Shown: positions 1 through 64,000 of the stretch, piece after piece
How positions within the stretch are numbered: the first letter of the stretch is position 1
How the letters are laid out: each line of letters begins with the position of its first letter
Source of the DNA: Proteus penneri
Lineage (GTDB): Bacteria; Pseudomonadota; Gammaproteobacteria; Enterobacterales; Enterobacteriaceae
Reading direction: 5' to 3'
DNA: 64,000 nucleotides
NCBI RefSeq assembly: GCF_003144535.1
Contig: NZ_PHFJ01000012.1
Coordinates: 62,001 to 126,000, forward strand
Notes under the pieces: model-generated
Seen by the model: only the letters and a program-made list of their open reading frames with translations
Database searches by the model: none
Told to the model about the DNA's origin: nothing
Made by a program: the position numbers and the translations under genes

Positions 1-1
1 A

Positions 2-394
2 TTCTACGATAACACTATTTTCCACCGTGTCATCAATGGTTTTATGATCCAAGGTGGTGGTTTTGAACCAGGTATGAACCAAAAAGCAACCAAAGCACCT
101 GTAAGAAACGAAGCAAATAATGGCCTAGCAAACAACCGCGGCACATTAGCAATGGCTCGTACGAACGATCCACACTCTGCTACTGCTCAATTTTTTATCA
201 ACGTTGCAGACAACGATTTCTTAAACTTCCGTGCTGAAAACGCAAATGGTTGGGGATATTGTGTCTTTGCTGAAGTTGTTGAAGGCATGGACGTTGTTGA
301 TAAAATTAAAGCAGTTTCCACAGGTCGTAGCGGTTTCCACCAAGATGTTCCTCGTGAAGATATCGTCATTAAAAGTGTAACGGTTAGCGAATAA
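2..394 (+). CDS. ppiB: Peptidyl-prolyl cis-trans isomerase B, 5' truncated
   Basis: This is the C-terminal 130 residues of a cytoplasmic cyclophilin, which interconverts cis and trans peptide bonds before proline. The reading frame is already open at base 2 with the family motif FHRVI (catalytic Arg), followed by GGGFEPGM and a QFFINV-type substrate pocket. E. coli PpiB is about 164 residues, so roughly 34 N-terminal residues lie outside the window. An internal ATG at 44 is not the real start, because the conserved FHRVI motif precedes it. lpxH begins 12 bases after the stop codon, an arrangement also seen in E. coli. Identification is by recognised family sequence. Confidence 0.95.
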
Positions 395-406
395 GCCTCA
401 CTCTTT

Positions 407-1129
407 ATGTGTACGCTTTTTATTGCAGACCTGCACTTAAGTGAACATGAACCGGCAATCACTGCCGGTTTTCTTCGCTTTTTAAAAGAACAAGCCATTC
501 ATGCAAAAGCACTTTATATCTTAGGTGATTTTTTTGATTTTTGGATAGGTGACGATGATCCTAATCCTTTACATCAACAAATTGCTCAAGCTCTGATGAC
601 GTTAAAAAATGCAGGAGTGCCTTGCTATTTTATTCATGGAAATCGTGATTTTTTAATTGGCTCTCGTTTTGCCAAAGAAAGCGGTATCACCTTACTTCCA
701 CAAGAAAAAGTGCTCGAAATTGAGAAAAATCGCATCTTAATTTTGCATGGTGATACACTTTGTACAGATGATGAAGCGTATCAACGTTACCGTAAAAAAG
801 TACATAATAAATTTATTCAGCGCTTATTCTTACTATTGCCTCTATTTATTCGACTACGTATCGCTGACAAAATGCGCTCGCGTAGCCAACACGAAAATCA
901 GTACAAATCAGATGCCATTATGGATGTTAACCCTCAGGCAGTGATTGATACTTTTAAACATTTCAATACAGAATGGATGATCCACGGTCATACACATCGT
1001 CCAGCAATTCATACTGTCAACATTGATGATAAAATACATTATCGTGGTGTATTAGGTGCTTGGCATACTGAAGGCTCTATGTTTAAAGTGACTGCGGATA
1101 AAATAGAACTTATTCATTTTCCCTTCTAA
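407..1129 (+). CDS. lpxH: UDP-2,3-diacylglucosamine pyrophosphohydrolase
   Basis: LpxH hydrolyses UDP-2,3-diacylglucosamine to lipid X and UMP, the fourth step of lipid A synthesis, at the inner face of the inner membrane. The 240-residue length equals E. coli LpxH. Calcineurin-type metallophosphatase motifs are visible in order: ADLHL near the N-terminus, [11 protein letters not shown] around residues 40-51, GNRD near 80 and HGHTHRP near 195; these supply the metal ligands. The gene follows ppiB by 12 bp and is probably co-transcribed with it. No strong terminator follows it before the purE promoter region. Confidence 0.96.
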
Positions 1130-1172
1130 ATTGCTTTGCTTATTTTCTGCATAAAAAGGCTATTTTTTCTTT

Positions 1173-1188
1173 ACGCAAACGTTTTCCT
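1173..1188 (+). promoter_or_regulatory. PurR operator upstream of purEK
   Basis: The 16-mer ACGCAAACGTTTTCCT fits the PurR consensus (A-N-GCAA-N-CG-N-TT-N-C-N-T). It lies about 75 bp before purE, where the PurR operator of E. coli purEK also lies. PurR with bound hypoxanthine or guanine would repress here. A second such box precedes purT. Confidence 0.85.
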
Positions 1189-1263
1189 TGATGTGTTAGC
1201 ATGATACTATCATCCTCAGTTTATTAGGCTATATCCGTTTATGCTTACAGGAGCAGTTAAGTA

Positions 1264-1785
1264 ATGTCTTCTCAAGTTGGTCTAAATACCTCTTCCGCTC
1301 GTATCGCCATTGTAATGGGCTCTAAAAGTGACTGGACAACCATGTCTCATGCCGCTGATGTACTAGACGCACTACAGCTTCCTTATCATGTTGAGATTGT
1401 TTCTGCGCATCGAACCCCTGATAAGCTATTTAGCTTTGCAGAACAGGCAAAAAATAATGGCTTTGACGTCATTATTGCAGGTGCTGGCGGCGCAGCCCAT
1501 TTACCCGGTATGCTCGCAGCAAAAACACTTGTTCCTGTATTAGGTGTTCCAGTTCAAAGTGCAGCATTAAGTGGTGTTGATAGCCTTTACTCTATTGTAC
1601 AAATGCCGAAAGGTATTCCCGTGGGAACATTAGCGATTGGTAAAGCAGGTGCTGCCAATGCGGCTTTATTAGCAGCTCAAATTTTAGCATTACACTCTCC
1701 TACTATTTTTGAAGCACTAACAGCATGGCGCACAGCACAAACTGACGATGTATTAAATAACCCTGATCCAAGGGAGACACTATGA
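1264..1785 (+). CDS. purE: N5-carboxyaminoimidazole ribonucleotide mutase
   Basis: PurE converts N5-CAIR to CAIR in purine biosynthesis, acting as an octamer in the cytoplasm. The 173-residue product shows the class I signature GSKSDW around residues 19-24 and the active-site SAHRTPD near 50, followed by a glycine-rich [11 protein letters not shown] segment. Length is within a few residues of E. coli PurE (169). The ATG at 1264 is preceded by an AGGAG element. The last four bases overlap the purK start (ATGA), implying translational coupling. A PurR box lies upstream. Confidence 0.97.
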
Positions 1786-2849
1786 AGCCTGTTTGTGTTC
1801 TGGGAAATGGTCAATTAGGGCGAATGCTAAAACAAGCAGGAGAACCTTTAGGCATTGCGGTTTATCCAGTAGGATTAGATGCAGAGCCCGAAGCCGTTCC
1901 CTATCAAAAAAGCATAATCACAGCTGAAATTGAGCGCTGGCCTGAAACTTCACTCACTAAAGAGTTAGAACGTCATACTAACTTTGTAAACCGTGATATT
2001 TTTCCATTGCTTGCCGATAGATTACCTCAAAAACAGTTACTCGATGAACTGGGCTTAGCAACGGCTCCTTGGCAACCATTAACAGCACCAACACAATGGC
2101 CTGATATCTTCTCTCAACTGGGTGATTTTATTATTGTAAAGCGCCGTGTTGGTGGTTATGACGGCCGTGGTCAATGGCGCATTCACCCTGGTGAAGAGCA
2201 ACAATTACCCGCTGAAATTTATGGTGAATGCATTGTTGAGCAAGGTATTCCCTTTTCTGGTGAAGTGTCCTTAGTTGGAGCCAGAGATAGAAACGGTCAT
2301 TGTGTATTTTATCCTTTAACACATAATCTTCATCAAGATGGCATTTTGCGTATGAGTGTTGCATTACCAACACCTGCATCAGAACTGCAACAATCAGCAG
2401 AAAAAATGCTGACCGCCATCCTTAATAAGCTCAATTATATCGGTGTCATGGCGATGGAGTGCTTTATCGTTGGTAATAAATTACTTATCAACGAATTAGC
2501 GCCTCGTGTTCATAACAGTGGCCATTGGACACAAAATGGCGCCTCAATTAGCCAGTTTGAGTTACACCTACGTGCAATTTTAGATTTACCGATGCCAAAA
2601 CCTGAGGTTTGCCAACCCGCAGTAATGGTTAATTTGATCGGAACTGATGTCAATCCTCAATGGCTTTCATTGCCATTAGTGCATTTACATTGGTATGAAA
2701 AAGAAGTTCGCCCTGTGCGCAAAGTGGGGCACCTCAATCTTGTTCATCGCGATAATTACCCACTGAAAGAGGCACTCAAATCATTAAGCTCAATGCTTGA
2801 TGATGCCTATCAGTTCCCTATCAAATGGGCTTTAGAAAAATTAAGCTAG
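1782..2849 (+). CDS. purK: N5-carboxyaminoimidazole ribonucleotide synthase
   Basis: PurK is an ATP-grasp enzyme that makes N5-CAIR from AIR, bicarbonate and ATP, feeding PurE. The 355-residue length equals the E. coli enzyme. The N-terminal [11 protein letters not shown] is the PurK nucleotide-binding start. [13 protein letters not shown] near residue 120 is the grasp loop, and the late [14 protein letters not shown] segment carries metal ligands. It overlaps purE by 4 bp and forms a two-gene operon with it. An inverted repeat follows 41 bp downstream. Confidence 0.97.
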
Positions 2850-2890
2850 CAGTCCGACTCATAAAGTTAGAGAATAATAGCCTTTAAACG

Positions 2891-2917
2891 AACAGACCTT
2901 AGATAAAAAGGTCTGTT
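2891..2917 (+). terminator. Hairpin after purK
   Basis: A perfect 10-bp inverted repeat (AACAGACCTT and AAGGTCTGTT) with a 7-base loop lies 41 bp after purK. The following tract is only moderately T-rich, so termination may be incomplete. Confidence 0.6.
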
Positions 2918-2972
2918 ATTCGCTATTTTCTCCTGATTATTCAGGTTACTGCACCCGTTTGATGGAGTCAGG

Positions 2973-4232
2973 ATGCAAGTCACGCAACAGGTTTTTGGGC
3001 CCATTTATCAATGGAGTATGCTGATATTATTGGGCTTTGTGTATTTTTTAGCTACCGCAACCACATTTACCTCTTTAGGTGTTGTTCTTCCTAGTATGAT
3101 AAACGAGCTAGAGTGGAACTGGACTCAAGCAGGTCTTGGTTTTACGTTATTAGGATTAACCTGCGGTCTTGCGAGTTTTTTACCTACCTTACTGATCCGT
3201 AAATTAAGTGTTCGCCTTACACTACTAATTGGGTTGAGCATTTTTGTCAGTGGTTTCTATTTTCTTTACGAAACATACACCATTGCGCGTTATTTTCTTG
3301 GTACTGCACTATTAGGTGTTGGTTTTACACTACTGGCTACCGTACCCGGTACTTATGTTATTTCCCGCTTATTTGAAAAACAATCCTTTGCCTTTGGTGT
3401 CTATTTTACCATTGGTGGATTAGGTGGTGTTGCCGGGCCTTGGATCTACTTTTTAGCAACCCATTTATGGCATACATGGCGAATGCATTGGCTTATTTCC
3501 GCGATCACTCTCACCGTTGTGACTCTTCTCACTATTTTATTTTTACGTGAAGGGAGTAAAGAGCAAGAACATGCAAAAAAAATTAGCCAACTTCAATCCA
3601 CAAAACGTATCTATCAAACTAAAGAAATTTGGACAGCTCGTCATGCTTTAAGAACATGGCAATTTTATGTTATTGCTGCGACTTACACGGCTTTTTTATG
3701 GTGTGGGATCACAGTCAATAGCTTTGCGGTTGCACATATTATTGAAAATGGTTTTGGTGAAACTATTGCTGCAACACTATTAAGTAGTATGGCATTTATC
3801 AATGCGTTCTCGCGCTTAGCGGGTGGGGCTATTGGTGAATGGTTAGAACCTAAAAAATTACTTATCGCAAGCTTAAGTATTATTATCATCGGCTTGCTCG
3901 CACTAAGTATGGCTAATTCTTGGATTTACCTGATCTTATTTACGGTTTGTGTCGGTATTGGTTATGGCATGACGTTCTTAGCATCAAGTATATTGCTTGC
4001 TAACTATTTTGGTCGTACCCCTTATCTTGAGCTATTTTCTGTAATGAATTTAATTTCAACACTAGCTTGTTTAGCACCCTTTTTTGCTGGGGCAATCAAA
4101 GATATTTCAGGTAGCTTTACACCGGCATTCTTGATTTTAACCCTACCTGTTTTACTGATTTTAATAGTCACTCTATTTATGAAACCACCGGTTTATCCTA
4201 AATTTCAGCATGCGAGTGAGCAAGAAAAGTAA
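2973..4232 (+). CDS. Major facilitator superfamily transporter
   Basis: This is a 419-residue inner-membrane protein with about twelve hydrophobic segments in two halves. A soluble, Lys- and Gln-rich loop lies between them at about residues 193-215. No signature identifies the substrate. The general shape (long glycine-rich first helices, central loop, C-terminal PPVYPKF tail) resembles monocarboxylate or CynX-like MFS carriers, but this is only inference. The ATG at 2973 has a GGAGTCAGG ribosome site. It stands alone between the purEK terminator and the YnaI-like gene, on the same strand as both. Confidence 0.8.
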   Translation: MQVTQQVFGPIYQWSMLILLGFVYFLATATTFTSLGVVLPSMINELEWNWTQAGLGFTLLGLTCGLASFLPTLLIRKLSVRLTLLIGLSIFVSGFYFLYETYTIARYFLGTALLGVGFTLLATVPGTYVISRLFEKQSFAFGVYFTIGGLGGVAGPWIYFLATHLWHTWRMHWLISAITLTVVTLLTILFLREGSKEQEHAKKISQLQSTKRIYQTKEIWTARHALRTWQFYVIAATYTAFLWCGITVNSFAVAHIIENGFGETIAATLLSSMAFINAFSRLAGGAIGEWLEPKKLLIASLSIIIIGLLALSMANSWIYLILFTVCVGIGYGMTFLASSILLANYFGRTPYLELFSVMNLISTLACLAPFFAGAIKDISGSFTPAFLILTLPVLLILIVTLFMKPPVYPKFQHASEQEK

Positions 4233-4299
4233 CCCTTAAATAAGCAAGATAACGAGTTTCATATTATAAAAACGCATTTTCTAAGGAGACGTTAAGCTG

Positions 4300-5325
4300 A
4301 TGAATGATGCATTAATAATAAAATACTCAATAGGTGTTAGCATCGCTTTAGCCTGTTTGGTTGGCTTTATCATCGTATCTCTTTTTCATGATAAAAAGAA
4401 AAAACGCCACAGAAATATTATTGTTCATATCAGCCAAGCTATTTTTCTTTGTAGTTTAGTGATTATCTTAAGCCAATATTGTGAAATGGCTGTGGTTGAT
4501 TTTAATCTCCATTTTATCTCTTTTAGGATGATTAATTTCTTTACCTATATTGGTATTGCATTAATTTTAATGAGAAAATTTTTCTTACTGATTAATCGGC
4601 TAGAAAAAGCTCAAATTAAAAAAGGCAGTGATCCTACTTCTGCTCGTATTATTTCTCGCATATTCAAAATCACTCTATTTGTTATTATCATTTTATTGTT
4701 CGGTGAGCATTTTGGCATGAGCTTATCCGGCTTAATGACATTTGGAGGGTTAGGTGGCATTGCCATTGGCATGGCAAGTAAAGATGTATTAAGTAATCTT
4801 TTCTCTGGTGTCATGCTCTATTTCGATCGTCCTTTTAATATTGGTGATTGGGTACGCTCACCTGATCGTAATATTGAAGGCACTGTAGTCGAAATTGGTT
4901 GGCGTATTACCAAAATCATTACTTTTGATCATCGACCGCTTTATATTCCCAACTCTATTTTTTCATCTATTAGTGTAGAAAATCCGGGGCGAATGACTAA
5001 TCGACGTATTGAAACTGAACTCGGTTTACGTTACGAAGACTCTGATAAAATTGGTGTAATTGTTGAAGATATCCGCACCATGCTAATGCAAAATGACAAA
5101 ATTGATACGCAACAAACCTTGTTAGTCTATTTTAATCAATTCGCAGACTCTTCACTCAATATCATGGTGTATTGTTTTACCAAAACAACCGTATGGGCAC
5201 AGTGGCTTGAAGCTCAACAAGAAGTCTATTTAAAGATGATTGAGATTGTGCATAAACATGGTGCTGACTTTGCCTTTCCGTCTCAAACAATTTATATCGA
5301 AAAATCGTCTTCTATCCCACAATAA
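4300..5325 (+). CDS. ynaI: Small-conductance mechanosensitive channel, YnaI type
   Basis: This 341-residue MscS-superfamily channel releases osmolytes upon membrane tension. About five hydrophobic segments precede the pore-lining helix ([22 protein letters not shown] in two parts, near residues 149-171). The beta-domain follows with [10 protein letters not shown] and [10 protein letters not shown]. Length and sequence closely match E. coli YnaI (343 residues) as I recall it, including [18 protein letters not shown]. The AAGGAG ribosome site lies about 10 bases before the ATG at 4300. A perfect 15-bp hairpin follows the gene. Confidence 0.88.
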
Positions 5326-5328
5326 TAG

Positions 5329-5366
5329 AAATGGATAAGTTTAGCCTCTGATAAACTTATCCATTT
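5329..5366 (+). terminator. Terminator after ynaI
   Basis: A perfect 15-bp inverted repeat (AAATGGATAAGTTTA and its complement) with an 8-base loop starts three bases after the ynaI stop codon. It probably works as a terminator, although no long T-run follows. Confidence 0.7.
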
Positions 5367-5502
5367 AACAATCACCAATAACGGTAAAATATGCATTTAT
5401 TATGCATAAAATAATCAACCTTATTGCTTTAATTTATTTCAATCATATTCACAACCAAGTATATTGATCGCCAATTCTTCTATTGATACAAATGCGAGTA
5501 TA

Positions 5503-7665
5503 ATGAAAAAAATGAAGTTGGCGTGTCACCCTACTCTTTCACACTATTTTTATTCTGAACGTCCGATTGTTGATATTGTTGATGCAAATTTAACGCAAAT
5601 ATCAGTAGTAGTGTTGTCATTGTCAGATATTGAGTCTGGCCAATTAGATCGCATTCATCAAACAGGGTTTCAACTTCCCGTATTTATTGCAGTTAATATT
5701 AATGATGCAATCAATGCTGAATTGTTTAATCAAGTTTCAGGAATTGTGATTACGGATAAAAGTGCACATCAAAAAAATAGTATGTTAATTAATAAAGCGG
5801 CACAGCAATATGAAGAGAGTCTAACGACACCATTTTTTTCACGCTTAGTGAATTATGTTGCCGAAAAGAATGTCGCTTTTGATTGCCCCGGTCACCAAGG
5901 CGGAGAGTTTTTCCGTCGTCATCCTACTGGTGAACAGTTTTATCAATATTTTGGTGAGAATCTATTTCGATCTGATCTCTGTAATGCTGATGTAGAAATG
6001 GGCGATTTACTTATTCATGAAGGTGCACCTTACGATGCACAAGCCTATGCAGCACAAGTGTTTAATGCAGATAAAACCTATTTTGTTTTAAATGGCACAT
6101 CCTCCTCTAATAAAGTTGCCTTAAATGCTTTATTGGCACCAAATGATTTAGTGCTATTTGATAGAAACAACCATAAATCCAATCATCATGGTGCACTAAT
6201 TCAAGCAGGAGCAACACCTGTCTATTTAGAAACAGCTCGTAATCCCTTTGGCTTTATTGGTGGTATTGATGCTCATTGCTTTGAAGAACACTATTTACGC
6301 CAACAAATTGCAGAAATTGCGCCAGAACGTCAATTCGATAAACGCCCTTTCCGTTTAGCTGTTATTCAACTAGGCACTTATGACGGTACAATTTATAACG
6401 CGAGGCAAGTTGTCGATAAAATTGGTCACCTTTGTGATTATATTTTATTTGATTCTGCATGGGTGGGTTATGAACAATTCATTCCAATGATGAAACAGTG
6501 TTCACCTTTGTTACTAACGCTTAATGAAAACGATCCTGGTATTCTCGTTACTCAATCTGTTCATAAACAATTAGCGGGATTTTCACAAACCTCACAGATA
6601 CATAAAAAAGATGCCCATCTTAAAGGGCAATCTCGTTATGTTAATCATAAACGTATGAATAATGCTTTTATGATGCATGCATCCACCAGCCCATTTTATC
6701 CCCTTTTTGCCGCTCTTGATGTCAATGCAAAAATGCACTCAGGCAAAAGTGGTGAAGCGATGTGGATGAGTTGCGTAAAGCAAGGCATTGAAGCCCGTAA
6801 ATCATTACTAAAGCAGTGCCAGTTTATTAAGCCATTTATTCCTGAAGTGGTTGATGGAGTTGCTTGGCAAGACCACGACACAGATGAAATCGCCCACGAT
6901 CAGCGTTTTTTTAATTTTATTCCTAATGATAATTGGCACTCATTTGAAGGTTACACAACCAATCAATACTTTGTTGATCCTTGCAAATTAATGCTTACAA
7001 CGCCGGGTATCGATCCTCATACAGGGGAATATGGATCTTTTGGTGTACCAGCCTCTATTTTGGCAAATTATCTACGTGAGCACGGCGTTATCCCTGAAAA
7101 AAGCGATCTCAATTCAATCTTATTTTTGCTGACTCCCGCAGAACATCAAGCAAAGTTTGATCGCTTAATCTCTTTGATTGTTCAATTTGAAAAACACTTA
7201 GTTGAAGATGTGCCATTAGAACAAATCTTGCCTTCTGTGTGTCGTCGCTATCCATCTCGTTATCAGGGGTATACATTACGACAACTCTGTCAGGAAATGC
7301 ATGATATTTGTGTCAGATACAATATCAAATTACTGCAAAAACAGATGTTTAGAAAGAGTCACTTTCCTAAACGAGCATTAAGTCCGCAACAAGCTAATAT
7401 TGAGTTTGTTCGTGGTAATGTTGAATTTTTACCTTTAAATAAATTATCAGGACGCATTGCTGCTGAAGGTGCTTTACCTTATCCGCCAGGTGTTTTATGT
7501 GCTGTACCCGGTGAAATTTGGGGAGGTGCTGTTTTACGTTATTTTCAGGCACTTGAAGCCTCGATTAATCAGCTTCCAGGCTTTTCAACTGAACTTCAAG
7601 GGGTCTATATTTATGATGAAGAAGATGGCAGTAAGCAAATTTATGCTTATGTTATAAAAGAATAA
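5503..7665 (+). CDS. speF: Ornithine decarboxylase (PLP-dependent)
   Basis: The enzyme decarboxylates ornithine to putrescine. The 720-residue product has the prokaryotic layout: an N-terminal wing domain (about 1-105), a fold-I PLP domain with DCPGHQGGEFFRRHP, and SVHK around residues 352-355, where Lys355 should form the PLP aldimine. The C-terminal domain carries AAEGALPYPPGVLC. Similarity to E. coli SpeF is slightly greater than to SpeC in the segments I can recall. I chose ATG 5503 (MKKMKLA) because it aligns with the family N-terminus; an in-frame TTG at 5464 would add 13 residues. No potE antiporter gene adjoins, unlike the inducible speF-potE operon, so the SpeF/SpeC assignment is uncertain. 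Confidence 0.93.
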   Translation: MKKMKLACHPTLSHYFYSERPIVDIVDANLTQISVVVLSLSDIESGQLDRIHQTGFQLPVFIAVNINDAINAELFNQVSGIVITDKSAHQKNSMLINKAAQQYEESLTTPFFSRLVNYVAEKNVAFDCPGHQGGEFFRRHPTGEQFYQYFGENLFRSDLCNADVEMGDLLIHEGAPYDAQAYAAQVFNADKTYFVLNGTSSSNKVALNALLAPNDLVLFDRNNHKSNHHGALIQAGATPVYLETARNPFGFIGGIDAHCFEEHYLRQQIAEIAPERQFDKRPFRLAVIQLGTYDGTIYNARQVVDKIGHLCDYILFDSAWVGYEQFIPMMKQCSPLLLTLNENDPGILVTQSVHKQLAGFSQTSQIHKKDAHLKGQSRYVNHKRMNNAFMMHASTSPFYPLFAALDVNAKMHSGKSGEAMWMSCVKQGIEARKSLLKQCQFIKPFIPEVVDGVAWQDHDTDEIAHDQRFFNFIPNDNWHSFEGYTTNQYFVDPCKLMLTTPGIDPHTGEYGSFGVPASILANYLREHGVIPEKSDLNSILFLLTPAEHQAKFDRLISLIVQFEKHLVEDVPLEQILPSVCRRYPSRYQGYTLRQLCQEMHDICVRYNIKLLQKQMFRKSHFPKRALSPQQANIEFVRGNVEFLPLNKLSGRIAAEGALPYPPGVLCAVPGEIWGGAVLRYFQALEASINQLPGFSTELQGVYIYDEEDGSKQIYAYVIKE

Positions 7666-7685
7666 TAGTCTTATCTTTCCCCATA

Positions 7686-7725
7686 AAAAATGCTGATGTT
7701 TAATTGAACTGACATCAGCATTTTT
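7686..7725. terminator. Bidirectional terminator between speF and ybbP
   Basis: AAAAATGCTGATGT and ACATCAGCATTTTT form a 14-bp perfect stem with A- and T-runs at its ends, between the convergent ornithine decarboxylase and ybbP genes. It should stop transcription from both sides. Confidence 0.9.
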
Positions 7726-7760
7726 ATTTAACTTTGTTTATAAGCCTTATTTTATTTCAA

Positions 7761-10202
7761 CTATTCGCCTTGTATCCGTCGATATTGACCTTTATCTTGC
7801 AACAACCTAACGCCTAAGATACTGCCACATAATGAAAGTAATAATGCCGCAACAATAGGTACAGTGATCCACATTCCCCATTGTGGTTGCCACGGGAACT
7901 TAAACACGGATATTTGTAATAAGCTTAATGCGACTTCTGCACCAATCGCTGCGGCGAAACCCGCCATTAAACCTAATAATGCAAATTCAGCCCAAAGTGT
8001 GCGTCGTAATAATGATTTACCCGCTCCCAGAGTGCGATAAACCACCAGCTCAATGCGTCGTTGTGTCATTCCTACCTGAATTTGAGCAACTAACAATAAC
8101 GCACCACAGATCATGACCAATCCAACCATAATTTCTAATGCTCGGCTGACTTGCTGTAAAATTTGTTGAACTTGCTGAATTAATGCACCTGTATCTAACA
8201 CGCTTACCGTTGGAAATTGCCGATTAAGTGCCGTAATTAACCCGCCCTCACCATTGTAGTAAAAGCTACTCATCCATTTTTCTGGCTGATTACTCAACCC
8301 TTCTTCAGAGAAAATAAAGAAGAAATTAGGGCGCATATTTTCCCAATCAACATGACGAATACTTGTAACGATGGATTTAAATTCACGAGTATCACCGACA
8401 AAGGTTAATTCATCACCCAATTTAATCTCGAGTTGTTCTGCAACACCTTGATCGAGAGAAACCCCATTCCCCTCAGGAGGCCATGTTCCCTCAACAATTA
8501 CGTTATCTTTTGGCAATTCGCTATGCCACGTTAAGTTAAGCTCTCGACGAACGGTGTTATTACCTGCATCACGTTTATCTACCCACTCTTTAGCATTATG
8601 CTCATTAATTTGTGTTAAACGCGCTAACACCACAGGGAATGCATCTGTAGGCTCAACATTATGTTTTGCCAATAAAGCATTAATTTCTTGAACTTGAGGC
8701 GCAGACATATTGATGAGAAAATAATTAGGGCTATCTTCTGGTAATTGTTTTTGCCATTTATCGAGTAAATCCCCTTGAATAAGGACTAACAGCGTTAACA
8801 ACATAAATGAAAGCGCGAAAGCCGCAAGCTGAGTCATCGTTTGAAAAGGTTGTCGTAATAAACGAGTAACTGCTAAGCGCGCACTAAGTTGACGGAATTT
8901 AAACTGCTTTAATATCCATAGTCCTAGCCAACCAATTATTCCAAGTAAAAAGGCAATAACAACAACACCAAATAGAATTGACCAGAGTAAAACGCCTGTT
9001 CCGGCAAAAAGCGTTAAGGCACCGACAACAATTAAGCCTACTATCGGTAAATAATAACGAAGAGGCCATATAGGTGCCGTAGTATCACTTCTTAATACAC
9101 GGGAAGGTTGTGTTGCCATCAATTGATAGTAAGGCCTTATCCCCGTTAATAATGCAATTAGCAGTAAAGAGCCTACAGACCATCCCCACGGTAAAAAACT
9201 TGCGTCGGGTAAACTTTTCGGTAACACAGGCGCTAAAATTTGTAGCAATATCGTTTCGAAAATAAGTCCTACGAATGAACCAACAATAATAGCGCCAATC
9301 AAAATCACGCCCCATTGCCCAATGATCCATTTTCTTAATGCACGCTTATCTGCCCCTAATGTTTTTAATACCGCAATTAAAGTATGACGACTACGACAAT
9401 AATGAGCCATGGAAACCGCAACGGCCGATATAGCAAGCAATAACGTTAATAGAGCTGAAAGCAAAAGAAAGTTTTTCGCACGCTCCATTGATTGTGAAAG
9501 CGCACCACTGTCTTGTTTTAAACTATTCCAACGCTGATCGGGTTTTAATAACGGGTCGAAACGTTGCTGATAGCTATCAATCACGGACTCATTACCAGCA
9601 AACATATAGCGATAAGTTAGGCGGCTCCCGGGTTGTACTGCTCCTGTTGCTTCAACATCATCAAGATTAATTAAAATACGGGGGGCTATTTGAAAAGGAT
9701 TAAACCCACTGTCTGGCTCTTGAATTAATACACCACTAATCGTAAAGGATGCATCACCTACATCAATTTTATCGCCGACTTTTATATCAAGTAATTCTAG
9801 TAATCTAGCATCAACAAGCGCAGTTCCTTTTTCCGGTTTTAACCCTGCCGGCTCCGTTTCTAGCTCACCATACAGTGGATATAATTTGTCTGCGGCTTTC
9901 ACCAACGCAAGTTGTGGTGTATCGCCTTCAGGCGCATAAGACATCGTGGTAAATTGCATTTGGCGACTGAGCGTTAACCCGTCTTTTTTCGCCTCTGTAA
10001 GCCAGTTTTCATCAACAGGATAAGACGCACGTAAGACTAAATCGCCCGCAATTAAATCACGACTTTGAGCGTAAATGCTTTTATCTATTCGATCACCTAT
10101 ACGCCCTAAAGCAAGCACACAAGCAACCGCAAGCGCTAAAGAAAGCCAAACAATTAATAGTGCAGGAGAACGCCATTCACGCCAAAACCAACGCCAAATC
10201 AT
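7761..10202 (-). CDS. ybbP: FtsX-like ABC transporter permease YbbP
   Basis: This 813-residue integral membrane protein is the permease partner of YbbA. It has an N-terminal membrane anchor (about residues 14-35) and a periplasmic MacB-like domain. Several FtsX-type membrane segments occupy the middle and C-terminus (for example AISAVAVSMAHYC near 258 and MVGLVMICGALLL near 690). Length is close to E. coli YbbP (804). It overlaps ybbA by 4 bp (ATGA), so the two are coupled. FtsX/LolC-type systems move lipophilic substrates or signal mechanically across the membrane. The substrate of YbbAP is not established from sequence. Confidence 0.93.
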   Translation of the reverse strand: MIWRWFWREWRSPALLIVWLSLALAVACVLALGRIGDRIDKSIYAQSRDLIAGDLVLRASYPVDENWLTEAKKDGLTLSRQMQFTTMSYAPEGDTPQLALVKAADKLYPLYGELETEPAGLKPEKGTALVDARLLELLDIKVGDKIDVGDASFTISGVLIQEPDSGFNPFQIAPRILINLDDVEATGAVQPGSRLTYRYMFAGNESVIDSYQQRFDPLLKPDQRWNSLKQDSGALSQSMERAKNFLLLSALLTLLLAISAVAVSMAHYCRSRHTLIAVLKTLGADKRALRKWIIGQWGVILIGAIIVGSFVGLIFETILLQILAPVLPKSLPDASFLPWGWSVGSLLLIALLTGIRPYYQLMATQPSRVLRSDTTAPIWPLRYYLPIVGLIVVGALTLFAGTGVLLWSILFGVVVIAFLLGIIGWLGLWILKQFKFRQLSARLAVTRLLRQPFQTMTQLAAFALSFMLLTLLVLIQGDLLDKWQKQLPEDSPNYFLINMSAPQVQEINALLAKHNVEPTDAFPVVLARLTQINEHNAKEWVDKRDAGNNTVRRELNLTWHSELPKDNVIVEGTWPPEGNGVSLDQGVAEQLEIKLGDELTFVGDTREFKSIVTSIRHVDWENMRPNFFFIFSEEGLSNQPEKWMSSFYYNGEGGLITALNRQFPTVSVLDTGALIQQVQQILQQVSRALEIMVGLVMICGALLLVAQIQVGMTQRRIELVVYRTLGAGKSLLRRTLWAEFALLGLMAGFAAAIGAEVALSLLQISVFKFPWQPQWGMWITVPIVAALLLSLCGSILGVRLLQDKGQYRRIQGE

Positions 10203-10885
10203 GACTCCTCCTTAAGTTGTCCATCTACTAATCGTAATCGTCTTTGGCAACGAGCAGCTAGCTCATTGTCATGAGTCACTAAAATCAATGTTGTTGCATA
10301 ATCTCGGTTAAGAGAGAACAACAAGTCAGCAATTTTATCGCCGGTTTTGCGGTCAAGATTTCCTGTTGGCTCATCCGCAAAAAGAATAGCAGGCTGAGTA
10401 CAAAATGCTCTTGCTAATGCAACGCGTTGTTGCTCACCGCCAGAAAGTTGCGCTGGCATATGGTATAAACGTTCGCCTAATCCTAACTGCTTTAGTAAAT
10501 CAACTGCACGCGCATAACTATGCTTTTCTGACTCGCCTTTTAATAATGCGGGCAACTGCACATTTTCGAGCGCATTCAATGTCGGAATTAACATAAATGA
10601 TTGAAAAACAAACCCAACATGTTGAGCTCGCAACTTAGCACGTTCTTCTTCATTCATTTTTGTGAGATCTTCTCCCATTAATTTCACACTGCCAGTGCTA
10701 CCATCATCTAATCCAGCAATGATCCCTAGCAGAGTCGATTTGCCCGATCCTGATTCACCAATTAAAGCAATTGTCTGTGCGGACTCGACAACTAACTCAA
10801 CACCCTGCAATATAGAGATCTGACTATCACCTTCTCCTACTTGTTTGGTTAACTGATGAACTTCAAGAACCTTTTCCGTCGACAT
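10199..10885 (-). CDS. ybbA: ABC transporter ATP-binding protein YbbA
   Basis: This 228-residue ATPase energises the YbbP permease. The Walker A motif GESGSGKST is near residues 42-50, the signature LSGGEQQR near 147, and Walker B ILFADEPTGNLD near 166; the D-loop and H-loop (VTHD) follow. It belongs to the LolD/MacB-type family. Its ATG at 10885 lies inside the 5' end of divergent tesA, so the two genes overlap head to head by 30 bp. The tesA/ybbA divergent arrangement is the same in E. coli. Confidence 0.95.
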   Translation of the reverse strand: MSTEKVLEVHQLTKQVGEGDSQISILQGVELVVESAQTIALIGESGSGKSTLLGIIAGLDDGSTGSVKLMGEDLTKMNEEERAKLRAQHVGFVFQSFMLIPTLNALENVQLPALLKGESEKHSYARAVDLLKQLGLGERLYHMPAQLSGGEQQRVALARAFCTQPAILFADEPTGNLDRKTGDKIADLLFSLNRDYATTLILVTHDNELAARCQRRLRLVDGQLKEES

Positions 10886-11485
10886 ACATTTTTCCTTATC
10901 GTTATGATGATGTTTAGCTTTAAGGCAGTTGCTGCTGATACCTTTTTAATCTTTGGTGACAGCTTGAGTGCAGGATATCGTCTTCCGATAGAAAGTGCAT
11001 GGCCACAACGCCTTGCTGATAAATGGAAAACAACCTACCCTGAAATTAATGTTGTTAATGCAAGCATTAGTGGTGAAACTGCCTTTCAGGGACAAAATAG
11101 GCTTCCTGATTTATTAAAACAGCATCAACCACGCTGGGTTTTGATTGAATTAGGTGCAAATGATGGCTTACAGGGATACCCTGTTGCACAAACAAAAGAC
11201 GCGCTACAAAACATCATTACACAAGTTAAAGCATCGGGTGCAACCCCACTTTTTATGCAAATTATGATTTCACCTAATTACGGGAAACGCTATACACAAT
11301 CATTTTCAGCAATTTATCCTAAACTTGCAGAAGAGAATGCGATCCCTCTGCTTCCTTTTTATATGGAGCAAATAGCAGATAAGCCTGAGTGGATGCAAAA
11401 CGACAGTATACATCCCAATGAAGATGCTCAGCCTTTTATTGCGCAATGGATGGATAAAACCTTACCCCCTTACTTAACACGTTAG
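10856..11485 (+). CDS. tesA: Acyl-CoA thioesterase I / lysophospholipase L1
   Basis: TesA is a periplasmic GDSL hydrolase acting on acyl-CoA, lysophospholipids and ester substrates. The 209-residue precursor has a signal peptide of about 27 residues ending in FKAVAA. The catalytic block IFGDSLSAGY comes next, then GETAFQG, GANDG and the C-terminal DSIHPN that provides Asp and His. These are blocks I, II, III and V of the SGNH family. The start lies within the divergent ybbA coding sequence, so promoter elements for each gene must lie inside the other. Confidence 0.95.
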   Translation: MNFKNLFRRHTFFLIVMMMFSFKAVAADTFLIFGDSLSAGYRLPIESAWPQRLADKWKTTYPEINVVNASISGETAFQGQNRLPDLLKQHQPRWVLIELGANDGLQGYPVAQTKDALQNIITQVKASGATPLFMQIMISPNYGKRYTQSFSAIYPKLAEENAIPLLPFYMEQIADKPEWMQNDSIHPNEDAQPFIAQWMDKTLPPYLTR

Positions 11486-11535
11486 ACTATTCTGACAGTA
11501 GTTGACGTAGATTAAACGAGATTAATTGTAAAATT

Positions 11536-12321
11536 ATGCAAAAAACGGTATTGATTACAGGAAGTTCCAGTGGAATAGGACTCTGCGCGGCAAAATCACT
11601 AAAGAAAAGAGGTTATCGAGTTCTTGCTGCTTGCCGTAAAGATGAAGATCTTAAACGCATGGAAACACTGGGATTAGAGCCTATTTATCTTGATCTTGAT
11701 GATCCAAAAAGTGTTGAAAATGCGGCATTAGAAGTTATTCGTCTAACAAACGGTCGTTTATATGGATTATTTAATAATGGTGGATTTGGTGTCTATGGCT
11801 CATTAGATGCCATTACCCGCCAACAAATGGAAAAACAGTTTTCTACTAACTTTTTTGGTTTACATCAGCTTACTACATTACTTCTGCCAGCAATGTTGCC
11901 TCATGGTGAAGGAAGAATTATTCAAACCAGCTCTGTTATGGGGATTATCTCAACAGCTGGTCGAGGTGCTTACGCAGCCAGTAAATATGCAGTAGAAGCA
12001 TGGTCTGATGCGCTAAGAATGGAAATTGCGCATACAGGTATTAAAGTAAGTTTAATAGAGCCAGGTCCAATAAGAACATGTTTCACTGAAAATGTCGCTC
12101 AAGTCGAAAAAGATAAACCTGTAAAAAATCCGGGGATTGCGAGTCGTTTCACATTAACGCCTGAAGATGTTGTGAAAAAGCTTATTCATGCTTTAGAAAG
12201 TCCAAAACCTAAGATACGTTATCCCGTAACCTTATTGACTTACGCAGTCAGAATATTAAAACGTTTTCTACCTGATGCTTTAATGGATGTTATTCTCAGT
12301 CGCCAAAGTGGCAAGGCTTGA
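11536..12321 (+). CDS. ybbO: Short-chain dehydrogenase/reductase, YbbO family
   Basis: This is a 261-residue classical SDR. The cofactor motif TGSSSGIGL is at residues 7-15, the NNG segment near 80 (here NNGGFGVYGS), and the catalytic Ser with YAASK near 151-155. E. coli YbbO sits at the same place between tesA and cnoX and has been described as an NADP-dependent aldehyde reductase, so that activity is likely here. The gap to tesA is 50 bp and no terminator is visible between them. Confidence 0.92.
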   Translation: MQKTVLITGSSSGIGLCAAKSLKKRGYRVLAACRKDEDLKRMETLGLEPIYLDLDDPKSVENAALEVIRLTNGRLYGLFNNGGFGVYGSLDAITRQQMEKQFSTNFFGLHQLTTLLLPAMLPHGEGRIIQTSSVMGIISTAGRGAYAASKYAVEAWSDALRMEIAHTGIKVSLIEPGPIRTCFTENVAQVEKDKPVKNPGIASRFTLTPEDVVKKLIHALESPKPKIRYPVTLLTYAVRILKRFLPDALMDVILSRQSGKA

Positions 12322-12405
12322 TTTTTCAGGATCTACCCTTACTTATTAATAAAATAGCGTTATAAATCGCATCTATATTTAAAACTCTCAAAAAGGGGCA
12401 AGTTA

Positions 12406-13263
12406 ATGTTAGCAACTGCACATATTGTTGATGTAAATGAATCAAATATTCAACAAATTATAGAACAATCTATGACTAAACCAGTCATGATGTATTTCTA
12501 TTCAGAACGTAGTCCTCATTGTGCAGAGCTTGGCGCAACATTAGATAAACTGGCAGCTGAATTTGCTGATCAATTTATTTTGGCAAAATTGGATTGTGAT
12601 GTTGAACAAATGATTGCCTCACAATTTGGTTTACGTGCTATTCCAACTGTTTATATTTTGCAAGAAGGTCGCCCAGTTGATGGCTTTCAAGGCCCTCAAC
12701 CTGAAGAAGCAATTCGCCAAGTGTTAGCCAATGTATTACCCAAACCAGAAGAATTAAAAGCGGCACAAGCCTCGCAATTACTTTCAGAAGGAAAAACCGA
12801 AGAAGCTTTACCTCTGTTAAAAGAAGCTCATCAACTCGCTCCTAAAAACAGTGAAATTACGCTCGCGCTAGCAGGCGCATTAATTTCTTTAAATAAAAAT
12901 GAAGAAGCTCAAACTCTGTTAATTACTATCCCATTACAAGATCAAGATAGTTACTATCATAGTTTGTTAGCGCAAATTGAATTACAAAAACAGGCTGCTG
13001 ATACGCCTGAAATTCAACAATTACAGAACGATTTTAATCAACAACCTGAAAATACCGATCTTGCTATTCAACTCGCACTGAAATTACATGAAGTTGCTCG
13101 TAATGAAGAGGCACTAGAGTTGCTATTTAGCTTTATCAAAAAAGATCTCAATGCTGGTGATGGGCAAGTTAAGAAAACCCTGATGGATATTCTATCAGCC
13201 TTAGGTACTAATGATAATTTAGCGTCTAAATATCGTCGTATGGTGTATTCTTTACTTTATTAA
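12406..13263 (+). CDS. cnoX: Chaperedoxin CnoX (YbbN)
   Basis: This 285-residue protein joins a thioredoxin-fold domain (about 1-110) to TPR-like repeats (about 115-285). In E. coli CnoX protects substrates from oxidative aggregation under bleach stress and hands them to DnaK and GroEL. The thioredoxin active site is degenerate: SERSPHC keeps one cysteine (SxxC instead of CxxC), as in E. coli CnoX. RAIPTVY with its cis-Pro loop is intact. Length is the same as the E. coli protein (284). It is encoded upstream of qmcA on the same strand. Confidence 0.95.
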
Positions 13264-13300
13264 TTTTATTTTCTTATTAAAGCAGACTTAGGACAGGTAT

Positions 13301-14224
13301 ATGGAAATAGTCATTGGTATTATCATCTTATTCGCTATTATTTTAGTTTTATGTGGTGTTAAAACCGTTCCACAAGGTTACCAGTGGACTGTCGAACGTT
13401 TTGGTCGTTACACTCGAACCCTCGCGCCAGGGCTTCAAATTCTCGTACCATTTGTTGATCGTATTGGTCGCCGTATCAATATGATGGAACAGGTTCTTGA
13501 TATTCCGTCTCAGGAAGTTATTTCTCGTGATAACGCCAACGTCAGCATTGATGCGGTCTGCTTTATTCAAGTCATCGACCCTGTAAAAGCCGCGTATGAA
13601 GTTAATAATCTTGAACTTGCAATTATCAACTTAACACTGACGAATATCCGTACAGTATTAGGCTCAATGGAACTTGATGAAATTCTTTCTCAGCGTGACC
13701 AAATCAACAGTCGCCTTTTACTAATTGTGGATGATGCAACAAACCCTTGGGGTATCAAAATTACCCGTATTGAAATTCGTGATGTTCGCCCACCAAAAGA
13801 ATTGATTTCTGCAATGAATGCGCAGATGAAAGCTGAACGAACTAAACGTGCCGATATTCTTGAAGCTGAAGGTATTCGTCAAGCGGCAATCTTAAAAGCA
13901 GAAGGTGAGAAACAAGGACAAATACTGAAGGCTGAAGGAGAGCGTCAATCTGCATTCTTACAAGCAGAAGCTCGAGAACGTGCAGCAGAAGCAGAAGCTA
14001 AGGCAACACAAATGGTATCTGAGGCCATTGCAAAAGGTGATATGCAAGCAATTAACTACTTTGTTGCTCAAAAATATACGGATGCATTGTCTCAAATTGG
14101 TTCAGCTAATAACAGTAAAGTTATTATGATGCCATTAGAAGCAAGTAATCTTATGGGTGCGATTGGTGGTATTTCTGAATTACTCAATACCAAAAAAAGT
14201 GACTCTGGCAACAAGAGCAATTAA
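13301..14224 (+). CDS. qmcA: SPFH/band-7 membrane protein QmcA
   Basis: QmcA is a stomatin/flotillin-like inner-membrane protein, linked in E. coli to FtsH-related membrane quality control. The 307-residue product has an N-terminal membrane segment (about residues 2-20) and the band-7 domain ([17 protein letters not shown] onward). A long Ala/Glu-rich coiled coil spans about 175-245, with repeated LEAEG/LKAEG units, and a short C-terminal tail follows. The stop codon is two bases from the ybbJ start. This qmcA-nfeD pairing is the standard arrangement. Confidence 0.95.
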
Positions 14225-14226
14225 TT

Positions 14227-14718
14227 ATGATTGAATGGATTAGTGCTCAACCTGCACTTTTCTGGCTTTGTCTTGGTGGCTTGCTGTTAATTACAGAAAT
14301 GTTAGGAACAGCGGGATACCTTTTATGGTCAGGAATGGCGGCTCTGTGTGTATCGTTGATCACATGGATATTGCCTATTAGCTGGCCTATTCAAGGTATT
14401 TTATTTGCGATATTAACGGTAATTAGTGCTGTACTTTGGCACCTTTGGCTTAAACGCAGAAAACTATCAAAAGAAGCTGAAAACTTAAATCAGAAAACGC
14501 ATCAACTGATTGGTATTCATGCGGTTTTATTATCAGATACTGAAAATGGTTTTAGTCGCGTAAAATTAGCTGATGGCAGTTGGCGTGTTTATTCAAACAC
14601 GCCATTACTTGCCGGCGATAAGGTAACAGTAACCGCAATTGATGGTATTACCCTACAAGTGACTGCGCTTAAACAGACTATTTCTGGTGATGACAACACC
14701 CTGACAAATGATCGATGA
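14227..14718 (+). CDS. ybbJ: NfeD-like inner-membrane protein YbbJ
   Basis: This is a short NfeD1b-type protein of 163 residues. Hydrophobic helices at the N-terminus (about 8-28, 31-48, 53-75) precede a soluble OB-fold domain (about 95-150, with [10 protein letters not shown] and [11 protein letters not shown]). NfeD proteins pair with SPFH partners, here QmcA immediately upstream. Its last 41 bp overlap, on the opposite strand, the sequence that encodes the metal-binding end of CueR. Confidence 0.93.
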
Positions 14719-15081
14719 TAGGGCAATCGGCTCCTTCATCTCCGGGACACTCGCTGGCTAACAAAAGTAATCGTTGGCGAATGTCATTGAGCTCATTAAT
14801 TGTTTTCTCAATTTCAGCCACTTTTTTAAGGTGGCTTCTTTCACATCAGAACTATGGCGAGAAGGATTTCTTAATAGCATTAACAACGCGCGACACTCTT
14901 CTAAGTTAAAACCAACCTCTCTCGCTTGTCGCAATAATGTTAACTCTTCAATATGTTGAGCTTGATAATAACGATAGCCGTTTTCACCTCTTCCCGGTGG
15001 GGTTATCAAGTCTTTTTCTTCATAAAACCGAATAGCTTTAGCCGTTAATCCTGTTTTACTGGCGATTTCACTAATATTCAA
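14678..15081 (-). pseudogene. cueR: Copper regulator CueR, split by a frameshift
   Basis: CueR is a MerR-family Cu(I) sensor that activates copA. The first frame (15081 down to 14758) encodes a MerR helix-turn-helix starting [13 protein letters not shown] from a TTG codon, and ends after 107 residues in an aberrant tail. The rest of CueR continues in the other frame: [11 protein letters not shown], then [12 protein letters not shown] with both copper-binding cysteines, then LSGCCHHQK, ending at 14678. Joining the frames gives 134 residues, the normal CueR size. The break is at complement 14821-14829, reading TTA AAA AAG, where one A is missing from a run. This is also a canonical -1 slippery heptamer (A AAA AAG). 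It may be a mutation, a sequencing error or recoding. Confidence 0.85.
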
Positions 15082-15090
15082 AATTCCCCC

Positions 15091-15121
15091 TTGACCTTCC
15101 CCTTGCGGAAAGGTTTAGCCT
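15091..15121 (+). promoter_or_regulatory. CueR-type copA promoter with 19-bp spacer
   Basis: TTGACC at 15091-15096 and TAGCCT at 15116-15121 are the -35 and -10 elements. They are separated by 19 bp holding the dyad CCTTCCCC-TTGC-GGAAAGG. This is nearly identical to E. coli PcopA, where CueR untwists an overlong spacer when Cu(I) binds. The promoter is intact although both the regulator and the target gene are damaged. It now reads into the truncated copA and the autotransporter gene. Confidence 0.88.
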
Positions 15122-15214
15122 TTATCTTGATAAGAAAAAACCTTTACAGAAAGCAAGTTACCGAATATTGAGCAATAATAGAGGTAACGCTTTTTATTTC
15201 GGAGATAAACTAAC

Positions 15215-15844
15215 ATGGCAAAAACTACGCTACTCGCATTACAAGGGCTTTCATGCTCCCACTGTGTTAACAGTGTAAAAAAAGCACTTGATGCTCGCAA
15301 TGATATAGAACAGTCATATGTGACTATTCAATACGCTAAAATTGACAGTGATGCAACTGCTGAAAGTTTAATCAAAACAATTGAAGACGCAGGTTATGAA
15401 GCTAAAATTGCAACACAACCTGATATAAAATTAAGCCTAAGTGGCCTTAACTGCATGAAGTGTGTCGGTAAAACCGAAAAAGCATTATTAGCCATTGAAG
15501 GTGTTGTCGCCGTTAATGTAACAAAAGAATCAGCTGAAATTTTTGGTGACGCGGCAGCGGATGCTTTAATTGCAGCGATTACTGCTGAAGGTTTTCAAGC
15601 AAACTTGGCACCAACTGACAACATAATTCATCTAACACTATCTGGTTTAAATTGTGGTCATTGTGTCGGCTCAGTCAAAAAAGCACTTGAAGCGACAACA
15701 GGCGTTGATAGTGCTGAAGTTGAATTAACACACGCAAAAGTAACGGGTTCTGCAACCGCTGAAACCTTAATTACCGCTGTTACAGAGGCTGGTTACAAGG
15801 AATTAAACACAGTATATAAAGGAGTTTTAAATGAAGGATATTAA
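15215..15844 (+). pseudogene. copA: Truncated copA: three metal-binding domains only
   Basis: The 209-residue product begins exactly as a CopA copper-exporting P1B ATPase. It contains three heavy-metal-associated domains with metal motifs GLSCSHC (about residues 11-17), GLNCMKC (about 77-83) and GLNCGHC (about 144-150). Homology stops after EAGYK near base 15799, and a tail ELNTVYKGVLNEGY follows. The entire membrane and ATPase part (over 600 residues in the family, including CPC, DKTGT and the actuator domain) is absent from the window. The product cannot export copper but could bind it, like the CopA(Z) chaperone of E. coli. The stop codon overlaps the next gene by 14 bp. A CueR-type promoter lies upstream. 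Confidence 0.88.
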
Positions 15845-17261
15845 AAGAAATACAATTACTATTTTATTATTTTCAATAATATATTCACAAGGGTCAATTG
15901 CTAATAATTACACTACAAATTCACCTTCAGAAATAACTGGAGATAATAACTCTGAACCTAGTATTATAAAATCAAATAATAAAATAGCCATTCCACAAAA
16001 AATGCTAAGAAACAAAGACACTGATGATTTTATTAAATATATTGAGAAGGGGGTTGAACATCAAGAAGAAAATATGATCCGTAAAGTCATTTCTAATAGA
16101 TATGTTTCATTTGATATTGATAAAAATAATAATCTTACACTCTATCTAACTGAAGAAATAACAAATCGTATAGACAACCATTTAAAATTGACACATCCTG
16201 GATATAATGCAGCCTTCTCTAATTTTTATTCACATATAATAGATCACCAAGATGAGGAGATAAAAAAATCTATTATAAAACACTTATCAAGCATATCTGA
16301 AAAAAATCAATTAGTATTAGATAATAAGATTACAGAAGCTATAAAAAACAACAATACAAATCAATTATATATTAAAGTAAAAAAGAATGACATGCTTTTA
16401 TCTGAATCACCTCTATTAAATGAAAAAATAGATAAAATCCATTTAACTCCAGAAGAAAGAATTATTTATGATAAATATTTAAAAAATGAAATTGATAACA
16501 CCAACCTTATAACCCTAGGTAGTTATATCATGAATAATAATGTCGAAATAAAAACAAATGAAATAATTGACGCCTTAGAATCAGGTAAAGAAAACATAGA
16601 AAATAACACACATAGCATTGAGGAAAATCAATCATCCATCTCCATCAACAAATCAAATATTGTAGAAAACACATTAAAAGCAGACCAAGCATTAGGTGAA
16701 AATATTATCCAAGATTTAGCAATAGAAGAAAATAAAAAATTAATAAATTCAAACAGTGACGGAATAAAAAGGAATAAAATAGACATTAGTGATAATAATG
16801 AAAAAATCAAAACTAATACAGATGAAATAGAAAAGAACAAACATCATATTAGTCATTTAGAATTTGAATATCTAGAAAATCTAAATATAAAAGAATTTGG
16901 TGAAAAAAATATTAAAGATCACTTTGGTAAATTATATATAGAAAATTCAATTGCTAGAGATGATATAAATAAACTTGATAGCAAATTTAAACACTTTAAA
17001 CATGAAACTAATAATCGCTTTTATAAAGTTGAAAAACGTGCCAATCAAGGTATTGCATCTGTTGCAGCAATGAGTAATTTGCCTTTTACTGACACAGCAA
17101 CATTCAGCACAGCTATTGGTATTGGTAATTATCGTAATGCCACCGCCCTTGCTTGGGGGATGCAATATCGTATCAATGAAAATATTAAAGTAAGAGCCTC
17201 TACTGCGTGGAATGACTCAAATAATTTTGTTTCAGCTGGGGGGATTGGGATCAGCTGGTAA
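15831..17261 (+). CDS. Trimeric autotransporter adhesin (YadA anchor)
   Basis: This is a 476-residue predicted surface adhesin. A signal peptide covers about residues 1-25 (ending QGSIA). An unrecognised Asn/Lys/Ile-rich domain follows (about 26-235). A long heptad-like coiled coil spans about 240-400, with recurring I-x-x-N spacing such as IEENQSSISINKSNI. A YadA-type beta-barrel anchor covers about 402-476, containing ASVAAMSNLPF and ending in Trp. The ATG has a strong AAAGGAG site at 15818-15824. Codon use is visibly more AT-rich than in copA until the anchor, suggesting transfer. The gene sits where the copA ATPase part should be and can be transcribed from PcopA. P. mirabilis has known adhesins of this class (AipA, TaaP), but I cannot say which, if either, this matches. 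Confidence 0.85.
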   Translation: MKDIKRNTITILLFSIIYSQGSIANNYTTNSPSEITGDNNSEPSIIKSNNKIAIPQKMLRNKDTDDFIKYIEKGVEHQEENMIRKVISNRYVSFDIDKNNNLTLYLTEEITNRIDNHLKLTHPGYNAAFSNFYSHIIDHQDEEIKKSIIKHLSSISEKNQLVLDNKITEAIKNNNTNQLYIKVKKNDMLLSESPLLNEKIDKIHLTPEERIIYDKYLKNEIDNTNLITLGSYIMNNNVEIKTNEIIDALESGKENIENNTHSIEENQSSISINKSNIVENTLKADQALGENIIQDLAIEENKKLINSNSDGIKRNKIDISDNNEKIKTNTDEIEKNKHHISHLEFEYLENLNIKEFGEKNIKDHFGKLYIENSIARDDINKLDSKFKHFKHETNNRFYKVEKRANQGIASVAAMSNLPFTDTATFSTAIGIGNYRNATALAWGMQYRINENIKVRASTAWNDSNNFVSAGGIGISW

Positions 17262-17280
17262 TATTAACGCAATAAAGTAA

Positions 17281-17320
17281 ACAAAGTGAAAGCTAAGTAA
17301 ATACTTAGTTTTCACTGTTT
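17281..17320 (+). terminator. Terminator after the autotransporter gene
   Basis: AGTGAAAGCTAAGTA and TACTTAGTTTTCACT pair across a two-base loop with one mismatch, followed by GTTTC. It begins about 20 bp after the stop codon and separates the autotransporter from ybaP. Confidence 0.75.
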
Positions 17321-17380
17321 CATTACATTAAAAATCCGTTATGCTGAGCTTAGTGATCAACACTTAAAGGAGCATATCAA

Positions 17381-18190
17381 ATGGCGGGTATTTTTCAGAA
17401 ACTTAAAGAATGGATCAATATAAAACAAGCTTCTCATTATCCTTACCCTGCTGTTGATATTACACTACCTAATAATATCTCTTTACACCTTGTGGGCAGT
17501 ATCCATATGGGCGTGCCCACAATGTCACCACTTTCTAATGTGCTACTCAACGAAATAAAAAATGCAAATGCTATTATTGTTGAAGCCGATATTTCCACAG
17601 ACGTACAACCTTTTGATCAAGCATCTCTTTTTAGAAAGTCGCTAGAAACACGCTTAAATAACTCTCTTTTTTCTCAAGTCACATGTCACTGTGAAGATCT
17701 CGCTCTCTCACTTTATCAACTTGAGAATAAACCACTTTGGCAAATTGCATTGATTTTACAATCTACCCAAGCAATGCAACTTGGATTACAACCGCAATAC
17801 GGTATTGATTACCAGGTCATTCAATATGCTAATGAGCACAAAAAAAACATTATAGAACTTGAAGGTATTGAGGATCAGGTCGCATTATTATTGAGTTTCC
17901 CTGATGATGGTCAGCAATTACTCGAAGATACACTAAAAAATTGGCACGATAATGCACGTACATTGCAAATCATGATCAATTGGTGGTTAAATTATAATGG
18001 TCAAGAGAAACAACCGCCTTTACCGAATACCTTTAGTAAAGCTGTATTTGATATTTTAATGGAAAGCCGTAACCAAAAATGGGTAAGCATATTATCAAAA
18101 TTACCGGCTGGACGTTATGTGGTAACTGTAGGAGCTCTTCATTTATTTGGTGAAGAGAATCTGATTGATTTACTAACACATCAATCATAA
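17381..18190 (+). CDS. ybaP: TraB/GumN family protein YbaP
   Basis: This 269-residue protein of the TraB/GumN (Tiki-like) family closely resembles E. coli YbaP. It shares ITLPNNISLHLVGSIHMG near residue 27, with the conserved GSIHMG putative metal motif. It also has VEADIST, IELEGIEDQ and the C-terminal VVTVGALHLFGEENL that holds a second conserved His. Family members are proposed metal-dependent proteases, but activity is unproven here. No signal peptide is visible. In E. coli it also lies between copA and ybaK, which confirms that the copA region kept its neighbours. Confidence 0.93.
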   Translation: MAGIFQKLKEWINIKQASHYPYPAVDITLPNNISLHLVGSIHMGVPTMSPLSNVLLNEIKNANAIIVEADISTDVQPFDQASLFRKSLETRLNNSLFSQVTCHCEDLALSLYQLENKPLWQIALILQSTQAMQLGLQPQYGIDYQVIQYANEHKKNIIELEGIEDQVALLLSFPDDGQQLLEDTLKNWHDNARTLQIMINWWLNYNGQEKQPPLPNTFSKAVFDILMESRNQKWVSILSKLPAGRYVVTVGALHLFGEENLIDLLTHQS

Positions 18191-18213
18191 AAACATTATG
18201 ATTAGGAATAACT

Positions 18214-18693
18214 ATGACTCCCGCTGTCAATTTACTGGAAAAACAAAAAATTAAATTTACTCTTCATCCTTATGAACATGATGCGAATGTGCATAATTTT
18301 GGTGATGAAGCCGTTGAAAAATTAGGTTTAGATAATCGCCAAGTATTTAAAACACTGTTAGTTGCTTTAAATGGTGATGCTAAAAATCTTGCTGTTGCAG
18401 TAACACCCGTTTCTGGTCAGTTAGATTTAAAACTGGTTGCTAAGTGCTTTAAAGCCAAAAAAGCTGATATGGCAGATCCACAAATTGCACAAAAGGTCAC
18501 GGGTTATTTAGTGGGTGGAATAAGCCCATTAGGTCAGAAAAAACGCCTACCAACAGTGATTGATGAACAAGCACTTGAATTTGACACTATCTTCGTTTCT
18601 GGTGGTAAACGAGGCTTAGATATTGAGTTATCTGCAAAAGATTTAGGTGTTGTGTTAAGTGCACAATTTGCACTTATTCGTAAAGAGTCATAA
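18214..18693 (+). CDS. ybaK: Cys-tRNA(Pro)/Cys-tRNA(Cys) deacylase YbaK
   Basis: YbaK hydrolyses Cys-tRNA(Pro) mischarged by ProRS and thereby limits mistranslation; it acts in trans with ProRS. The 159-residue length equals E. coli YbaK. Visible family features are VFKTLLVAL with the conserved Lys near residue 46, and the [21 protein letters not shown] loop split around residues 91-111. It starts 23 bp after ybaP, so the two are probably co-transcribed. A bidirectional terminator follows. Confidence 0.96.
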
Positions 18694-18757
18694 TTATGAA
18701 TGATTTTTTATTTTAAGGCTTATCCTCAAAATAAGAAATTAACGTGATTAAGGCCAA

Positions 18758-18792
18758 AGATAAAAGGCGACATAAAATGTCGCCTTTTATCT
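18758..18792. terminator. Bidirectional terminator between ybaK and ushA
   Basis: AGATAAAAGGCGACA and TGTCGCCTTTTATCT form a perfect long stem with a small AT loop, between the convergent ybaK and ushA genes. Confidence 0.92.
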
Positions 18793-18814
18793 ATATAAGT
18801 ATTATTGATAAAAC

Positions 18815-20479
18815 TTATTTTTTATAAACAATTTCGCCTTTAGGTTCGAAATCTGCGGCTTTCAATGGAGAGTGCGCTTCGATATAACCTTTTAAGACTT
18901 CAGCATCAACAAACCCTGTATTAACATAGCCCGGATGAGTATCAATCTTAGGATAACCATCACCACCAATGCCGTTAAAGTTTAGTGTTGCCATACGGTA
19001 AGATTTTGTTTTATCCAATGGCTTGCCTGCAATTTTAACATCGCTAACTTTACAGTCTGTATCTACTGTTAAGCTAACATTGTAGAATTGAGCATAAGCG
19101 CCAGAGTCAACTTTCATACATGCAACTGCTGACAAATAAGGCTCGACTTCTTCACCTTTAAAATCAACATAAACCAGTTCGTTAGCAAAAGGTTGAACTT
19201 TTAATACGTCTTTATAAGTGATATCACCAGATTCAATTGAATCACGCACACCACCACCACTCATAATGGCAAAGTCTGCGTTCGCACGTTCAGCTTGAGC
19301 GGATAATAATAGACGCGCCATATTGGTCTGAACAAAGCGAACTTTACTACGATCACCTTCTAATTTACCAACAACTTCACCCACTTTAATATTCAGTTGC
19401 TCACCCCCTTTTTCTTGGTAAGGTGTCAGCAATTTCATCATTTCAGGGTTATGAGGAATTTCTTCTGTATAGTAAACAAGCTCGGTTGTACCGTCGTCTT
19501 TCTTCACTTTTTGATTTAAGTTGATTGGAATTAATTGGTAATGCTTTAACGTGAATTCACCATTACGGAATTCGAAATCTGCACGACCAACATATTTACC
19601 CCATTCATGAGCCTGAACAATCCATGTACCATTTTGATTATCAGGCGCACAAGGCGTTCCTGGTACATAATCAGCTTGTTTGTAGTTTTTGTTCTCTTGA
19701 GACATACAAACAGGATCTTGTGAGTGACCGCCCACAATCATATCAAGGTAGCCTTTTGGTAAGGCACGCGCCATTTCCACATCACCCGGTGCGTTAGAAC
19801 CGTGATTACCATTATCATAGTGACCCATATGGGTTGCAGCGATAATAATGTCTGGCTTTTCTGTTGTACGCAGTTCTTCTACAACTTTTTTAGCCTCATC
19901 AGAAGGTTTGCGGAATTCTGTATCAGGGAAATTTGCTGGGTTACCAATACGCACAGTATCATCAGTCGTTAAGCCTAATACGGCAATTTTTACACCTTGC
20001 TTATCAAAAATAGTGTAAGGCTTGAATAAACGTTCACCCGTACTTTTTTGATAAATATTCGCAGATAAAAATGGGAATGTTGCCCATTTTTCTTGTTGGC
20101 GCAAAACATCTAATGGATTATCGAATTCATGATTACCCAGAGCCATTGCATCATAGCCCACAAGATTCATCCCTTTAAAATCAGGCTCGGCATCTTGTAA
20201 ATCAGATTCTGGAACACCCGTATTGATATCACCACCCGATAACAACAGTACGCTACCGCCTTTTTTAGCAACTTCATCACGAATGTTATCAACAACCGTT
20301 TTTTGTGCAGCTAAACCATATTCTCCACGATCGTTATGCCAAAAATGGCCATGGTGATCATTGGTATGCAAAATGGTAATTTCGTAGGTTTTATCCTTTT
20401 CCCATGCCTGAGACAACGCCGGCGCCATAGCTAAAGAAACGGTCAAAGCGCATGCTGATAATTTAAAAGATAAGCTCAT
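18815..20479 (-). CDS. ushA: UshA: UDP-sugar hydrolase / 5'-nucleotidase
   Basis: This periplasmic enzyme degrades nucleotides and UDP-sugars for uptake. The 554-residue precursor has a signal peptide of about 25 residues (ending ALSQA). The metallophosphoesterase domain comes next, with ILHTNDHHGH near residue 35, GGDINTG, ALGNHEFDNP and ATHMGHY. A C-terminal nucleotide-binding domain contains the GGGVRD and GGDGYP motifs. Length is close to E. coli UshA (550). It is transcribed divergently from ybaL, with a decayed fsr between them. Confidence 0.96.
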   Translation of the reverse strand: MSLSFKLSACALTVSLAMAPALSQAWEKDKTYEITILHTNDHHGHFWHNDRGEYGLAAQKTVVDNIRDEVAKKGGSVLLLSGGDINTGVPESDLQDAEPDFKGMNLVGYDAMALGNHEFDNPLDVLRQQEKWATFPFLSANIYQKSTGERLFKPYTIFDKQGVKIAVLGLTTDDTVRIGNPANFPDTEFRKPSDEAKKVVEELRTTEKPDIIIAATHMGHYDNGNHGSNAPGDVEMARALPKGYLDMIVGGHSQDPVCMSQENKNYKQADYVPGTPCAPDNQNGTWIVQAHEWGKYVGRADFEFRNGEFTLKHYQLIPINLNQKVKKDDGTTELVYYTEEIPHNPEMMKLLTPYQEKGGEQLNIKVGEVVGKLEGDRSKVRFVQTNMARLLLSAQAERANADFAIMSGGGVRDSIESGDITYKDVLKVQPFANELVYVDFKGEEVEPYLSAVACMKVDSGAYAQFYNVSLTVDTDCKVSDVKIAGKPLDKTKSYRMATLNFNGIGGDGYPKIDTHPGYVNTGFVDAEVLKGYIEAHSPLKAADFEPKGEIVYKK

Positions 20480-20880
20480 GGTATATCCCCATGTATATTA
20501 TTTATTGAGAAAGTTCTGCCATGTATCTACAGTAGAAAAAGAAGACAGAAGTTAAATACTTTTGCTGTATTTTATGATGTAGGTTATATAATTTTTTTAT
20601 TATTTCATTGATCCGATAGTTTTTTTGAGACATGAATCAAACTCTATTTCTCACAAAAGCACTCAACTCTAAATAGATGTAAAGTAGACTAATAAAAATA
20701 GAAATAATTTACCAAAATGTAATATAAAAAAAGAAAGTAAATCCCCATTGATTCTCTCTTACTAAGTTGCTGGCAATTGTAGTGCTATTACAAATTAGCC
20801 GTCGGTATAAAATTCAGCAAGATACTCAGAAAAAACAACCCTATGCACTAAAAAGGAAAGCAATATTTACATGTAAGACT
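20480..20880. other. Non-coding stretch upstream of ushA
   Basis: About 400 bp of AT-rich sequence holds the ushA promoter region. It probably also contains the unrecognisable remains of the 5' part of fsr, because the recognisable fsr 3' end follows directly. I see no intact gene here. Confidence 0.5.
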
Positions 20881-20881
20881 C

Positions 20882-21163
20882 ATTGGTGTAATTTTTGCTT
20901 CAGCATTTTCTGCTATCTTAATTTATGCTCAATAGTTAGTTTTAGGTGAGAAGAGTATGATTCCAGAGCGTTTCTTCGGAGTTGCTTTTAGGATGAATGA
21001 AATGAGTGCTGAGGCCTTAGGATATATTATGGATCAGAATAGTATTGAATATGTCTATCATATCTTAGCCTACCTCCCACTATTAGGTGTTTTTATCACT
21101 CTTCTTACTAATATTGGGTCGATAAAGCTGAATAACTTGTTATCACCTCTGTTACCAAAATGA
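20882..21163 (+). pseudogene. fsr: Remnant of fosmidomycin-resistance transporter Fsr
   Basis: The frame beginning at 20882 reads FASAFSAILIYAQ, then an in-frame TAG, then LVLGEKSMIPERFFGVAF and further on ALGYIMDQNSIEYVYHILA with LPLLGVF. This order matches the last two or three helices of the MFS protein Fsr: SAFSA, YAQE, FFG-AFGMGG, AAVLG-LAD and SIEFVY. The stop stands where family members have Glu, and several glycines of the FGMGG segment are lost. The position (between ushA and ybaL) and orientation match intact fsr in E. coli. The remnant is non-functional. Confidence 0.78.
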
Positions 21164-21373
21164 ACTGAAAACAGAGTATTTCTTACTTCAAAAGGTAAGA
21201 CTAATTAAAATAACATAGAAAAGTGCATTTGCATTAAAAAACTCAATAAACTTGCTATTTTTATAAATAATCGATAATTTTTAGCGAATTTATTGCATGA
21301 ATACGCTAAACTATCAGCCTGCTATATTACTCGCCCCTCGATACATGTAGTTTTATAAAAAGAAGGAGAATTG

Positions 21374-23134
21374 ATGCCGCATTCAACACCTCTCATTACC
21401 ACCATTGTTGGTGGATTAGCACTTGCTTATATTTTAGGCATGATCGCTCAACGGCTAAAAATTTCACCTTTAGTAGGATATCTTGCTGCAGGCGTACTCG
21501 CTGGCCCATTTACTCCCGGCTTTGTTGCTGATACTTCTCTCGCTCCTGAACTCGCTGAAATTGGCGTTATTCTGCTAATGTTTGGCGTAGGTTTACACTT
21601 TTCATTAAAAGATCTAATGGCAGTAAAAGCCATCGCTATTCCGGGTGCTATTGCTCAAATTGCAGTAGCAACACTATTAGGATTGGGATTATCAGCATTT
21701 TTTGGCTGGGGTTTATTTAGTGGCATTGTATTCGGTTTATGTCTATCAACAGCAAGTACCGTTGTACTTTTACGCGCACTTGAAGAAAGAGGCCTGATTG
21801 ATAGCCAACGAGGTCAAATTGCTATTGGTTGGTTGATTGTTGAAGACTTAGCTATGGTGTTAGCTCTTGTACTACTCCCTGCTATTGCCAATATGCTGGA
21901 AAGTAGCGATCAAACCAATGTTTCTCAACTGATGATCAATTTAGGCATCACTATCGGTAAAGTCGTTGCCTTTATCTTAATCATGATGATTGTTGGTCGT
22001 AAACTTATTCCTTGGATTTTAGCCAAAACCGCAGCAACAGGCTCTCGTGAGTTATTTACATTGAGTGTACTCGCCCTTGCTTTAGGTATCGCTTATGGTG
22101 CTGTAACTTTATTTGATGCTTCCTTCGCATTAGGGGCATTCTTTGCCGGTATGGTGCTTAACGAGTCTGAATTAAGCCACAGAGCGGCTCAAGATACTTT
22201 ACCACTGAGAGATGCTTTCGCAGTTCTGTTCTTTGTGTCTGTCGGTATGTTGTTTGACCCAATGGTATTAATTGAACACCCTCTCGGCATCTTAGCAACG
22301 CTGGCTATCATTATTATTGGTAAATCAGTAGCTGCATTACTCCTTGTACGAATGTTTGGACATTCCCGACGTACTGCCTTAACCATTTCAGTCAGCCTTG
22401 CGCAAATTGGTGAGTTTGCCTTTATTCTTGCGGGCCTCGGTGTGGCACTAAACGTTTTGGAACCAGATGCTCGTAATCTGGTGTTAGCTGGTGCTTTAGT
22501 CTCTATTATGCTAAACCCAGTGCTGTTCTCTTTATTAGACCGTTATCTGGCAAAAACAGAAACCAAAGAAGAAGTAGAACAACTACAACAAGAAGAGCTA
22601 GAAGAAGAGATGCCCGTCCCTGTTGATATTTGTGGTCACGCTATTATCGTCGGTTATGGTCGCGCGGGAAGTATGCTTGCTGAAAAATTATTAGCTCAAT
22701 CTATCCCATTAGTTATTATCGAAAATAGCCGTAACAAATTCGCTGAATTAAAAGAAAAAAGTTTAAACACAGTGCTGGGTAATGCATCAACCAAAGAGTC
22801 ACTTGCTTTAGCCCGTATTGATTGTGCTAAATCTTTATTACTGACGATACCTAATGGTTATGAAGCAGCTGATATCGCCGAAACAGCAAGAAGCATGAAC
22901 CCTGATTTAAATATCATTGTTCGTGCTCATTTTGACGATATTATCGTGCGTGCTAACTATGATGAAGAAGCTTCTTTTATCCTTGAGAAAGGTGCAAATC
23001 ACGTCGTTATCGATGAAGATCAAACGGCATCTGCCATGGCGGATATGCTAATTAAAGAAGTCGAATTTGGTTGTGCTATTGATGATACACCTGAAAATGG
23101 TCAACAAATCATTGCACCTAGCGCAGCGCAATAA
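21374..23134 (+). CDS. ybaL: Putative K+/H+ antiporter YbaL (CPA2 family)
   Basis: This 586-residue protein has about twelve or thirteen membrane segments of the Kef-type CPA2 family (about residues 5-390). A cytosolic RCK/TrkA-N domain starts at HAIIVGYGRAGSMLAEK near 418 and carries the Rossmann G-x-G-x-x-G. A short acidic linker with EEVEQLQQEELEEE joins the halves. Such proteins exchange K+ for H+ under control of NAD(H) or adducts. I chose ATG 21374 with AAGGAG upstream; an in-frame TTG at 21371 is immediately before it. E. coli YbaL (558 residues) occupies the same locus. Confidence 0.93.
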   Translation: MPHSTPLITTIVGGLALAYILGMIAQRLKISPLVGYLAAGVLAGPFTPGFVADTSLAPELAEIGVILLMFGVGLHFSLKDLMAVKAIAIPGAIAQIAVATLLGLGLSAFFGWGLFSGIVFGLCLSTASTVVLLRALEERGLIDSQRGQIAIGWLIVEDLAMVLALVLLPAIANMLESSDQTNVSQLMINLGITIGKVVAFILIMMIVGRKLIPWILAKTAATGSRELFTLSVLALALGIAYGAVTLFDASFALGAFFAGMVLNESELSHRAAQDTLPLRDAFAVLFFVSVGMLFDPMVLIEHPLGILATLAIIIIGKSVAALLLVRMFGHSRRTALTISVSLAQIGEFAFILAGLGVALNVLEPDARNLVLAGALVSIMLNPVLFSLLDRYLAKTETKEEVEQLQQEELEEEMPVPVDICGHAIIVGYGRAGSMLAEKLLAQSIPLVIIENSRNKFAELKEKSLNTVLGNASTKESLALARIDCAKSLLLTIPNGYEAADIAETARSMNPDLNIIVRAHFDDIIVRANYDEEASFILEKGANHVVIDEDQTASAMADMLIKEVEFGCAIDDTPENGQQIIAPSAAQ

Positions 23135-23172
23135 CTCAGCATGGTGGCTTAAAGTTCACTAAGTTTACTTGC

Positions 23173-23214
23173 TAATAACCCCTTAAGTCATTTATTACTT
23201 GAGGGGTTATTTTT
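23173..23214 (+). terminator. Terminator after ybaL
   Basis: TAATAACCCCTTAAGT and ACTTGAGGGGTTATT form a 15-bp stem with one G-T-type mismatch, followed by TTTT. It serves ybaL and may also stop the convergent reductase gene. Confidence 0.85.
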
Positions 23215-23252
23215 AATAACGGGAATAAAAGAATAAAGCACATTAATAATAC

Positions 23253-24377
23253 TTATTCTTTATAGGCTGGATAATCTGTATATCCTTTAGCATCACCCCC
23301 ATAAAGAGAAGTATGATCAACATTATTTAATTGCCAATTATGCGCAATACGTTCGGGTAAATCAGGATTAGCAATAAAAGGACGGCCAAATGCAATCATA
23401 TCAGCCAAACCCTCTTTAATAAGTTTTATTGCACGTTCTGCTGTATAGCGCCCAGCATAAAAAATAGCACCACTAAAAATTTGACGGATATCTTTACGAA
23501 AATCTATCGGCATTTCAGGCGCATTATCCCAATCAGCTTCTGCGATTGACAGATAAGCAACATGACTATCTTCTAAAATTTTTACCGCTTCGATGTACGT
23601 TTCACGAGGATCATCCTCAACAATTCCCAGATAAACCCGCTCCTCTTTTGTACTTGAAAACAGAGGAGAAAAACGAACACCTAAATTTTCTGAGCCAATC
23701 TCTTTCGATACGGTTTCAACAATTTCTTTTAAAAAACGCAGACGATTTTTGAGTGTTCCACCATATTCATCATCACGATTATTACTTTGTGATGAAATAA
23801 ATTGGTTCACTAAATAACCATTAGCACTGTGGATTTCAACGCCATCAAAACCCGCATCCATTGCATTACGCGCAGCTTGAGCATAAAGCTGAACCACTTG
23901 TTTTACTTCGTCTGTCGTTAGCGCTCTTGGGATTGAAGGATCAACCAAAGCACCTTGGTGTGGCGCTGTTTCGATAAAAACCTTAACACCCGTAGCCGGT
24001 ATATCAGAAGCACTGATAGGCGCATCACCATGAGGTTGTAACGAAGTGTGTGATACACGTCCTACATGCCAAAGCTGAGCAAAAATGACACTGCCTTTAT
24101 CATGTACTGCTTGCGTTATTTTTTTCCAGCCTTCAATTTGCTCTGGACTATAAATACCTGGAGTCCAAGCATATCCTTGACCTCTTGGCTCAATTTGTGT
24201 TCCTTCTGTGACCATTAGCCCCGCACCTGCTCGTTGAGCATAATAAGTAGCCATCAGTTCATTAGGAATATTGCCAGGCTGAGAGCTTCTTGAGCGCGTT
24301 AATGGCGGTAAAACTATTCTATTTCTTAATTGGTGACACCCCAATTTTACGGGCTCAAATAAAAGACTATTTTTCAT
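23253..24377 (-). CDS. Old yellow enzyme family reductase, NemA-like
   Basis: This is a 374-residue FMN-dependent NAD(P)H:flavin oxidoreductase of the old-yellow-enzyme class, which reduces activated alkenes, nitro compounds or N-ethylmaleimide. It starts with the family N-terminus (FEPVKLG, RNRIVLPPLTRSR). It also has QLWHVGRVSH near residue 100, GVEIHSANGYLVNQFIS near 180, and a C-terminal AFGRPFIANPDLPER phosphate-binding loop. ATG 24377 has AGGAG 9-10 bases upstream; the open frame extends 22 codons further without family similarity. It is divergent from a GlxA-type regulator, which probably controls it. Confidence 0.88.
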   Translation of the reverse strand: MKNSLLFEPVKLGCHQLRNRIVLPPLTRSRSSQPGNIPNELMATYYAQRAGAGLMVTEGTQIEPRGQGYAWTPGIYSPEQIEGWKKITQAVHDKGSVIFAQLWHVGRVSHTSLQPHGDAPISASDIPATGVKVFIETAPHQGALVDPSIPRALTTDEVKQVVQLYAQAARNAMDAGFDGVEIHSANGYLVNQFISSQSNNRDDEYGGTLKNRLRFLKEIVETVSKEIGSENLGVRFSPLFSSTKEERVYLGIVEDDPRETYIEAVKILEDSHVAYLSIAEADWDNAPEMPIDFRKDIRQIFSGAIFYAGRYTAERAIKLIKEGLADMIAFGRPFIANPDLPERIAHNWQLNNVDHTSLYGGDAKGYTDYPAYKE

Positions 24378-24515
24378 CTGTAACCACTCCTTTAAAAAGT
24401 ATGTTTGAATATTAGACCCACCTTTAAATGACCTCAATGACATATATGCAATGATTTAGGACATCGTGGTAAGATGAAAAGAAGAAATTAACAAACGAGC
24501 GCCTTGAGGTGACAC

Positions 24516-25451
24516 ATGTTAAAAATAGGATTAATTGTTTATCCCCATTTCCAATCCTTTAGCCTTTCAGTGGCGAGTGTTTTTGAATATGCAAATTTAC
24601 TCTCGCAACAAAAATTATATGATTTCCAAATCTATTCAGATCAAGGCGGGTTGATCCACGCATCCTACGGCATTACCGTTGATAGTGCCCCCTTACTTCC
24701 TACATCTGACTATGACACACTAATAATCTCAGGAGATTACCACGCAGGCTTTGGCTCTGATACGTTAATATCAATAATAAAAGATATTAGTGTGAATACA
24801 CGCCGAATGGCTTCTGTTTGCTCTGGTGCTTTTTTATTAGCAAAAGCAGGTTTACTGAAAAATAAGCGAGTAACTACCCACTGGTTACATGCAAAAAAAT
24901 TTAGGCAAGATTTTCCTGATGTAATTTTAGAAGAAGATAAAATTTTTATTATTGATGACAACATCTGGACATCTGCGGGTATGTCTGCAGGTATTGATCT
25001 CGCCTTAGCAATGGTTGAAAACGACTTTGGACAGGATTTAGCTCGAAATATTGCGAGAAAATTAGTGTTATATCATCGCCGAGGAAGTGCACAATCCCAA
25101 TTTTCAGCACTACTTGATCTTGATGCAAAAACCGATCGGATACAAAAAACACTCACTTACGCAAAAGAGAATATCAACGGCGATCTCTCTGTTGAAACCC
25201 TTGCTCAAATTGCTAATCTCAGCCCAAGGCAATTTAGCCGTATATTTAGAAGTGAAACAGGACAATCCCCCGCAAAAGCCATTGAGCAATTACGCGTTGA
25301 AGAAGCGAGAATGAGAATAGAGACCACAATGAATTCATTAGAAATTATCGCGAGAGAGACAGGTTTTGGTGATAGAGAACGTATGCGACAAGCTTTTTTA
25401 AGAGCCTTTGATCAATCACCACAAACGATCCAACGTATCTTTCATCAATAA
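24516..25451 (+). CDS. GlxA-type AraC regulator (DJ-1/PfpI plus HTH)
   Basis: This 311-residue transcription factor has an N-terminal DJ-1/PfpI (class I amidotransferase-like) domain (about 1-190). The nucleophile-elbow sequence ASVCSGAF near residue 95 keeps the cysteine. A C-terminal AraC/XylS domain (about 210-311) has two helix-turn-helix motifs (LAQIANLSPRQFSRIF and ARETGFGDRERMRQAF). FtrA/GlxA regulators often sense reactive small molecules and control a divergent reductase. The gene is divergent from the NemA-like gene with about 138 bp between starts, so that gene is the likely target. The ligand is unknown. Confidence 0.86.
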   Translation: MLKIGLIVYPHFQSFSLSVASVFEYANLLSQQKLYDFQIYSDQGGLIHASYGITVDSAPLLPTSDYDTLIISGDYHAGFGSDTLISIIKDISVNTRRMASVCSGAFLLAKAGLLKNKRVTTHWLHAKKFRQDFPDVILEEDKIFIIDDNIWTSAGMSAGIDLALAMVENDFGQDLARNIARKLVLYHRRGSAQSQFSALLDLDAKTDRIQKTLTYAKENINGDLSVETLAQIANLSPRQFSRIFRSETGQSPAKAIEQLRVEEARMRIETTMNSLEIIARETGFGDRERMRQAFLRAFDQSPQTIQRIFHQ

Positions 25452-25508
25452 TAGCTAGCTATTCCTAAAAAGTGTCAACCTTATTTAGGACGAATTCAGA
25501 CGTTATAA

Positions 25509-25574
25509 AAAAGCCACTCCTTGAAATGAACTGACCCCAGTTTATTGGACAGTTTTAATTAAGGTATGGCTTTT
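25509..25574. repeat. Inverted repeat enclosing an IS3-like terminus
   Basis: Arms AAAAGCCACTCCTT (25509-25522) and AAGGTATGGCTTTT (25561-25574) pair at 12 of 14 positions. With flanking A- and T-runs they could act as a terminator between two convergent genes. The loop contains a 25-base string at 25527-25551 (TGAACTGACCCC, then TTATTGGACA). It resembles terminal inverted repeats of IS3-family elements, from memory. No transposase reading frame is present. Confidence 0.45.
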
Positions 25575-25606
25575 ATCATTTCTTTCAGTACGGCTATTTA
25601 TCTTTA

Positions 25607-26629
25607 TTACCAGCGATAACCGACACCAAAGGTATAATTGGTATTACTTGAATCCGCTTTATCACCTTTTGTCTTTTCTTTCACAATATTGGCATTAAGA
25701 TTAATACTATCAGTGACATTATACATAAGACCAATTCGCGCATTTAAATCAAGGCTAACATCGTTATCAAAACTACGACCAATACGACCTTTGGTATAAG
25801 CAGTTACTTTTTTAGCAAAAAGATGTTGGTTATAATCCCAACCTAAAGCACCTTGTAAGTAATTAGCATCCCCATCATAACGGTATTTTAAGTTTTGATA
25901 ACTTAATAAAGTAGTAAAAGATAATGAGCTTAATTCATCATCCCATACTTGCCAACCTGGGCCCGTACCAACTCCTGCCTTTTCTTTAATATCCTCAACC
26001 CAGTCATGTTGGTAACTGACATAACCACGCCAGAAAAATGAAGGTGTTATAAAGCGGTCAAGATCATAACCTAAATTATAGTAATAAGTACTTACATTAC
26101 TATCATCTTTATTACGTAACATCGCACCAGTAAAATTTTGACGCCATATATCATTAGCAATATTGAGATTCCCATCTACCGAGTATTTCTCATTAGTAGA
26201 AGAGCCTTTATTATAAGAAGCTCCTGCATTTAAGCTTCCTGTTATTTTATTATCTATCGATACTGCACTTAATTTATTATCTACTTTATCTTTACTTAAG
26301 ACTAAAGAGTCATTAATTGGCACTCTTTCTTTATTATTATCGGTTATTAATGTAATTTCCCCCTCAGATGAACTCTCAATTGAATTTATTGATGTCCACT
26401 TTGAAAAGGTTGCATTTTTTATTAACGATGGTGTATTTACCGTAAAAGATTTGACATTATCAAGGTTAATCCTTATTTCACCAGCATAATCTGTTTTCAC
26501 AAGGATTCTATTACTGTCAATAATAGAAATAGTGCCCGATATTTCATCACCATTCTTTAAATATATATTATCAGCACATGCTCCAGCAGAAAATAAAACT
26601 AAAAATAAAAAACTTATACTCTTGTGCAT
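25607..26629 (-). CDS. DUF481 outer-membrane-like protein
   Basis: This 340-residue exported protein has a signal peptide of about 19 residues (ending GACA). A short domain follows with DNIYLKNGDEISGTI and IRINLDNVKSF (about 20-70). The C-terminal two-thirds (about 120-340) alternate aromatic and polar residues, as in beta strands, and end in GVGYRW with a terminal aromatic. This is the DUF481 layout (YdiY-like, salt-induced outer membrane protein). Function is not established; it is probably an outer-membrane barrel. It stands alone, convergent with the GlxA-type gene. Confidence 0.8.
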   Translation of the reverse strand: MHKSISFLFLVLFSAGACADNIYLKNGDEISGTISIIDSNRILVKTDYAGEIRINLDNVKSFTVNTPSLIKNATFSKWTSINSIESSSEGEITLITDNNKERVPINDSLVLSKDKVDNKLSAVSIDNKITGSLNAGASYNKGSSTNEKYSVDGNLNIANDIWRQNFTGAMLRNKDDSNVSTYYYNLGYDLDRFITPSFFWRGYVSYQHDWVEDIKEKAGVGTGPGWQVWDDELSSLSFTTLLSYQNLKYRYDGDANYLQGALGWDYNQHLFAKKVTAYTKGRIGRSFDNDVSLDLNARIGLMYNVTDSINLNANIVKEKTKGDKADSSNTNYTFGVGYRW

Positions 26630-26734
26630 CTATATTCCCCTTTATTTAAGTCTTTATAACTGTAGTCAGGGATATAAAAATACACAAGATAACTAACCTA
26701 TATAATTGATTAATTACTCTTGTGTATTGAAATA

Positions 26735-26760
26735 GTCTTAATAAGATGAATTATTAAGAC
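26735..26760 (-). terminator. Hairpin downstream of gsk
   Basis: GTCTTAATAA and TTATTAAGAC form a perfect 10-bp stem with a 6-base loop, about 40 bp beyond the gsk stop codon on the gsk strand. Termination is plausible but the stem is AT-rich. Confidence 0.55.
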
Positions 26761-26801
26761 AAATTATAAAGTAATGTATTATAGCGTGTTGATAGATGTA
26801 T

Positions 26802-28112
26802 TTAACGCTCCCAATAAGCTTCTTCTAAGCTGTCTTCTTTTTCAGGCAAGCCACGTGTTAAGCGCGGAGAATGCTGACTTAGCACTTGATAACTCACTCG
26901 GTTAGCATATTTACAGACTTGTGCTAACGATGAATAAGTTAAATAAGTGCGAGGATGCTTACTTGAATTTGGCACATTGATGCGATGATAGCTATTCGCT
27001 GTAATATCATGCAGTAATGCTGATAATGCCGCATCACCCGCACCATTCGTATTCATGATTTTTTCAGGGCCACCCATATAAGGTTCAATATGAGAATAGA
27101 CTTTCTCTGGCTCTTCACAATCTTTACGACGCATTGCACGACTAAATTCATAACGATTAAATTCAGCAATAGCACCGGGTAATAAAGGATGTGAGGTTTG
27201 GCGCTTAAAGTTGTGTTCTGTATAACCGCCCATATAAAGCCCAGCAGGCCCTGCAGTACACAACACTAAATCAACCCATTCTAAAGCAGCATCGGAAGCT
27301 AACAGAGGATCAGCATGTCCTGTTAATTCAAAAGCTTCATCTTCGTTCATTGCGACAACAGAAACATGCTCTTTTAAGAAATCACGCCACCATTGTGGAT
27401 CATCTGCAATAACATATTTTGTACCCAGCGTAAGAACCACAGGTACATCATATTTTTTCGCATACTCAATCGCTTTCATGGTTGCTAACGGCATCGGTTC
27501 ACCCGGTTTACAGCGAACTAAGTAAGCCGTTAATACCAACGCAGAAGCTTCTGCAATCACCTCTTCCGGAATACTTTCTGGTTTAAGTTGGTTCATTTGA
27601 CCAGGGCTAATCGCAAATGTACGTTCGCCATTTTCCGTGATCAGCGTAAAACAGCGACCAATTGCACCATCAACACCTTGGAGGTAATTAAGATCAGTAC
27701 GGCTAGATGTGTTACATAAATAACGATAAGCATAGCTACCAATCTGAATGTTATTACACATAGTACCTAATAACACAGAACGATCATCAGCTAATACAGA
27801 GTAGTTATGTAGCGTATTACCAATCGTACCGCCAGCAAATTCGTGTGTTATCAGATTATTGTCTGTTAATTCACGATAAAGTGCCTCTGCGACATCATCT
27901 TCAATAACAAGAGAGTGTCCCTGACTCAAGTTATAACGGGTAATAAATGCCTCATCAACTTTCGCTTCGATATCCACCAGTGTTTGGTCAATGCCGACAA
28001 TATAAGCGCGCGAAGATTCACTCTCCGTCATATTGATAATGGGTTGTAATAGAGGATCTCGTAAACTAACGGGAAAATAGTGTTTGGATTTTCGTTTGCC
28101 AGGGAATTTCAT
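26802..28112 (-). CDS. gsk: Inosine-guanosine kinase
   Basis: Gsk phosphorylates inosine and guanosine to IMP and GMP in nucleoside salvage. The 436-residue product is a PfkB-family kinase nearly collinear with E. coli Gsk (434). It begins MKFPGKRKSKHYFPV, has VVGIDQT-like VGIDQTLVD and FAGGTIGNT, and ends with the catalytic NTNGAGDAALSALLHD block near residue 350. I chose ATG 28112 because it matches the E. coli start; the open frame extends 15 codons further. It lies next to a Wzz-like gene and the hemH/adk/htpG block. Confidence 0.96.
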   Translation of the reverse strand: MKFPGKRKSKHYFPVSLRDPLLQPIINMTESESSRAYIVGIDQTLVDIEAKVDEAFITRYNLSQGHSLVIEDDVAEALYRELTDNNLITHEFAGGTIGNTLHNYSVLADDRSVLLGTMCNNIQIGSYAYRYLCNTSSRTDLNYLQGVDGAIGRCFTLITENGERTFAISPGQMNQLKPESIPEEVIAEASALVLTAYLVRCKPGEPMPLATMKAIEYAKKYDVPVVLTLGTKYVIADDPQWWRDFLKEHVSVVAMNEDEAFELTGHADPLLASDAALEWVDLVLCTAGPAGLYMGGYTEHNFKRQTSHPLLPGAIAEFNRYEFSRAMRRKDCEEPEKVYSHIEPYMGGPEKIMNTNGAGDAALSALLHDITANSYHRINVPNSSKHPRTYLTYSSLAQVCKYANRVSYQVLSQHSPRLTRGLPEKEDSLEEAYWER

Positions 28113-28215
28113 TGTGAACGATGCTACACAGCTAAAAAAGATGCGCAATGTTAACACAATATTATGGGAGAGACAGTAGGTGTACGTCAGTACACCTACT
28201 TATTTAAAGATATTT

Positions 28216-29334
28216 TTATGCGGTTTTACGACGGCTTCTTGCCATATAGCTCAGTAAAACACCCATAACAGACAGAATGAAACCAACAAAAGCGGCGCCA
28301 ACTAAAATCAGAGCGCGTTTAGGCGCATCTTTTTTAGTCGGTTCGTAAGGCTTCAACATATATTTGAAGGGTACAAATTGAAGCTCATCTAATTTCACTT
28401 TTTCTAACTGCTTCATGTTATATAAACGGTTTTTCAGATCAGAGCTTACTGTGGTTGGATCAGTGATAGCTTCTGTGATCGCCAATTTACTACTTAATGC
28501 ATCAGAACCCATGGCAATAGAATAATCAGGGTCATCTTTAATTTGTGCACCTTCACTGGAAATTGGTTTTTTAACCCCAGCGGCATTTGCGATTTCTAAC
28601 GCATATTTTAAGCGTTGCACATTTACATTACGCGCATTAGCGATACGCTCTAAATCCATTTCATAAGCTTTTTTCGCAAAACTTAATTTACGCTCAATTT
28701 GATCATCAATTTCGTCTTTTACTTCCATTCGTACTTTGGTAGAAATAAAACGAATATAACCAGAAAGCAAATCGTAAGCTTCTTCAGGCGTTGGGGCGGT
28801 AAAGCTTAAATTAATTTCCCCACTAAATTCTTCATCACTATTCTTGCTATCCGATGATTTTAAATTAATATCTTTCGTTACGATATTTTCAATTAATCTA
28901 CGCTTATCCAATGGCGTTGGTTCTTCCATTTTTGCCAGTAAGCTTTTGTAGTAGTCAGTGCTAACTAAATATTCTTCACGTAAAACACGAGAGTTATAGT
29001 TATTAATAAACTTTTGATAAACAGATGAACCATTCACACCAGTATCAACATCCACTAAGCTAAGCTCAGTCAATGTTGCTCTTAATTGCTTCATTTCATC
29101 CAGCATTGGCTTGGTAATTGCAGCTTGGCTAGTCCATTTTTGTGGTAAAAAGCTTGCAACAGTAAAGCCAACGATAGCAAATAATAACGTGATACCAATA
29201 ATGACAAACTTTGATTTATAAATAACAGAAAATAATTCAAAAAGATCGATTTCATCATTCTGTTTTAGATAGAAATCGTCAAAGTGTCCTTTATCAATTT
29301 CTGAAGATTGTGGTTTTGAAAGCTTACTATTCAT
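28216..29334 (-). CDS. wzz: Wzz/FepE-type polysaccharide chain-length determinant
   Basis: This 372-residue polysaccharide co-polymerase belongs to the class that sets O-antigen chain length. A cytosolic N-terminus holds DEIDLFELFSVIYKSKF. The first membrane helix is FVIIGITLLFAIVGFTVAS (about residues 46-65). A long periplasmic alpha/beta domain with coiled segments follows. The second helix near 340-365 is preceded by the Pro/Lys stretch EPTKKDAPKRALI. ATG 29334 with AGGAAA upstream is preferred over a longer frame. It is separate from any O-antigen cluster in the window. Confidence 0.85.
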   Translation of the reverse strand: MNSKLSKPQSSEIDKGHFDDFYLKQNDEIDLFELFSVIYKSKFVIIGITLLFAIVGFTVASFLPQKWTSQAAITKPMLDEMKQLRATLTELSLVDVDTGVNGSSVYQKFINNYNSRVLREEYLVSTDYYKSLLAKMEEPTPLDKRRLIENIVTKDINLKSSDSKNSDEEFSGEINLSFTAPTPEEAYDLLSGYIRFISTKVRMEVKDEIDDQIERKLSFAKKAYEMDLERIANARNVNVQRLKYALEIANAAGVKKPISSEGAQIKDDPDYSIAMGSDALSSKLAITEAITDPTTVSSDLKNRLYNMKQLEKVKLDELQFVPFKYMLKPYEPTKKDAPKRALILVGAAFVGFILSVMGVLLSYMARSRRKTA

Positions 29335-29497
29335 TTTCCTGCCTAAATTTATGTAATGCAGTGTCCGTTTATCAGCACTTTTAGTGATTTCCACTAAAAG
29401 ACTTAAAAAATGAGAAAAGATAAGTTTATATATAACTGAAATATGATCAAATTAATATATCATCAAATCCGATAATTTTATTTATCGAATTCAGTAA

Positions 29498-30478
29498 TTA
29501 TTTTTTGCATACCTCTCGGATCATCGCTTCTAGCAAGTCAATATGCTCAGGTTCAGCATTTAACGCCGGAATATATTCGTACTGTTTGCCACCACCATGA
29601 ATAAAGAACTCTCGGTTCTGTTCATTAATTTCTTCTAATGTTTCCAAACAATCAGATGAAAATCCTGGGCATACAACCTGCACATGTTCAACCCCTTCAC
29701 TTCCCAGCTTTTCCATCGTTTTATCTGTATAAGGTGATAGCCAAGGTTCACGACCAAAGCGTGATTGAAATGTCAACATAACCTGTTCTTTAGGATAACC
29801 TAACTGCTCTTCTAATTGTGCTTTTAGTTTTTCGGTTGTGAGACAACACTCATCATAATAAATATCCCCCGTTTTGATAAAACGCTCCGGAATACCGTGG
29901 AAAGAGAGAATTAAACGATCAGGTTTACCATATTGCTGAAAGCTTTTCTCAATAGAGGTGACAAGTGCTTTGATATAAAGCGGATGTGTAGGATAACTAC
30001 GAATAAAGTGAAGAGAGGGTATTGTACGCATGTCTTTAAAAATTCGGCTGACACCATCAAATACCGCAGCAGAAGTCGAGCAAGAGTATTGAGGATAAAG
30101 TGGTAACAAAATAATGTTCTCAACACCTTGTTGTAATAGCTTTTCAACCCCTTCATTTAGGGATGGATTACCGTAACACATCCCTAACTCCACGGGAATA
30201 TTAGATAATCGCTGCGCAACAGCACGTTGTTGCGCTCGGCTATAAACTAAAAGAGGAGACCCCTCATCCATCCAAATCTGTTGATATAACTTAGCTACTT
30301 TAGGTGAACGAAACGGTAATATCACCCCTTGTAATATTGGTTTCCAAATCAAAGGAGAAACATCAACAACACGAGGATCGCTAAGAAATTGTGCTAAATA
30401 ACGTCGAACAGCCCCCGTTGTCGGCGCATCAGGTGTGCCAAGATTAACCAAAAGAACACCATACTTAGCATCATTCAT
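29498..30478 (-). CDS. hemH: Ferrochelatase
   Basis: Ferrochelatase inserts Fe(II) into protoporphyrin IX, the last step of protoheme synthesis. The 326-residue product has the N-terminal [13 protein letters not shown], the catalytic [10 protein letters not shown] near residue 190 with the metal-site His, and [15 protein letters not shown] near 237. A late [14 protein letters not shown] carries the conserved Glu. It follows adk on the same strand with about 160 bp between them, as in E. coli. Confidence 0.97.
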
Positions 30479-30594
30479 ACTATGACTCCTTAGAGTTATT
30501 TTATTAGGATAACCAAAGTGTAGAAGAATAAAGGAAAATAATAGATTGTGCTTGTCAATTTATTGGATCGGACTTTTTACCTTTTCCTAGAGAT

Positions 30595-30621
30595 AAAAAA
30601 AATCCCGGCTCAACCGGGATT
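30595..30621 (-). terminator. Terminator after adk
   Basis: On the minus strand, AATCCCGG-TTGAG-CCGGGATT is followed by a run of T residues. This is a classical intrinsic terminator 20 bp after the adk stop codon. Confidence 0.93.
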
Positions 30622-30639
30622 AATCATCACAATGACAAA

Positions 30640-31311
<672 letters not shown>

Positions 31312-31400
31312 TTATATTTAAACTCGAAAACGCATTACCATACCATTTTGTGAGGTCATCGCTCAAGAAATCACGGTAGCGATTGCATTTTATTTTTATC

Positions 31401-31443
31401 GAAAAAGAAAAAACCACGCTCTCTCTTCAAAGAAACGTGGTTT
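31401..31443 (-). terminator. Terminator after htpG
   Basis: On the minus strand AAACCACG pairs with CGTGGTTT across a loop of about 17 bases, followed by TTTCTTTTTC. It ends the htpG unit. Confidence 0.85.
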
Positions 31444-31465
31444 AAATGTTTGAAAACGAAAACAG

Positions 31466-33350
31466 TTACGCTTTTTGAACTAAAAGTTGATTCACTAAGC
31501 GAATAAACTGGTTTGGATCCTCTAAAGAGCCTCTTTCAGCAAATAAAGCCTGATCCAGTAATAAATTGACCCAATCAGCAAATAAAGCGTCATCCGTTAA
31601 CTCTGCTGTTTGTTTCACTAATGGATGATTTGGATTTAGCTCAAAGTTATATTTTACTTCTGGCACTTCTTGTCCTGCTGCCGCAAACAATTTCGCCATT
31701 TGTGTGGTCATTTCATCCGCACTGGTTGTCACAATCGCTGGGGTATCTGTTAAGCGGTGTGTTAATTTCACCTCTTTAACTCTGTCGCCTAACAAGGTTT
31801 TAATGCGTTCAACGAAAGGAGCTAATTGTTTATCTGTTTCTTCTTGCTCTGCATGCTTCTCTTCATCAGCCAGTTTATCTAAAGATTCATCTGCTTTACT
31901 AACAGACTGGAATGATTTGCCATCAAACTCAGTCAGGTAGTTCATCATCCACTCATCTATACGATCAGATAACAGCAATACTTCAATGCCTTTTTTGCGG
32001 AATAGCTCTAAATGAGGGCTATTTTTCGCAGCAGCATAGCTGTCAGCAGTGATGTAATAGATTTTTTCTTGACCTTCCACCATACGGCTAACGTAATCTT
32101 CCAGTGAAACAGTTTGAGCATCACTGTCGTTATGCGTTGACGCAAAACGTAGTAATTTAGCAATTGTTTCAATGTTAGATGAATCTTCTGCTGGGCCTTC
32201 TTTTAAGACTAAACCAAACTCTTTCCAGAATGCTTGATATTCTTCCGGCTTGTTTTCTGCCAGTTTTTGTAGCATCTGTAATACACGCTTAGTTAATGCA
32301 CTGCGTAAATTACGTGTAACAGAACTATCTTGTAAAATTTCACGAGAAACATTTAACGGTAAATCATTAGAATCCACTAACCCACGGATAAAACGTAGGT
32401 AATTAGGCATAAACTGCTCAGCTTCATCCATAATAAAGACACGCTGTACATACAGTTTTAAGCCATGACGTTGTTCACGATTCCATAAATCCCAAGGTGC
32501 TTTTGAAGGCACATATAATAAGCTTGTGTACTCTTGCTTACCTTCTACACGGTTATGTACCCAGCTTAATGGGTCAGCAAAATCATGAGAGATATGTTTA
32601 TAAAACTCTTTATACTCTTCATCACTCACTTCGGCTTTATTACGAGTCCACAGTGCTTGCGCTTTATTAATTTTTTCCCACGTTACTGTGCCGTCTTCTT
32701 CATTTTTCGTTTCAATTTCAACAGGCAAAGAAATATGGTCGGAATATTTACTAATAATGCTACGCAGACGCCAGTCATCTAAATACTCATCTTCGCCTTC
32801 ACGTAAGTGCAGTGTGATGTCAGTACCACGATCAGCTTTTTCAATATCAGCAACGGTGTAATCACCTTCACCTTCAGATTCCCAAAAAACACCTTTTATC
32901 TGCGCTTTCGCCCGCAGCTCGAGTGCGTACGGTCACTTTATCTGCAACGATAAACGCGGAATAGAACCCAACACCAAACTGACCAATTAGTTGGCTATCT
33001 TTAGCTTGATCTTGTCCGATAGATTCTAAAAATGATTTTGTTCCTGATTTTGCGATAGTACCCAGGTTATCAATGACTTCATCACGAGTCATACCAATAC
33101 CATTATCACTGATAGTCAAAGTACGCGCTTCTTTATCAGTGGAAATACGCACATGCAACTCGCCGTTATTTTCATAAAGCGCTGCATCTGATAATGCACG
33201 GAAACGCAATTTATCTGCCGCATCTGATGCGTTAGAAATCAATTCGCGAAGGAAAATTTCTTTATTGGAGTAAAGAGAATGGATCATTAATTGAAGAAGT
33301 TGTTTAACTTCAGACTGAAATCCTCTTGTTTCCTGACCTTTCATACTCAT
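31466..33350 (-). pseudogene. htpG: Chaperone HtpG (Hsp90), frameshifted
   Basis: HtpG is the bacterial Hsp90. Bases 33350-32874 encode the N-terminal ATPase region ([12 protein letters not shown], then [23 protein letters not shown]), ending aberrantly after [11 protein letters not shown]. The continuation [16 protein letters not shown] is encoded in another frame and runs uninterrupted to LLVQKA at 31466. The break lies at the four-A run complementary to 32894-32897, where three A would keep the frame. Removing one base gives 627 residues, against 624 in E. coli. The two fragments separate the ATPase from the middle and dimerisation domains, so neither should work alone. A sequencing or assembly error is quite possible, because the rest is undamaged. 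Confidence 0.88.
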
Positions 33351-33401
33351 TTTTACCTCAATTAATCCTAATTTGGCGAAAAAAACAATATGAGTAAAAA
33401 G

Positions 33402-33428
33402 TGGGGATAGTTAAGCTAGTTTCAAGGG
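33402..33428 (-). promoter_or_regulatory. Sigma-32 heat-shock promoter of htpG
   Basis: On the minus strand CCTTGAAA is followed after 13 bp by CCCCACTT, matching the heat-shock (RpoH) consensus CTTGAAA-N(11-16)-CCCCATNT. It lies about 55-80 bp before the htpG start and indicates that regulation is preserved despite the frameshift. Confidence 0.8.
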
Positions 33429-33550
33429 TCGAGTAAAAAATTAAGCTAATAAAAGTGATTAATGGTCTAAGAGAGATAAAAATGTGAAATGACTTTTCTC
33501 AATATTTTTAATTACAGAATATTTATACTTCAATGGCTAGAAGCCAGATT

Positions 33551-33587
33551 TTACCGCTAAGTTAATAGCGTTTACTTAGCGGTAAAT
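33551..33587. terminator. Hairpin downstream of purT
   Basis: TTTACCGCTAAGT and ACTTAGCGGTAAA form a perfect 13-bp stem with an 11-base loop, 24 bp past the purT stop codon. It probably terminates purT transcription. Confidence 0.75.
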
Positions 33588-33610
33588 AAGAAAATATTTG
33601 TGTTACATTG

Positions 33611-34798
33611 CTATTTTTGAGCGTCATTAACAATAATAGCGTTGGCACCTGCAGTTGCTTCATCTAATGCATGTTTTATTGTATCAGCATGAGCAAGCAC
33701 AACACCTAAACGGCGAGAGCCGGCAATTTCAGGTTTCGCAAAAAGACGAATTTGACGGTTCGCCTTCAACGCTTTTTCAATACCGGAATAAACGATATTT
33801 GAGCTATGTAGCTCTGGCAAAATAACAGCTGAAGCACAGTTACCTAACTGACGAATACCACCAATGGGATAACCTAAAAAAGCGCGAACATGAAGAGCAA
33901 ACTCTGATAAGTCCTGTGAGATTAGCGTCACCAATCCTGTATCATGAGGACGAGGAGAAACTTCATTAAAAAACACCTCATCACCTTGCACAAATAGCTC
34001 TACGCCAAATAATCCATAACCCCCTAAATTTTTTACCACTTTACTCGCAATATGTTCTGCTTTAGCAAGGGCTATATCACTCATTTTTTGAGGTTGCCAT
34101 GACTCACGATAATCTCCTTTTTCTTGCCGATGACCAATGGGAGCACAAAAATGGATACCATCAACAGCATGAATAGTTAGTAACGTGATCTCAAAATCAA
34201 ATGGGATCATTTTCTCAACGATGACACGCCCTTTTCCTGCTCGTCCGCCCTCTTGAGAATAGGCCCAAGCATGTGCTAAATCATTTTCACTACGGATAAC
34301 ACTTTGCCCTTTCCCCGACGAGCTCATAACAGGTTTGACAATACAAGGAAAACCGATATCTAAAGCGGCTTTTTTAAAACTCACTTCATCATCGACAAAT
34401 TGATAATTTGATGTTGGTAAAAGTAATGTTTCTGAAGCTAAACGACGGATCCCCTCTCTATCCATTGTGAGTTTTACGGCACGGGCACAAGGAACAACTT
34501 TTTGCCCTTTTTGTTCTAATTCAACCAATAACGAAGTTGCTATCGCCTCAATTTCAGGAACAATAAAATCAGGTTGCTCTTGTTCAATAATGAGCTTTAA
34601 TGCATTGCTATTAAGCATATTCACCACATGATGGCGATGTGCAATATGCATCGCGGGTGCATTGGGATAGCGATCAACTGCAATCACTTCAATACCTAGG
34701 CGCTGGCATTCAATCGCCACCTCTTTACCCAGTTCACCTGCACCTAATAGCATTACTTTTGTTGCATTAGCGGTAAGAGCCGTACCCAACACAGTCAT
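33611..34798 (-). CDS. purT: Formate-dependent GAR transformylase 2
   Basis: PurT makes formyl-GAR from GAR, formate and ATP, an alternative to PurN. The 395-residue ATP-grasp protein starts with an N-terminal Rossmann-like domain ([19 protein letters not shown]). It then has [12 protein letters not shown] near residue 155 and the C-terminal [17 protein letters not shown] metal and ATP site. Size matches E. coli PurT (392). A PurR-type operator lies 33-50 bp upstream of its start. Confidence 0.97.
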
Positions 34799-34831
34799 TC
34801 TTCATCCTCACTATTTATCAAAAACCCAATG

Positions 34832-34847
34832 ACGCAAACGATTGCAT
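34832..34847 (-). promoter_or_regulatory. PurR operator upstream of purT
   Basis: ACGCAAACGATTGCAT matches the PurR consensus ACGCAAACGTTTGCGT at 13 of 16 positions. It stands 34 bp before purT, which is a PurR regulon member in E. coli. Confidence 0.85.
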
Positions 34848-34920
34848 TTGCGTAGCATAACGGATTTTACTTGATAGAAAAATAGGCCGGCAAAAATAAT
34901 CAATCGAAGAAAGAAAACCA

Positions 34921-35832
34921 TTACGAAATTTGGCTGCGTTTTCCTTTTTGGATTTTTAGATAATTAAGACGTTTTCGGATAAGTGCCAAGATACAGCATA
35001 AAAGCCCTAGCCAAATTAGAGAAAAACTGACACCTTTAACTTCATCAAAAGCTTCATGGAATAAGAAAACAGCTAGTAAAAATTGAATAGTAGGTTCTAT
35101 ATATTGCGCTAGTCCAATAACGGTTAACGTCGTTCGTTTCACAGCTGCAGTAAAAAACAATAATGGCAATATGGTAACAGGTGCGGTTAAAACATAATAA
35201 AAACGAGTCAGATTATCTGCTGAAGGTAGCGCGCTTTTATCTGTCATAAACAACCAAATGGTCACGCCTATTGCTAATGGCATTAACCAGAGTGTTTCCA
35301 TAAATAAAGAAGTGATCACATCAAAACGAATAAACTTACGGATCAAACCATATACAGCAAATGCGCCCCCCATCATGATAGCGAGTACAGGTAATTCACC
35401 GTACATCCACAATTGATACCCCACTCCGGCACAAATTAAGGTAACAGCCCATTTTTCTGCTAGATTAAGCTGTTCTTTAAGAAAGATGACACCTAATAAA
35501 ATAGAGAAAAGTGGATTAATAAAATATCCCAAGCTCGCTTCTAATACTTGTTGATGTGTTAATGCATAGGTAAATGTACACCAAGAAACGGCCATGGCCA
35601 TTGAGCTAAATAGGCACATAAAAATAGAGCGCCTATCCTGCAAAACAACGCGCCATCGTGTCCTATTTTTAATAAAGAGTCGTACGAGTAATAAAAGAGG
35701 GATAGACCAGATCAAGCGTTGAGCCAACATTTCTAACGGTTGTGCTCCGGGTAACAGCCGATAAAACAGTGGCGTTATTCCCCAAAGAATATAAGAAAAA
35801 ATGGCTAATACTGCGCCCGATTGAGCCCACAT
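34921..35832 (-). CDS. rarD: EamA-family transporter RarD
   Basis: This 303-residue inner-membrane protein has about ten hydrophobic helices in two EamA (drug/metabolite transporter) repeats. It carries the RarD-type opening GAVLAIFSYILWGITPLFYR in two parts, and SLGYFINPLFSILLG near residue 100, which is typical of RarD. The N-terminal hydrophobic block follows the start directly. Transport substrate is unknown; the name comes from a chloramphenicol-sensitivity phenotype of a homologue. It is transcribed toward purT. Confidence 0.88.
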   Translation of the reverse strand: MWAQSGAVLAIFSYILWGITPLFYRLLPGAQPLEMLAQRLIWSIPLLLLVRLFIKNRTRWRVVLQDRRSIFMCLFSSMAMAVSWCTFTYALTHQQVLEASLGYFINPLFSILLGVIFLKEQLNLAEKWAVTLICAGVGYQLWMYGELPVLAIMMGGAFAVYGLIRKFIRFDVITSLFMETLWLMPLAIGVTIWLFMTDKSALPSADNLTRFYYVLTAPVTILPLLFFTAAVKRTTLTVIGLAQYIEPTIQFLLAVFLFHEAFDEVKGVSFSLIWLGLLCCILALIRKRLNYLKIQKGKRSQIS

Positions 35833-36064
35833 TTAATGTTCCATCAATAAAAGTCAATAAGGTTTAATATCATACGCTTAAAATAGACAGAACAATATGA
35901 TCAGCATCGCTGATTGATCAAACATCAGTACGATGACATAGACAAGATAAAAAAAATCTCCACAAATAACGACGCCGAGAAAAGTAGTTATAAATGGAGA
36001 GTTGGAAAATACCATTAAGGGAAAACCGTGGTAAAAACCACAACCAGAAAAAATAGGTAAGTTG

Positions 36065-37012
36065 TTAGAAAATCTCCCTAACATGTAAAGGTGGTTGCTG
36101 CTGAACAAAATCACGTAATTTTTTACGACTTGGTGCCGCGGCTATCGCCCCTTTTTGAGTTGTGGCTAAAGCACCACAAGCCGCCGCTTGCGTCACTATT
36201 TTCGATAAATATTGCTCATCTTCTGCAAAACCATATTCTGCCACCGCCGCTAATAAACCAGCCATAAAGGCATCACCAGCCCCTGTAGTATCTACACACT
36301 CAACGGTAAAAGCGCTCAATGCGATTTGAGTATTTGGCGTTAAAACTAAACAACCTTTAGAGCCTTGGGTGATCACTTTTAAACGCGCGGGATAATCTTC
36401 TAATTTTTTAAGGGCATTATTCAATGTCACTTCTTGTGTCATCCACGTAAGCTCATCTTCTGATAATTTTAATATGTCAACTTTATGCGCATAATTATCG
36501 ATAACTTCGCGCATTTCTTCGTGATCACGCCACATTTGAGGGCGTAAATTAATATCAAAACTCAGCAATGAATCCGTTTCTTTAATACTCTTAATCGCCG
36601 TATCCAAAGTTGAGCGACAAATGGAGTTCACTAATGCTAAAGAGCAAAAATGCAAAATATCTTTTTCAAACGCAGGTAAAGATTTTTCCGTTAAAAATTG
36701 ATCAGCAGACTCAGCAACTAAGAAAGTAAAATCACGCTCACCATTTTCTTGTAAAGAGACAAGAACAGTACTGGTACGGTGAAACTCATCAAATTCCATT
36801 GCGCGAGTATCGACCCCCAGGTCAAACAATGTTTTTTGCATAAAATGGCCGAACGCATCTTCACCTACACGTCCAATAAAACCACTTTGTTGACCAAGCT
36901 TAGCGACGCCCGCAGCAACATTGACAGGCGCGCCACCAGCGCATGCTTCATATTGCATGTTTTGCAATGGGATCAAGTCAACAACAGCGTCACCTAAAGA
37001 CCAGACTTTCAT
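36065..37012 (-). CDS. cscK: Fructokinase
   Basis: This 315-residue PfkB-family sugar kinase closely resembles CscK of the E. coli csc regulon. It has the start KVWSLGDAVVDL, GGAPVNVAAGVAKLG near residue 27, FIGRVGEDAFG, HRTSTVLV, and the catalytic DTTGAGDAFMAGLLAA near 246. It phosphorylates the fructose released by CscA. It is divergent from cscA and followed only by a 232-bp gap before rarD. The csc permease gene cscB, which follows cscK in E. coli, is absent. Confidence 0.9.
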   Translation of the reverse strand: MKVWSLGDAVVDLIPLQNMQYEACAGGAPVNVAAGVAKLGQQSGFIGRVGEDAFGHFMQKTLFDLGVDTRAMEFDEFHRTSTVLVSLQENGERDFTFLVAESADQFLTEKSLPAFEKDILHFCSLALVNSICRSTLDTAIKSIKETDSLLSFDINLRPQMWRDHEEMREVIDNYAHKVDILKLSEDELTWMTQEVTLNNALKKLEDYPARLKVITQGSKGCLVLTPNTQIALSAFTVECVDTTGAGDAFMAGLLAAVAEYGFAEDEQYLSKIVTQAAACGALATTQKGAIAAAPSRKKLRDFVQQQPPLHVREIF

Positions 37013-37110
37013 AATCTCTCCTGAAGATAAGCAATTATTTTTCTTAACTATATTCTGTTTTTATGACTATTCATAACGAATAAGTAAAGATATTGCTCGT
37101 AAATCCACAC

Positions 37111-37124
37111 TGATAACGTTAACA
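37111..37124. promoter_or_regulatory. LacI-family operator proximal to cscK
   Basis: TGATAACGTTAACA is an imperfect dyad centred on ACGTT, about 100 bp upstream of cscK. It shares the half-site GTTAAC with a second dyad 70 bp away. CscR is the likely ligand. Confidence 0.65.
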
Positions 37125-37179
37125 TAATAAGATAATATGATAAAGTCAATCTCATGCATCGTATTTTTTTCGCTCTAAA

Positions 37180-37195
37180 TGTTATCGTTAACAAC
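37180..37195. promoter_or_regulatory. LacI-family operator proximal to cscA
   Basis: TGTTATCGTTAACAAC contains the dyad GTTATCGTTAAC and stands 90 bp before cscA. The spacing to the other operator (about 70 bp centre to centre) would permit looping by CscR. Confidence 0.65.
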
Positions 37196-37284
37196 AAGAG
37201 TAATAGTGTGATTAGTCTGTTCTTTACCTTTTCTGTGCTCTTAAAAACACACTAATAACTCTAAAATAGAATAAGGATAATGAT

Positions 37285-38751
37285 ATGAAACACCGCTTAG
37301 AACAATCAACAAACGCCTTAAATACTTTGATTGAAAAACGAGGCAATAAATTTTATCCCCAGTTTCATTTAGCTGCGCCTGCGGGTTGGTTAAATGACCC
37401 TAATGGTCTTATTTATCATGATGGTTTATATCATGCCTTTTATCAGCACCATCCTTATTCTCAAGATTGGGGGCCAATGCATTGGGGACATGCCACTAGC
37501 TCCGATATGATACACTGGCAACACCAACCCATCGCGTTAGCGCCGGGAGATGAGTACGACAAAAGTGGTTGTTTCTCAGGATCAGCCATTAGCCATGAAG
37601 GCAAACTCTATCTTTTCTATACAGGACACAATTGGTTAGCCGCCGAAGGGGATGATAGCCAAATCTATGAAGCACAATGTGTTGCTATCAGTGAAGATGG
37701 TATTCATTTTGAGAAAAAAGGCATCGTTTTAGAACCCCCTAAAGGCTATATGCACTTTCGTGATCCTAAAGTCTGGTATCAAGAAGGTAAATGGTGGATG
37801 GTTGTTGGTGCGCGTGATGAAAAAGATCAAGGACAAGTCCTACTCTTCTCTAGCGAAAATTTATTTGTCGAAGGCCAGCAGTGGAACAATGATTACACTG
37901 TTTTAGGAAAAACAGATGATAAAAATGTCTATATGTGGGAGTGCCCAGATTTCTTTCCTATTAGTCAAGAAAATGAATTTGCAATCGTCTTCTCACCACA
38001 AGGAAAACGTGCTGAAGGCTATCAATATAGCAACCTCTTTCAATCAGGTGCATTAATTGGCAAGTGGTCACCAAATCAACCGTTTAAACCACAAGGACAC
38101 TTTATTGAACTTGATAATGGCCATGACTATTACGCGCCACAATCATTTATGACTCCTGATGGTCGTCGTGTTTCTATGGGCTGGATGGATATGTGGAATT
38201 CACCCATGCCATCAAAAGCAGAGTTTTGGGCTGGTTGCTTCACATTGCCTCGCGAAATTACCTTTGATAAGAGCAAAAATCGTTTACGTATGGTGCCAGT
38301 CAAAGAAATTGAATCATTACGCCAAGAAAAAAACACCATTAAACCTCTCACATTAAGCCATCAATCTATAGAGTTGATTGATAACACATCAGCTATCGAA
38401 CTCGATTTAACATGGTCTTTAGACAGCCAAGCCGAGAAATTTGGCTTATGGCTAGGTGAAGGACTCGAGCTTTTTGTAGATAATCAATCAAATCGTTTAG
38501 TGCTTAATCGTCATTACCCTCAGCATAATATAAGTGGGGCTAGAAGCATTCCATTACCTGAAGGTTGTGAATTAAATTTACGTATTTTTATTGATCGCTC
38601 ATCAATTGAAGTCTTTGTAAATAAAGGGGAATTCACCCTTAGTAGTCGATATTATGCTCAACAAGATATCCAAGCTTTACATCTTTTTGCTATGAATGGT
38701 GATGCAACACTGATTAATGGTGAATATTGGCAACTAAATAGTATTTACTGA
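37285..38751 (+). CDS. cscA: Sucrose hydrolase (invertase), GH32
   Basis: This 488-residue glycoside hydrolase of family 32 splits sucrose (or sucrose-6-phosphate) into glucose and fructose. The nucleophile motif WLNDPNG is near residue 35. The transition-state stabiliser FRDPK is near 160, and the acid/base MWECPDFF near 215. A C-terminal beta-sandwich follows from about 350. Sequence resembles E. coli CscA (477) throughout, including FYQHHPYS-type and GWMDMW segments, which favours CscA over ScrB. No signal peptide is present, so it acts in the cytoplasm and needs an importer not found in the window. Confidence 0.93.
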   Translation: MKHRLEQSTNALNTLIEKRGNKFYPQFHLAAPAGWLNDPNGLIYHDGLYHAFYQHHPYSQDWGPMHWGHATSSDMIHWQHQPIALAPGDEYDKSGCFSGSAISHEGKLYLFYTGHNWLAAEGDDSQIYEAQCVAISEDGIHFEKKGIVLEPPKGYMHFRDPKVWYQEGKWWMVVGARDEKDQGQVLLFSSENLFVEGQQWNNDYTVLGKTDDKNVYMWECPDFFPISQENEFAIVFSPQGKRAEGYQYSNLFQSGALIGKWSPNQPFKPQGHFIELDNGHDYYAPQSFMTPDGRRVSMGWMDMWNSPMPSKAEFWAGCFTLPREITFDKSKNRLRMVPVKEIESLRQEKNTIKPLTLSHQSIELIDNTSAIELDLTWSLDSQAEKFGLWLGEGLELFVDNQSNRLVLNRHYPQHNISGARSIPLPEGCELNLRIFIDRSSIEVFVNKGEFTLSSRYYAQQDIQALHLFAMNGDATLINGEYWQLNSIY

Positions 38752-38770
38752 TATTGAGAAGATAAGTAAG

Positions 38771-38796
38771 ACGTGAGTCTTTAAATAGACTCACGT
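38771..38796. terminator. Hairpin between cscA and cscR
   Basis: ACGTGAGTCT and AGACTCACGT form a perfect 10-bp stem with a 6-base loop. It overlaps the last codons of cscR and lies 20 bp after cscA; it can serve both convergent genes. Confidence 0.65.
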
Positions 38797-39776
38797 TCAA
38801 CTAATTGACAAGGTACGTGTACGATATCTCTATGGTTTCTTTCTTGAATGATATGCAATGTCGCTTCTTTACCTAATTCATAATGAGGAAGTTGTACTGT
38901 TGTTAATGGTGGATAAAACAACTCTCCTGTACCAATCATATTGTCGTATCCCAAAACAGCTACTTGCTCTGGAATACGTAACCCCATAGAAAGTAAAACT
39001 TGGTAAGCTAAAAATGCAATACGGTCATTACCACAAATGAGAATATCAAAGTCAGCTTTTTGATGAACACAATGCTTTTTCAATATTTCAATCACATCAC
39101 GATAGTGCTCATCTCCAAATATCATCGTATATTGTTGCAGATCAGCCAATGGCAACCCAGCTTCTAGCCAAGCATCTTCGACCGCTTTACGACGAATAGG
39201 GCCTGCAACTGACTCTTCAGGTATATAAAAACACAAAGGACGGCGATACCCTTTTTCGATGACTTTTTTCATCGCAAAATACTGCCCATGATAATCATCG
39301 GGAATATAAGTTGGAAAAGCGTGCGTTTTATCCAAGCAGTTTGCTAGCACTAAATTCTTATCAAACAACTTTTCATGTACAGTGATTTCACGCAACCCCA
39401 TAGTGGTATAGATGATACCATCTGGACGTTGAGCCAAAAGTTGCCAAATTGCATTTTCATAACAATCTTGTGCAGTCAAATTGACAACAAATGAACTCCA
39501 ACCAAATTCTCTTGCGGTTTGTTCTATCGATAAAATCATTTCCACCGAAAATGGTGTCGTTGCGGTATCAATTGCTAGAACACCAATTGATGATACTTTT
39601 GTTCCTTGTCCACGAATTTTTCGTGCAGAATAATCTGGAACATAGTTAAGTTGATCAATCGCATCTTGGACTTGCTTCAGTGTTTCTGGTTTTAATAACT
39701 CAGGGTTATTAATCGCTCTTGAGACTGTCATCAAAGAAACGGATGCAAGTCGAGCTACATCTTTCAGTGACGCCAT
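38781..39776 (-). CDS. cscR: LacI-family sucrose repressor
   Basis: This 331-residue repressor begins MASLKDVARLASVSLMTVSRAINNP, a LacI helix-turn-helix with hinge, given here in family order. Similarity to E. coli CscR continues through VLAIDTATTPFSVE, RPDGIIYTTMGLR, YIPDDY and DVLICGNDR. The periplasmic-binding-like core (about 60-331) binds the inducer. It is convergent with cscA and presumably acts at the two dyads between cscK and cscA. Confidence 0.93.
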   Translation of the reverse strand: MASLKDVARLASVSLMTVSRAINNPELLKPETLKQVQDAIDQLNYVPDYSARKIRGQGTKVSSIGVLAIDTATTPFSVEMILSIEQTAREFGWSSFVVNLTAQDCYENAIWQLLAQRPDGIIYTTMGLREITVHEKLFDKNLVLANCLDKTHAFPTYIPDDYHGQYFAMKKVIEKGYRRPLCFYIPEESVAGPIRRKAVEDAWLEAGLPLADLQQYTMIFGDEHYRDVIEILKKHCVHQKADFDILICGNDRIAFLAYQVLLSMGLRIPEQVAVLGYDNMIGTGELFYPPLTTVQLPHYELGKEATLHIIQERNHRDIVHVPCQLVERESI

Positions 39777-40242
39777 AGTATTGGCTCGATTGGTTTATTA
39801 AAAAGGGTCAATAGAAATAAAGTACTATTTTACAAGAAGTAAAGTCAAAAAGCCACAAAGGGAGTTGTATTGTAACCACCTGCGACTATTAATTAATTCA
39901 TAAAAAGACACCTAAATATATTATTTTTTTACTTATTAATTGAGTTTAATATAGTTAAAATCACTTACGAGAAAAAACTTAGTTACAATTAATAATAGTT
40001 ATTTTTCCCTTCATTATAGAAATTAATTATTCTTATCTATAAAATACAAATATTGAAACAAAACAAAGTTCTGATATTTTATCTATAATATAATACAGAA
40101 GTATTAATCATTTTTAATTTGATATATTCTGAATATAGCTCCGTTGCATGGATGTTACCCTACACAAAAAACTTATAAATTAGTCAAATTTCGTTACTCA
40201 TTCACTTTTAGTGTAAGAGCAAAGTAAAATCAGGAGCAACAT
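39777..40242. other. Intergenic region before the LuxR-type gene
   Basis: A 466-bp AT-rich gap lies between the divergent cscR and the LuxR-type regulator. It must hold both promoters. I see no open frame with coding character and no convincing operator besides the AGGAG ribosome site near 40230. Confidence 0.5.
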
Positions 40243-40878
40243 ATGGAATCAATAATCCACTTAATCACTTTTGAAGAGGACAGTACAAAAGTTCAACTTA
40301 AAGCTGTTCTTTCTTCTTTAGCGGCTAATGTGAAAACCTATTCAAATGAGCAGGCTTTCTTAAAATACTATTTTTCATCGACAAAAGGAGCTCATAAAGA
40401 GTGCATCATAATTAATACAAAAAGCAGTGCAGCCCCCTCAATTGCACTGATTAAAGAACTCAACAAATTGAAAAACATCATCCCTATAATTATTATTTCT
40501 GGGGATAGTTCCATTGAAAGTTGTCGTAACGCATTTAAATCAGGAGCTTTTGAATATTTAACTCGTCCTCTAAATGTGAATGAACTTCTTAATATTGTCT
40601 CGGAATCTTTTCTACATTATGAAAGTGAAGTTGAGCAATTCCGAACATATATATCTCTAAAAGATAAATTTAGTAAGTTATCTAATAGAGAAAAAGAGGT
40701 TATGGAGATGATCCTTGAAGGAAACACGAGTAAAGAAGCAGCAGAAAAACTTTCGCTATCGCCTCGAACAGTTGAAGTACATCGTTCAAATATGTATACA
40801 AAATTGAAAATAAGATCACTACCACAATTAGTTCAAGAATATGATTTCTTTAAGAAATATGACTTAAGAACAAACTAA
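40243..40878 (+). CDS. LuxR-type regulator with degenerate receiver domain
   Basis: This 211-residue protein has the shape of a FixJ/NarL-like response regulator. A receiver-like domain covers residues 1-120, followed by a linker helix and a LuxR helix-turn-helix (about 146-200) with KLSNREKEVMEMILEG and SLSPRTVEVHRSNMYTKL. The receiver is atypical: the phospho-acceptor strand reads IIINTK, with Asn58 where Asp is expected. The switch Lys is Arg108 (TRPL), and the acidic pair is Glu11-Glu12. It is therefore probably not activated by phosphorylation. No sensor kinase adjoins, and the gene lies alone in AT-rich DNA. Confidence 0.85.
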   Translation: MESIIHLITFEEDSTKVQLKAVLSSLAANVKTYSNEQAFLKYYFSSTKGAHKECIIINTKSSAAPSIALIKELNKLKNIIPIIIISGDSSIESCRNAFKSGAFEYLTRPLNVNELLNIVSESFLHYESEVEQFRTYISLKDKFSKLSNREKEVMEMILEGNTSKEAAEKLSLSPRTVEVHRSNMYTKLKIRSLPQLVQEYDFFKKYDLRTN

Positions 40879-41774
40879 TTTACAATGTGACTTCTATTTA
40901 TCAATAGGTTGTATTATCTAGCGATATAACGATATGACCTGTTTAACTTTCATTATCTTTTATTAATGAGAGAAAGCTGTACTTCTAAAAATATTCTATT
41001 TTGGATGAATTACACCTAATATGGGAATAATTAATACGTTAGACACCATTCTACGATATAAAGGGTGGCAACTTATTTTGATGCCCCCTTTCATTAGGGT
41101 TCGTTTAATTTCAATTTAAAACACTCGTATATCTCATTTTCATAACCTCTATTATTAATAACTATTATGATTTTCTTTATTAATAATAGAAACACAAGAA
41201 AAGATGAAAGCATTAATTTGATATAAATCATTTTTCACGTGTTATAAAGATGATTATTCTTATTTTTTAATTTCTCATTTTATTTATTCTTATTTCACGA
41301 AGAAAATTATTAATGATTAAAAAATAATACAAAAGAAATCCTCGTCTCTTTTTTATACCCATTTAAAGACTATTTATGCGTTTTGATTTTAGCTCTAAAA
41401 AAGAGTTTCTTTATAAGAAAATTCTAACCAAAACGTTTTAATTGTAATTATTTAAACTGTAAAATAAGAAATAATAATAAGTATTTCCATTTATACTCAA
41501 TTTTACTTAAGAAATTTATTCTATTTATAGTTTAATTAATGTAATACATCATTTATTATTTCTACTCAATAACAGTCAAATAAAGAATATCATTAAATGA
41601 TCATCTCATGTAAGTATAATATACTAGCTGTGAACAAGTATTAACACCTATAGAAAAAAATGAATATTAATGACTGTTTTATAATCTTAATAAGAGCATA
41701 ACAAGAATAAATTAATCCACACAAAAAAACATAAGACAAATTTATACGTTTATTCTTATTCTCACTTTGTCCAA
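40879..41774. other. Gene-poor AT-rich stretch
   Basis: About 0.9 kb without a recognisable gene. It contains a GC-richer imperfect hairpin at about 41060-41090 (AAAGGGTGGCA with TGCCCCCTTT) and a perfect inverted repeat at 41148-41190. Otherwise I see only AT-rich sequence with many stops in all frames, possibly a regulatory region or gene remnant. Confidence 0.5.
41148..41190. repeat. Perfect 14-bp inverted repeat
   Basis: TCTATTATTAATAA (41148-41161) and TTATTAATAATAGA (41177-41190) are exact complements with a 15-base spacer. They lie inside otherwise empty AT-rich DNA. It could be a regulator binding site or hairpin; its AT content makes chance occurrence possible. Confidence 0.6.
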
Positions 41775-41819
41775 ATGCCTTTATGCTATACCCTCCTAAC
41801 TCGCTTTTTAAAAAGAAAA

Positions 41820-42482
41820 ATGAACGCTCAAGATAAAAACCGCCGTCCTATAAAAGCAAGGCAAACAAACTGGGCCACAAAGTGTAGTCGCTACTTACAA
41901 CAAAAAGGAGCAACCCCAAACGGTATTTCCGTATTTAGCGTCGTATTTGCATTACTTGCAGCCTTATCACTTTTTTGTGCTCTCTTTTACACATCTGGAT
42001 TATTACGCTCAATCTTACTGATCCTTGGCGCGCTCATGATCCAAGGTCGCCTCATTTGTAATTTATTAGATGGTATGGTTGCCGTCGAAGGAGGTATGAA
42101 AAGCCCAGTAGGTGCTGTTTATAATGAATTACCAGACAGAATTGCCGATACTTTAATTATTTTGGGTGTTGGTTATGGGTTATCTCCTGACTTTTCTATG
42201 GCCATTACGTTGAGTTGGGTGGGGGCTTTTTTTGCAGTAATGACCGCTTATGTTCGCGTATTAGGTGGAGCTTGTGGGTTAGAGCAACAATTTACAGGCC
42301 CAATGGCAAAACAACACCGAATGGCATTATTAACCTCTGTTGCTGTTATTGCTGCATTTATTCCCAGTCTTTGGGGAATATGGCTCTTTTTTATTTCATT
42401 ATGGATTATTATTTTAGGTTCAACGCTGACCACAATTTTCAGAACCCGTCGAATTTTACGGGATTTAGCACAAGGTGTCTGA
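41820..42482 (+). CDS. CDP-alcohol phosphatidyltransferase, YnbA-like
   Basis: This membrane protein of about 220 residues has six hydrophobic helices. The CDP-alcohol motif is variant: CNLLDGMVAVEGG followed by GAVYNELPDRIAD. The first Asp of the usual D-x-x-D-G is Asn, and an N-E precedes the last Asp pair. E. coli YnbA has a similar N-x-x-D-G-M and L-N-E-x-x-D pattern. It should transfer a phosphatidyl (or similar) group from CDP-diacylglycerol to an alcohol. ATG 41820 (MNAQDKNRR) is favoured, and ATG 41775 is possible; neither has a strong ribosome site. It is followed after 3 bp by an acyltransferase and then a CdsA-like gene. Confidence 0.8.
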   Translation: MNAQDKNRRPIKARQTNWATKCSRYLQQKGATPNGISVFSVVFALLAALSLFCALFYTSGLLRSILLILGALMIQGRLICNLLDGMVAVEGGMKSPVGAVYNELPDRIADTLIILGVGYGLSPDFSMAITLSWVGAFFAVMTAYVRVLGGACGLEQQFTGPMAKQHRMALLTSVAVIAAFIPSLWGIWLFFISLWIIILGSTLTTIFRTRRILRDLAQGV

Positions 42483-42485
42483 TTA

Positions 42486-43208
42486 ATGAAAAATGGAAAA
42501 CTTGCTTTCGATGCAAAAGTGGTATCATCCGTCTTAGTCTCTATTTGTCGATTTTTAACAGGTATTCGCGCTAAACAAACCTCACCTATTGCAAAAGATA
42601 CACCTTGCATTTATTACGCTAACCACTCTAGCCATCTTGATGGCTTAGTTATTTGGTCTTGTCTTTCGCCCAATATTCGCCCTTATGTTCATCCAGTTGC
42701 CGCTGAAGATTATTGGAATAAAAACCGCTTACGTCGTTATTTATCTCGTCGTATCTTTAGAGCCATTCTTATCCCTCGTCATGCTGCCAAAATGAATTTT
42801 CCACAAGAAGAAAATTCTTGCGAAGAGGTTGTAAAACAACCCGCTAATGACTCGACATCATCTGCATCAAATAAAACCAATGCTCTTGCTCTGATGCAAG
42901 AAATTTTAGACCGAGGGGATTCTTTAATTATTTTTCCAGAAGGTACTCGAGGTAATGGCGAATCAATTCAAGATTTTAAAGCGGGACTTTGGCATCTCTC
43001 TCGTAAAAATCCGAATGTGCAATTAGTCCCTATTTATCTGGAAAACTTAAATCGAGTCCTACCTAAAGGCTCTCGCTTAGTTGTTCCCGTTATTTGTAGT
43101 GCAATTTTTGGTGCCCCTATTGGATCAACTCATGAAAATGAAAGTAAACAAGAGTTTCTGGTAAGAGCAAAAAATGCGTTAGAGGAGCTACACAATGGAA
43201 CGTATTAA
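42486..43208 (+). CDS. PlsC-like acyltransferase
   Basis: This 240-residue member of the 1-acyl-glycerol-3-phosphate acyltransferase family has NHSSHLD (H-x4-D catalytic motif) near residue 42. The substrate motif FPEGTRGNGESIQDFKAG is near 150, and a late VPIYLENL follows. A soluble acidic insert (about 100-130) is rich in Glu, Ser and Asn. The family makes phosphatidate from lysophosphatidate. The position between a CDP-alcohol transferase and a CdsA-like cytidylyltransferase makes a consecutive lipid pathway likely. It overlaps the next gene by 14 bp. Confidence 0.85.
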   Translation: MKNGKLAFDAKVVSSVLVSICRFLTGIRAKQTSPIAKDTPCIYYANHSSHLDGLVIWSCLSPNIRPYVHPVAAEDYWNKNRLRRYLSRRIFRAILIPRHAAKMNFPQEENSCEEVVKQPANDSTSSASNKTNALALMQEILDRGDSLIIFPEGTRGNGESIQDFKAGLWHLSRKNPNVQLVPIYLENLNRVLPKGSRLVVPVICSAIFGAPIGSTHENESKQEFLVRAKNALEELHNGTY

Positions 43209-44130
43209 TAACGAAGTCCTCTGGATATTTATCGGACTCTTCTCTTTCTTAATTATCGCCAGCATTATTGGCGCTATTTTAGTGGCAGTAAAAGGTCCAA
43301 CATCCACTATCAAAAATCTTAATTCAAGGATCAACGCATGGTGGGTAATGTGTATTATTGCAGGTGTTGCAATAGGGATTGGGGCAATTGGCTCTGTCAT
43401 CCTATTTGCTATTATCTCATGGCTTGCATTACGCGAACTTATCACCTTAACCCCCACACATCGTGGCGATCATGAAGCGCTCTTCTGGTGTTTCTTCGTT
43501 ATATTGCCTCTCCAATACATTCTTGTTGGCGTGCAATGGTATAACTTAATGGCGGTATTTATCCCTGTTTACGCCTTCTTATTAATCCCAACACGCATGG
43601 CACTTTCAGGTGATACCCGCCATTTCTTAGAGCGTATGGCAAAAGTGCAATGGAGTGTAATGATAGCCATTTATTGCCTGAGTTATGCTCCTGCACTATT
43701 AATGTTGCCAATTGAAGGTTTTGAAGGTCGTAATATTAACCTACTGCTCTTTTTAATGATTGTGGTACAAGTTTCTGACGTACTCCAATATGTCTTTGGT
43801 AAATTATTTGGCAAACATCCTATCGTGCCTAAATTAAGCCCAAATAAAACAGTCGAAGGTTTTTTCGGCGGCATTATCTCGGCTAGTCTTATTGGTATGA
43901 TGTTGTGGTGGGCAACGCCTTTCTCATGGTGGGCAGCATTTTTACTCTCTTTAGTTATTACATTGGCGGGTTTTGCTGGTGGTTTATGTATGTCAGCGAT
44001 AAAAAGAGACAGTGGTGTAAAAGACTTTGGCACAATGATAGAAGGTCATGGTGGCATGATGGATAGAATGGATTCCCTCTGTTTTGCAGCCCCTATTTTC
44101 TTCCATGTTATTCGCTATTTTTACGTTTAG
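43195..44130 (+). CDS. CdsA-like phosphatidate cytidylyltransferase (YnbB-like)
   Basis: This 311-residue membrane protein has about eight helices and the CDP-diglyceride synthetase signature near its C-terminus: SAIKRDSGVKDFGTMIEGHGG followed by MMDRMDS. PKLSPNKTVEGFFGG precedes it. It resembles E. coli YnbB more than CdsA in the segments I can recall. It would make CDP-diacylglycerol from the phosphatidate produced by the upstream acyltransferase, for use by the first gene. The three genes overlap or nearly touch and end at one terminator, so they form an operon. Confidence 0.87.
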   Translation: MERINNEVLWIFIGLFSFLIIASIIGAILVAVKGPTSTIKNLNSRINAWWVMCIIAGVAIGIGAIGSVILFAIISWLALRELITLTPTHRGDHEALFWCFFVILPLQYILVGVQWYNLMAVFIPVYAFLLIPTRMALSGDTRHFLERMAKVQWSVMIAIYCLSYAPALLMLPIEGFEGRNINLLLFLMIVVQVSDVLQYVFGKLFGKHPIVPKLSPNKTVEGFFGGIISASLIGMMLWWATPFSWWAAFLLSLVITLAGFAGGLCMSAIKRDSGVKDFGTMIEGHGGMMDRMDSLCFAAPIFFHVIRYFYV

Positions 44131-44448
44131 TTTTACTTTGTTTAATCAAAAGTAAACTATCCTATATAGACTAAAATGCCGATATTAAAACTATCGGCAT
44201 TTTTATACTCATCTTTTTTCTCATACTAATTCAATATCACAAATTGACAATCATTATATAAATTAAACATTTGTTTTAATTTTAGATTAAAAATCAACAC
44301 TAAGTATTTTACATATAAATCAAATAATTAAATAAAAACATTGTGAATAAAGAGGTCTGATTTCTCTACTATTTTATTTATAATGATAGCTTAGAAGGCC
44401 GCTATCTTTTACCCTAGCGCTCCTTTTCATTTTAGCTCCTTTAAAATT
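44131..44448. other. Intergenic region with terminator
   Basis: A 318-bp gap. The first 75 bp contain the operon terminator. The remainder is AT-rich and should hold the promoter of the CPBP protease gene. No gene is seen. Confidence 0.5.
44173..44204 (+). terminator. Terminator of the phospholipid operon
   Basis: AAAATGCCGATA and TATCGGCATTTTT form a 12-bp stem with a short loop and T-run, 43 bp past the CdsA-like stop codon. Confidence 0.92.
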
Positions 44449-45270
44449 ATGATCACTTGGATACTTCTTGCTTTTTCTTTGTTATTTTTGGGTTTTAATC
44501 GCACTATTGCATTTATTACACTCATTTTTACAGCACTTAGCGCGTTTATAACAGATGTTATTACATGGCAAGCTTTGCCGATTATCTTTAGTATTCTGTT
44601 ATTAACATTTGCTTATTCCCGTTATAAAACACAACCACTGCTTCGGGCAATTATCATTTTTGCTCTTATTATCATTGCTAGTGGCTTAGCCTTTCATCTT
44701 ATTCCTGGTTTTAACAATTTACGCTACCTTTCACATGCTATTATAGGGATGAAAAGCGCCCCTTTTTCTTTTTATTTCAATGCCGATAAAGCATTATTAC
44801 CTTTTATTTTTCTGATCTTTATTCCTACGCTTTTTGTTTGCGAACCATTAAAAAAAGCAAATAAATTACAGTGGGCAATACTAATTATTGCTATTCCTGC
44901 ATTGCTATTAATCGCTGTAAAACTGGGAGGATTAGCAATTGAATTGCATTTACCATCATGGTTACCTGCATTTATTCTCGCAAACCTCTTTTTTGTATCA
45001 CTTGCTGAAGAAGCATTATTTAGAGGTGTTATTCAGCAAACCTTATCACGTTACCTTCCTCCTTATGTTGCGCTATTAATTGCAGCGATAATCTTTGGCC
45101 TTGCGCACATTGCAGGAGGAATACTATTAGTTATTTTCGCTTCGTTGGCAGGTGTTATTTATGGATTAGCTTGGATGTGGAGTGGTCGGCTTTGGGTTTC
45201 AACGCTATTTCACTTTGCGCTTAATCTGACTCACCTGCTCTTTTTTACTTACCCATTTAAAATAGCGTGA
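44449..45270 (+). CDS. CPBP-family intramembrane metalloprotease
   Basis: This 273-residue protein has about eight membrane helices and the three motifs of the CAAX-protease/bacteriocin-processing (Abi) family. EEALFRG lies near residues 187-193, FGLAH near 215-219 and HFALN near 255-259; these provide the Glu and His metal ligands. Related proteins process prenylated substrates or give immunity to bacteriocins. The role here is unknown. It stands alone between two terminators, downstream of the phospholipid operon. Confidence 0.82.
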   Translation: MITWILLAFSLLFLGFNRTIAFITLIFTALSAFITDVITWQALPIIFSILLLTFAYSRYKTQPLLRAIIIFALIIIASGLAFHLIPGFNNLRYLSHAIIGMKSAPFSFYFNADKALLPFIFLIFIPTLFVCEPLKKANKLQWAILIIAIPALLLIAVKLGGLAIELHLPSWLPAFILANLFFVSLAEEALFRGVIQQTLSRYLPPYVALLIAAIIFGLAHIAGGILLVIFASLAGVIYGLAWMWSGRLWVSTLFHFALNLTHLLFFTYPFKIA

Positions 45271-45624
45271 TCTCTATTTTTTATTCTGATCTTCACTGCC
45301 TTTTACTGATATCTTAACTTCATCAGTAAAAGGATAAGTGAAACGTGAAAGCTATCACATAAATAGAACACAGATACTCTTATTTGCGCCCATCATCTGG
45401 TGAAATTTTTGTTAGTATGCTCTATCGCTTATCTATAAATAATCAAAACTTCATACGGCAAACAACAATAAGTCAAAAATAATAACATCCATTAACACGA
45501 TAAGAAGTTGTCTTACTTTGCGGTATAGACCTAAGAAAAAATAGGTAAGCTTTGCTCTATTTGCTTTTTTAAATTCAGCATTCTCTGCTGATATTTTGCC
45601 TCTCTTATTACCAGGACAAAAGAT
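45271..45624. other. Intergenic region upstream of allS
   Basis: A 354-bp gap. CCTTTTACTGAT and ATCAGTAAAAGG (45299-45333) form a perfect 12-bp hairpin that probably terminates the CPBP gene. The rest should hold the allS promoter; no gene is seen. Confidence 0.55.
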
Positions 45625-46539
45625 ATGTTAGACCAAGAAATGATCCGTACCTTTATTCAGGTTGCCGATTGCCAAAGTTTTACCAAAGCAGCAGATGTTC
45701 TTCACAAGACATCAGCTGCGATTAGTTACCGTATAAAAACATTAGAAGAAAATATCGGCACCCAACTTTTTAATCGCACCACAAGAACCGTGACACTCAC
45801 GCCTGCGGGTGAATATCTATTAGAGAAATGTCGCCAATGGATTGTATGGTTAGAGTCAATGCCTGTGGAACTTCAGCAAATGAACGCAGGTGTCGAACAT
45901 CAGGTCAATATTGTCATTAATAATCTTCTCTATGATCGCACTGCTGTTGCCAGTATGTTGGCTTGTCTTCATCAACGTTTTCCGTCTACCCAATTTCATA
46001 TTACTCGCCAAGTCTATATGGGGGTTTGGGATGCGCTTATTAACGAAGATTATCATTTTGCTATCGGTGTGACGGGTAATGAATCCCTTAAGAATAATAT
46101 TAACATATGTGCTATGGGCGAAATTCAATGGCAATTTGTTGTCGCGCCTAATCATCCTTTAGCCAATATCAGTGGTGTATTAAGTGATGATCAAATGCGT
46201 ATGTATTCTGCAGTAAACGTCGAGGATACGTCTCGCCATCTTTCTAAACGTACAGCATGGCGCTTATCGGGTCAGCACGAAATTCGCGTTCCTGATTTAC
46301 ACACCAAATTAGCCTGTCATTTAAAAGGCGTCGGTATCGGATTTTTACCATTAAGTTTGTGCAAACCACTTATTGATAGTGGGCAGCTAATTGCCAAAGA
46401 AGTAAGAAATCGTCGTCATAATTCACCACTTTCTTTAGCTTGGTGTGAAGATAAAAAAGGTGCGGTAGTCAGTTATTTAGTGGAATTATTTAAGCAAAAT
46501 CATCCCAGCGTGCAATCGTTTTACGATCCTTTAAATTAA
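45625..46539 (+). CDS. allS: LysR-type regulator AllS
   Basis: This 304-residue LysR-family activator has an N-terminal winged HTH (about residues 5-62: FTKAADVLHKTSAAISYRI). The effector domain closely matches E. coli AllS: VNIVINNLLYD near 98, MGVWDALI, AIGVTG, and GVGIGFLPLSLC near 235. In E. coli AllS activates the anaerobic allantoin/ureidoglycolate (allDCE) genes. Here it is convergent with an fdrA-type operon and may control it. A strong bidirectional terminator separates it from the permease gene. Confidence 0.9.
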   Translation: MLDQEMIRTFIQVADCQSFTKAADVLHKTSAAISYRIKTLEENIGTQLFNRTTRTVTLTPAGEYLLEKCRQWIVWLESMPVELQQMNAGVEHQVNIVINNLLYDRTAVASMLACLHQRFPSTQFHITRQVYMGVWDALINEDYHFAIGVTGNESLKNNINICAMGEIQWQFVVAPNHPLANISGVLSDDQMRMYSAVNVEDTSRHLSKRTAWRLSGQHEIRVPDLHTKLACHLKGVGIGFLPLSLCKPLIDSGQLIAKEVRNRRHNSPLSLAWCEDKKGAVVSYLVELFKQNHPSVQSFYDPLN

Positions 46540-46564
46540 AAGGGCAAACCGAAGTTTGCCCTTT
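46537..46564. terminator. Bidirectional terminator between allS and permease gene
   Basis: AAAAGGGCAAAC, loop CGAA, GTTTGCCCTTTT: a strong symmetrical stem with flanking A- and T-runs between convergent genes. Confidence 0.95.
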
Positions 46565-46597
46565 TGCTGCTAATTCAGTAATTATCTGAATAAAGAA

Positions 46598-47842
46598 TTA
46601 CGCTTTTGCTTCTTCTTTATTATTGTTGCTTTCTTTAATAAAGAGGCTTGCCACAATACCAATACAAATCAGAATAGCGGCAAAGTAGAAACCTGAGTCC
46701 ATACTTCCTGTTTTATCTGATAAGAAACCCGTTAGTGTTGGCGCAAAAACCGAACCCAACATACCAATACAGTTATAAACACCAAACGATGTACCTAACG
46801 CATGTCGTGGTGAGTTATCAGCAACTACAGCAACTAATACTGGGTTTGTACTGATTTTACCTACAATACCATAAAGGATCAGCGCACCAATTAACACAGG
46901 CATTGATTCTGACATTGGCACAGCCAAAATAGCGACTAATGACAACGGTAACATAATCAGTAATACCGGTTTACGACGACCAATTTTATCTGAAACCCAG
47001 CTAAAAAGAAGTGAACCAGGAATAGCAAACCACGGCATTAATGATGCGATAGTTGAAATTTGTGTCCCTGTAATTCCACGTTCAGTTTCTAAGTAGTACG
47101 GTAACCAAGTGACTAATACAAAGAAACCATAGATTGAACAGAAGATAGTGACATACGCAAGGTTGATATTGCGATTACCAAATAAATCTTTAAATGTCAG
47201 TTTAACTTTCTGTTTTGGTGCGCCAGCTTCTGTCGCAGGTTGTGCTTTGGGTTTATCTTTAATGATCCATAACATCACCAAACCAATAATGATAATTGGC
47301 ACACCGATAATATAGAACGGCGCACGCCAGCTCATTCCCATCTCACCCACAGAAATACTTGAGATGTAATAACCAATAGACAGACCAAATGCCATACCAC
47401 TATTAATAATCGCACTACCTAGCGTAATACGATGTTTCGGTATCGCTTCTGAAGATAAGCCATACTGAGGGCCATAATAGAAGCCTTGGAAGATCCCCAC
47501 CATGACCCATGCAAACATAAAGGTCACGTAAGTTGGCATCATACCCGCAATAATGGTGAACCCACCAAAGAGCACAACACCTGTTACTAATACTTTTTTC
47601 TTACCTAAATAGTCACCAATCATGCCTGATGGAATATTGAGTGCAGTATATCCGATAAAGAAAATACTCATGATAGAACCAAGTTGAGCTTTAGTAAGAT
47701 CAAACTCAGCACCAATATTTACCATTAATGGGCCGACAATGGCGCGACTACCATAAAGTGCAATCCAACCAAAGAAGAAGATAATGGTCAGTTTGACCCA
47801 ATAAGGGACTTTGCCTTTCTCATTCACTTGTGCATCGTTCAT
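46598..47842 (-). CDS. MFS transporter, last gene of the oxamate operon
   Basis: This 414-residue permease has twelve predicted membrane helices. Its features resemble the anion:cation symporter (phthalate/glucarate-like) group: YGSRAIVGPLMVNIGAEF near residue 30, the loop motif GDYLGKKKVL near 80, and SDKIGRRKP near 265. It is encoded 25 bp after the carbamate kinase gene and is probably co-transcribed with it. A role in importing oxamate, oxalurate or allantoin, or in exporting a product, is inferred from context only. Confidence 0.82.
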   Translation of the reverse strand: MNDAQVNEKGKVPYWVKLTIIFFFGWIALYGSRAIVGPLMVNIGAEFDLTKAQLGSIMSIFFIGYTALNIPSGMIGDYLGKKKVLVTGVVLFGGFTIIAGMMPTYVTFMFAWVMVGIFQGFYYGPQYGLSSEAIPKHRITLGSAIINSGMAFGLSIGYYISSISVGEMGMSWRAPFYIIGVPIIIIGLVMLWIIKDKPKAQPATEAGAPKQKVKLTFKDLFGNRNINLAYVTIFCSIYGFFVLVTWLPYYLETERGITGTQISTIASLMPWFAIPGSLLFSWVSDKIGRRKPVLLIMLPLSLVAILAVPMSESMPVLIGALILYGIVGKISTNPVLVAVVADNSPRHALGTSFGVYNCIGMLGSVFAPTLTGFLSDKTGSMDSGFYFAAILICIGIVASLFIKESNNNKEEAKA

Positions 47843-47867
47843 AATGACGCTCCTGAAAGAATTTTTA

Positions 47868-48773
47868 TTAAGACTTATAAATTAAAGTGCCAGACTGACC
47901 TTCAATAACTTGTTGAATATTTTGTAATGCACCAATATGAGCTTGTTGCCCTGTTGCATTAACAAAATCACTCACCGCCATAATTTTTGGTCCCATTGCG
48001 CCATCAGCGACAGCCATTGGTGCAAGTTCTTCTGGTGTTGCTTCACGAATTGCAGCTTGTTCTGGTGTACCCCAATTTTTATAAATAGCATCAGCCTCTG
48101 TTAAAATAACAAAGTGTTCTGCATTTAATTCACGAGAAATTAAAGCCGCTGTTAAATCTTTATCAATAACCGCTTCACTACCAATAAATTCATTATTTGT
48201 GTTGTTAACTGGAATACCGCCACCACCACCACAAATAACAATATGACCTTTATCTAATAAAAGTCTTACTGCTTCGATATCAATAATCTTTTTCGGTGTT
48301 GGTGATGGCACAACACGGCGGTAATGTTTACCATCTTGTTTAAATGTCCATTGATACTTCGCAATTAATTCTTCTTTATCAGCTTCATCATAAATAGGGC
48401 CAATAAATTTACTTGGATCGTTAAATGCTTCATCATTAATATCAACAGAAACACGTGTCATTACCGTTGTAATAGCTTGATTTGGGTTATTTTGATTAAT
48501 TTTTTGCATCATCATATAACCAATCATACCTTGGCTTTCAGCCACTAGAATATCCAACGGATAGGCTGGAACAGCTTGATATGCCAGGTTTTGTAGTGCA
48601 AGCAATCCAACTTGAGGCCCATTGCCGTGTACTAATACAACACGATACTCTTTAGCTAATTTATTAATTGTCTCTGACATCAATTCAATATTTTTATATT
48701 GATTTTCAGCAGACAAAATTTCTCCGCGTTGCAATAATGCATTTCCGCCTAAAGCAATAACAATTGTTTTCAT
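47868..48773 (-). CDS. allK: Carbamate kinase (AllK type)
   Basis: This 301-residue amino-acid-kinase-fold enzyme makes ATP from carbamoyl phosphate and ADP, releasing carbamate. Visible motifs are VIALGGNALLQRGE at the N-terminus, VHGNGPQVG near residue 49, VPSPTPK near 155, and ICGGGGGIPV near 195. These are typical of carbamate kinases. E. coli YbcF (AllK) is the equivalent gene after fdrA-ylbE-ylbF. It uses the carbamoyl phosphate formed by the AllFGH enzyme upstream. Confidence 0.93.
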   Translation of the reverse strand: MKTIVIALGGNALLQRGEILSAENQYKNIELMSETINKLAKEYRVVLVHGNGPQVGLLALQNLAYQAVPAYPLDILVAESQGMIGYMMMQKINQNNPNQAITTVMTRVSVDINDEAFNDPSKFIGPIYDEADKEELIAKYQWTFKQDGKHYRRVVPSPTPKKIIDIEAVRLLLDKGHIVICGGGGGIPVNNTNNEFIGSEAVIDKDLTAALISRELNAEHFVILTEADAIYKNWGTPEQAAIREATPEELAPMAVADGAMGPKIMAVSDFVNATGQQAHIGALQNIQQVIEGQSGTLIYKS

Positions 48774-48820
48774 AATTATCCGTATCCGAATGTTTATATA
48801 AATTCTTTTATTAAAAAAAA

Positions 48821-49648
48821 TTAATAAATATGCTGTTGTTGTTTTTTAGTTTGGTAACCAATCCATAATCCCAGTAATGTATCTGCACCGGAATGATGAC
48901 CAATAGAGAGTATTTCCAACATATCCTTAAAAATAATCTCTTTATTCTTTATTTTTTTACCTAGTTGAATGAGATAGGTAGAAAATATTCCCTGGGTGGC
49001 ATATTCCAAATAATGCTTACTGACAACGGTGGTCAATTCAGATAAAGGCGGTGTGTTATAAAAAAAATTATTAAGTTTATTTTCTGGCTCTGCTAAATAA
49101 TGCGCAAATAACATACCCACCAGCATATCATCTGAGCTTGGTGTTAACCCGGGGCCTTTCCCTGTAAAAATAGCCCAGTTAACAGCATTACCTAATAACT
49201 GATTATGAAATAGCTTAGTTAATAATTTAATTTCATTAAGTTGCGCGATTTGGCGATAATTTTTTAATGGCCCATATAACCCTGTCGCAATCGAGGGTGA
49301 GAGCAGAGAAAAAAAACTTTCTAACCAACGCAAATCTAGTTCCGCTTTATCTTGTAAACGTAAATCCTCTCTCTGACCTGCGAGTAGAGTGAGTTTATTT
49401 GCAAGTATGGCTTGATGATCTTTTAGACTCATCATGACCGAGGGATGGCACTGTTTAGCAAAATAATCGAAATCATCTTGTTTCAATAACCATCCCATCG
49501 GGCTTAATCCTCTTCCTTCGCGATGAAAAGTGATTAAGCGTTGTTGAGGACAAATGAAATTCAAAGCATGATCATAAATGCCCACACATTTAATCTCACC
49601 TTCAAAGTCAGTGATATGCTGGCTGGTTTGAAGTGCTTGAATTTGCAT
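48821..49648 (-). CDS. allH: DUF2877 protein, oxamate carbamoyltransferase subunit (AllH/YlbF)
   Basis: This 275-residue soluble protein of the DUF2877 family has the conserved segment GKGPGLTPSSDDMLVGML near residue 165 and HHSGADTLLGLWIG near the C-terminus. E. coli YlbF (AllH, 271 residues) is its counterpart. Together with FdrA and YlbE it has been reported as a subunit of oxamate carbamoyltransferase. Gaps of 42-47 bp separate it from allG and allK on the same strand. Catalytic residues are not known to me. Confidence 0.85.
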   Translation of the reverse strand: MQIQALQTSQHITDFEGEIKCVGIYDHALNFICPQQRLITFHREGRGLSPMGWLLKQDDFDYFAKQCHPSVMMSLKDHQAILANKLTLLAGQREDLRLQDKAELDLRWLESFFSLLSPSIATGLYGPLKNYRQIAQLNEIKLLTKLFHNQLLGNAVNWAIFTGKGPGLTPSSDDMLVGMLFAHYLAEPENKLNNFFYNTPPLSELTTVVSKHYLEYATQGIFSTYLIQLGKKIKNKEIIFKDMLEILSIGHHSGADTLLGLWIGYQTKKQQQHIY

Positions 49649-49690
49649 AATGCCCCCTTTATTGCTGTGATTTATCGTTACAAAGCACGA

Positions 49691-50956
49691 TTAAGCATCG
49701 ATGCCTAACTCTTCTGCTAATGCAACAATCGCTTTTTCAAAGCAACCTAAAGGTGCGCGTACAGTACCTGCACCAATCTGGCCAACACCAGGCTCTTTAT
49801 GTGCAATACCCGTGTTAATCAGTGGTGTAATACCCGTTTCAACAACGCGACGAGCATCTAATCCTAAACATGCACCTTGAAAATCCCAAGTTGGAATTTG
49901 CAACATCATGTTACGAGCAAGGTAGATCTCAGCCATTTCTTCAGTCACTTCACGTGCTGCATCCATACCACCTGATGCACCAACAAAGCGTGTTACACCC
50001 GGTGCGGCAACCATTGCTGCGCCACCAATACCGAAAGTTTCAGTAATTGCACTGTCACCGATATCTGGATTTGCATCTGCTTGACTAAAACCAGAGAAGA
50101 ACAGACCTTGTGGTGTATTTACTGGGGCAGTAAACCATTGGTCGCCCATTCCACTGATTTTGATACCAAAGTTGCTACCATTACGGGTCATAACAGTAAC
50201 GATAGTGCCTTGCTTGATTTGAGCACCTGCATCCATCGCCGCTTTACAGTAAGCCATTGCTAAGTTCAGGAAGAACTGATCGGTAATGCTCAGGAATTTA
50301 GTCACTTTTGTGATTTCAGCATCTTCAAAATCTAATGTACTTAATACTGGTGCCAATTGACGCAGTAACAGGGCTGAAGCTGCGATATTACGTTGGTGGA
50401 ATTCATCACCCATAGTAATTGCTTGACCCATAATTGCAGTCAGGTCAATACCATTTTCGAAAGTGGCAATCGCTGCTTTTAATACTGGCGCTAAGCTTTT
50501 TTGCATCCAATGTAGACGCTCTTGCACATCAGGGCCATAAGCTCCAAAGCGCATCACTTTACCGATACCTTCATTCATGTTGCAGTAAGCGTAGTTACCA
50601 TGAATGTGATTTTTGATAACCAGCATTGGCATATGAGCAGAAGTAATACCACCCATTGGGCCTACTGCATTCACGTTATGGCAAGGAATAAACTCGATTT
50701 CCCCTGCTTCTAACATCGCTAATGCTTGTTCTTCCGTTTCTGCCCAGCCTTCAAATAAAGAAGCACCGATACATGCACCACGAACAGGACCACTCATTTC
50801 ACCCCAAGTTACTGGTGGACCTGCGTGAAGTAATTTTTTACCCGTTTCTAAAACAGGAACAACTTCTTTTGCTAAGCTAACATCACACCAGTGAGGACGG
50901 GCTTCACGGATACGTTCGATAACTGCTTCATTCGCTTGTTCGATAGTTGAGTACAT
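49691..50956 (-). CDS. allG: DUF1116 protein, oxamate carbamoyltransferase subunit (AllG/YlbE)
   Basis: This 421-residue soluble protein of the DUF1116 family is close to E. coli YlbE (419). Recognisable segments are RPHWCDVSLAKEVVP near the N-terminus, GPPVTWGEMSGPVRGA near residue 46, NAVGPMGGITSAHMP near 98, and a C-terminal GACLGLDARRVVE. It lies 12 bp downstream of fdrA. The fdrA-ylbE-ylbF set (allFGH) is reported to form the enzyme that converts oxalurate to oxamate and carbamoyl phosphate. Confidence 0.88.
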   Translation of the reverse strand: MYSTIEQANEAVIERIREARPHWCDVSLAKEVVPVLETGKKLLHAGPPVTWGEMSGPVRGACIGASLFEGWAETEEQALAMLEAGEIEFIPCHNVNAVGPMGGITSAHMPMLVIKNHIHGNYAYCNMNEGIGKVMRFGAYGPDVQERLHWMQKSLAPVLKAAIATFENGIDLTAIMGQAITMGDEFHQRNIAASALLLRQLAPVLSTLDFEDAEITKVTKFLSITDQFFLNLAMAYCKAAMDAGAQIKQGTIVTVMTRNGSNFGIKISGMGDQWFTAPVNTPQGLFFSGFSQADANPDIGDSAITETFGIGGAAMVAAPGVTRFVGASGGMDAAREVTEEMAEIYLARNMMLQIPTWDFQGACLGLDARRVVETGITPLINTGIAHKEPGVGQIGAGTVRAPLGCFEKAIVALAEELGIDA

Positions 50957-50968
50957 ATCTGCAATTCC

Positions 50969-52636
50969 TTATTTCAATTTCTTTAATATTTCAGCCAGTT
51001 TTTTATTGCCACCTGCGACAGGTGCCCACTGATAATGCACAACAGGGGTGCCACTTGATTGCAGATCGTCTGCAAAGCTACGTAATCCTGCGTTGATCAC
51101 AGAGATCCCGTTAAGCAGTGGTGGCACTTCAGCATGTGCTTCTGCTGGATGTGGCTGGATTAATTCTTTTGCTAATAAAACCGCTTCTGGCAACGTATCC
51201 ATGACAATAATGCCCGCTTCTTTTAGCTGTTTTTGCTGTTCGCTGCGGTTTTGTGGATCGTCTTCAGTACCAGTGATCGTTGCGATGGTGATTAATGGAT
51301 TAGCTTCGCCACGTTTTTCATTCAGTTTTTTGATTTCTTGAATTAACGCGCCGGCAGGATCTTGAGTTGCACCATAACCAATAACAAAATCAACCAGTAA
51401 CACGCCAGCTTCTGTTTTATTACTTAGCTCACTGATAAATTTGTTACGAGTAGATGGGTCAATCATTGGGTGTGGTTTACCCTGTGTATAAAAATCATCA
51501 CCCATATCGATGATTTTGTGACCATCAGCATCTAGCATCGTGCCTTGTTTATGCTCGTTATCGACTTCAACATTAAGTTTTTCAGATAACAACATGGCGC
51601 ATTCAGCCGCTAACGTACCACCGGCATAAAGACCAATGATTTTCTTACCTGTAACTTTTGGTAATTCCGCTGCGATATCTTCAACACGTGCTAATTCAGC
51701 CGCAATGCGCGCCGTTTCATCTAACGTGCGAGTAAAATAGATATTGTCGTCTTGGAATTTCTCAGGTGTTGTACCTAAGAATTGCGCCACAATCGGTTTA
51801 TTATGGCGTTTCATTTCGGCAATAATTTTTTGGCGAACAGCAGGCGCTGGTGGCTTAGAAACAAAAGCAATAACACGCGTATTAGGATCTGCCGCCAACA
51901 TATTGATAGCAGTGATCGCACTGATACCACCAATTTGCTCTGTTAAATCACGACCACCTAGGCCAATTGAATGAGAAATACCTTGGCGCTGTAAAACGAT
52001 TTGAGAGGTAATTTCTTGAATACCTGTCCCTGATGCGCCAACAATACCAATTGAGCCTTTCGGTGCAATGTTAGCGAAAGCAAGAGGAGCTCCTGCAATA
52101 TTTGCCGTACCACAGTCAGGTCCCATCACAATCAGACCTTTTGCAGCTGCTTTTTCTTTTAATGCTTTTTCATCTGCGATAGAAACGTTGTCAGAGAACA
52201 GCATAACGTTACAACCATCTTCTAAGCCCATGTCAGCCAATTCCGCGGCATATTCACCAGCAATAGAGATAAGTAACATATTGGCATTAGTGCTTTTTTG
52301 TTTAGCAGTACGCCAGCTACGTACTGTCGTTAATTTGTTACCACCTTTTTGACCACTTGCAATTTCTGCAAGAGCTTCTTCTAATGCCGTAGAGATCATA
52401 TCGATAATGGCAGGATCGTCTGATTCCGCTTTAATCGAAACACAAATGTCATTCGGTGTTGCTTCGTTAAACATGTCATGCCAGAAACCGGTGACATCGA
52501 GAAGAGATTTATTCGCTGGTGTTCCCATCATGACGGAAATTTCTTCCACCTCTGGGGCTTCACTTAATTTTCGGGAAATAATCATCAGGCTTACTGAATC
52601 CTGAAAGCTCCCTTTTTTAATAAAAGCATGGATCAT
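50969..52636 (-). CDS. allF: FdrA family protein, oxamate carbamoyltransferase subunit (AllF)
   Basis: This 555-residue protein equals E. coli FdrA in size. It starts MIHAFIKKGSFQDSVSLM and has an acyl-CoA-synthetase (SucD-like) organisation. The CoA/Rossmann motif GIVGASGTGIQEITSQI is near residue 196, GLGGRDL near 220, and a succinyl-CoA ligase-like half with GLYAGGTLAAE near 345. FdrA (renamed AllF) is the first subunit of the reported oxamate carbamoyltransferase. It is the first gene of the operon. The approximately 1-kb upstream region carries a CRP-like site. Confidence 0.9.
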   Translation of the reverse strand: MIHAFIKKGSFQDSVSLMIISRKLSEAPEVEEISVMMGTPANKSLLDVTGFWHDMFNEATPNDICVSIKAESDDPAIIDMISTALEEALAEIASGQKGGNKLTTVRSWRTAKQKSTNANMLLISIAGEYAAELADMGLEDGCNVMLFSDNVSIADEKALKEKAAAKGLIVMGPDCGTANIAGAPLAFANIAPKGSIGIVGASGTGIQEITSQIVLQRQGISHSIGLGGRDLTEQIGGISAITAINMLAADPNTRVIAFVSKPPAPAVRQKIIAEMKRHNKPIVAQFLGTTPEKFQDDNIYFTRTLDETARIAAELARVEDIAAELPKVTGKKIIGLYAGGTLAAECAMLLSEKLNVEVDNEHKQGTMLDADGHKIIDMGDDFYTQGKPHPMIDPSTRNKFISELSNKTEAGVLLVDFVIGYGATQDPAGALIQEIKKLNEKRGEANPLITIATITGTEDDPQNRSEQQKQLKEAGIIVMDTLPEAVLLAKELIQPHPAEAHAEVPPLLNGISVINAGLRSFADDLQSSGTPVVHYQWAPVAGGNKKLAEILKKLK

Positions 52637-53693
52637 TATGATATCCTTAACGCATTTAATATATGTAACAGCACATATCTATTTGCATTTCGTTTTTTTG
52701 ATAATAAGAAGCCTATTTGCTTAAATTATTAAGCAATATAAATAAATGTCTGATTTATTAATTTCTAATCTCTGCGTATAAACATACTGAAGAAATATTG
52801 AAAAGTAGAGTGACAGAAGTCACACTTATTTATTGTAAAAAATTTTTATTTAATCGAACGGTATTTATTAAATAAATTATGATGAGAAAAGTTTATTAAT
52901 TCAGGAATAGAACCTAAAAACAAAGAGATGAATTTAACAATAAGGAAACATTTGTTGCAATAAAAAGCTCATATAAAACAAATATAAACGATAATGAGTT
53001 TACAATTTTACAACATACAATAGTAAGAAATTATTATCAACAAATAAAAAAATATATTTTTATTTTAACTTTTTAAATTATCCATTATTTTTAGTTTCAT
53101 TTAAATCCATAAGATAAAACCTTGTATTTAACATGGGTTTAAAATAAAAAGAATATAAATTTTATGATTTAAGTTACTGCTTAATAGTTTTAAATTAAAT
53201 TCTTAATTTCATATTGTTAGTAAAACATTCACAGACAAACTGTATAGCTTATTCTTTTAAAAAAGTTAACTTAGTTACATCTTAATTATTTTGGTAAAAT
53301 AGCGTTGAAAAATATTATGTAAAACAATAAATCAGCAACCCAATGACTTTCAAAAATAGTAGAGACCATTCATTGTGTATCACCTATTAGGTTATTTTCA
53401 ATATTTTGCTGAATTGTTTCAGGTGCCGATATTACGTCAAAAAATAGTAGAAAATATTATTTCCGATTATTCATCCATTGTTAATAACATTATAATCACC
53501 CTATATTTTAATAACATTAAGTTACATAAACCTGCTTATTTTAAAATTAAGTTAATAAATAATTTTGTTTTTATGACACCAGTCAATGAATATTTAATAA
53601 TATGTTAATAAGATTATCTTTAATAAAATACTTATTAACTTTACTTTTTACTTCTGATTATTTATTTAACCTGCAACTTAATGGAATAACCTG
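52637..53693. other. One-kilobase intergenic region between divergent operons
   Basis: A 1,057-bp AT-rich gap separates the allFGHK operon from the DASS transporter gene, which are divergent. It contains a CRP-like site at 52809-52824. A 77-codon open frame at 53375-53608 (GTG start, Ile/Asn-rich, no ribosome site) is not convincing. Otherwise I see no gene or RNA. Confidence 0.5.
52809..52824. promoter_or_regulatory. CRP-like binding site upstream of allF
   Basis: AGTGACAGAAGTCACA agrees with TGTGA-N6-TCACA at all but the first base. It is centred about 180 bp before the allF start, where it could impose catabolite control on the operon or, less likely, on the distant DASS gene. Confidence 0.55.
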
Positions 53694-55166
53694 ATGAATA
53701 AATTAACTCCATTACGTCCCATCTCTACATTAATCGCCGTTTCTATTACCCTCATTATCTGGTTTCTTATCCCCGTACCACAAGGTGTTGACCCCAATGC
53801 TTGGCATTTATTAGCACTCTTTGTCGGTACTATCGCTGCTATTATCGGTAAAGCACTTCCTATCGGTGCTGTTTCTATTATTGCTATTGCATTAGTGGCT
53901 GTTACAGGTGTTACTAATCCAAATTCAACTAAAGCTGCTATCGGTGATGCATTAAGTGGTTTTTCCAATGATCTTATCTGGTTAATTGGTATTTCCATTA
54001 TGGTCTCTATGAGCCTAAATAAAACTGGGCTTGGTGCCAGAATTGGTTATTATTTTATTTCACTATTTGGCAAAAAAACGATTGGAATAGCCTATTCATT
54101 AGCCATTGCCGAAACAATATTAGCACCAGTAACGCCAAGTAATACTGCACGGGGTGGTGGTATTATTCACCCAATTATGCGTTCAATTTCAGACAGTTTT
54201 AACTCTAAAGTAGAAGATGGTACAAGTGGTAAAATAGGTCGTTACCTCTCTTTAGTGAACTACAATATAAATCCAATTACTTCTGCCATGTTTATTACGG
54301 CAACCGCCCCTAACCCACTTATTGTAAGTTTAATTATCAGTGAAACTGATCCTACACATGAGCTTAGTTGGTCTATGTGGGCAATTGCTGCGTTTGTGCC
54401 CGCTATTGTTTCATTAATATTAATGCCAATTGTTATCTATCTTCTTTATAAACCTGAAATAACCAGTACCCCGAATGCTCCTCATTTTGCTAAAGAGCGT
54501 TTAGCGCAATTAGGGCCTATTTCATTACCTGAAAAAATAACCCTTGCCGTCTTCGCCTTATTATTAATTATGTGGGCTGGTGTCCCAGCATTATTATTTG
54601 GTGATGGATTTAGCATTAATGCAACAACAGCAGCATTTATTGGTTTGTCGATTTTATTATGTACAGGCGTTTTAAACTGGGATGATATTTTAAAAAATAA
54701 AGGTGCATGGGATACCGTAGTTTGGTTCTCTGCATTAGTTATGATGGCATCCTTCTTAGGAAAATTAGGATTAATTAAATGGTTGTCACTCAGTGTTGGG
54801 GCAAGTATTGATAGTATGGGAATAAGTTGGGTCAGTGGCATGATATTACTGGTACTAATTTACGTTTATTCTCACTATTTCTTTGCCAGTACCACCGCGC
54901 ATATTACGGCAATGTTTGCCGCCTTTTATGCTGCAGGTTTAGCCCTTGGTGCACCACCAATGTTATTAGGGCTGATTTTGGCATTCTCATCTTCATTAAT
55001 GATGTCATTAACACATTATGGTACAGGTACGGCGCCCATTATTTTTGGTTCAGGTTATGCCACATTAGGTGAATGGTGGAAAACAGGCTTTGTAATGAGT
55101 GTAGTTAATCTTATCATCTGGATCACGCTTGGCAGCGTATGGTGGAAAGTATTGGGGTATTGGTAG
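53694..55166 (+). CDS. DASS-family anion transporter (TtdT/CitT-like)
   Basis: This 490-residue inner-membrane carrier of the divalent anion:sodium symporter family has about twelve to fourteen helices. Two SNT-type motifs are visible: APVTPSNTARGGG near residue 145 and YFFASTTAHITAM near 400, typical of the substrate and cation sites. The family member TtdT exchanges tartrate for succinate, and CitT citrate for succinate; substrate here is unassigned. It is monocistronic, with a hairpin at 55190-55248 after it, and divergent from the oxamate operon. Confidence 0.88.
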   Translation: MNKLTPLRPISTLIAVSITLIIWFLIPVPQGVDPNAWHLLALFVGTIAAIIGKALPIGAVSIIAIALVAVTGVTNPNSTKAAIGDALSGFSNDLIWLIGISIMVSMSLNKTGLGARIGYYFISLFGKKTIGIAYSLAIAETILAPVTPSNTARGGGIIHPIMRSISDSFNSKVEDGTSGKIGRYLSLVNYNINPITSAMFITATAPNPLIVSLIISETDPTHELSWSMWAIAAFVPAIVSLILMPIVIYLLYKPEITSTPNAPHFAKERLAQLGPISLPEKITLAVFALLLIMWAGVPALLFGDGFSINATTAAFIGLSILLCTGVLNWDDILKNKGAWDTVVWFSALVMMASFLGKLGLIKWLSLSVGASIDSMGISWVSGMILLVLIYVYSHYFFASTTAHITAMFAAFYAAGLALGAPPMLLGLILAFSSSLMMSLTHYGTGTAPIIFGSGYATLGEWWKTGFVMSVVNLIIWITLGSVWWKVLGYW

Positions 55167-55189
55167 GAATAAATTTCCCAAAATATATT

Positions 55190-55248
55190 AATGCCTAAGT
55201 ATTCGTGATCACACCATTATTCAAATGATGAGTCACATCTTAGGCATT
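55190..55248. terminator. Long-loop hairpin between transporter and fimbrial operon
   Basis: AATGCCTAAG and CTTAGGCATT are perfect complements separated by about 39 bases, ending in ATTTTAAAAA. They lie between the convergent DASS gene and the fimbrial operon end. Confidence 0.6.
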
Positions 55249-55262
55249 ATTTTAAAAAAGCT

Positions 55263-55559
55263 TCATTGTATAAATAGCACTTCAGCCATGTAGCGATTCT
55301 TTTTACTATCGATTTTATCTTTCTCAAGCTTATTATCTTCAATAAGCAAATCACTTAAAAAGTATTCAGGTTCAACATCAAAAAAATAAGATAAACAATA
55401 GAGCGTTTCAGCGTGAATGTTCGTTTCCCCATTTTCATAACGTGATTGATGTTGTTGACTAATACCAAGTAATGCACCGAGTTCATCCCCAGTCATGCAA
55501 TACATCTCTCTCAGACTTCGGATCTTTTTTCCAACTAATTTTGATATTTTCTTGTTCAT
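55263..55559 (-). CDS. MrpJ-like HTH regulator, distal copy
   Basis: This 98-residue XRE-type helix-turn-helix protein has GALLGISQQHQSRYENGET near residues 30-48, the MrpJ-family recognition signature. In Proteus, MrpJ paralogues are encoded at the ends of fimbrial operons; they repress flhDC and thus motility while fimbriae are made. ATG 55559 with AGGA 8 bases upstream is preferred over starts at 55574 and 55580. It is the last gene of the operon, 36 bp after the adhesin gene. Confidence 0.85.
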   Translation of the reverse strand: MNKKISKLVGKKIRSLREMYCMTGDELGALLGISQQHQSRYENGETNIHAETLYCLSYFFDVEPEYFLSDLLIEDNKLEKDKIDSKKNRYMAEVLFIQ

Positions 55560-55595
55560 AGCAAACGTCCTCATAAACAAATAAAATACAATATA

Positions 55596-56588
55596 TTATT
55601 CATATAAAATATTGACTGTTGCGACTGAATTTGCTGTACCTGCAGTTATTTTATTGCCGGTCTTAATATAACGCGCCTTCCAGTTAAAAATATAATCACC
55701 AGAAGGAACATTATTTTGTAAATTAAGCTTTGTATTTAATTTAATTGGATTGTTATTACTATTAACTATTTGGATGCCAATACCTGTTGCACGGTTAGAA
55801 CCCGATAAATTTAATTTTCCTGTATTTGCATCAATATATCCTGCACTACTTGTCACCGTTGCTTTAATATTTGTTCCAGCGGCACAACTCAACGTAATAG
55901 GAACATTAACATTTTGACTCACATCTCCAATATTTTTAAATTGTGTATCGTACCAAGTTCCTAAACTTATATTATAGTTATCTGATTTTGTTGTGCATTT
56001 TAAAGAATTTACTTTTATTGCACCAACTGGAATTCTTAATGTTGATAAAATCCATTGGTGATTAGCAGGTAAAGTATTATGTTGTATCATTCGTGCTAAA
56101 TTTCCGCCCTTTAATACGGCCGATTGAGTTACCCTGCCTGTTTTTATTATTTCCACCGTCCAAGCAGGGTTAATAATCTGAAATTTCTCTATAATTGCAT
56201 TGCTAGGCTGGTTAGCGCCAGTATATTTAAGATTGATATAACCCATATTATTCATTTTTACTTTTATTCCAATTCCTGGAATATTAGTTGCTGCTATCCG
56301 ATTAGAATTAGGTATCCATCCATTAATAAAATCACCTTTAATAAAAGCATTTCTTCCACACTCACCACTATTTCCTTTAAATGAAGTTATATTAGCCGGC
56401 CTATAATTAAGTGTAATTGTAGCAAGTGTTCTTGTCGTCAAATCATCATGTTGAATATTAAAAACACGATTTGGTACATCAACTATCACATTATTGTAAT
56501 TTGGATTTTGTATACATGCCGCTGTAGAATAAGCAGAGTAAATTAATATTCCACCTAATAATAATGGCTTAATTATTATATTTTCCAT
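55596..56588 (-). CDS. Two-domain fimbrial tip adhesin (MrpH-like)
   Basis: This is a 330-residue exported protein. A signal peptide covers about 23 residues (ending AYSTA). The N-terminal region (about 24-190) lacks pilin features and is probably receptor-binding, with conserved Cys near 25 and 78. A C-terminal pilin domain (about 200-330) has SLKCTTKSDNY, PITLSCAAG and a terminal SVATVNILYE donor-like strand. This two-domain layout is that of tip adhesins such as MrpH and FimH. ATG 56588 with GAGG is chosen over GTG 56600. It overlaps the upstream MrpJ-like gene by 20 bp. Confidence 0.82.
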   Translation of the reverse strand: MENIIIKPLLLGGILIYSAYSTAACIQNPNYNNVIVDVPNRVFNIQHDDLTTRTLATITLNYRPANITSFKGNSGECGRNAFIKGDFINGWIPNSNRIAATNIPGIGIKVKMNNMGYINLKYTGANQPSNAIIEKFQIINPAWTVEIIKTGRVTQSAVLKGGNLARMIQHNTLPANHQWILSTLRIPVGAIKVNSLKCTTKSDNYNISLGTWYDTQFKNIGDVSQNVNVPITLSCAAGTNIKATVTSSAGYIDANTGKLNLSGSNRATGIGIQIVNSNNNPIKLNTKLNLQNNVPSGDYIFNWKARYIKTGNKITAGTANSVATVNILYE

Positions 56589-56862
56589 TTTTAGCCTCAC
56601 TCTTTTTTAACAGGATAGTTTTAATTTCATAATCATCTTTTTCATCCAAAATAAAAAAATCTTTTATATGAATATTAAATATTTCTGCATATTGATTAAG
56701 CCTATCCAGATTAATTCTATTAACTCCTCTTTCATATCTTGATTGTTGTTGTTGGCTAACTCCAATTAGTGCAGCCAATTCGTCTAATGAAATCCCCTTC
56801 ATTTTTCTATAATAAGTAATTTTTCTACCTATTGCTTTTGATACTGGATAGCGATTAATCAC
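56569..56862 (-). CDS. MrpJ-like HTH regulator, internal copy
   Basis: This 97-residue XRE-type regulator has AALIGVSQQQQSRYERGVNR near residues 30-49, even closer to the MrpJ signature than the distal copy. It is encoded inside the operon, between the second minor pilin and the adhesin, which is unusual because MrpJ genes generally come last. It overlaps the adhesin start. It would make motility repression depend on operon transcription well before its end. Confidence 0.87.
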   Translation of the reverse strand: MINRYPVSKAIGRKITYYRKMKGISLDELAALIGVSQQQQSRYERGVNRINLDRLNQYAEIFNIHIKDFFILDEKDDYEIKTILLKKSEAKNGKYNN

Positions 56863-56887
56863 TTTCCACTCCTAGGTTAAGTAGTTT

Positions 56888-57379
56888 TTAATTATAAATT
56901 AATGTAAACTCAAGATGACTTTTAAATGTTCCCGTACTTATTCCATCACCGGTTTTAATTAACCTTGCCGCTAATGGATATTCTGCCATTTTTGTTTGAC
57001 TGTTAATTATCGCCTCTAATTTACTACCATTCTTTATTATGGTTTTATTTCTATTTTCAACTAAATTTAGTGCGATATTTTTTGCAGTTCCATTATTAAT
57101 AAAATAATTTCCATTATTAGGATCTGCTGTTCCCGCTATCGTTAGCGTCGCTTTTTGTGTGCTTATTGGACAATTTTTTAGTTTTATTGAAAAATTGATC
57201 CAATCTGTGTTCTGATTATTTTTTAAATCTCTAATATTTACTTTTTTAAAGTCGATTAAATAGTTCTTATTCTCGATCACACAAGGAGATATAGTTACTT
57301 TTCCATAAATATTGATATTAACTGAGCTAGCCATGGCCATAGATGAAAAAAACAAAAATAAAAAGATCGTGGTTTTCAT
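56888..57379 (-). CDS. Minor fimbrial subunit, distal
   Basis: This 163-residue secreted pilin has a signal peptide of about 17 residues (ending MAMA). It then has a NINIYGKVTISPCVIEN strand with the first Cys, a second Cys near 70 (LKNCPIS), and the C-terminal SHLEFTLIYN strand bound by the chaperone. It resembles MrpE/F/G-class adaptor or minor subunits. It lies 12 bp after the neighbouring minor pilin gene. Confidence 0.85.
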   Translation of the reverse strand: MKTTIFLFLFFSSMAMASSVNINIYGKVTISPCVIENKNYLIDFKKVNIRDLKNNQNTDWINFSIKLKNCPISTQKATLTIAGTADPNNGNYFINNGTAKNIALNLVENRNKTIIKNGSKLEAIINSQTKMAEYPLAARLIKTGDGISTGTFKSHLEFTLIYN

Positions 57380-57391
57380 ATTATTTCTCTT

Positions 57392-57913
57392 CTATAAATA
57401 GACGATATTTGCAGTTACTTTCGCTGAGATTGTTCCTGGCATTCCTTTTCCTGACGGACTAAAAGCGCGGGTTCGTAACCATAATCTGACATCGTTTCGT
57501 CCATTTAATGTAACAACCAATGATTTTTTGTTTCCAAGCTTTATTGAACCGGGCCCATTTTCTAATTGCACTGCAATATTTTTAGCAGTTCCTTGATTTT
57601 TATATAAACTATTTATATCAGCCGCATCAGAAATACCTGAAAAAGTAACACTAATTTGATTAATCGCTGTAGAGCAATCTGTAAAAGTAATATAAAAATC
57701 ATTCCAATTAGAGCCAGAATTTGCCTGTTCAAAATTAGCAGCCGGTATATTTTTTAAATCAACATTAACGTTATCTCCATTAGAAATGTTACATGTAGCA
57801 ACTCTAATATTGCCTGTAAAATTTAAGTTAACGCTGTCTGAAGCCCACGATGTTGAGCTTATTATTAGAACATTTATCAAAAATAACTTATTGATTATAT
57901 TTTTCATTTTCAT
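57392..57913 (-). CDS. Minor fimbrial subunit, proximal
   Basis: This 173-residue pilin has a signal peptide of about 24 residues (ending SWA). NLNFTGNIRVATCNISNG carries the first Cys, ITFTDCST the second, and a penultimate AKVTANIVYL strand completes the donor-strand pattern. It comes directly after the usher gene, a common position for adaptors. It could be terminator or adaptor of the fibre; sequence alone does not separate these roles. Confidence 0.85.
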   Translation of the reverse strand: MKMKNIINKLFLINVLIISSTSWASDSVNLNFTGNIRVATCNISNGDNVNVDLKNIPAANFEQANSGSNWNDFYITFTDCSTAINQISVTFSGISDAADINSLYKNQGTAKNIAVQLENGPGSIKLGNKKSLVVTLNGRNDVRLWLRTRAFSPSGKGMPGTISAKVTANIVYL

Positions 57914-57993
57914 TTCCTACGCGTAGCAGATATCGACAGCTATATTTAAATTAGCTGTAATAATGCAATTAATTAATAAAATATTTATATCAT

Positions 57994-60504
57994 TTATTTA
58001 TGACAAACTACGGTAGTTTTATAAAGTCCTAAATAATGAGAGACGCCTAATAAGTTATAATTTGCACTACATTGTTTATTATTATATTTAACAATAAATT
58101 GTCCTTTTTCACTTAACCCAGATAAATAAACTTCACCATCATTACCTACGATGTTATTTAATTGTGGGTTATCTTTAAAAATAACTTGTGCTCCAAAAGG
58201 AACTAATTCACCATTTTCCAACGTCAATGCAATTAATGCACGATAACCAACATTTGCAGAAAAATTTGCTTTTACTAATGCACCACGACTAGGAGAAACA
58301 GTCTGGGTCGTTAACGCCAATTCCGTATTTTCTGGTAATGCTGAAGTATCAATATCAATCGTATTTTTACGGTATGGTGTAATATAAGGCACTAAAGCAT
58401 AACCATAACTGTTAGTTTCTACCCCAGCCTGATTTAAAACAGCAACATCAGAAGCTTCAGGAATGTTCACAATCGCCGAGGTTTCACCAAGCTGTTGACC
58501 TAAAACAACACCGCCAGAATGCGCGACTAAACTACCATTAACACCATAATATAAATTATAATTATCTTTACTATATCCACTCCCTCCCGTCATTTCACCG
58601 TACTTACCCTTATACGATGCATTTAAATTTCCAGAAGATCCTTGATCTTGGTTTGTAAATGCTTGTTGTAGACTCCAATTTAATCGATTATTTAATTGAG
58701 ATGCAGAAAGCCCCACACTTCCTGTACTTGGACTTTGACTACTGCTATTAGTGTTGAAGTTATAATAAAACGTATCATCAAAAACACTAAAAGGTACACT
58801 TACCGATAGCGCTAATTGGTGGTCATCACTACTTTTAGAGTAACTGCTCGATCTATAAGAATAATTATTTGTATTTTTATTATAGGTATAATTTAAACCG
58901 TAACTAATACCCTGCCAGCTGTTGTTATATCCCACAGTGGCTGACTGCGTTTTTCTATCACTATTCCAGTAGTTTTCTCTGACATATCCGATAGAAAGAG
59001 AACCGTATTGCTCTCCCAAATTCTGATTAATCGTAATTTCCGCTCGATTACGACGGCGTTCTATTTCGGGTGCACTGATACCATTTCGATATTCGTCAAA
59101 AACCTCCGCCAAACTATAATATCCGTCAGTTGAATAACGGTAGCCTGCTAGGGCTATATTCGTTCCAATCGTATTTAGATTTTTGTTATATCTGAAACGA
59201 TAAGACTGCCCACGCGATGTATCACCATTATTTAATTTTGAGTTTGCTTGAGTAACATCTATTGAAATTGCGCCTAATGCACCTAAGTTTTGTCCTACAC
59301 CAATAGAATACGCTTGGTAATTGTTGCTAAGTTGGCTTCCACCATAAGCCGTTGCTCCATAAGGCAAACCATAAATTAATGTCAATTGACCAAATTTTTG
59401 TTTTTCAATTTCTTTATCATAAGCACGATATTCCCCTCCTGTAATACTATAAGAAACATAACCTTCACGTTGTAAAACGGGTAAAGAAGCAAAGGGTATT
59501 ATTTGGTGTTGTTCACTTCCATTTGATTCTTTGATTGTGACATACAAATCACCGCTACTTCCTGTTGGATAAAGATCATTAATTTCAAAAGGGCCTGCTG
59601 CCACTTCTGTTTGATAAATGGTATAACCATTTTGTCTAATCGTAATCTGAGCATTACTACGCGCAATACCACGTACTACAGGCGCATACCCACGAACACT
59701 TTCTGGATACATATCATCATCAGTACCGAGTTGAATACCTCTAAAAGGAACACTGTCAAAAACAGAAGAAGGTGAGACTCCATCCCCTAAAACTAATTGG
59801 CTTTTAAGTTGATTGATGCTACGCGATAAATACGTATAAACAGTGTCCCATTTACTAGATTTATCATCACTATTAGACCAAGTTGTATAATTTCTCAAAC
59901 GCCAAGGGCCTATATTGATTCCAGGTCTTAAATTAATATAGTTTGATGTTGTATTTGAGCCATTACTCTTACGATCATAATTTTTTGAACCGCTATAACT
60001 GTAATTTAATAACAGTGCAGTAATACCATTATCTATATTATTTAAATCAACAAATCCTCTAGGGTTTTTATTCATCGCTATTTGAGGAATACTTAAATAC
60101 AAGCGTTGAGAATTAAATTTAAATTCACTTGTTGCATTAGGGATCGCTGACAAATTAACACAGTTATTTCCTTTTTCTTCTAACCCCTTGTATTCAATTG
60201 TTTTAATACCAAATTTAGTGAGATCGGATATTGATAAGCAGGGGATTAACTTGCCATTATCTATTTTCTCAAATTTTATATTTTCAGTACCAATTAAATT
60301 AGTATTAACATAAATATCAACATAATATTTACCGGGTAACTGCTCATTATTTTCAAACTGAGATAAATCAATTGAGCTTTTATTAGGTAATTCTAAAAAA
60401 TCAGGATCAAAGTAAAGATTATCTAAATTAGACCCTTCCGCATACAGTGAGGCTGTATAGCCTAAATATAAAATTAGGCTAATACATATTTTATTCATTT
60501 TCAT
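57994..60504 (-). CDS. Fimbrial outer-membrane usher
   Basis: This 836-residue usher (PapC/FimD/MrpC class) secretes and assembles subunits. A signal peptide of about 22 residues comes first. The N-terminal chaperone-binding domain starts at YFDPDFLEL. A 24-strand barrel with a plug region carries GVSPSSVFDSVPFRG and YAPVVRGIARSNAQI near residue 275. Two C-terminal domains contain a final pair of cysteines (QCSANY, VVCHK). Size is normal for the family. It lies 24 bp downstream of the chaperone gene. Confidence 0.93.
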   Translation of the reverse strand: MKMNKICISLILYLGYTASLYAEGSNLDNLYFDPDFLELPNKSSIDLSQFENNEQLPGKYYVDIYVNTNLIGTENIKFEKIDNGKLIPCLSISDLTKFGIKTIEYKGLEEKGNNCVNLSAIPNATSEFKFNSQRLYLSIPQIAMNKNPRGFVDLNNIDNGITALLLNYSYSGSKNYDRKSNGSNTTSNYINLRPGINIGPWRLRNYTTWSNSDDKSSKWDTVYTYLSRSINQLKSQLVLGDGVSPSSVFDSVPFRGIQLGTDDDMYPESVRGYAPVVRGIARSNAQITIRQNGYTIYQTEVAAGPFEINDLYPTGSSGDLYVTIKESNGSEQHQIIPFASLPVLQREGYVSYSITGGEYRAYDKEIEKQKFGQLTLIYGLPYGATAYGGSQLSNNYQAYSIGVGQNLGALGAISIDVTQANSKLNNGDTSRGQSYRFRYNKNLNTIGTNIALAGYRYSTDGYYSLAEVFDEYRNGISAPEIERRRNRAEITINQNLGEQYGSLSIGYVRENYWNSDRKTQSATVGYNNSWQGISYGLNYTYNKNTNNYSYRSSSYSKSSDDHQLALSVSVPFSVFDDTFYYNFNTNSSSQSPSTGSVGLSASQLNNRLNWSLQQAFTNQDQGSSGNLNASYKGKYGEMTGGSGYSKDNYNLYYGVNGSLVAHSGGVVLGQQLGETSAIVNIPEASDVAVLNQAGVETNSYGYALVPYITPYRKNTIDIDTSALPENTELALTTQTVSPSRGALVKANFSANVGYRALIALTLENGELVPFGAQVIFKDNPQLNNIVGNDGEVYLSGLSEKGQFIVKYNNKQCSANYNLLGVSHYLGLYKTTVVCHK

Positions 60505-60528
60505 ATTAAAACCTAAGTTTATAGAAGA

Positions 60529-61197
60529 TTATATTTTGATCTCTGATAAATCAGTAACTGCACCATAATCATTAATAACTTCCCAATTAATAGTGCCATG
60601 TAGCTCCTCACTATTAATATCAAATGATTTTATTGAGTAAGGAGCAACATAAGAAACATCATCAACAGCCTTATTATTAAACTTAATTGTCTGAAAATTG
60701 AAAAAGTAAGGTGTTGGGTTTTTTACATTTATTTTATTTCCTACTTTTGACCACTCTAACTTTTTCTGTTCTTCAATAAAATTAACATTCTTTAATTCTT
60801 TAGGTCTAAAAATTAATTTCATCTGCGTTTTAAATGCGATTTGCAAAGAATTCTCTGTTCTCTCTGTTGCAGGAATTGTTTTTATATTTAACCAAAAAAG
60901 AGATTCTCTATCGCTAGGTAAATTATTTTCAGTTAGAAATATTCTTAATGTGTTAGTGTTACTACCATTTAATCTGAATAATGGAGGAGTTATAGTAAAA
61001 TTTGATTGTTTTTTTTCATTAATATCATCTATCCAAGACTGAATTAAATAGGGAATATTATCTGGATTTTCGACACTAATACTGACGTCTTTTTTTCCTT
61101 CATCATAAATAACACGAGTACCACCAATAACAACCCCCGCATTTGCGGTATTTAAAAAAATAAACAAAGAAATAAAAGAATAAATAATAGCCTTCAT
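60529..61197 (-). CDS. PapD-type periplasmic fimbrial chaperone
   Basis: This 222-residue chaperone has a signal peptide (about 20 residues, ending ANA) and two immunoglobulin-like domains. Conserved features include GTRVIYDEGKKDVSISVEN near residue 27, with the Arg that anchors subunit C-termini. It also has LFWLNIKTIPA near 103 and KTQMKLIFRP near 125, with the conserved KLIFRP motif. It delivers pilins to the usher encoded next. The chaperone precedes the usher here, unlike mrpA-B-C-D order, where the usher comes first. Confidence 0.92.
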   Translation of the reverse strand: MKAIIYSFISLFIFLNTANAGVVIGGTRVIYDEGKKDVSISVENPDNIPYLIQSWIDDINEKKQSNFTITPPLFRLNGSNTNTLRIFLTENNLPSDRESLFWLNIKTIPATERTENSLQIAFKTQMKLIFRPKELKNVNFIEEQKKLEWSKVGNKINVKNPTPYFFNFQTIKFNNKAVDDVSYVAPYSIKSFDINSEELHGTINWEVINDYGAVTDLSEIKI

Positions 61198-61263
61198 ATC
61201 CCCACCATTAATTGAGTAAAAAGGTTCAAATCCCTTTAAACCTTTTTATTTTTTAATTAATCT

Positions 61264-61794
61264 TTAATTATAATTGATAGTAAATGTTGCATTACCATTT
61301 GCAAGACCGGCGGTTACGGTATCAGATTTAGCAATATAACGCGCACGGAAGTCCAAATTATTAACAACATTAGTCCCTGTTTTTAATGGGTATTTTTTCG
61401 ATTCAGTAAATAACGGAATAACCTTATTTGTATCATCTGTAATTTGAATACCAACACCTTTTGCTACGTTAGCTTCATTTTTCAGAGCAATAACAGTATT
61501 ATCACCAGAATAATTATCTGCATCAAATTTTACTGCTGCACTACTTGCTGTTGCAGGGCAATTAATTAGCTTAATTGTGAATTGTGTTGCCGAAGCCGTA
61601 CTACCAGTAGTTGGTAATGCAGTTTTAGATACTTTACCTAAATTCACTTTTAACGCATCAGAACCCGATGCGAGTTCACAAGCGTTATCTGTAATTTCAC
61701 CGGTAAAATCAATAGTACCATCTTCAGCTAAAGCGTTATTAACTGCAAAAATAGAACCACTAGCAATGAATATTGCAAGTAAATTTTTCTTCAT
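61264..61794 (-). CDS. Major fimbrial subunit (MrpA-like)
   Basis: This 176-residue pilin is the first gene of the operon. A signal peptide of 23 residues ends NALA. Mature features are GTIDFTGEITDNACEL with Cys1, LINCPA with Cys2, and the terminal NATFTINYN donor strand, similar to MrpA and related Proteus fimbrillins. A small AT-rich gap (66 bp) precedes the chaperone gene, as is typical when the major pilin is most expressed. No invertible-promoter recombinase is encoded nearby. Confidence 0.92.
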   Translation of the reverse strand: MKKNLLAIFIASGSIFAVNNALAEDGTIDFTGEITDNACELASGSDALKVNLGKVSKTALPTTGSTASATQFTIKLINCPATASSAAVKFDADNYSGDNTVIALKNEANVAKGVGIQITDDTNKVIPLFTESKKYPLKTGTNVVNNLDFRARYIAKSDTVTAGLANGNATFTINYN

Positions 61795-62319
61795 TTATTT
61801 TTCTCCAAAGAGTCATTATTAATATATTTATTAATATTATTTTAATATATTGATTAATTTATTTACCAATTGAAAATCAGCAATTAACTCAATATATGAG
61901 TATTATTATATTATTTTTTAAAATAAACAAGTTTTGGTTATAGCGGTACAATATACGAAAAGAAAAAATAAAACAGGATTTAAACCTAGTTAAACACTTT
62001 ATTAGTTAATAATTAAAACTTATTTTTAATTAATTGTATTATTCATATTTAGACACAACATTGTTAAGTAAAAATAAAATTTAAATACTATTTTTAATAA
62101 TAAATAGATTTTTTATCTTATTTTATAACTCATATTGTGTAAACCAAATAAATCATCAATCTCTATTTTTACTCTCTTATATCAATTCATCACTTTAAAG
62201 AGCTAGCATGTGTTTTTTATGAAATTTCAATTAAATTATTAGTTGAAAAAATAAACATAAAATGGATAGAAAATATTGCATATGAAATATATGATTTTAT
62301 TTTTCATTGTTATATACAA

Positions 62320-62346
62320 AAAAAGAGCAAAGTTTCCCTTGCTCTG
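62320..62346 (-). terminator. Orphan terminator on the minus strand
   Basis: On the minus strand AGAGCAA-GGGAAAC-TTTGCTCT followed by seven T residues is a classical terminator. It lies about 75 bp after a short coding remnant and has no complete gene to serve. Confidence 0.85.
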
Positions 62347-62419
62347 ATTTAGTATCGGAGTTTTTTAGATATCTTTATAGAATATTAAGATTAATTTAAA
62401 AATTACTTCTTATTAAATC

Positions 62420-62518
62420 TTAATCTGCGACATTCTTATCTGGCTGATAAGAGCCAATGTTATAAGTTTCTAATTTTGGTGCTTTTTCAGAATTAAAATC
62501 AATAAATAAATTTATTGA
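62420..62518 (-). pseudogene. Short 3' gene remnant of unknown family
   Basis: A 32-codon open stretch ends FNSEKAPKLETYNIGSYQPD plus five residues and TAA. The composition is protein-like (Pro, Gly, Tyr, Lys, Asp mixed) and unlike the surrounding AT noise. An in-frame TGA directly precedes it and there is no start codon or ribosome site. With a strong terminator downstream, it looks like the end of a lost gene. I do not recognise the family. Confidence 0.45.
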
Positions 62519-62629
62519 TCAAATTCTTATCCCTATTATTTTAAAGATATCAGCATATCAATATTATCATTAAATCGTTATCATACTCACGTTTACCTCT
62601 TTCTATTCCCTATTGTTTAAAAGGATTTT

Positions 62630-63454
62630 ATGCGTAGAACATTCTCGTCTTATCACCCTATTCTTTATACCTTGAGAGTGGCACAACGTCGTTTATTTCG
62701 TTCCCTTAGTTGGCGATTTTCAGGTCGAAAATACAGCAAAAATGTTCAACCAGAACAACGACTTTCATATCGTTACCTAAAACACACATCTAAATTAATT
62801 AGTCGCCGTGGCGAAAGTGATATTCAATTACAATACAATAAGATAACGAATCTTAAATTAGTTGAAAAAGCGTTAGATGGTATCGTAATAAAACCTGGAG
62901 AGTATTTCTCTTTTTGTTATTTAGTCGGTAAACCTAGCTATAAACGAGGTTTTATTGATGGTATGCAACTCTCATATGGTGAAGCAAGAAAAGGCGTAGG
63001 TGGTGGAATTTGTCAGGCCAGTAATTTAATACATTGGTTAGCACTACACTCTGAATTAAAAGTGATTGAAAAGGCAAATCATAGTTTTGATCCCTTTCCT
63101 GATGAAGGTAGAGTACTTCCTTTTGGCTCAGGAGCCGCTATTTTTTATAACTACGTAGATTTAATCTTATATAATCCAACGCCTTATAATTACCAAATTA
63201 GATTACATGTCGCTGAACATCAATTAGAAGGTGAACTCCTTTGTAGTGAAGAAAGAAAATACCGTTATCATATTTATGAAAAGTCATCCTCTTTTATCAA
63301 AAAGGGAGAGCATGTATATCGTTATAATGAAATTTGGCGAGATATTTACACTAAAAACAATGTAGGCGCTTTTCCTCAATTAATTACATCAGAATTACTT
63401 TATGAAAATAGTGTAGTTGTAAAATATGATATTTCAGATGAACAATTAAATTGA
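62630..63454 (+). CDS. VanW family protein
   Basis: This 274-residue protein has the VanW domain: GIVIKPGEYFSFCYLVGKPSYKRGF in two parts near residues 85-110, GGGICQASNLIHWLAL near 124-140, and FGSGAAIFYNYVDLILYNPT near 160. VanW was named from enterococcal VanB clusters but its function is unknown there too, and it does not by itself imply vancomycin resistance. The N-terminus is basic, without a clear signal peptide. AAGG stands about 6 bases before the ATG. The gene is alone, with a Dyp peroxidase gene following. Confidence 0.88.
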   Translation: MRRTFSSYHPILYTLRVAQRRLFRSLSWRFSGRKYSKNVQPEQRLSYRYLKHTSKLISRRGESDIQLQYNKITNLKLVEKALDGIVIKPGEYFSFCYLVGKPSYKRGFIDGMQLSYGEARKGVGGGICQASNLIHWLALHSELKVIEKANHSFDPFPDEGRVLPFGSGAAIFYNYVDLILYNPTPYNYQIRLHVAEHQLEGELLCSEERKYRYHIYEKSSSFIKKGEHVYRYNEIWRDIYTKNNVGAFPQLITSELLYENSVVVKYDISDEQLN

Positions 63455-63598
63455 TACATCACATTAACATACTAAAAATAGAGATAAAAATCTCACCCTC
63501 TCTTTGTAATAAAGAGGGTTTTGGTGTAAAACGAAAACAATATTTTGTATATATGACTTAATTACTATTCATCTATTGTTAGTCATTTAGGGATCTCT

Positions 63599-64000
63599 AT
63601 GAAATACCAAGATGTTACTAAATCACCTTGTGAGAATGCTTATTTTTTAGTTTTTAACCTCAACTACTCACCTGAAAACCGCGATATTCTAATCGATTTT
63701 TGTAATAATTTTTCTGGCCTAATACGTAGTATGAGAACTCGTTTTCCTGAATTGGAAACAAGTTGTGTAATGGGGTTCGGTGCAAATGCATGGACTACGT
63801 TATTTCCCAACCAGCCAAAGCCTAAAGAGCTAAATACTTTTAAAGAAATTAAAGGTAACACTTATACTGCAGTTTCTACTCCGGGCGATCTTTTTTTCCA
63901 TATTCGGGCTCTCAAAGTTTCGGCTTGTTACGAATTAGCATCTATTATCAGCCAAAAGCTAAAAAATATTGTTGTGCCCGTTGATGAAGTTCATGGATTT
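63599..64000 (+). CDS. Dyp-type peroxidase, 3' truncated by window edge
   Basis: The first 134 residues of a dye-decolorising-type peroxidase (YfeX-like P/B class) are visible. MRTRFPELETSCVMGFGANAW spans residues 45-65 and is shown in family order. DLFFHIRALKVSACYELA is near 100, and the window ends at VDEVHGF, just before the heme-site block that follows EVHGF in YfeX. The catalytic GxxDG and proximal His lie outside the window. It starts at ATG 63599. Family members are heme peroxidases that may also take part in heme handling. Confidence 0.85.
   Translation, partial: MKYQDVTKSPCENAYFLVFNLNYSPENRDILIDFCNNFSGLIRSMRTRFPELETSCVMGFGANAWTTLFPNQPKPKELNTFKEIKGNTYTAVSTPGDLFFHIRALKVSACYELASIISQKLKNIVVPVDEVHGF

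What the first reader, a model, noticed from the sequence alone, without database searches (positions are those of the whole stretch)
15215..17261. copA reduced to three metal-binding domains, ATPase part replaced by an adhesin gene
Seen: CopA homology is perfect in layout through three HMA domains, then stops abruptly after EAGYK (near 15799). A trimeric autotransporter gene follows with its own strong ribosome site, overlapping the copA remnant by 14 bp. ybaP follows, as it does near copA in E. coli. So the transmembrane and catalytic portions were lost by replacement rather than by deletion only. The surviving 209-residue protein is CopZ/CopA(Z)-like and could still bind Cu(I). The cell must export copper otherwise or be copper-sensitive.
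Basis: partly seen in the sequence, partly recalled or inferred. Interest (0 to 1): 0.78.

Follow-up and report, generated by a model that had tools for sequence, protein, structure and literature searches.

The report
Deletion truncates Proteus copper pump gene
In this Proteus genome a deletion cut off most of the main copper-exporting pump gene and left its metal-binding front end joined just ahead of a surface-adhesin gene that is already its neighbour in related species; it is a gene loss, not a replacement by a foreign gene.

Summary
In detail: 15215-15844 encodes three HMA domains of CopA, CopA homology then stops (last aligned base 15794), and a YadA-type adhesin gene (15831-17261) follows with a 14-bp overlap. 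"Replacement" is wrong. In Proteus relatives the order is cueR / copA / YadA-anchor gene / ybaP (18 of 20 loci; two stretches end too early). Window bases from 15799 align without a break to the stretch just upstream of that gene in L042. So about 2.72 kb was deleted in place: 2.36 kb of copA, its terminator and most of the spacer before the adhesin.

cueR has a frameshift that removes its Cu-binding cysteines. The assembly's only E1-E2 ATPases look like ZntA and KdpB. A second probable Cu-ATPase, in 10 of 20 Proteus genomes, is absent here; CusA is over its cut-off in 0 of 20. CueO is intact. The cell probably tolerates copper poorly. The remnant may bind Cu(I) but has no pump to serve; the adhesin now lies behind the copA promoter, whose activator is broken. 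Isolate's or species' trait is undecided: one genome per species was held.

The parts
14684..15081 (-). cueR, broken: a one-base frameshift in a run of A after about codon 87; the frame from the start ends after 107 aa (14758-15081), the C-terminal part (14684-14848) lies in another frame
   Evidence: 1 of 21 aligned sequences has it
15094..15114 (.). CueR operator-like palindrome of the copA promoter, intact
   Evidence: the only zero-mismatch match in the genome to the pattern used; nearly the same in the 20 comparison loci
15215..15793 (+). first 193 codons of copA, three HMA domains with CxxC motifs intact
15795..15798 (.). deletion junction (exact point uncertain within about 4 bases); about 2720 bp present in relative G001 is missing here
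15799..15844 (+). former adhesin leader now read as the last residues of the fused 209-aa ORF, with the adhesin's ribosome site
   Evidence: (88% to G001 over 43 bases)
15831..17261 (+). trimeric autotransporter-type gene (YadA anchor), neighbour of copA in relatives, 476 aa as in G001
17381..18190 (+). ybaP (TraB/PrgY/GumN family), normal next gene

Best explanation
An in-place deletion of about 2.72 kb removed the 3' four fifths of copA (fourth HMA domain, membrane and catalytic parts), the terminator behind it and most of the spacer before the next gene, a native YadA-type adhesin. Shown: the two flanks are joined directly, no other CopA-type ATPase was found in the assembly, and cueR is frameshifted. 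Inferred: the deletion is recent; the copper-efflux arm of the Cue system does not work, so the cell relies on CueO and other means and should be copper-sensitive; the 209-aa protein is a soluble remnant with Cu(I) sites but no pump to hand copper to; the adhesin is now read mainly from the copA promoter at its uninduced level, with translation coupled to the remnant.
For: Break at 15794 against relatives and continuous alignment 15799-18742 to L042. Order copA-adhesin-ybaP in 18 of 20 loci. Two PF00122 matches in the genome, ZntA-like and KdpB-like; HMA domains only in the ZntA-like gene and the remnant. Second probable Cu-ATPase in 10 of 20 genomes, absent here, and the secA flank lacks it. 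CusA/CzcA model over cut-off in 0 of 20 genomes; the own four RND permeases score best as AcrB (below that model's cut-off), MdtC, MdtB and a general multidrug type. cueR frameshift in 1 of 21 sequences; no close CueR paralogue. Terminator-like hairpin after copA in 15 of 20 loci, none at the window junction.
Against: One draft assembly; reads not seen. The remnant shows little decay: no stop, 2 N and 1 S unique changes among 17 sequences; dN/dS to five relatives 0.086-0.18, four of five above the two relative pairs compared (0.095, 0.104), so slightly relaxed at most. This fits a recent deletion but also a maintained short protein. The cueR change is in a homopolymer and could be a sequencing error, though nine other long genes met in this genome have one open frame. 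The adhesin's lost promoter-like site is no better than chance, and the window keeps promoter-like sites inside the remnant (15381-15408) and at the adhesin start (15841-15870), 5 found on both strands against 2.3 in shuffles, which could drive the adhesin without the copA promoter.
Confidence: 0.9

Rival explanations
1. The adhesin gene was inserted or horizontally acquired and displaced the ATPase part of copA.
For: The passenger part of this adhesin matches G001 (76-84% in 250-base bins) far better than G006, the closest relative on the left flank (44-65%), so adhesin alleles move or diverge fast.
Against: A YadA-anchor gene sits in the same slot in relatives with intact copA; 15799-18742 is collinear with L042 with two gaps.
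Confidence: 0.04
2. Assembly chimera: copA front end and adhesin come from two places or two strains.
For: Draft of 26 contigs; reads not available.
Against: The two sides are the two flanks expected in order and orientation at one locus, and no E1-E2 domain of CopA type lies elsewhere in the assembly (completeness 100, contamination 0.26).
Confidence: 0.04
3. The remnant is a maintained, domesticated soluble Cu(I) buffer (CopZ-like), and the deletion was adaptive, with the adhesin captured by the copper promoter.
For: All three CxxC motifs intact, frame closed shortly after the junction, promoter operator intact; CopZ model NF047957 148 bits against a cut-off of 85, a sum over three domains.
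Against: cueR is broken, so the promoter should not be inducible (C112 and C120 needed for copper binding, passages of PMC5329002); too few unique changes to tell maintenance from youth.
Confidence: 0.08

Closest known systems
Proteus copA locus (cueR / copA / YadA-anchor gene / ybaP) of relatives, e.g. L042 (G001, contig length equal to P. alimentorum 08MAS0041) and L003 (P. mirabilis H110)
   Same: gene order, operator, first 193 codons, adhesin slot, ybaP
   Different: copA is full length (about 980 aa) and cueR unbroken there
CopA(Z) of E. coli, a short metallochaperone made from copA by programmed frameshifting (Meydan 2017; seen only as cited in passages of PMC6747150)
   Same: soluble product of the copA N-terminal metal-binding part
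   Different: E. coli also makes the pump from the same gene; CopA(Z) comes from the first metal-binding domain, this has three and arises by DNA deletion
CopZ metallochaperone family (NF047957)
   Same: HMA domains with CxxC
   Different: three domains, and no partner ATPase found in the genome
Trimeric autotransporter PMI2122 of P. mirabilis (passages of PMC8395112; its name AipA is recalled)
   Same: YadA-type anchor class
   Different: whether this gene is its orthologue was not tested; the sequence was not at hand

Membership tests
CopA P1B-type Cu(I) ATPase | E1-E2 ATPase and membrane domains | tested here: not met
   absent from the ORF; the genome's two PF00122 matches lie elsewhere and look like ZntA and KdpB
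CopA P1B-type Cu(I) ATPase | N-terminal HMA domains with CxxC | tested here: met
   three
CopZ metallochaperone | HMA with CxxC, score over a curated cut-off | tested here: inconclusive
   NF047957 148.1 bits against 85, but summed over three domains; two other CopZ models fall just short (93.7 of 95, 88.3 of 91)
CopZ metallochaperone | delivers Cu(I) to a partner ATPase or regulator | not testable with these tools
   delivery needs biochemistry; no Cu-ATPase was found to receive it and CueR is truncated
Trimeric autotransporter adhesin | C-terminal YadA anchor | tested here: met
   PF03895 3.6e-11
Trimeric autotransporter adhesin | secreted, trimeric, adhesive | not testable with these tools
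   needs expression
CueR regulator | complete dimerisation helix and two Cu-binding cysteines in one frame | tested here: not met
   frame ends at 107 aa after an out-of-frame tail of about 20 residues

The most novel reading that the evidence does not exclude
A Proteus lineage has given up all Cu(I)-exporting ATPases and the copper sensor, keeps a three-domain soluble copper-binding leader protein, and has by the same deletion placed a surface adhesin under the former copper-efflux promoter, with translation coupled to that leader.
Probability: 0.12. Interest if true: 0.55.

Novelty: new variant of a known kind. Interest (0 to 1): 0.36.

Why it matters
The copA front end is in 20 of 20 Proteus genomes examined and 17 of the 19 relatives have copA in one frame, so a genome without a recognisable Cu(I) ATPase and with a broken cueR is a natural test of how far such a bacterium depends on copper export. 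It also shows how one deletion can put a surface gene behind a stress promoter. If it is one isolate's loss, it is an ordinary pseudogene event.

Tried and rejected
Replacement by an acquired adhesin: rejected on synteny. An intact copA elsewhere, a second Cu-ATPase, or CusA as substitute: none found. A CueR paralogue that could work the promoter: none close; the two matches other than cueR's own two pieces are 33% and 26% identical. A direct repeat at the deletion ends: none seen by eye, but at 86-90% identity to most relatives a microhomology of a few bases cannot be judged. Decay of the remnant as a clock: too few unique changes; that count used 17 of 21 sequences, four being dropped for identity under 82% or unequal length. 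Other copies of the junction in viral contigs: 0. Papers, open-licence library only: 0 papers hold Proteus, copA and trimeric autotransporter, 0 hold Proteus, copper-exporting P-type ATPase and comparative genom-; 16 hold Proteus, copA, cueR and copper, of which I read passages of PMC3852070 only and did not open the P. mirabilis SCDR1 genome paper PMC5701452; of 20 papers, 12 were listed and I saw titles and abstract starts only. So no report of this locus was seen, but most of these papers were not read. Naming the species of the window: not possible; its own records may be left out of the named collection.

Full report
Observation. The window holds a 209-aa ORF at 15215-15844 and a 476-aa ORF at 15831-17261 that overlaps it by 14 bp, then ybaP at 17381-18190. 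Pfam finds three HMA stretches in the first, a YadA anchor at the end of the second and the TraB/PrgY/gumN family in the third. The description is therefore correct. One refinement, read from the sequence and not scanned: CopA of P. mirabilis has a fourth CxxC segment before the membrane part (984 aa from ATG), so the cut is after the third of four.

What happened. The window's own genome (3,771,888 bases, 26 contigs) and 19 other Proteus genomes were searched with the 627-base remnant. All 20 have it; in 17 of the 19 relatives the match runs from base 1 to 580 and stops, in the two others (G008, G010) to 541 and 537. In G001 the last 43 bases of the query match again (88%) about 2.7 kb further on. 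The loci of the 19 relatives and one P. mirabilis record (L003) were fetched and compared. In coordinates of L042 (G001) turned to gene orientation, window 15794 corresponds to 2095 and 15799 to 4816, and from there to window 18742 the two run together at 86% with two gaps. copA of L042 ends at 4458 and its adhesin starts at 4848. The window therefore lacks about 2720 bp: 2363 bp of copA and 357 bp of the spacer, leaving 32 bp before the adhesin ATG. The exact point is uncertain by about 4 bases.

The adhesin is native. A YadA-anchor motif lies between the end of copA and ybaP in 18 of 20 comparison loci; in G005 the fetched stretch ends inside an ORF with a similar start, and in G010 the contig ends. 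The passenger part is highly variable: against G006, the closest on the left flank (93%), it is 44-65% identical in the 250-base bins from 15799 to about 17050, against 76-84% for G001. The replacement reading is rejected; a plain deletion explains the junction.

Full-length copA. Of 19 relatives, 17 have copA in one frame; G017 and G015 each carry a one-base indel. In G017 genes of the AcrB and MdtB type also appear broken, so its indel may be an assembly fault.

Copper export in this genome. PF00122 gives two matches, a 783-aa ORF with an HMA domain that I read as ZntA and one that I read as KdpB. HMA domains occur only in that ZntA-like gene and, three times, in the remnant. A second ATPase of 840 aa with two CxxC segments and a MerR-type gene beside it, next to secA in P. 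mirabilis (a Cu-ATPase by my reading, not by a family scan), is present at 86-100% identity in 10 of 20 genomes, with short pieces in G012 and G017; it is absent here, and in the window's genome the flanks of that module lie about 100-140 bases apart. The CusA/CzcA model (TIGR00914) is over its cut-off in 0 of 20 genomes. The four own RND permeases score best as AcrB (1945 bits, under that model's 2150 but over two subfamily cut-offs), MdtC, MdtB and a general multidrug type. CueO is intact, 526 aa, 890 bits against a cut-off of 525.

cueR. Among 21 aligned sequences the window alone has a one-base frameshift in a run of A, and its frame ends after 107 aa. It keeps about 87 true residues and loses most of the dimerisation helix and the region of the cysteines C112 and C120, described as essential for copper binding in passages of PMC5329002. 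A sequencing error cannot be excluded; nine other long genes of this genome met here have one open frame. The operator-like palindrome upstream of copA (15094-15114) is intact and is the only zero-mismatch match in the genome. With up to two mismatches there are 11 places against 7 for the reversed control pattern, so the two-mismatch sites are mostly chance; one of them lies about 40 bases before a 149-aa protein with a CGCC motif that has no NCBIfam match.

Rewiring of the adhesin. In 15 of 20 loci a terminator-like hairpin lies within 130 bases after copA; in L042 it folds at -13.3 kcal/mol, z -3.66. None is found at the window junction (fold z 0.58). In L042 a promoter-like TTGAAA-17-TATATT ends 46 bases before the adhesin ATG and is part of the missing stretch, but such sites are no commoner there than in shuffles, 3 against 3.6 (positions converted). 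So transcription from the copA promoter can now run into the adhesin, and the overlap suggests coupled translation. Against sole control by that promoter, the window has promoter-like sites on the + strand at 15381-15408 and 15841-15870. With CueR broken the copA promoter should stay near its basal level. All of this paragraph's function is inference.

State of the remnant. Among 17 sequences compared, unique changes in the 193 codons are 2 N and 1 S for the window; the relatives have 0-10 N and 0-6 S. dN/dS to five relatives is 0.086-0.18, with two relative pairs at 0.095 and 0.104; the adhesin against G001 is 0.22 and ybaP against G001 0.12. All three CxxC motifs are kept. This fits a recent deletion; it neither proves nor excludes function. 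In E. coli, loss of copA brings inhibition above 0.5 mM copper where the wild type holds to over 2.5 mM; one cytosolic Cu(I)-storage protein at high level offset this in part and another gave no protection (PMC6747150, abstract and passages), so at most a weak buffering role is to be expected.

The species of the window is not known to me; the genus is inferred from these matches.

Noticed in passing
L074:4302-7340 (G008) and 9 other genomes: A second probable Cu-ATPase of 840 aa with a MerR-type gene beside secA, in 10 of 20 Proteus genomes, with short leftover pieces in G012 and G017: a module apparently lost more than once.
   Followed up: partly
L045 (G015) and L043 (G017): copA split by a one-base indel in two more Proteus genomes; in G017 other genes look broken too, so it may be assembly quality.
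   Followed up: partly
slot between copA and ybaP, L030-L047: The YadA-type gene has a conserved anchor and a highly variable passenger, and in several genomes (for example L044, L038) no long ORF covers it whole, suggesting frequent disruption.
   Followed up: partly
L031 turned to gene orientation 4639-7621 (G005) and L041:6180-7831 (G011): Extra ORFs in the same slot: two large ORFs (437 and 553 aa) before the adhesin in G005, and ORFs between adhesin and ybaP in G011 that look like an insertion element by my reading.
   Followed up: no
L066:1012-1461 (own genome, contig C1): A 149-aa secreted-looking protein with a CGCC motif lies about 40 bases behind a two-mismatch CueR-like palindrome; possibly copper-related, but such sites are near chance level.
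   Followed up: partly
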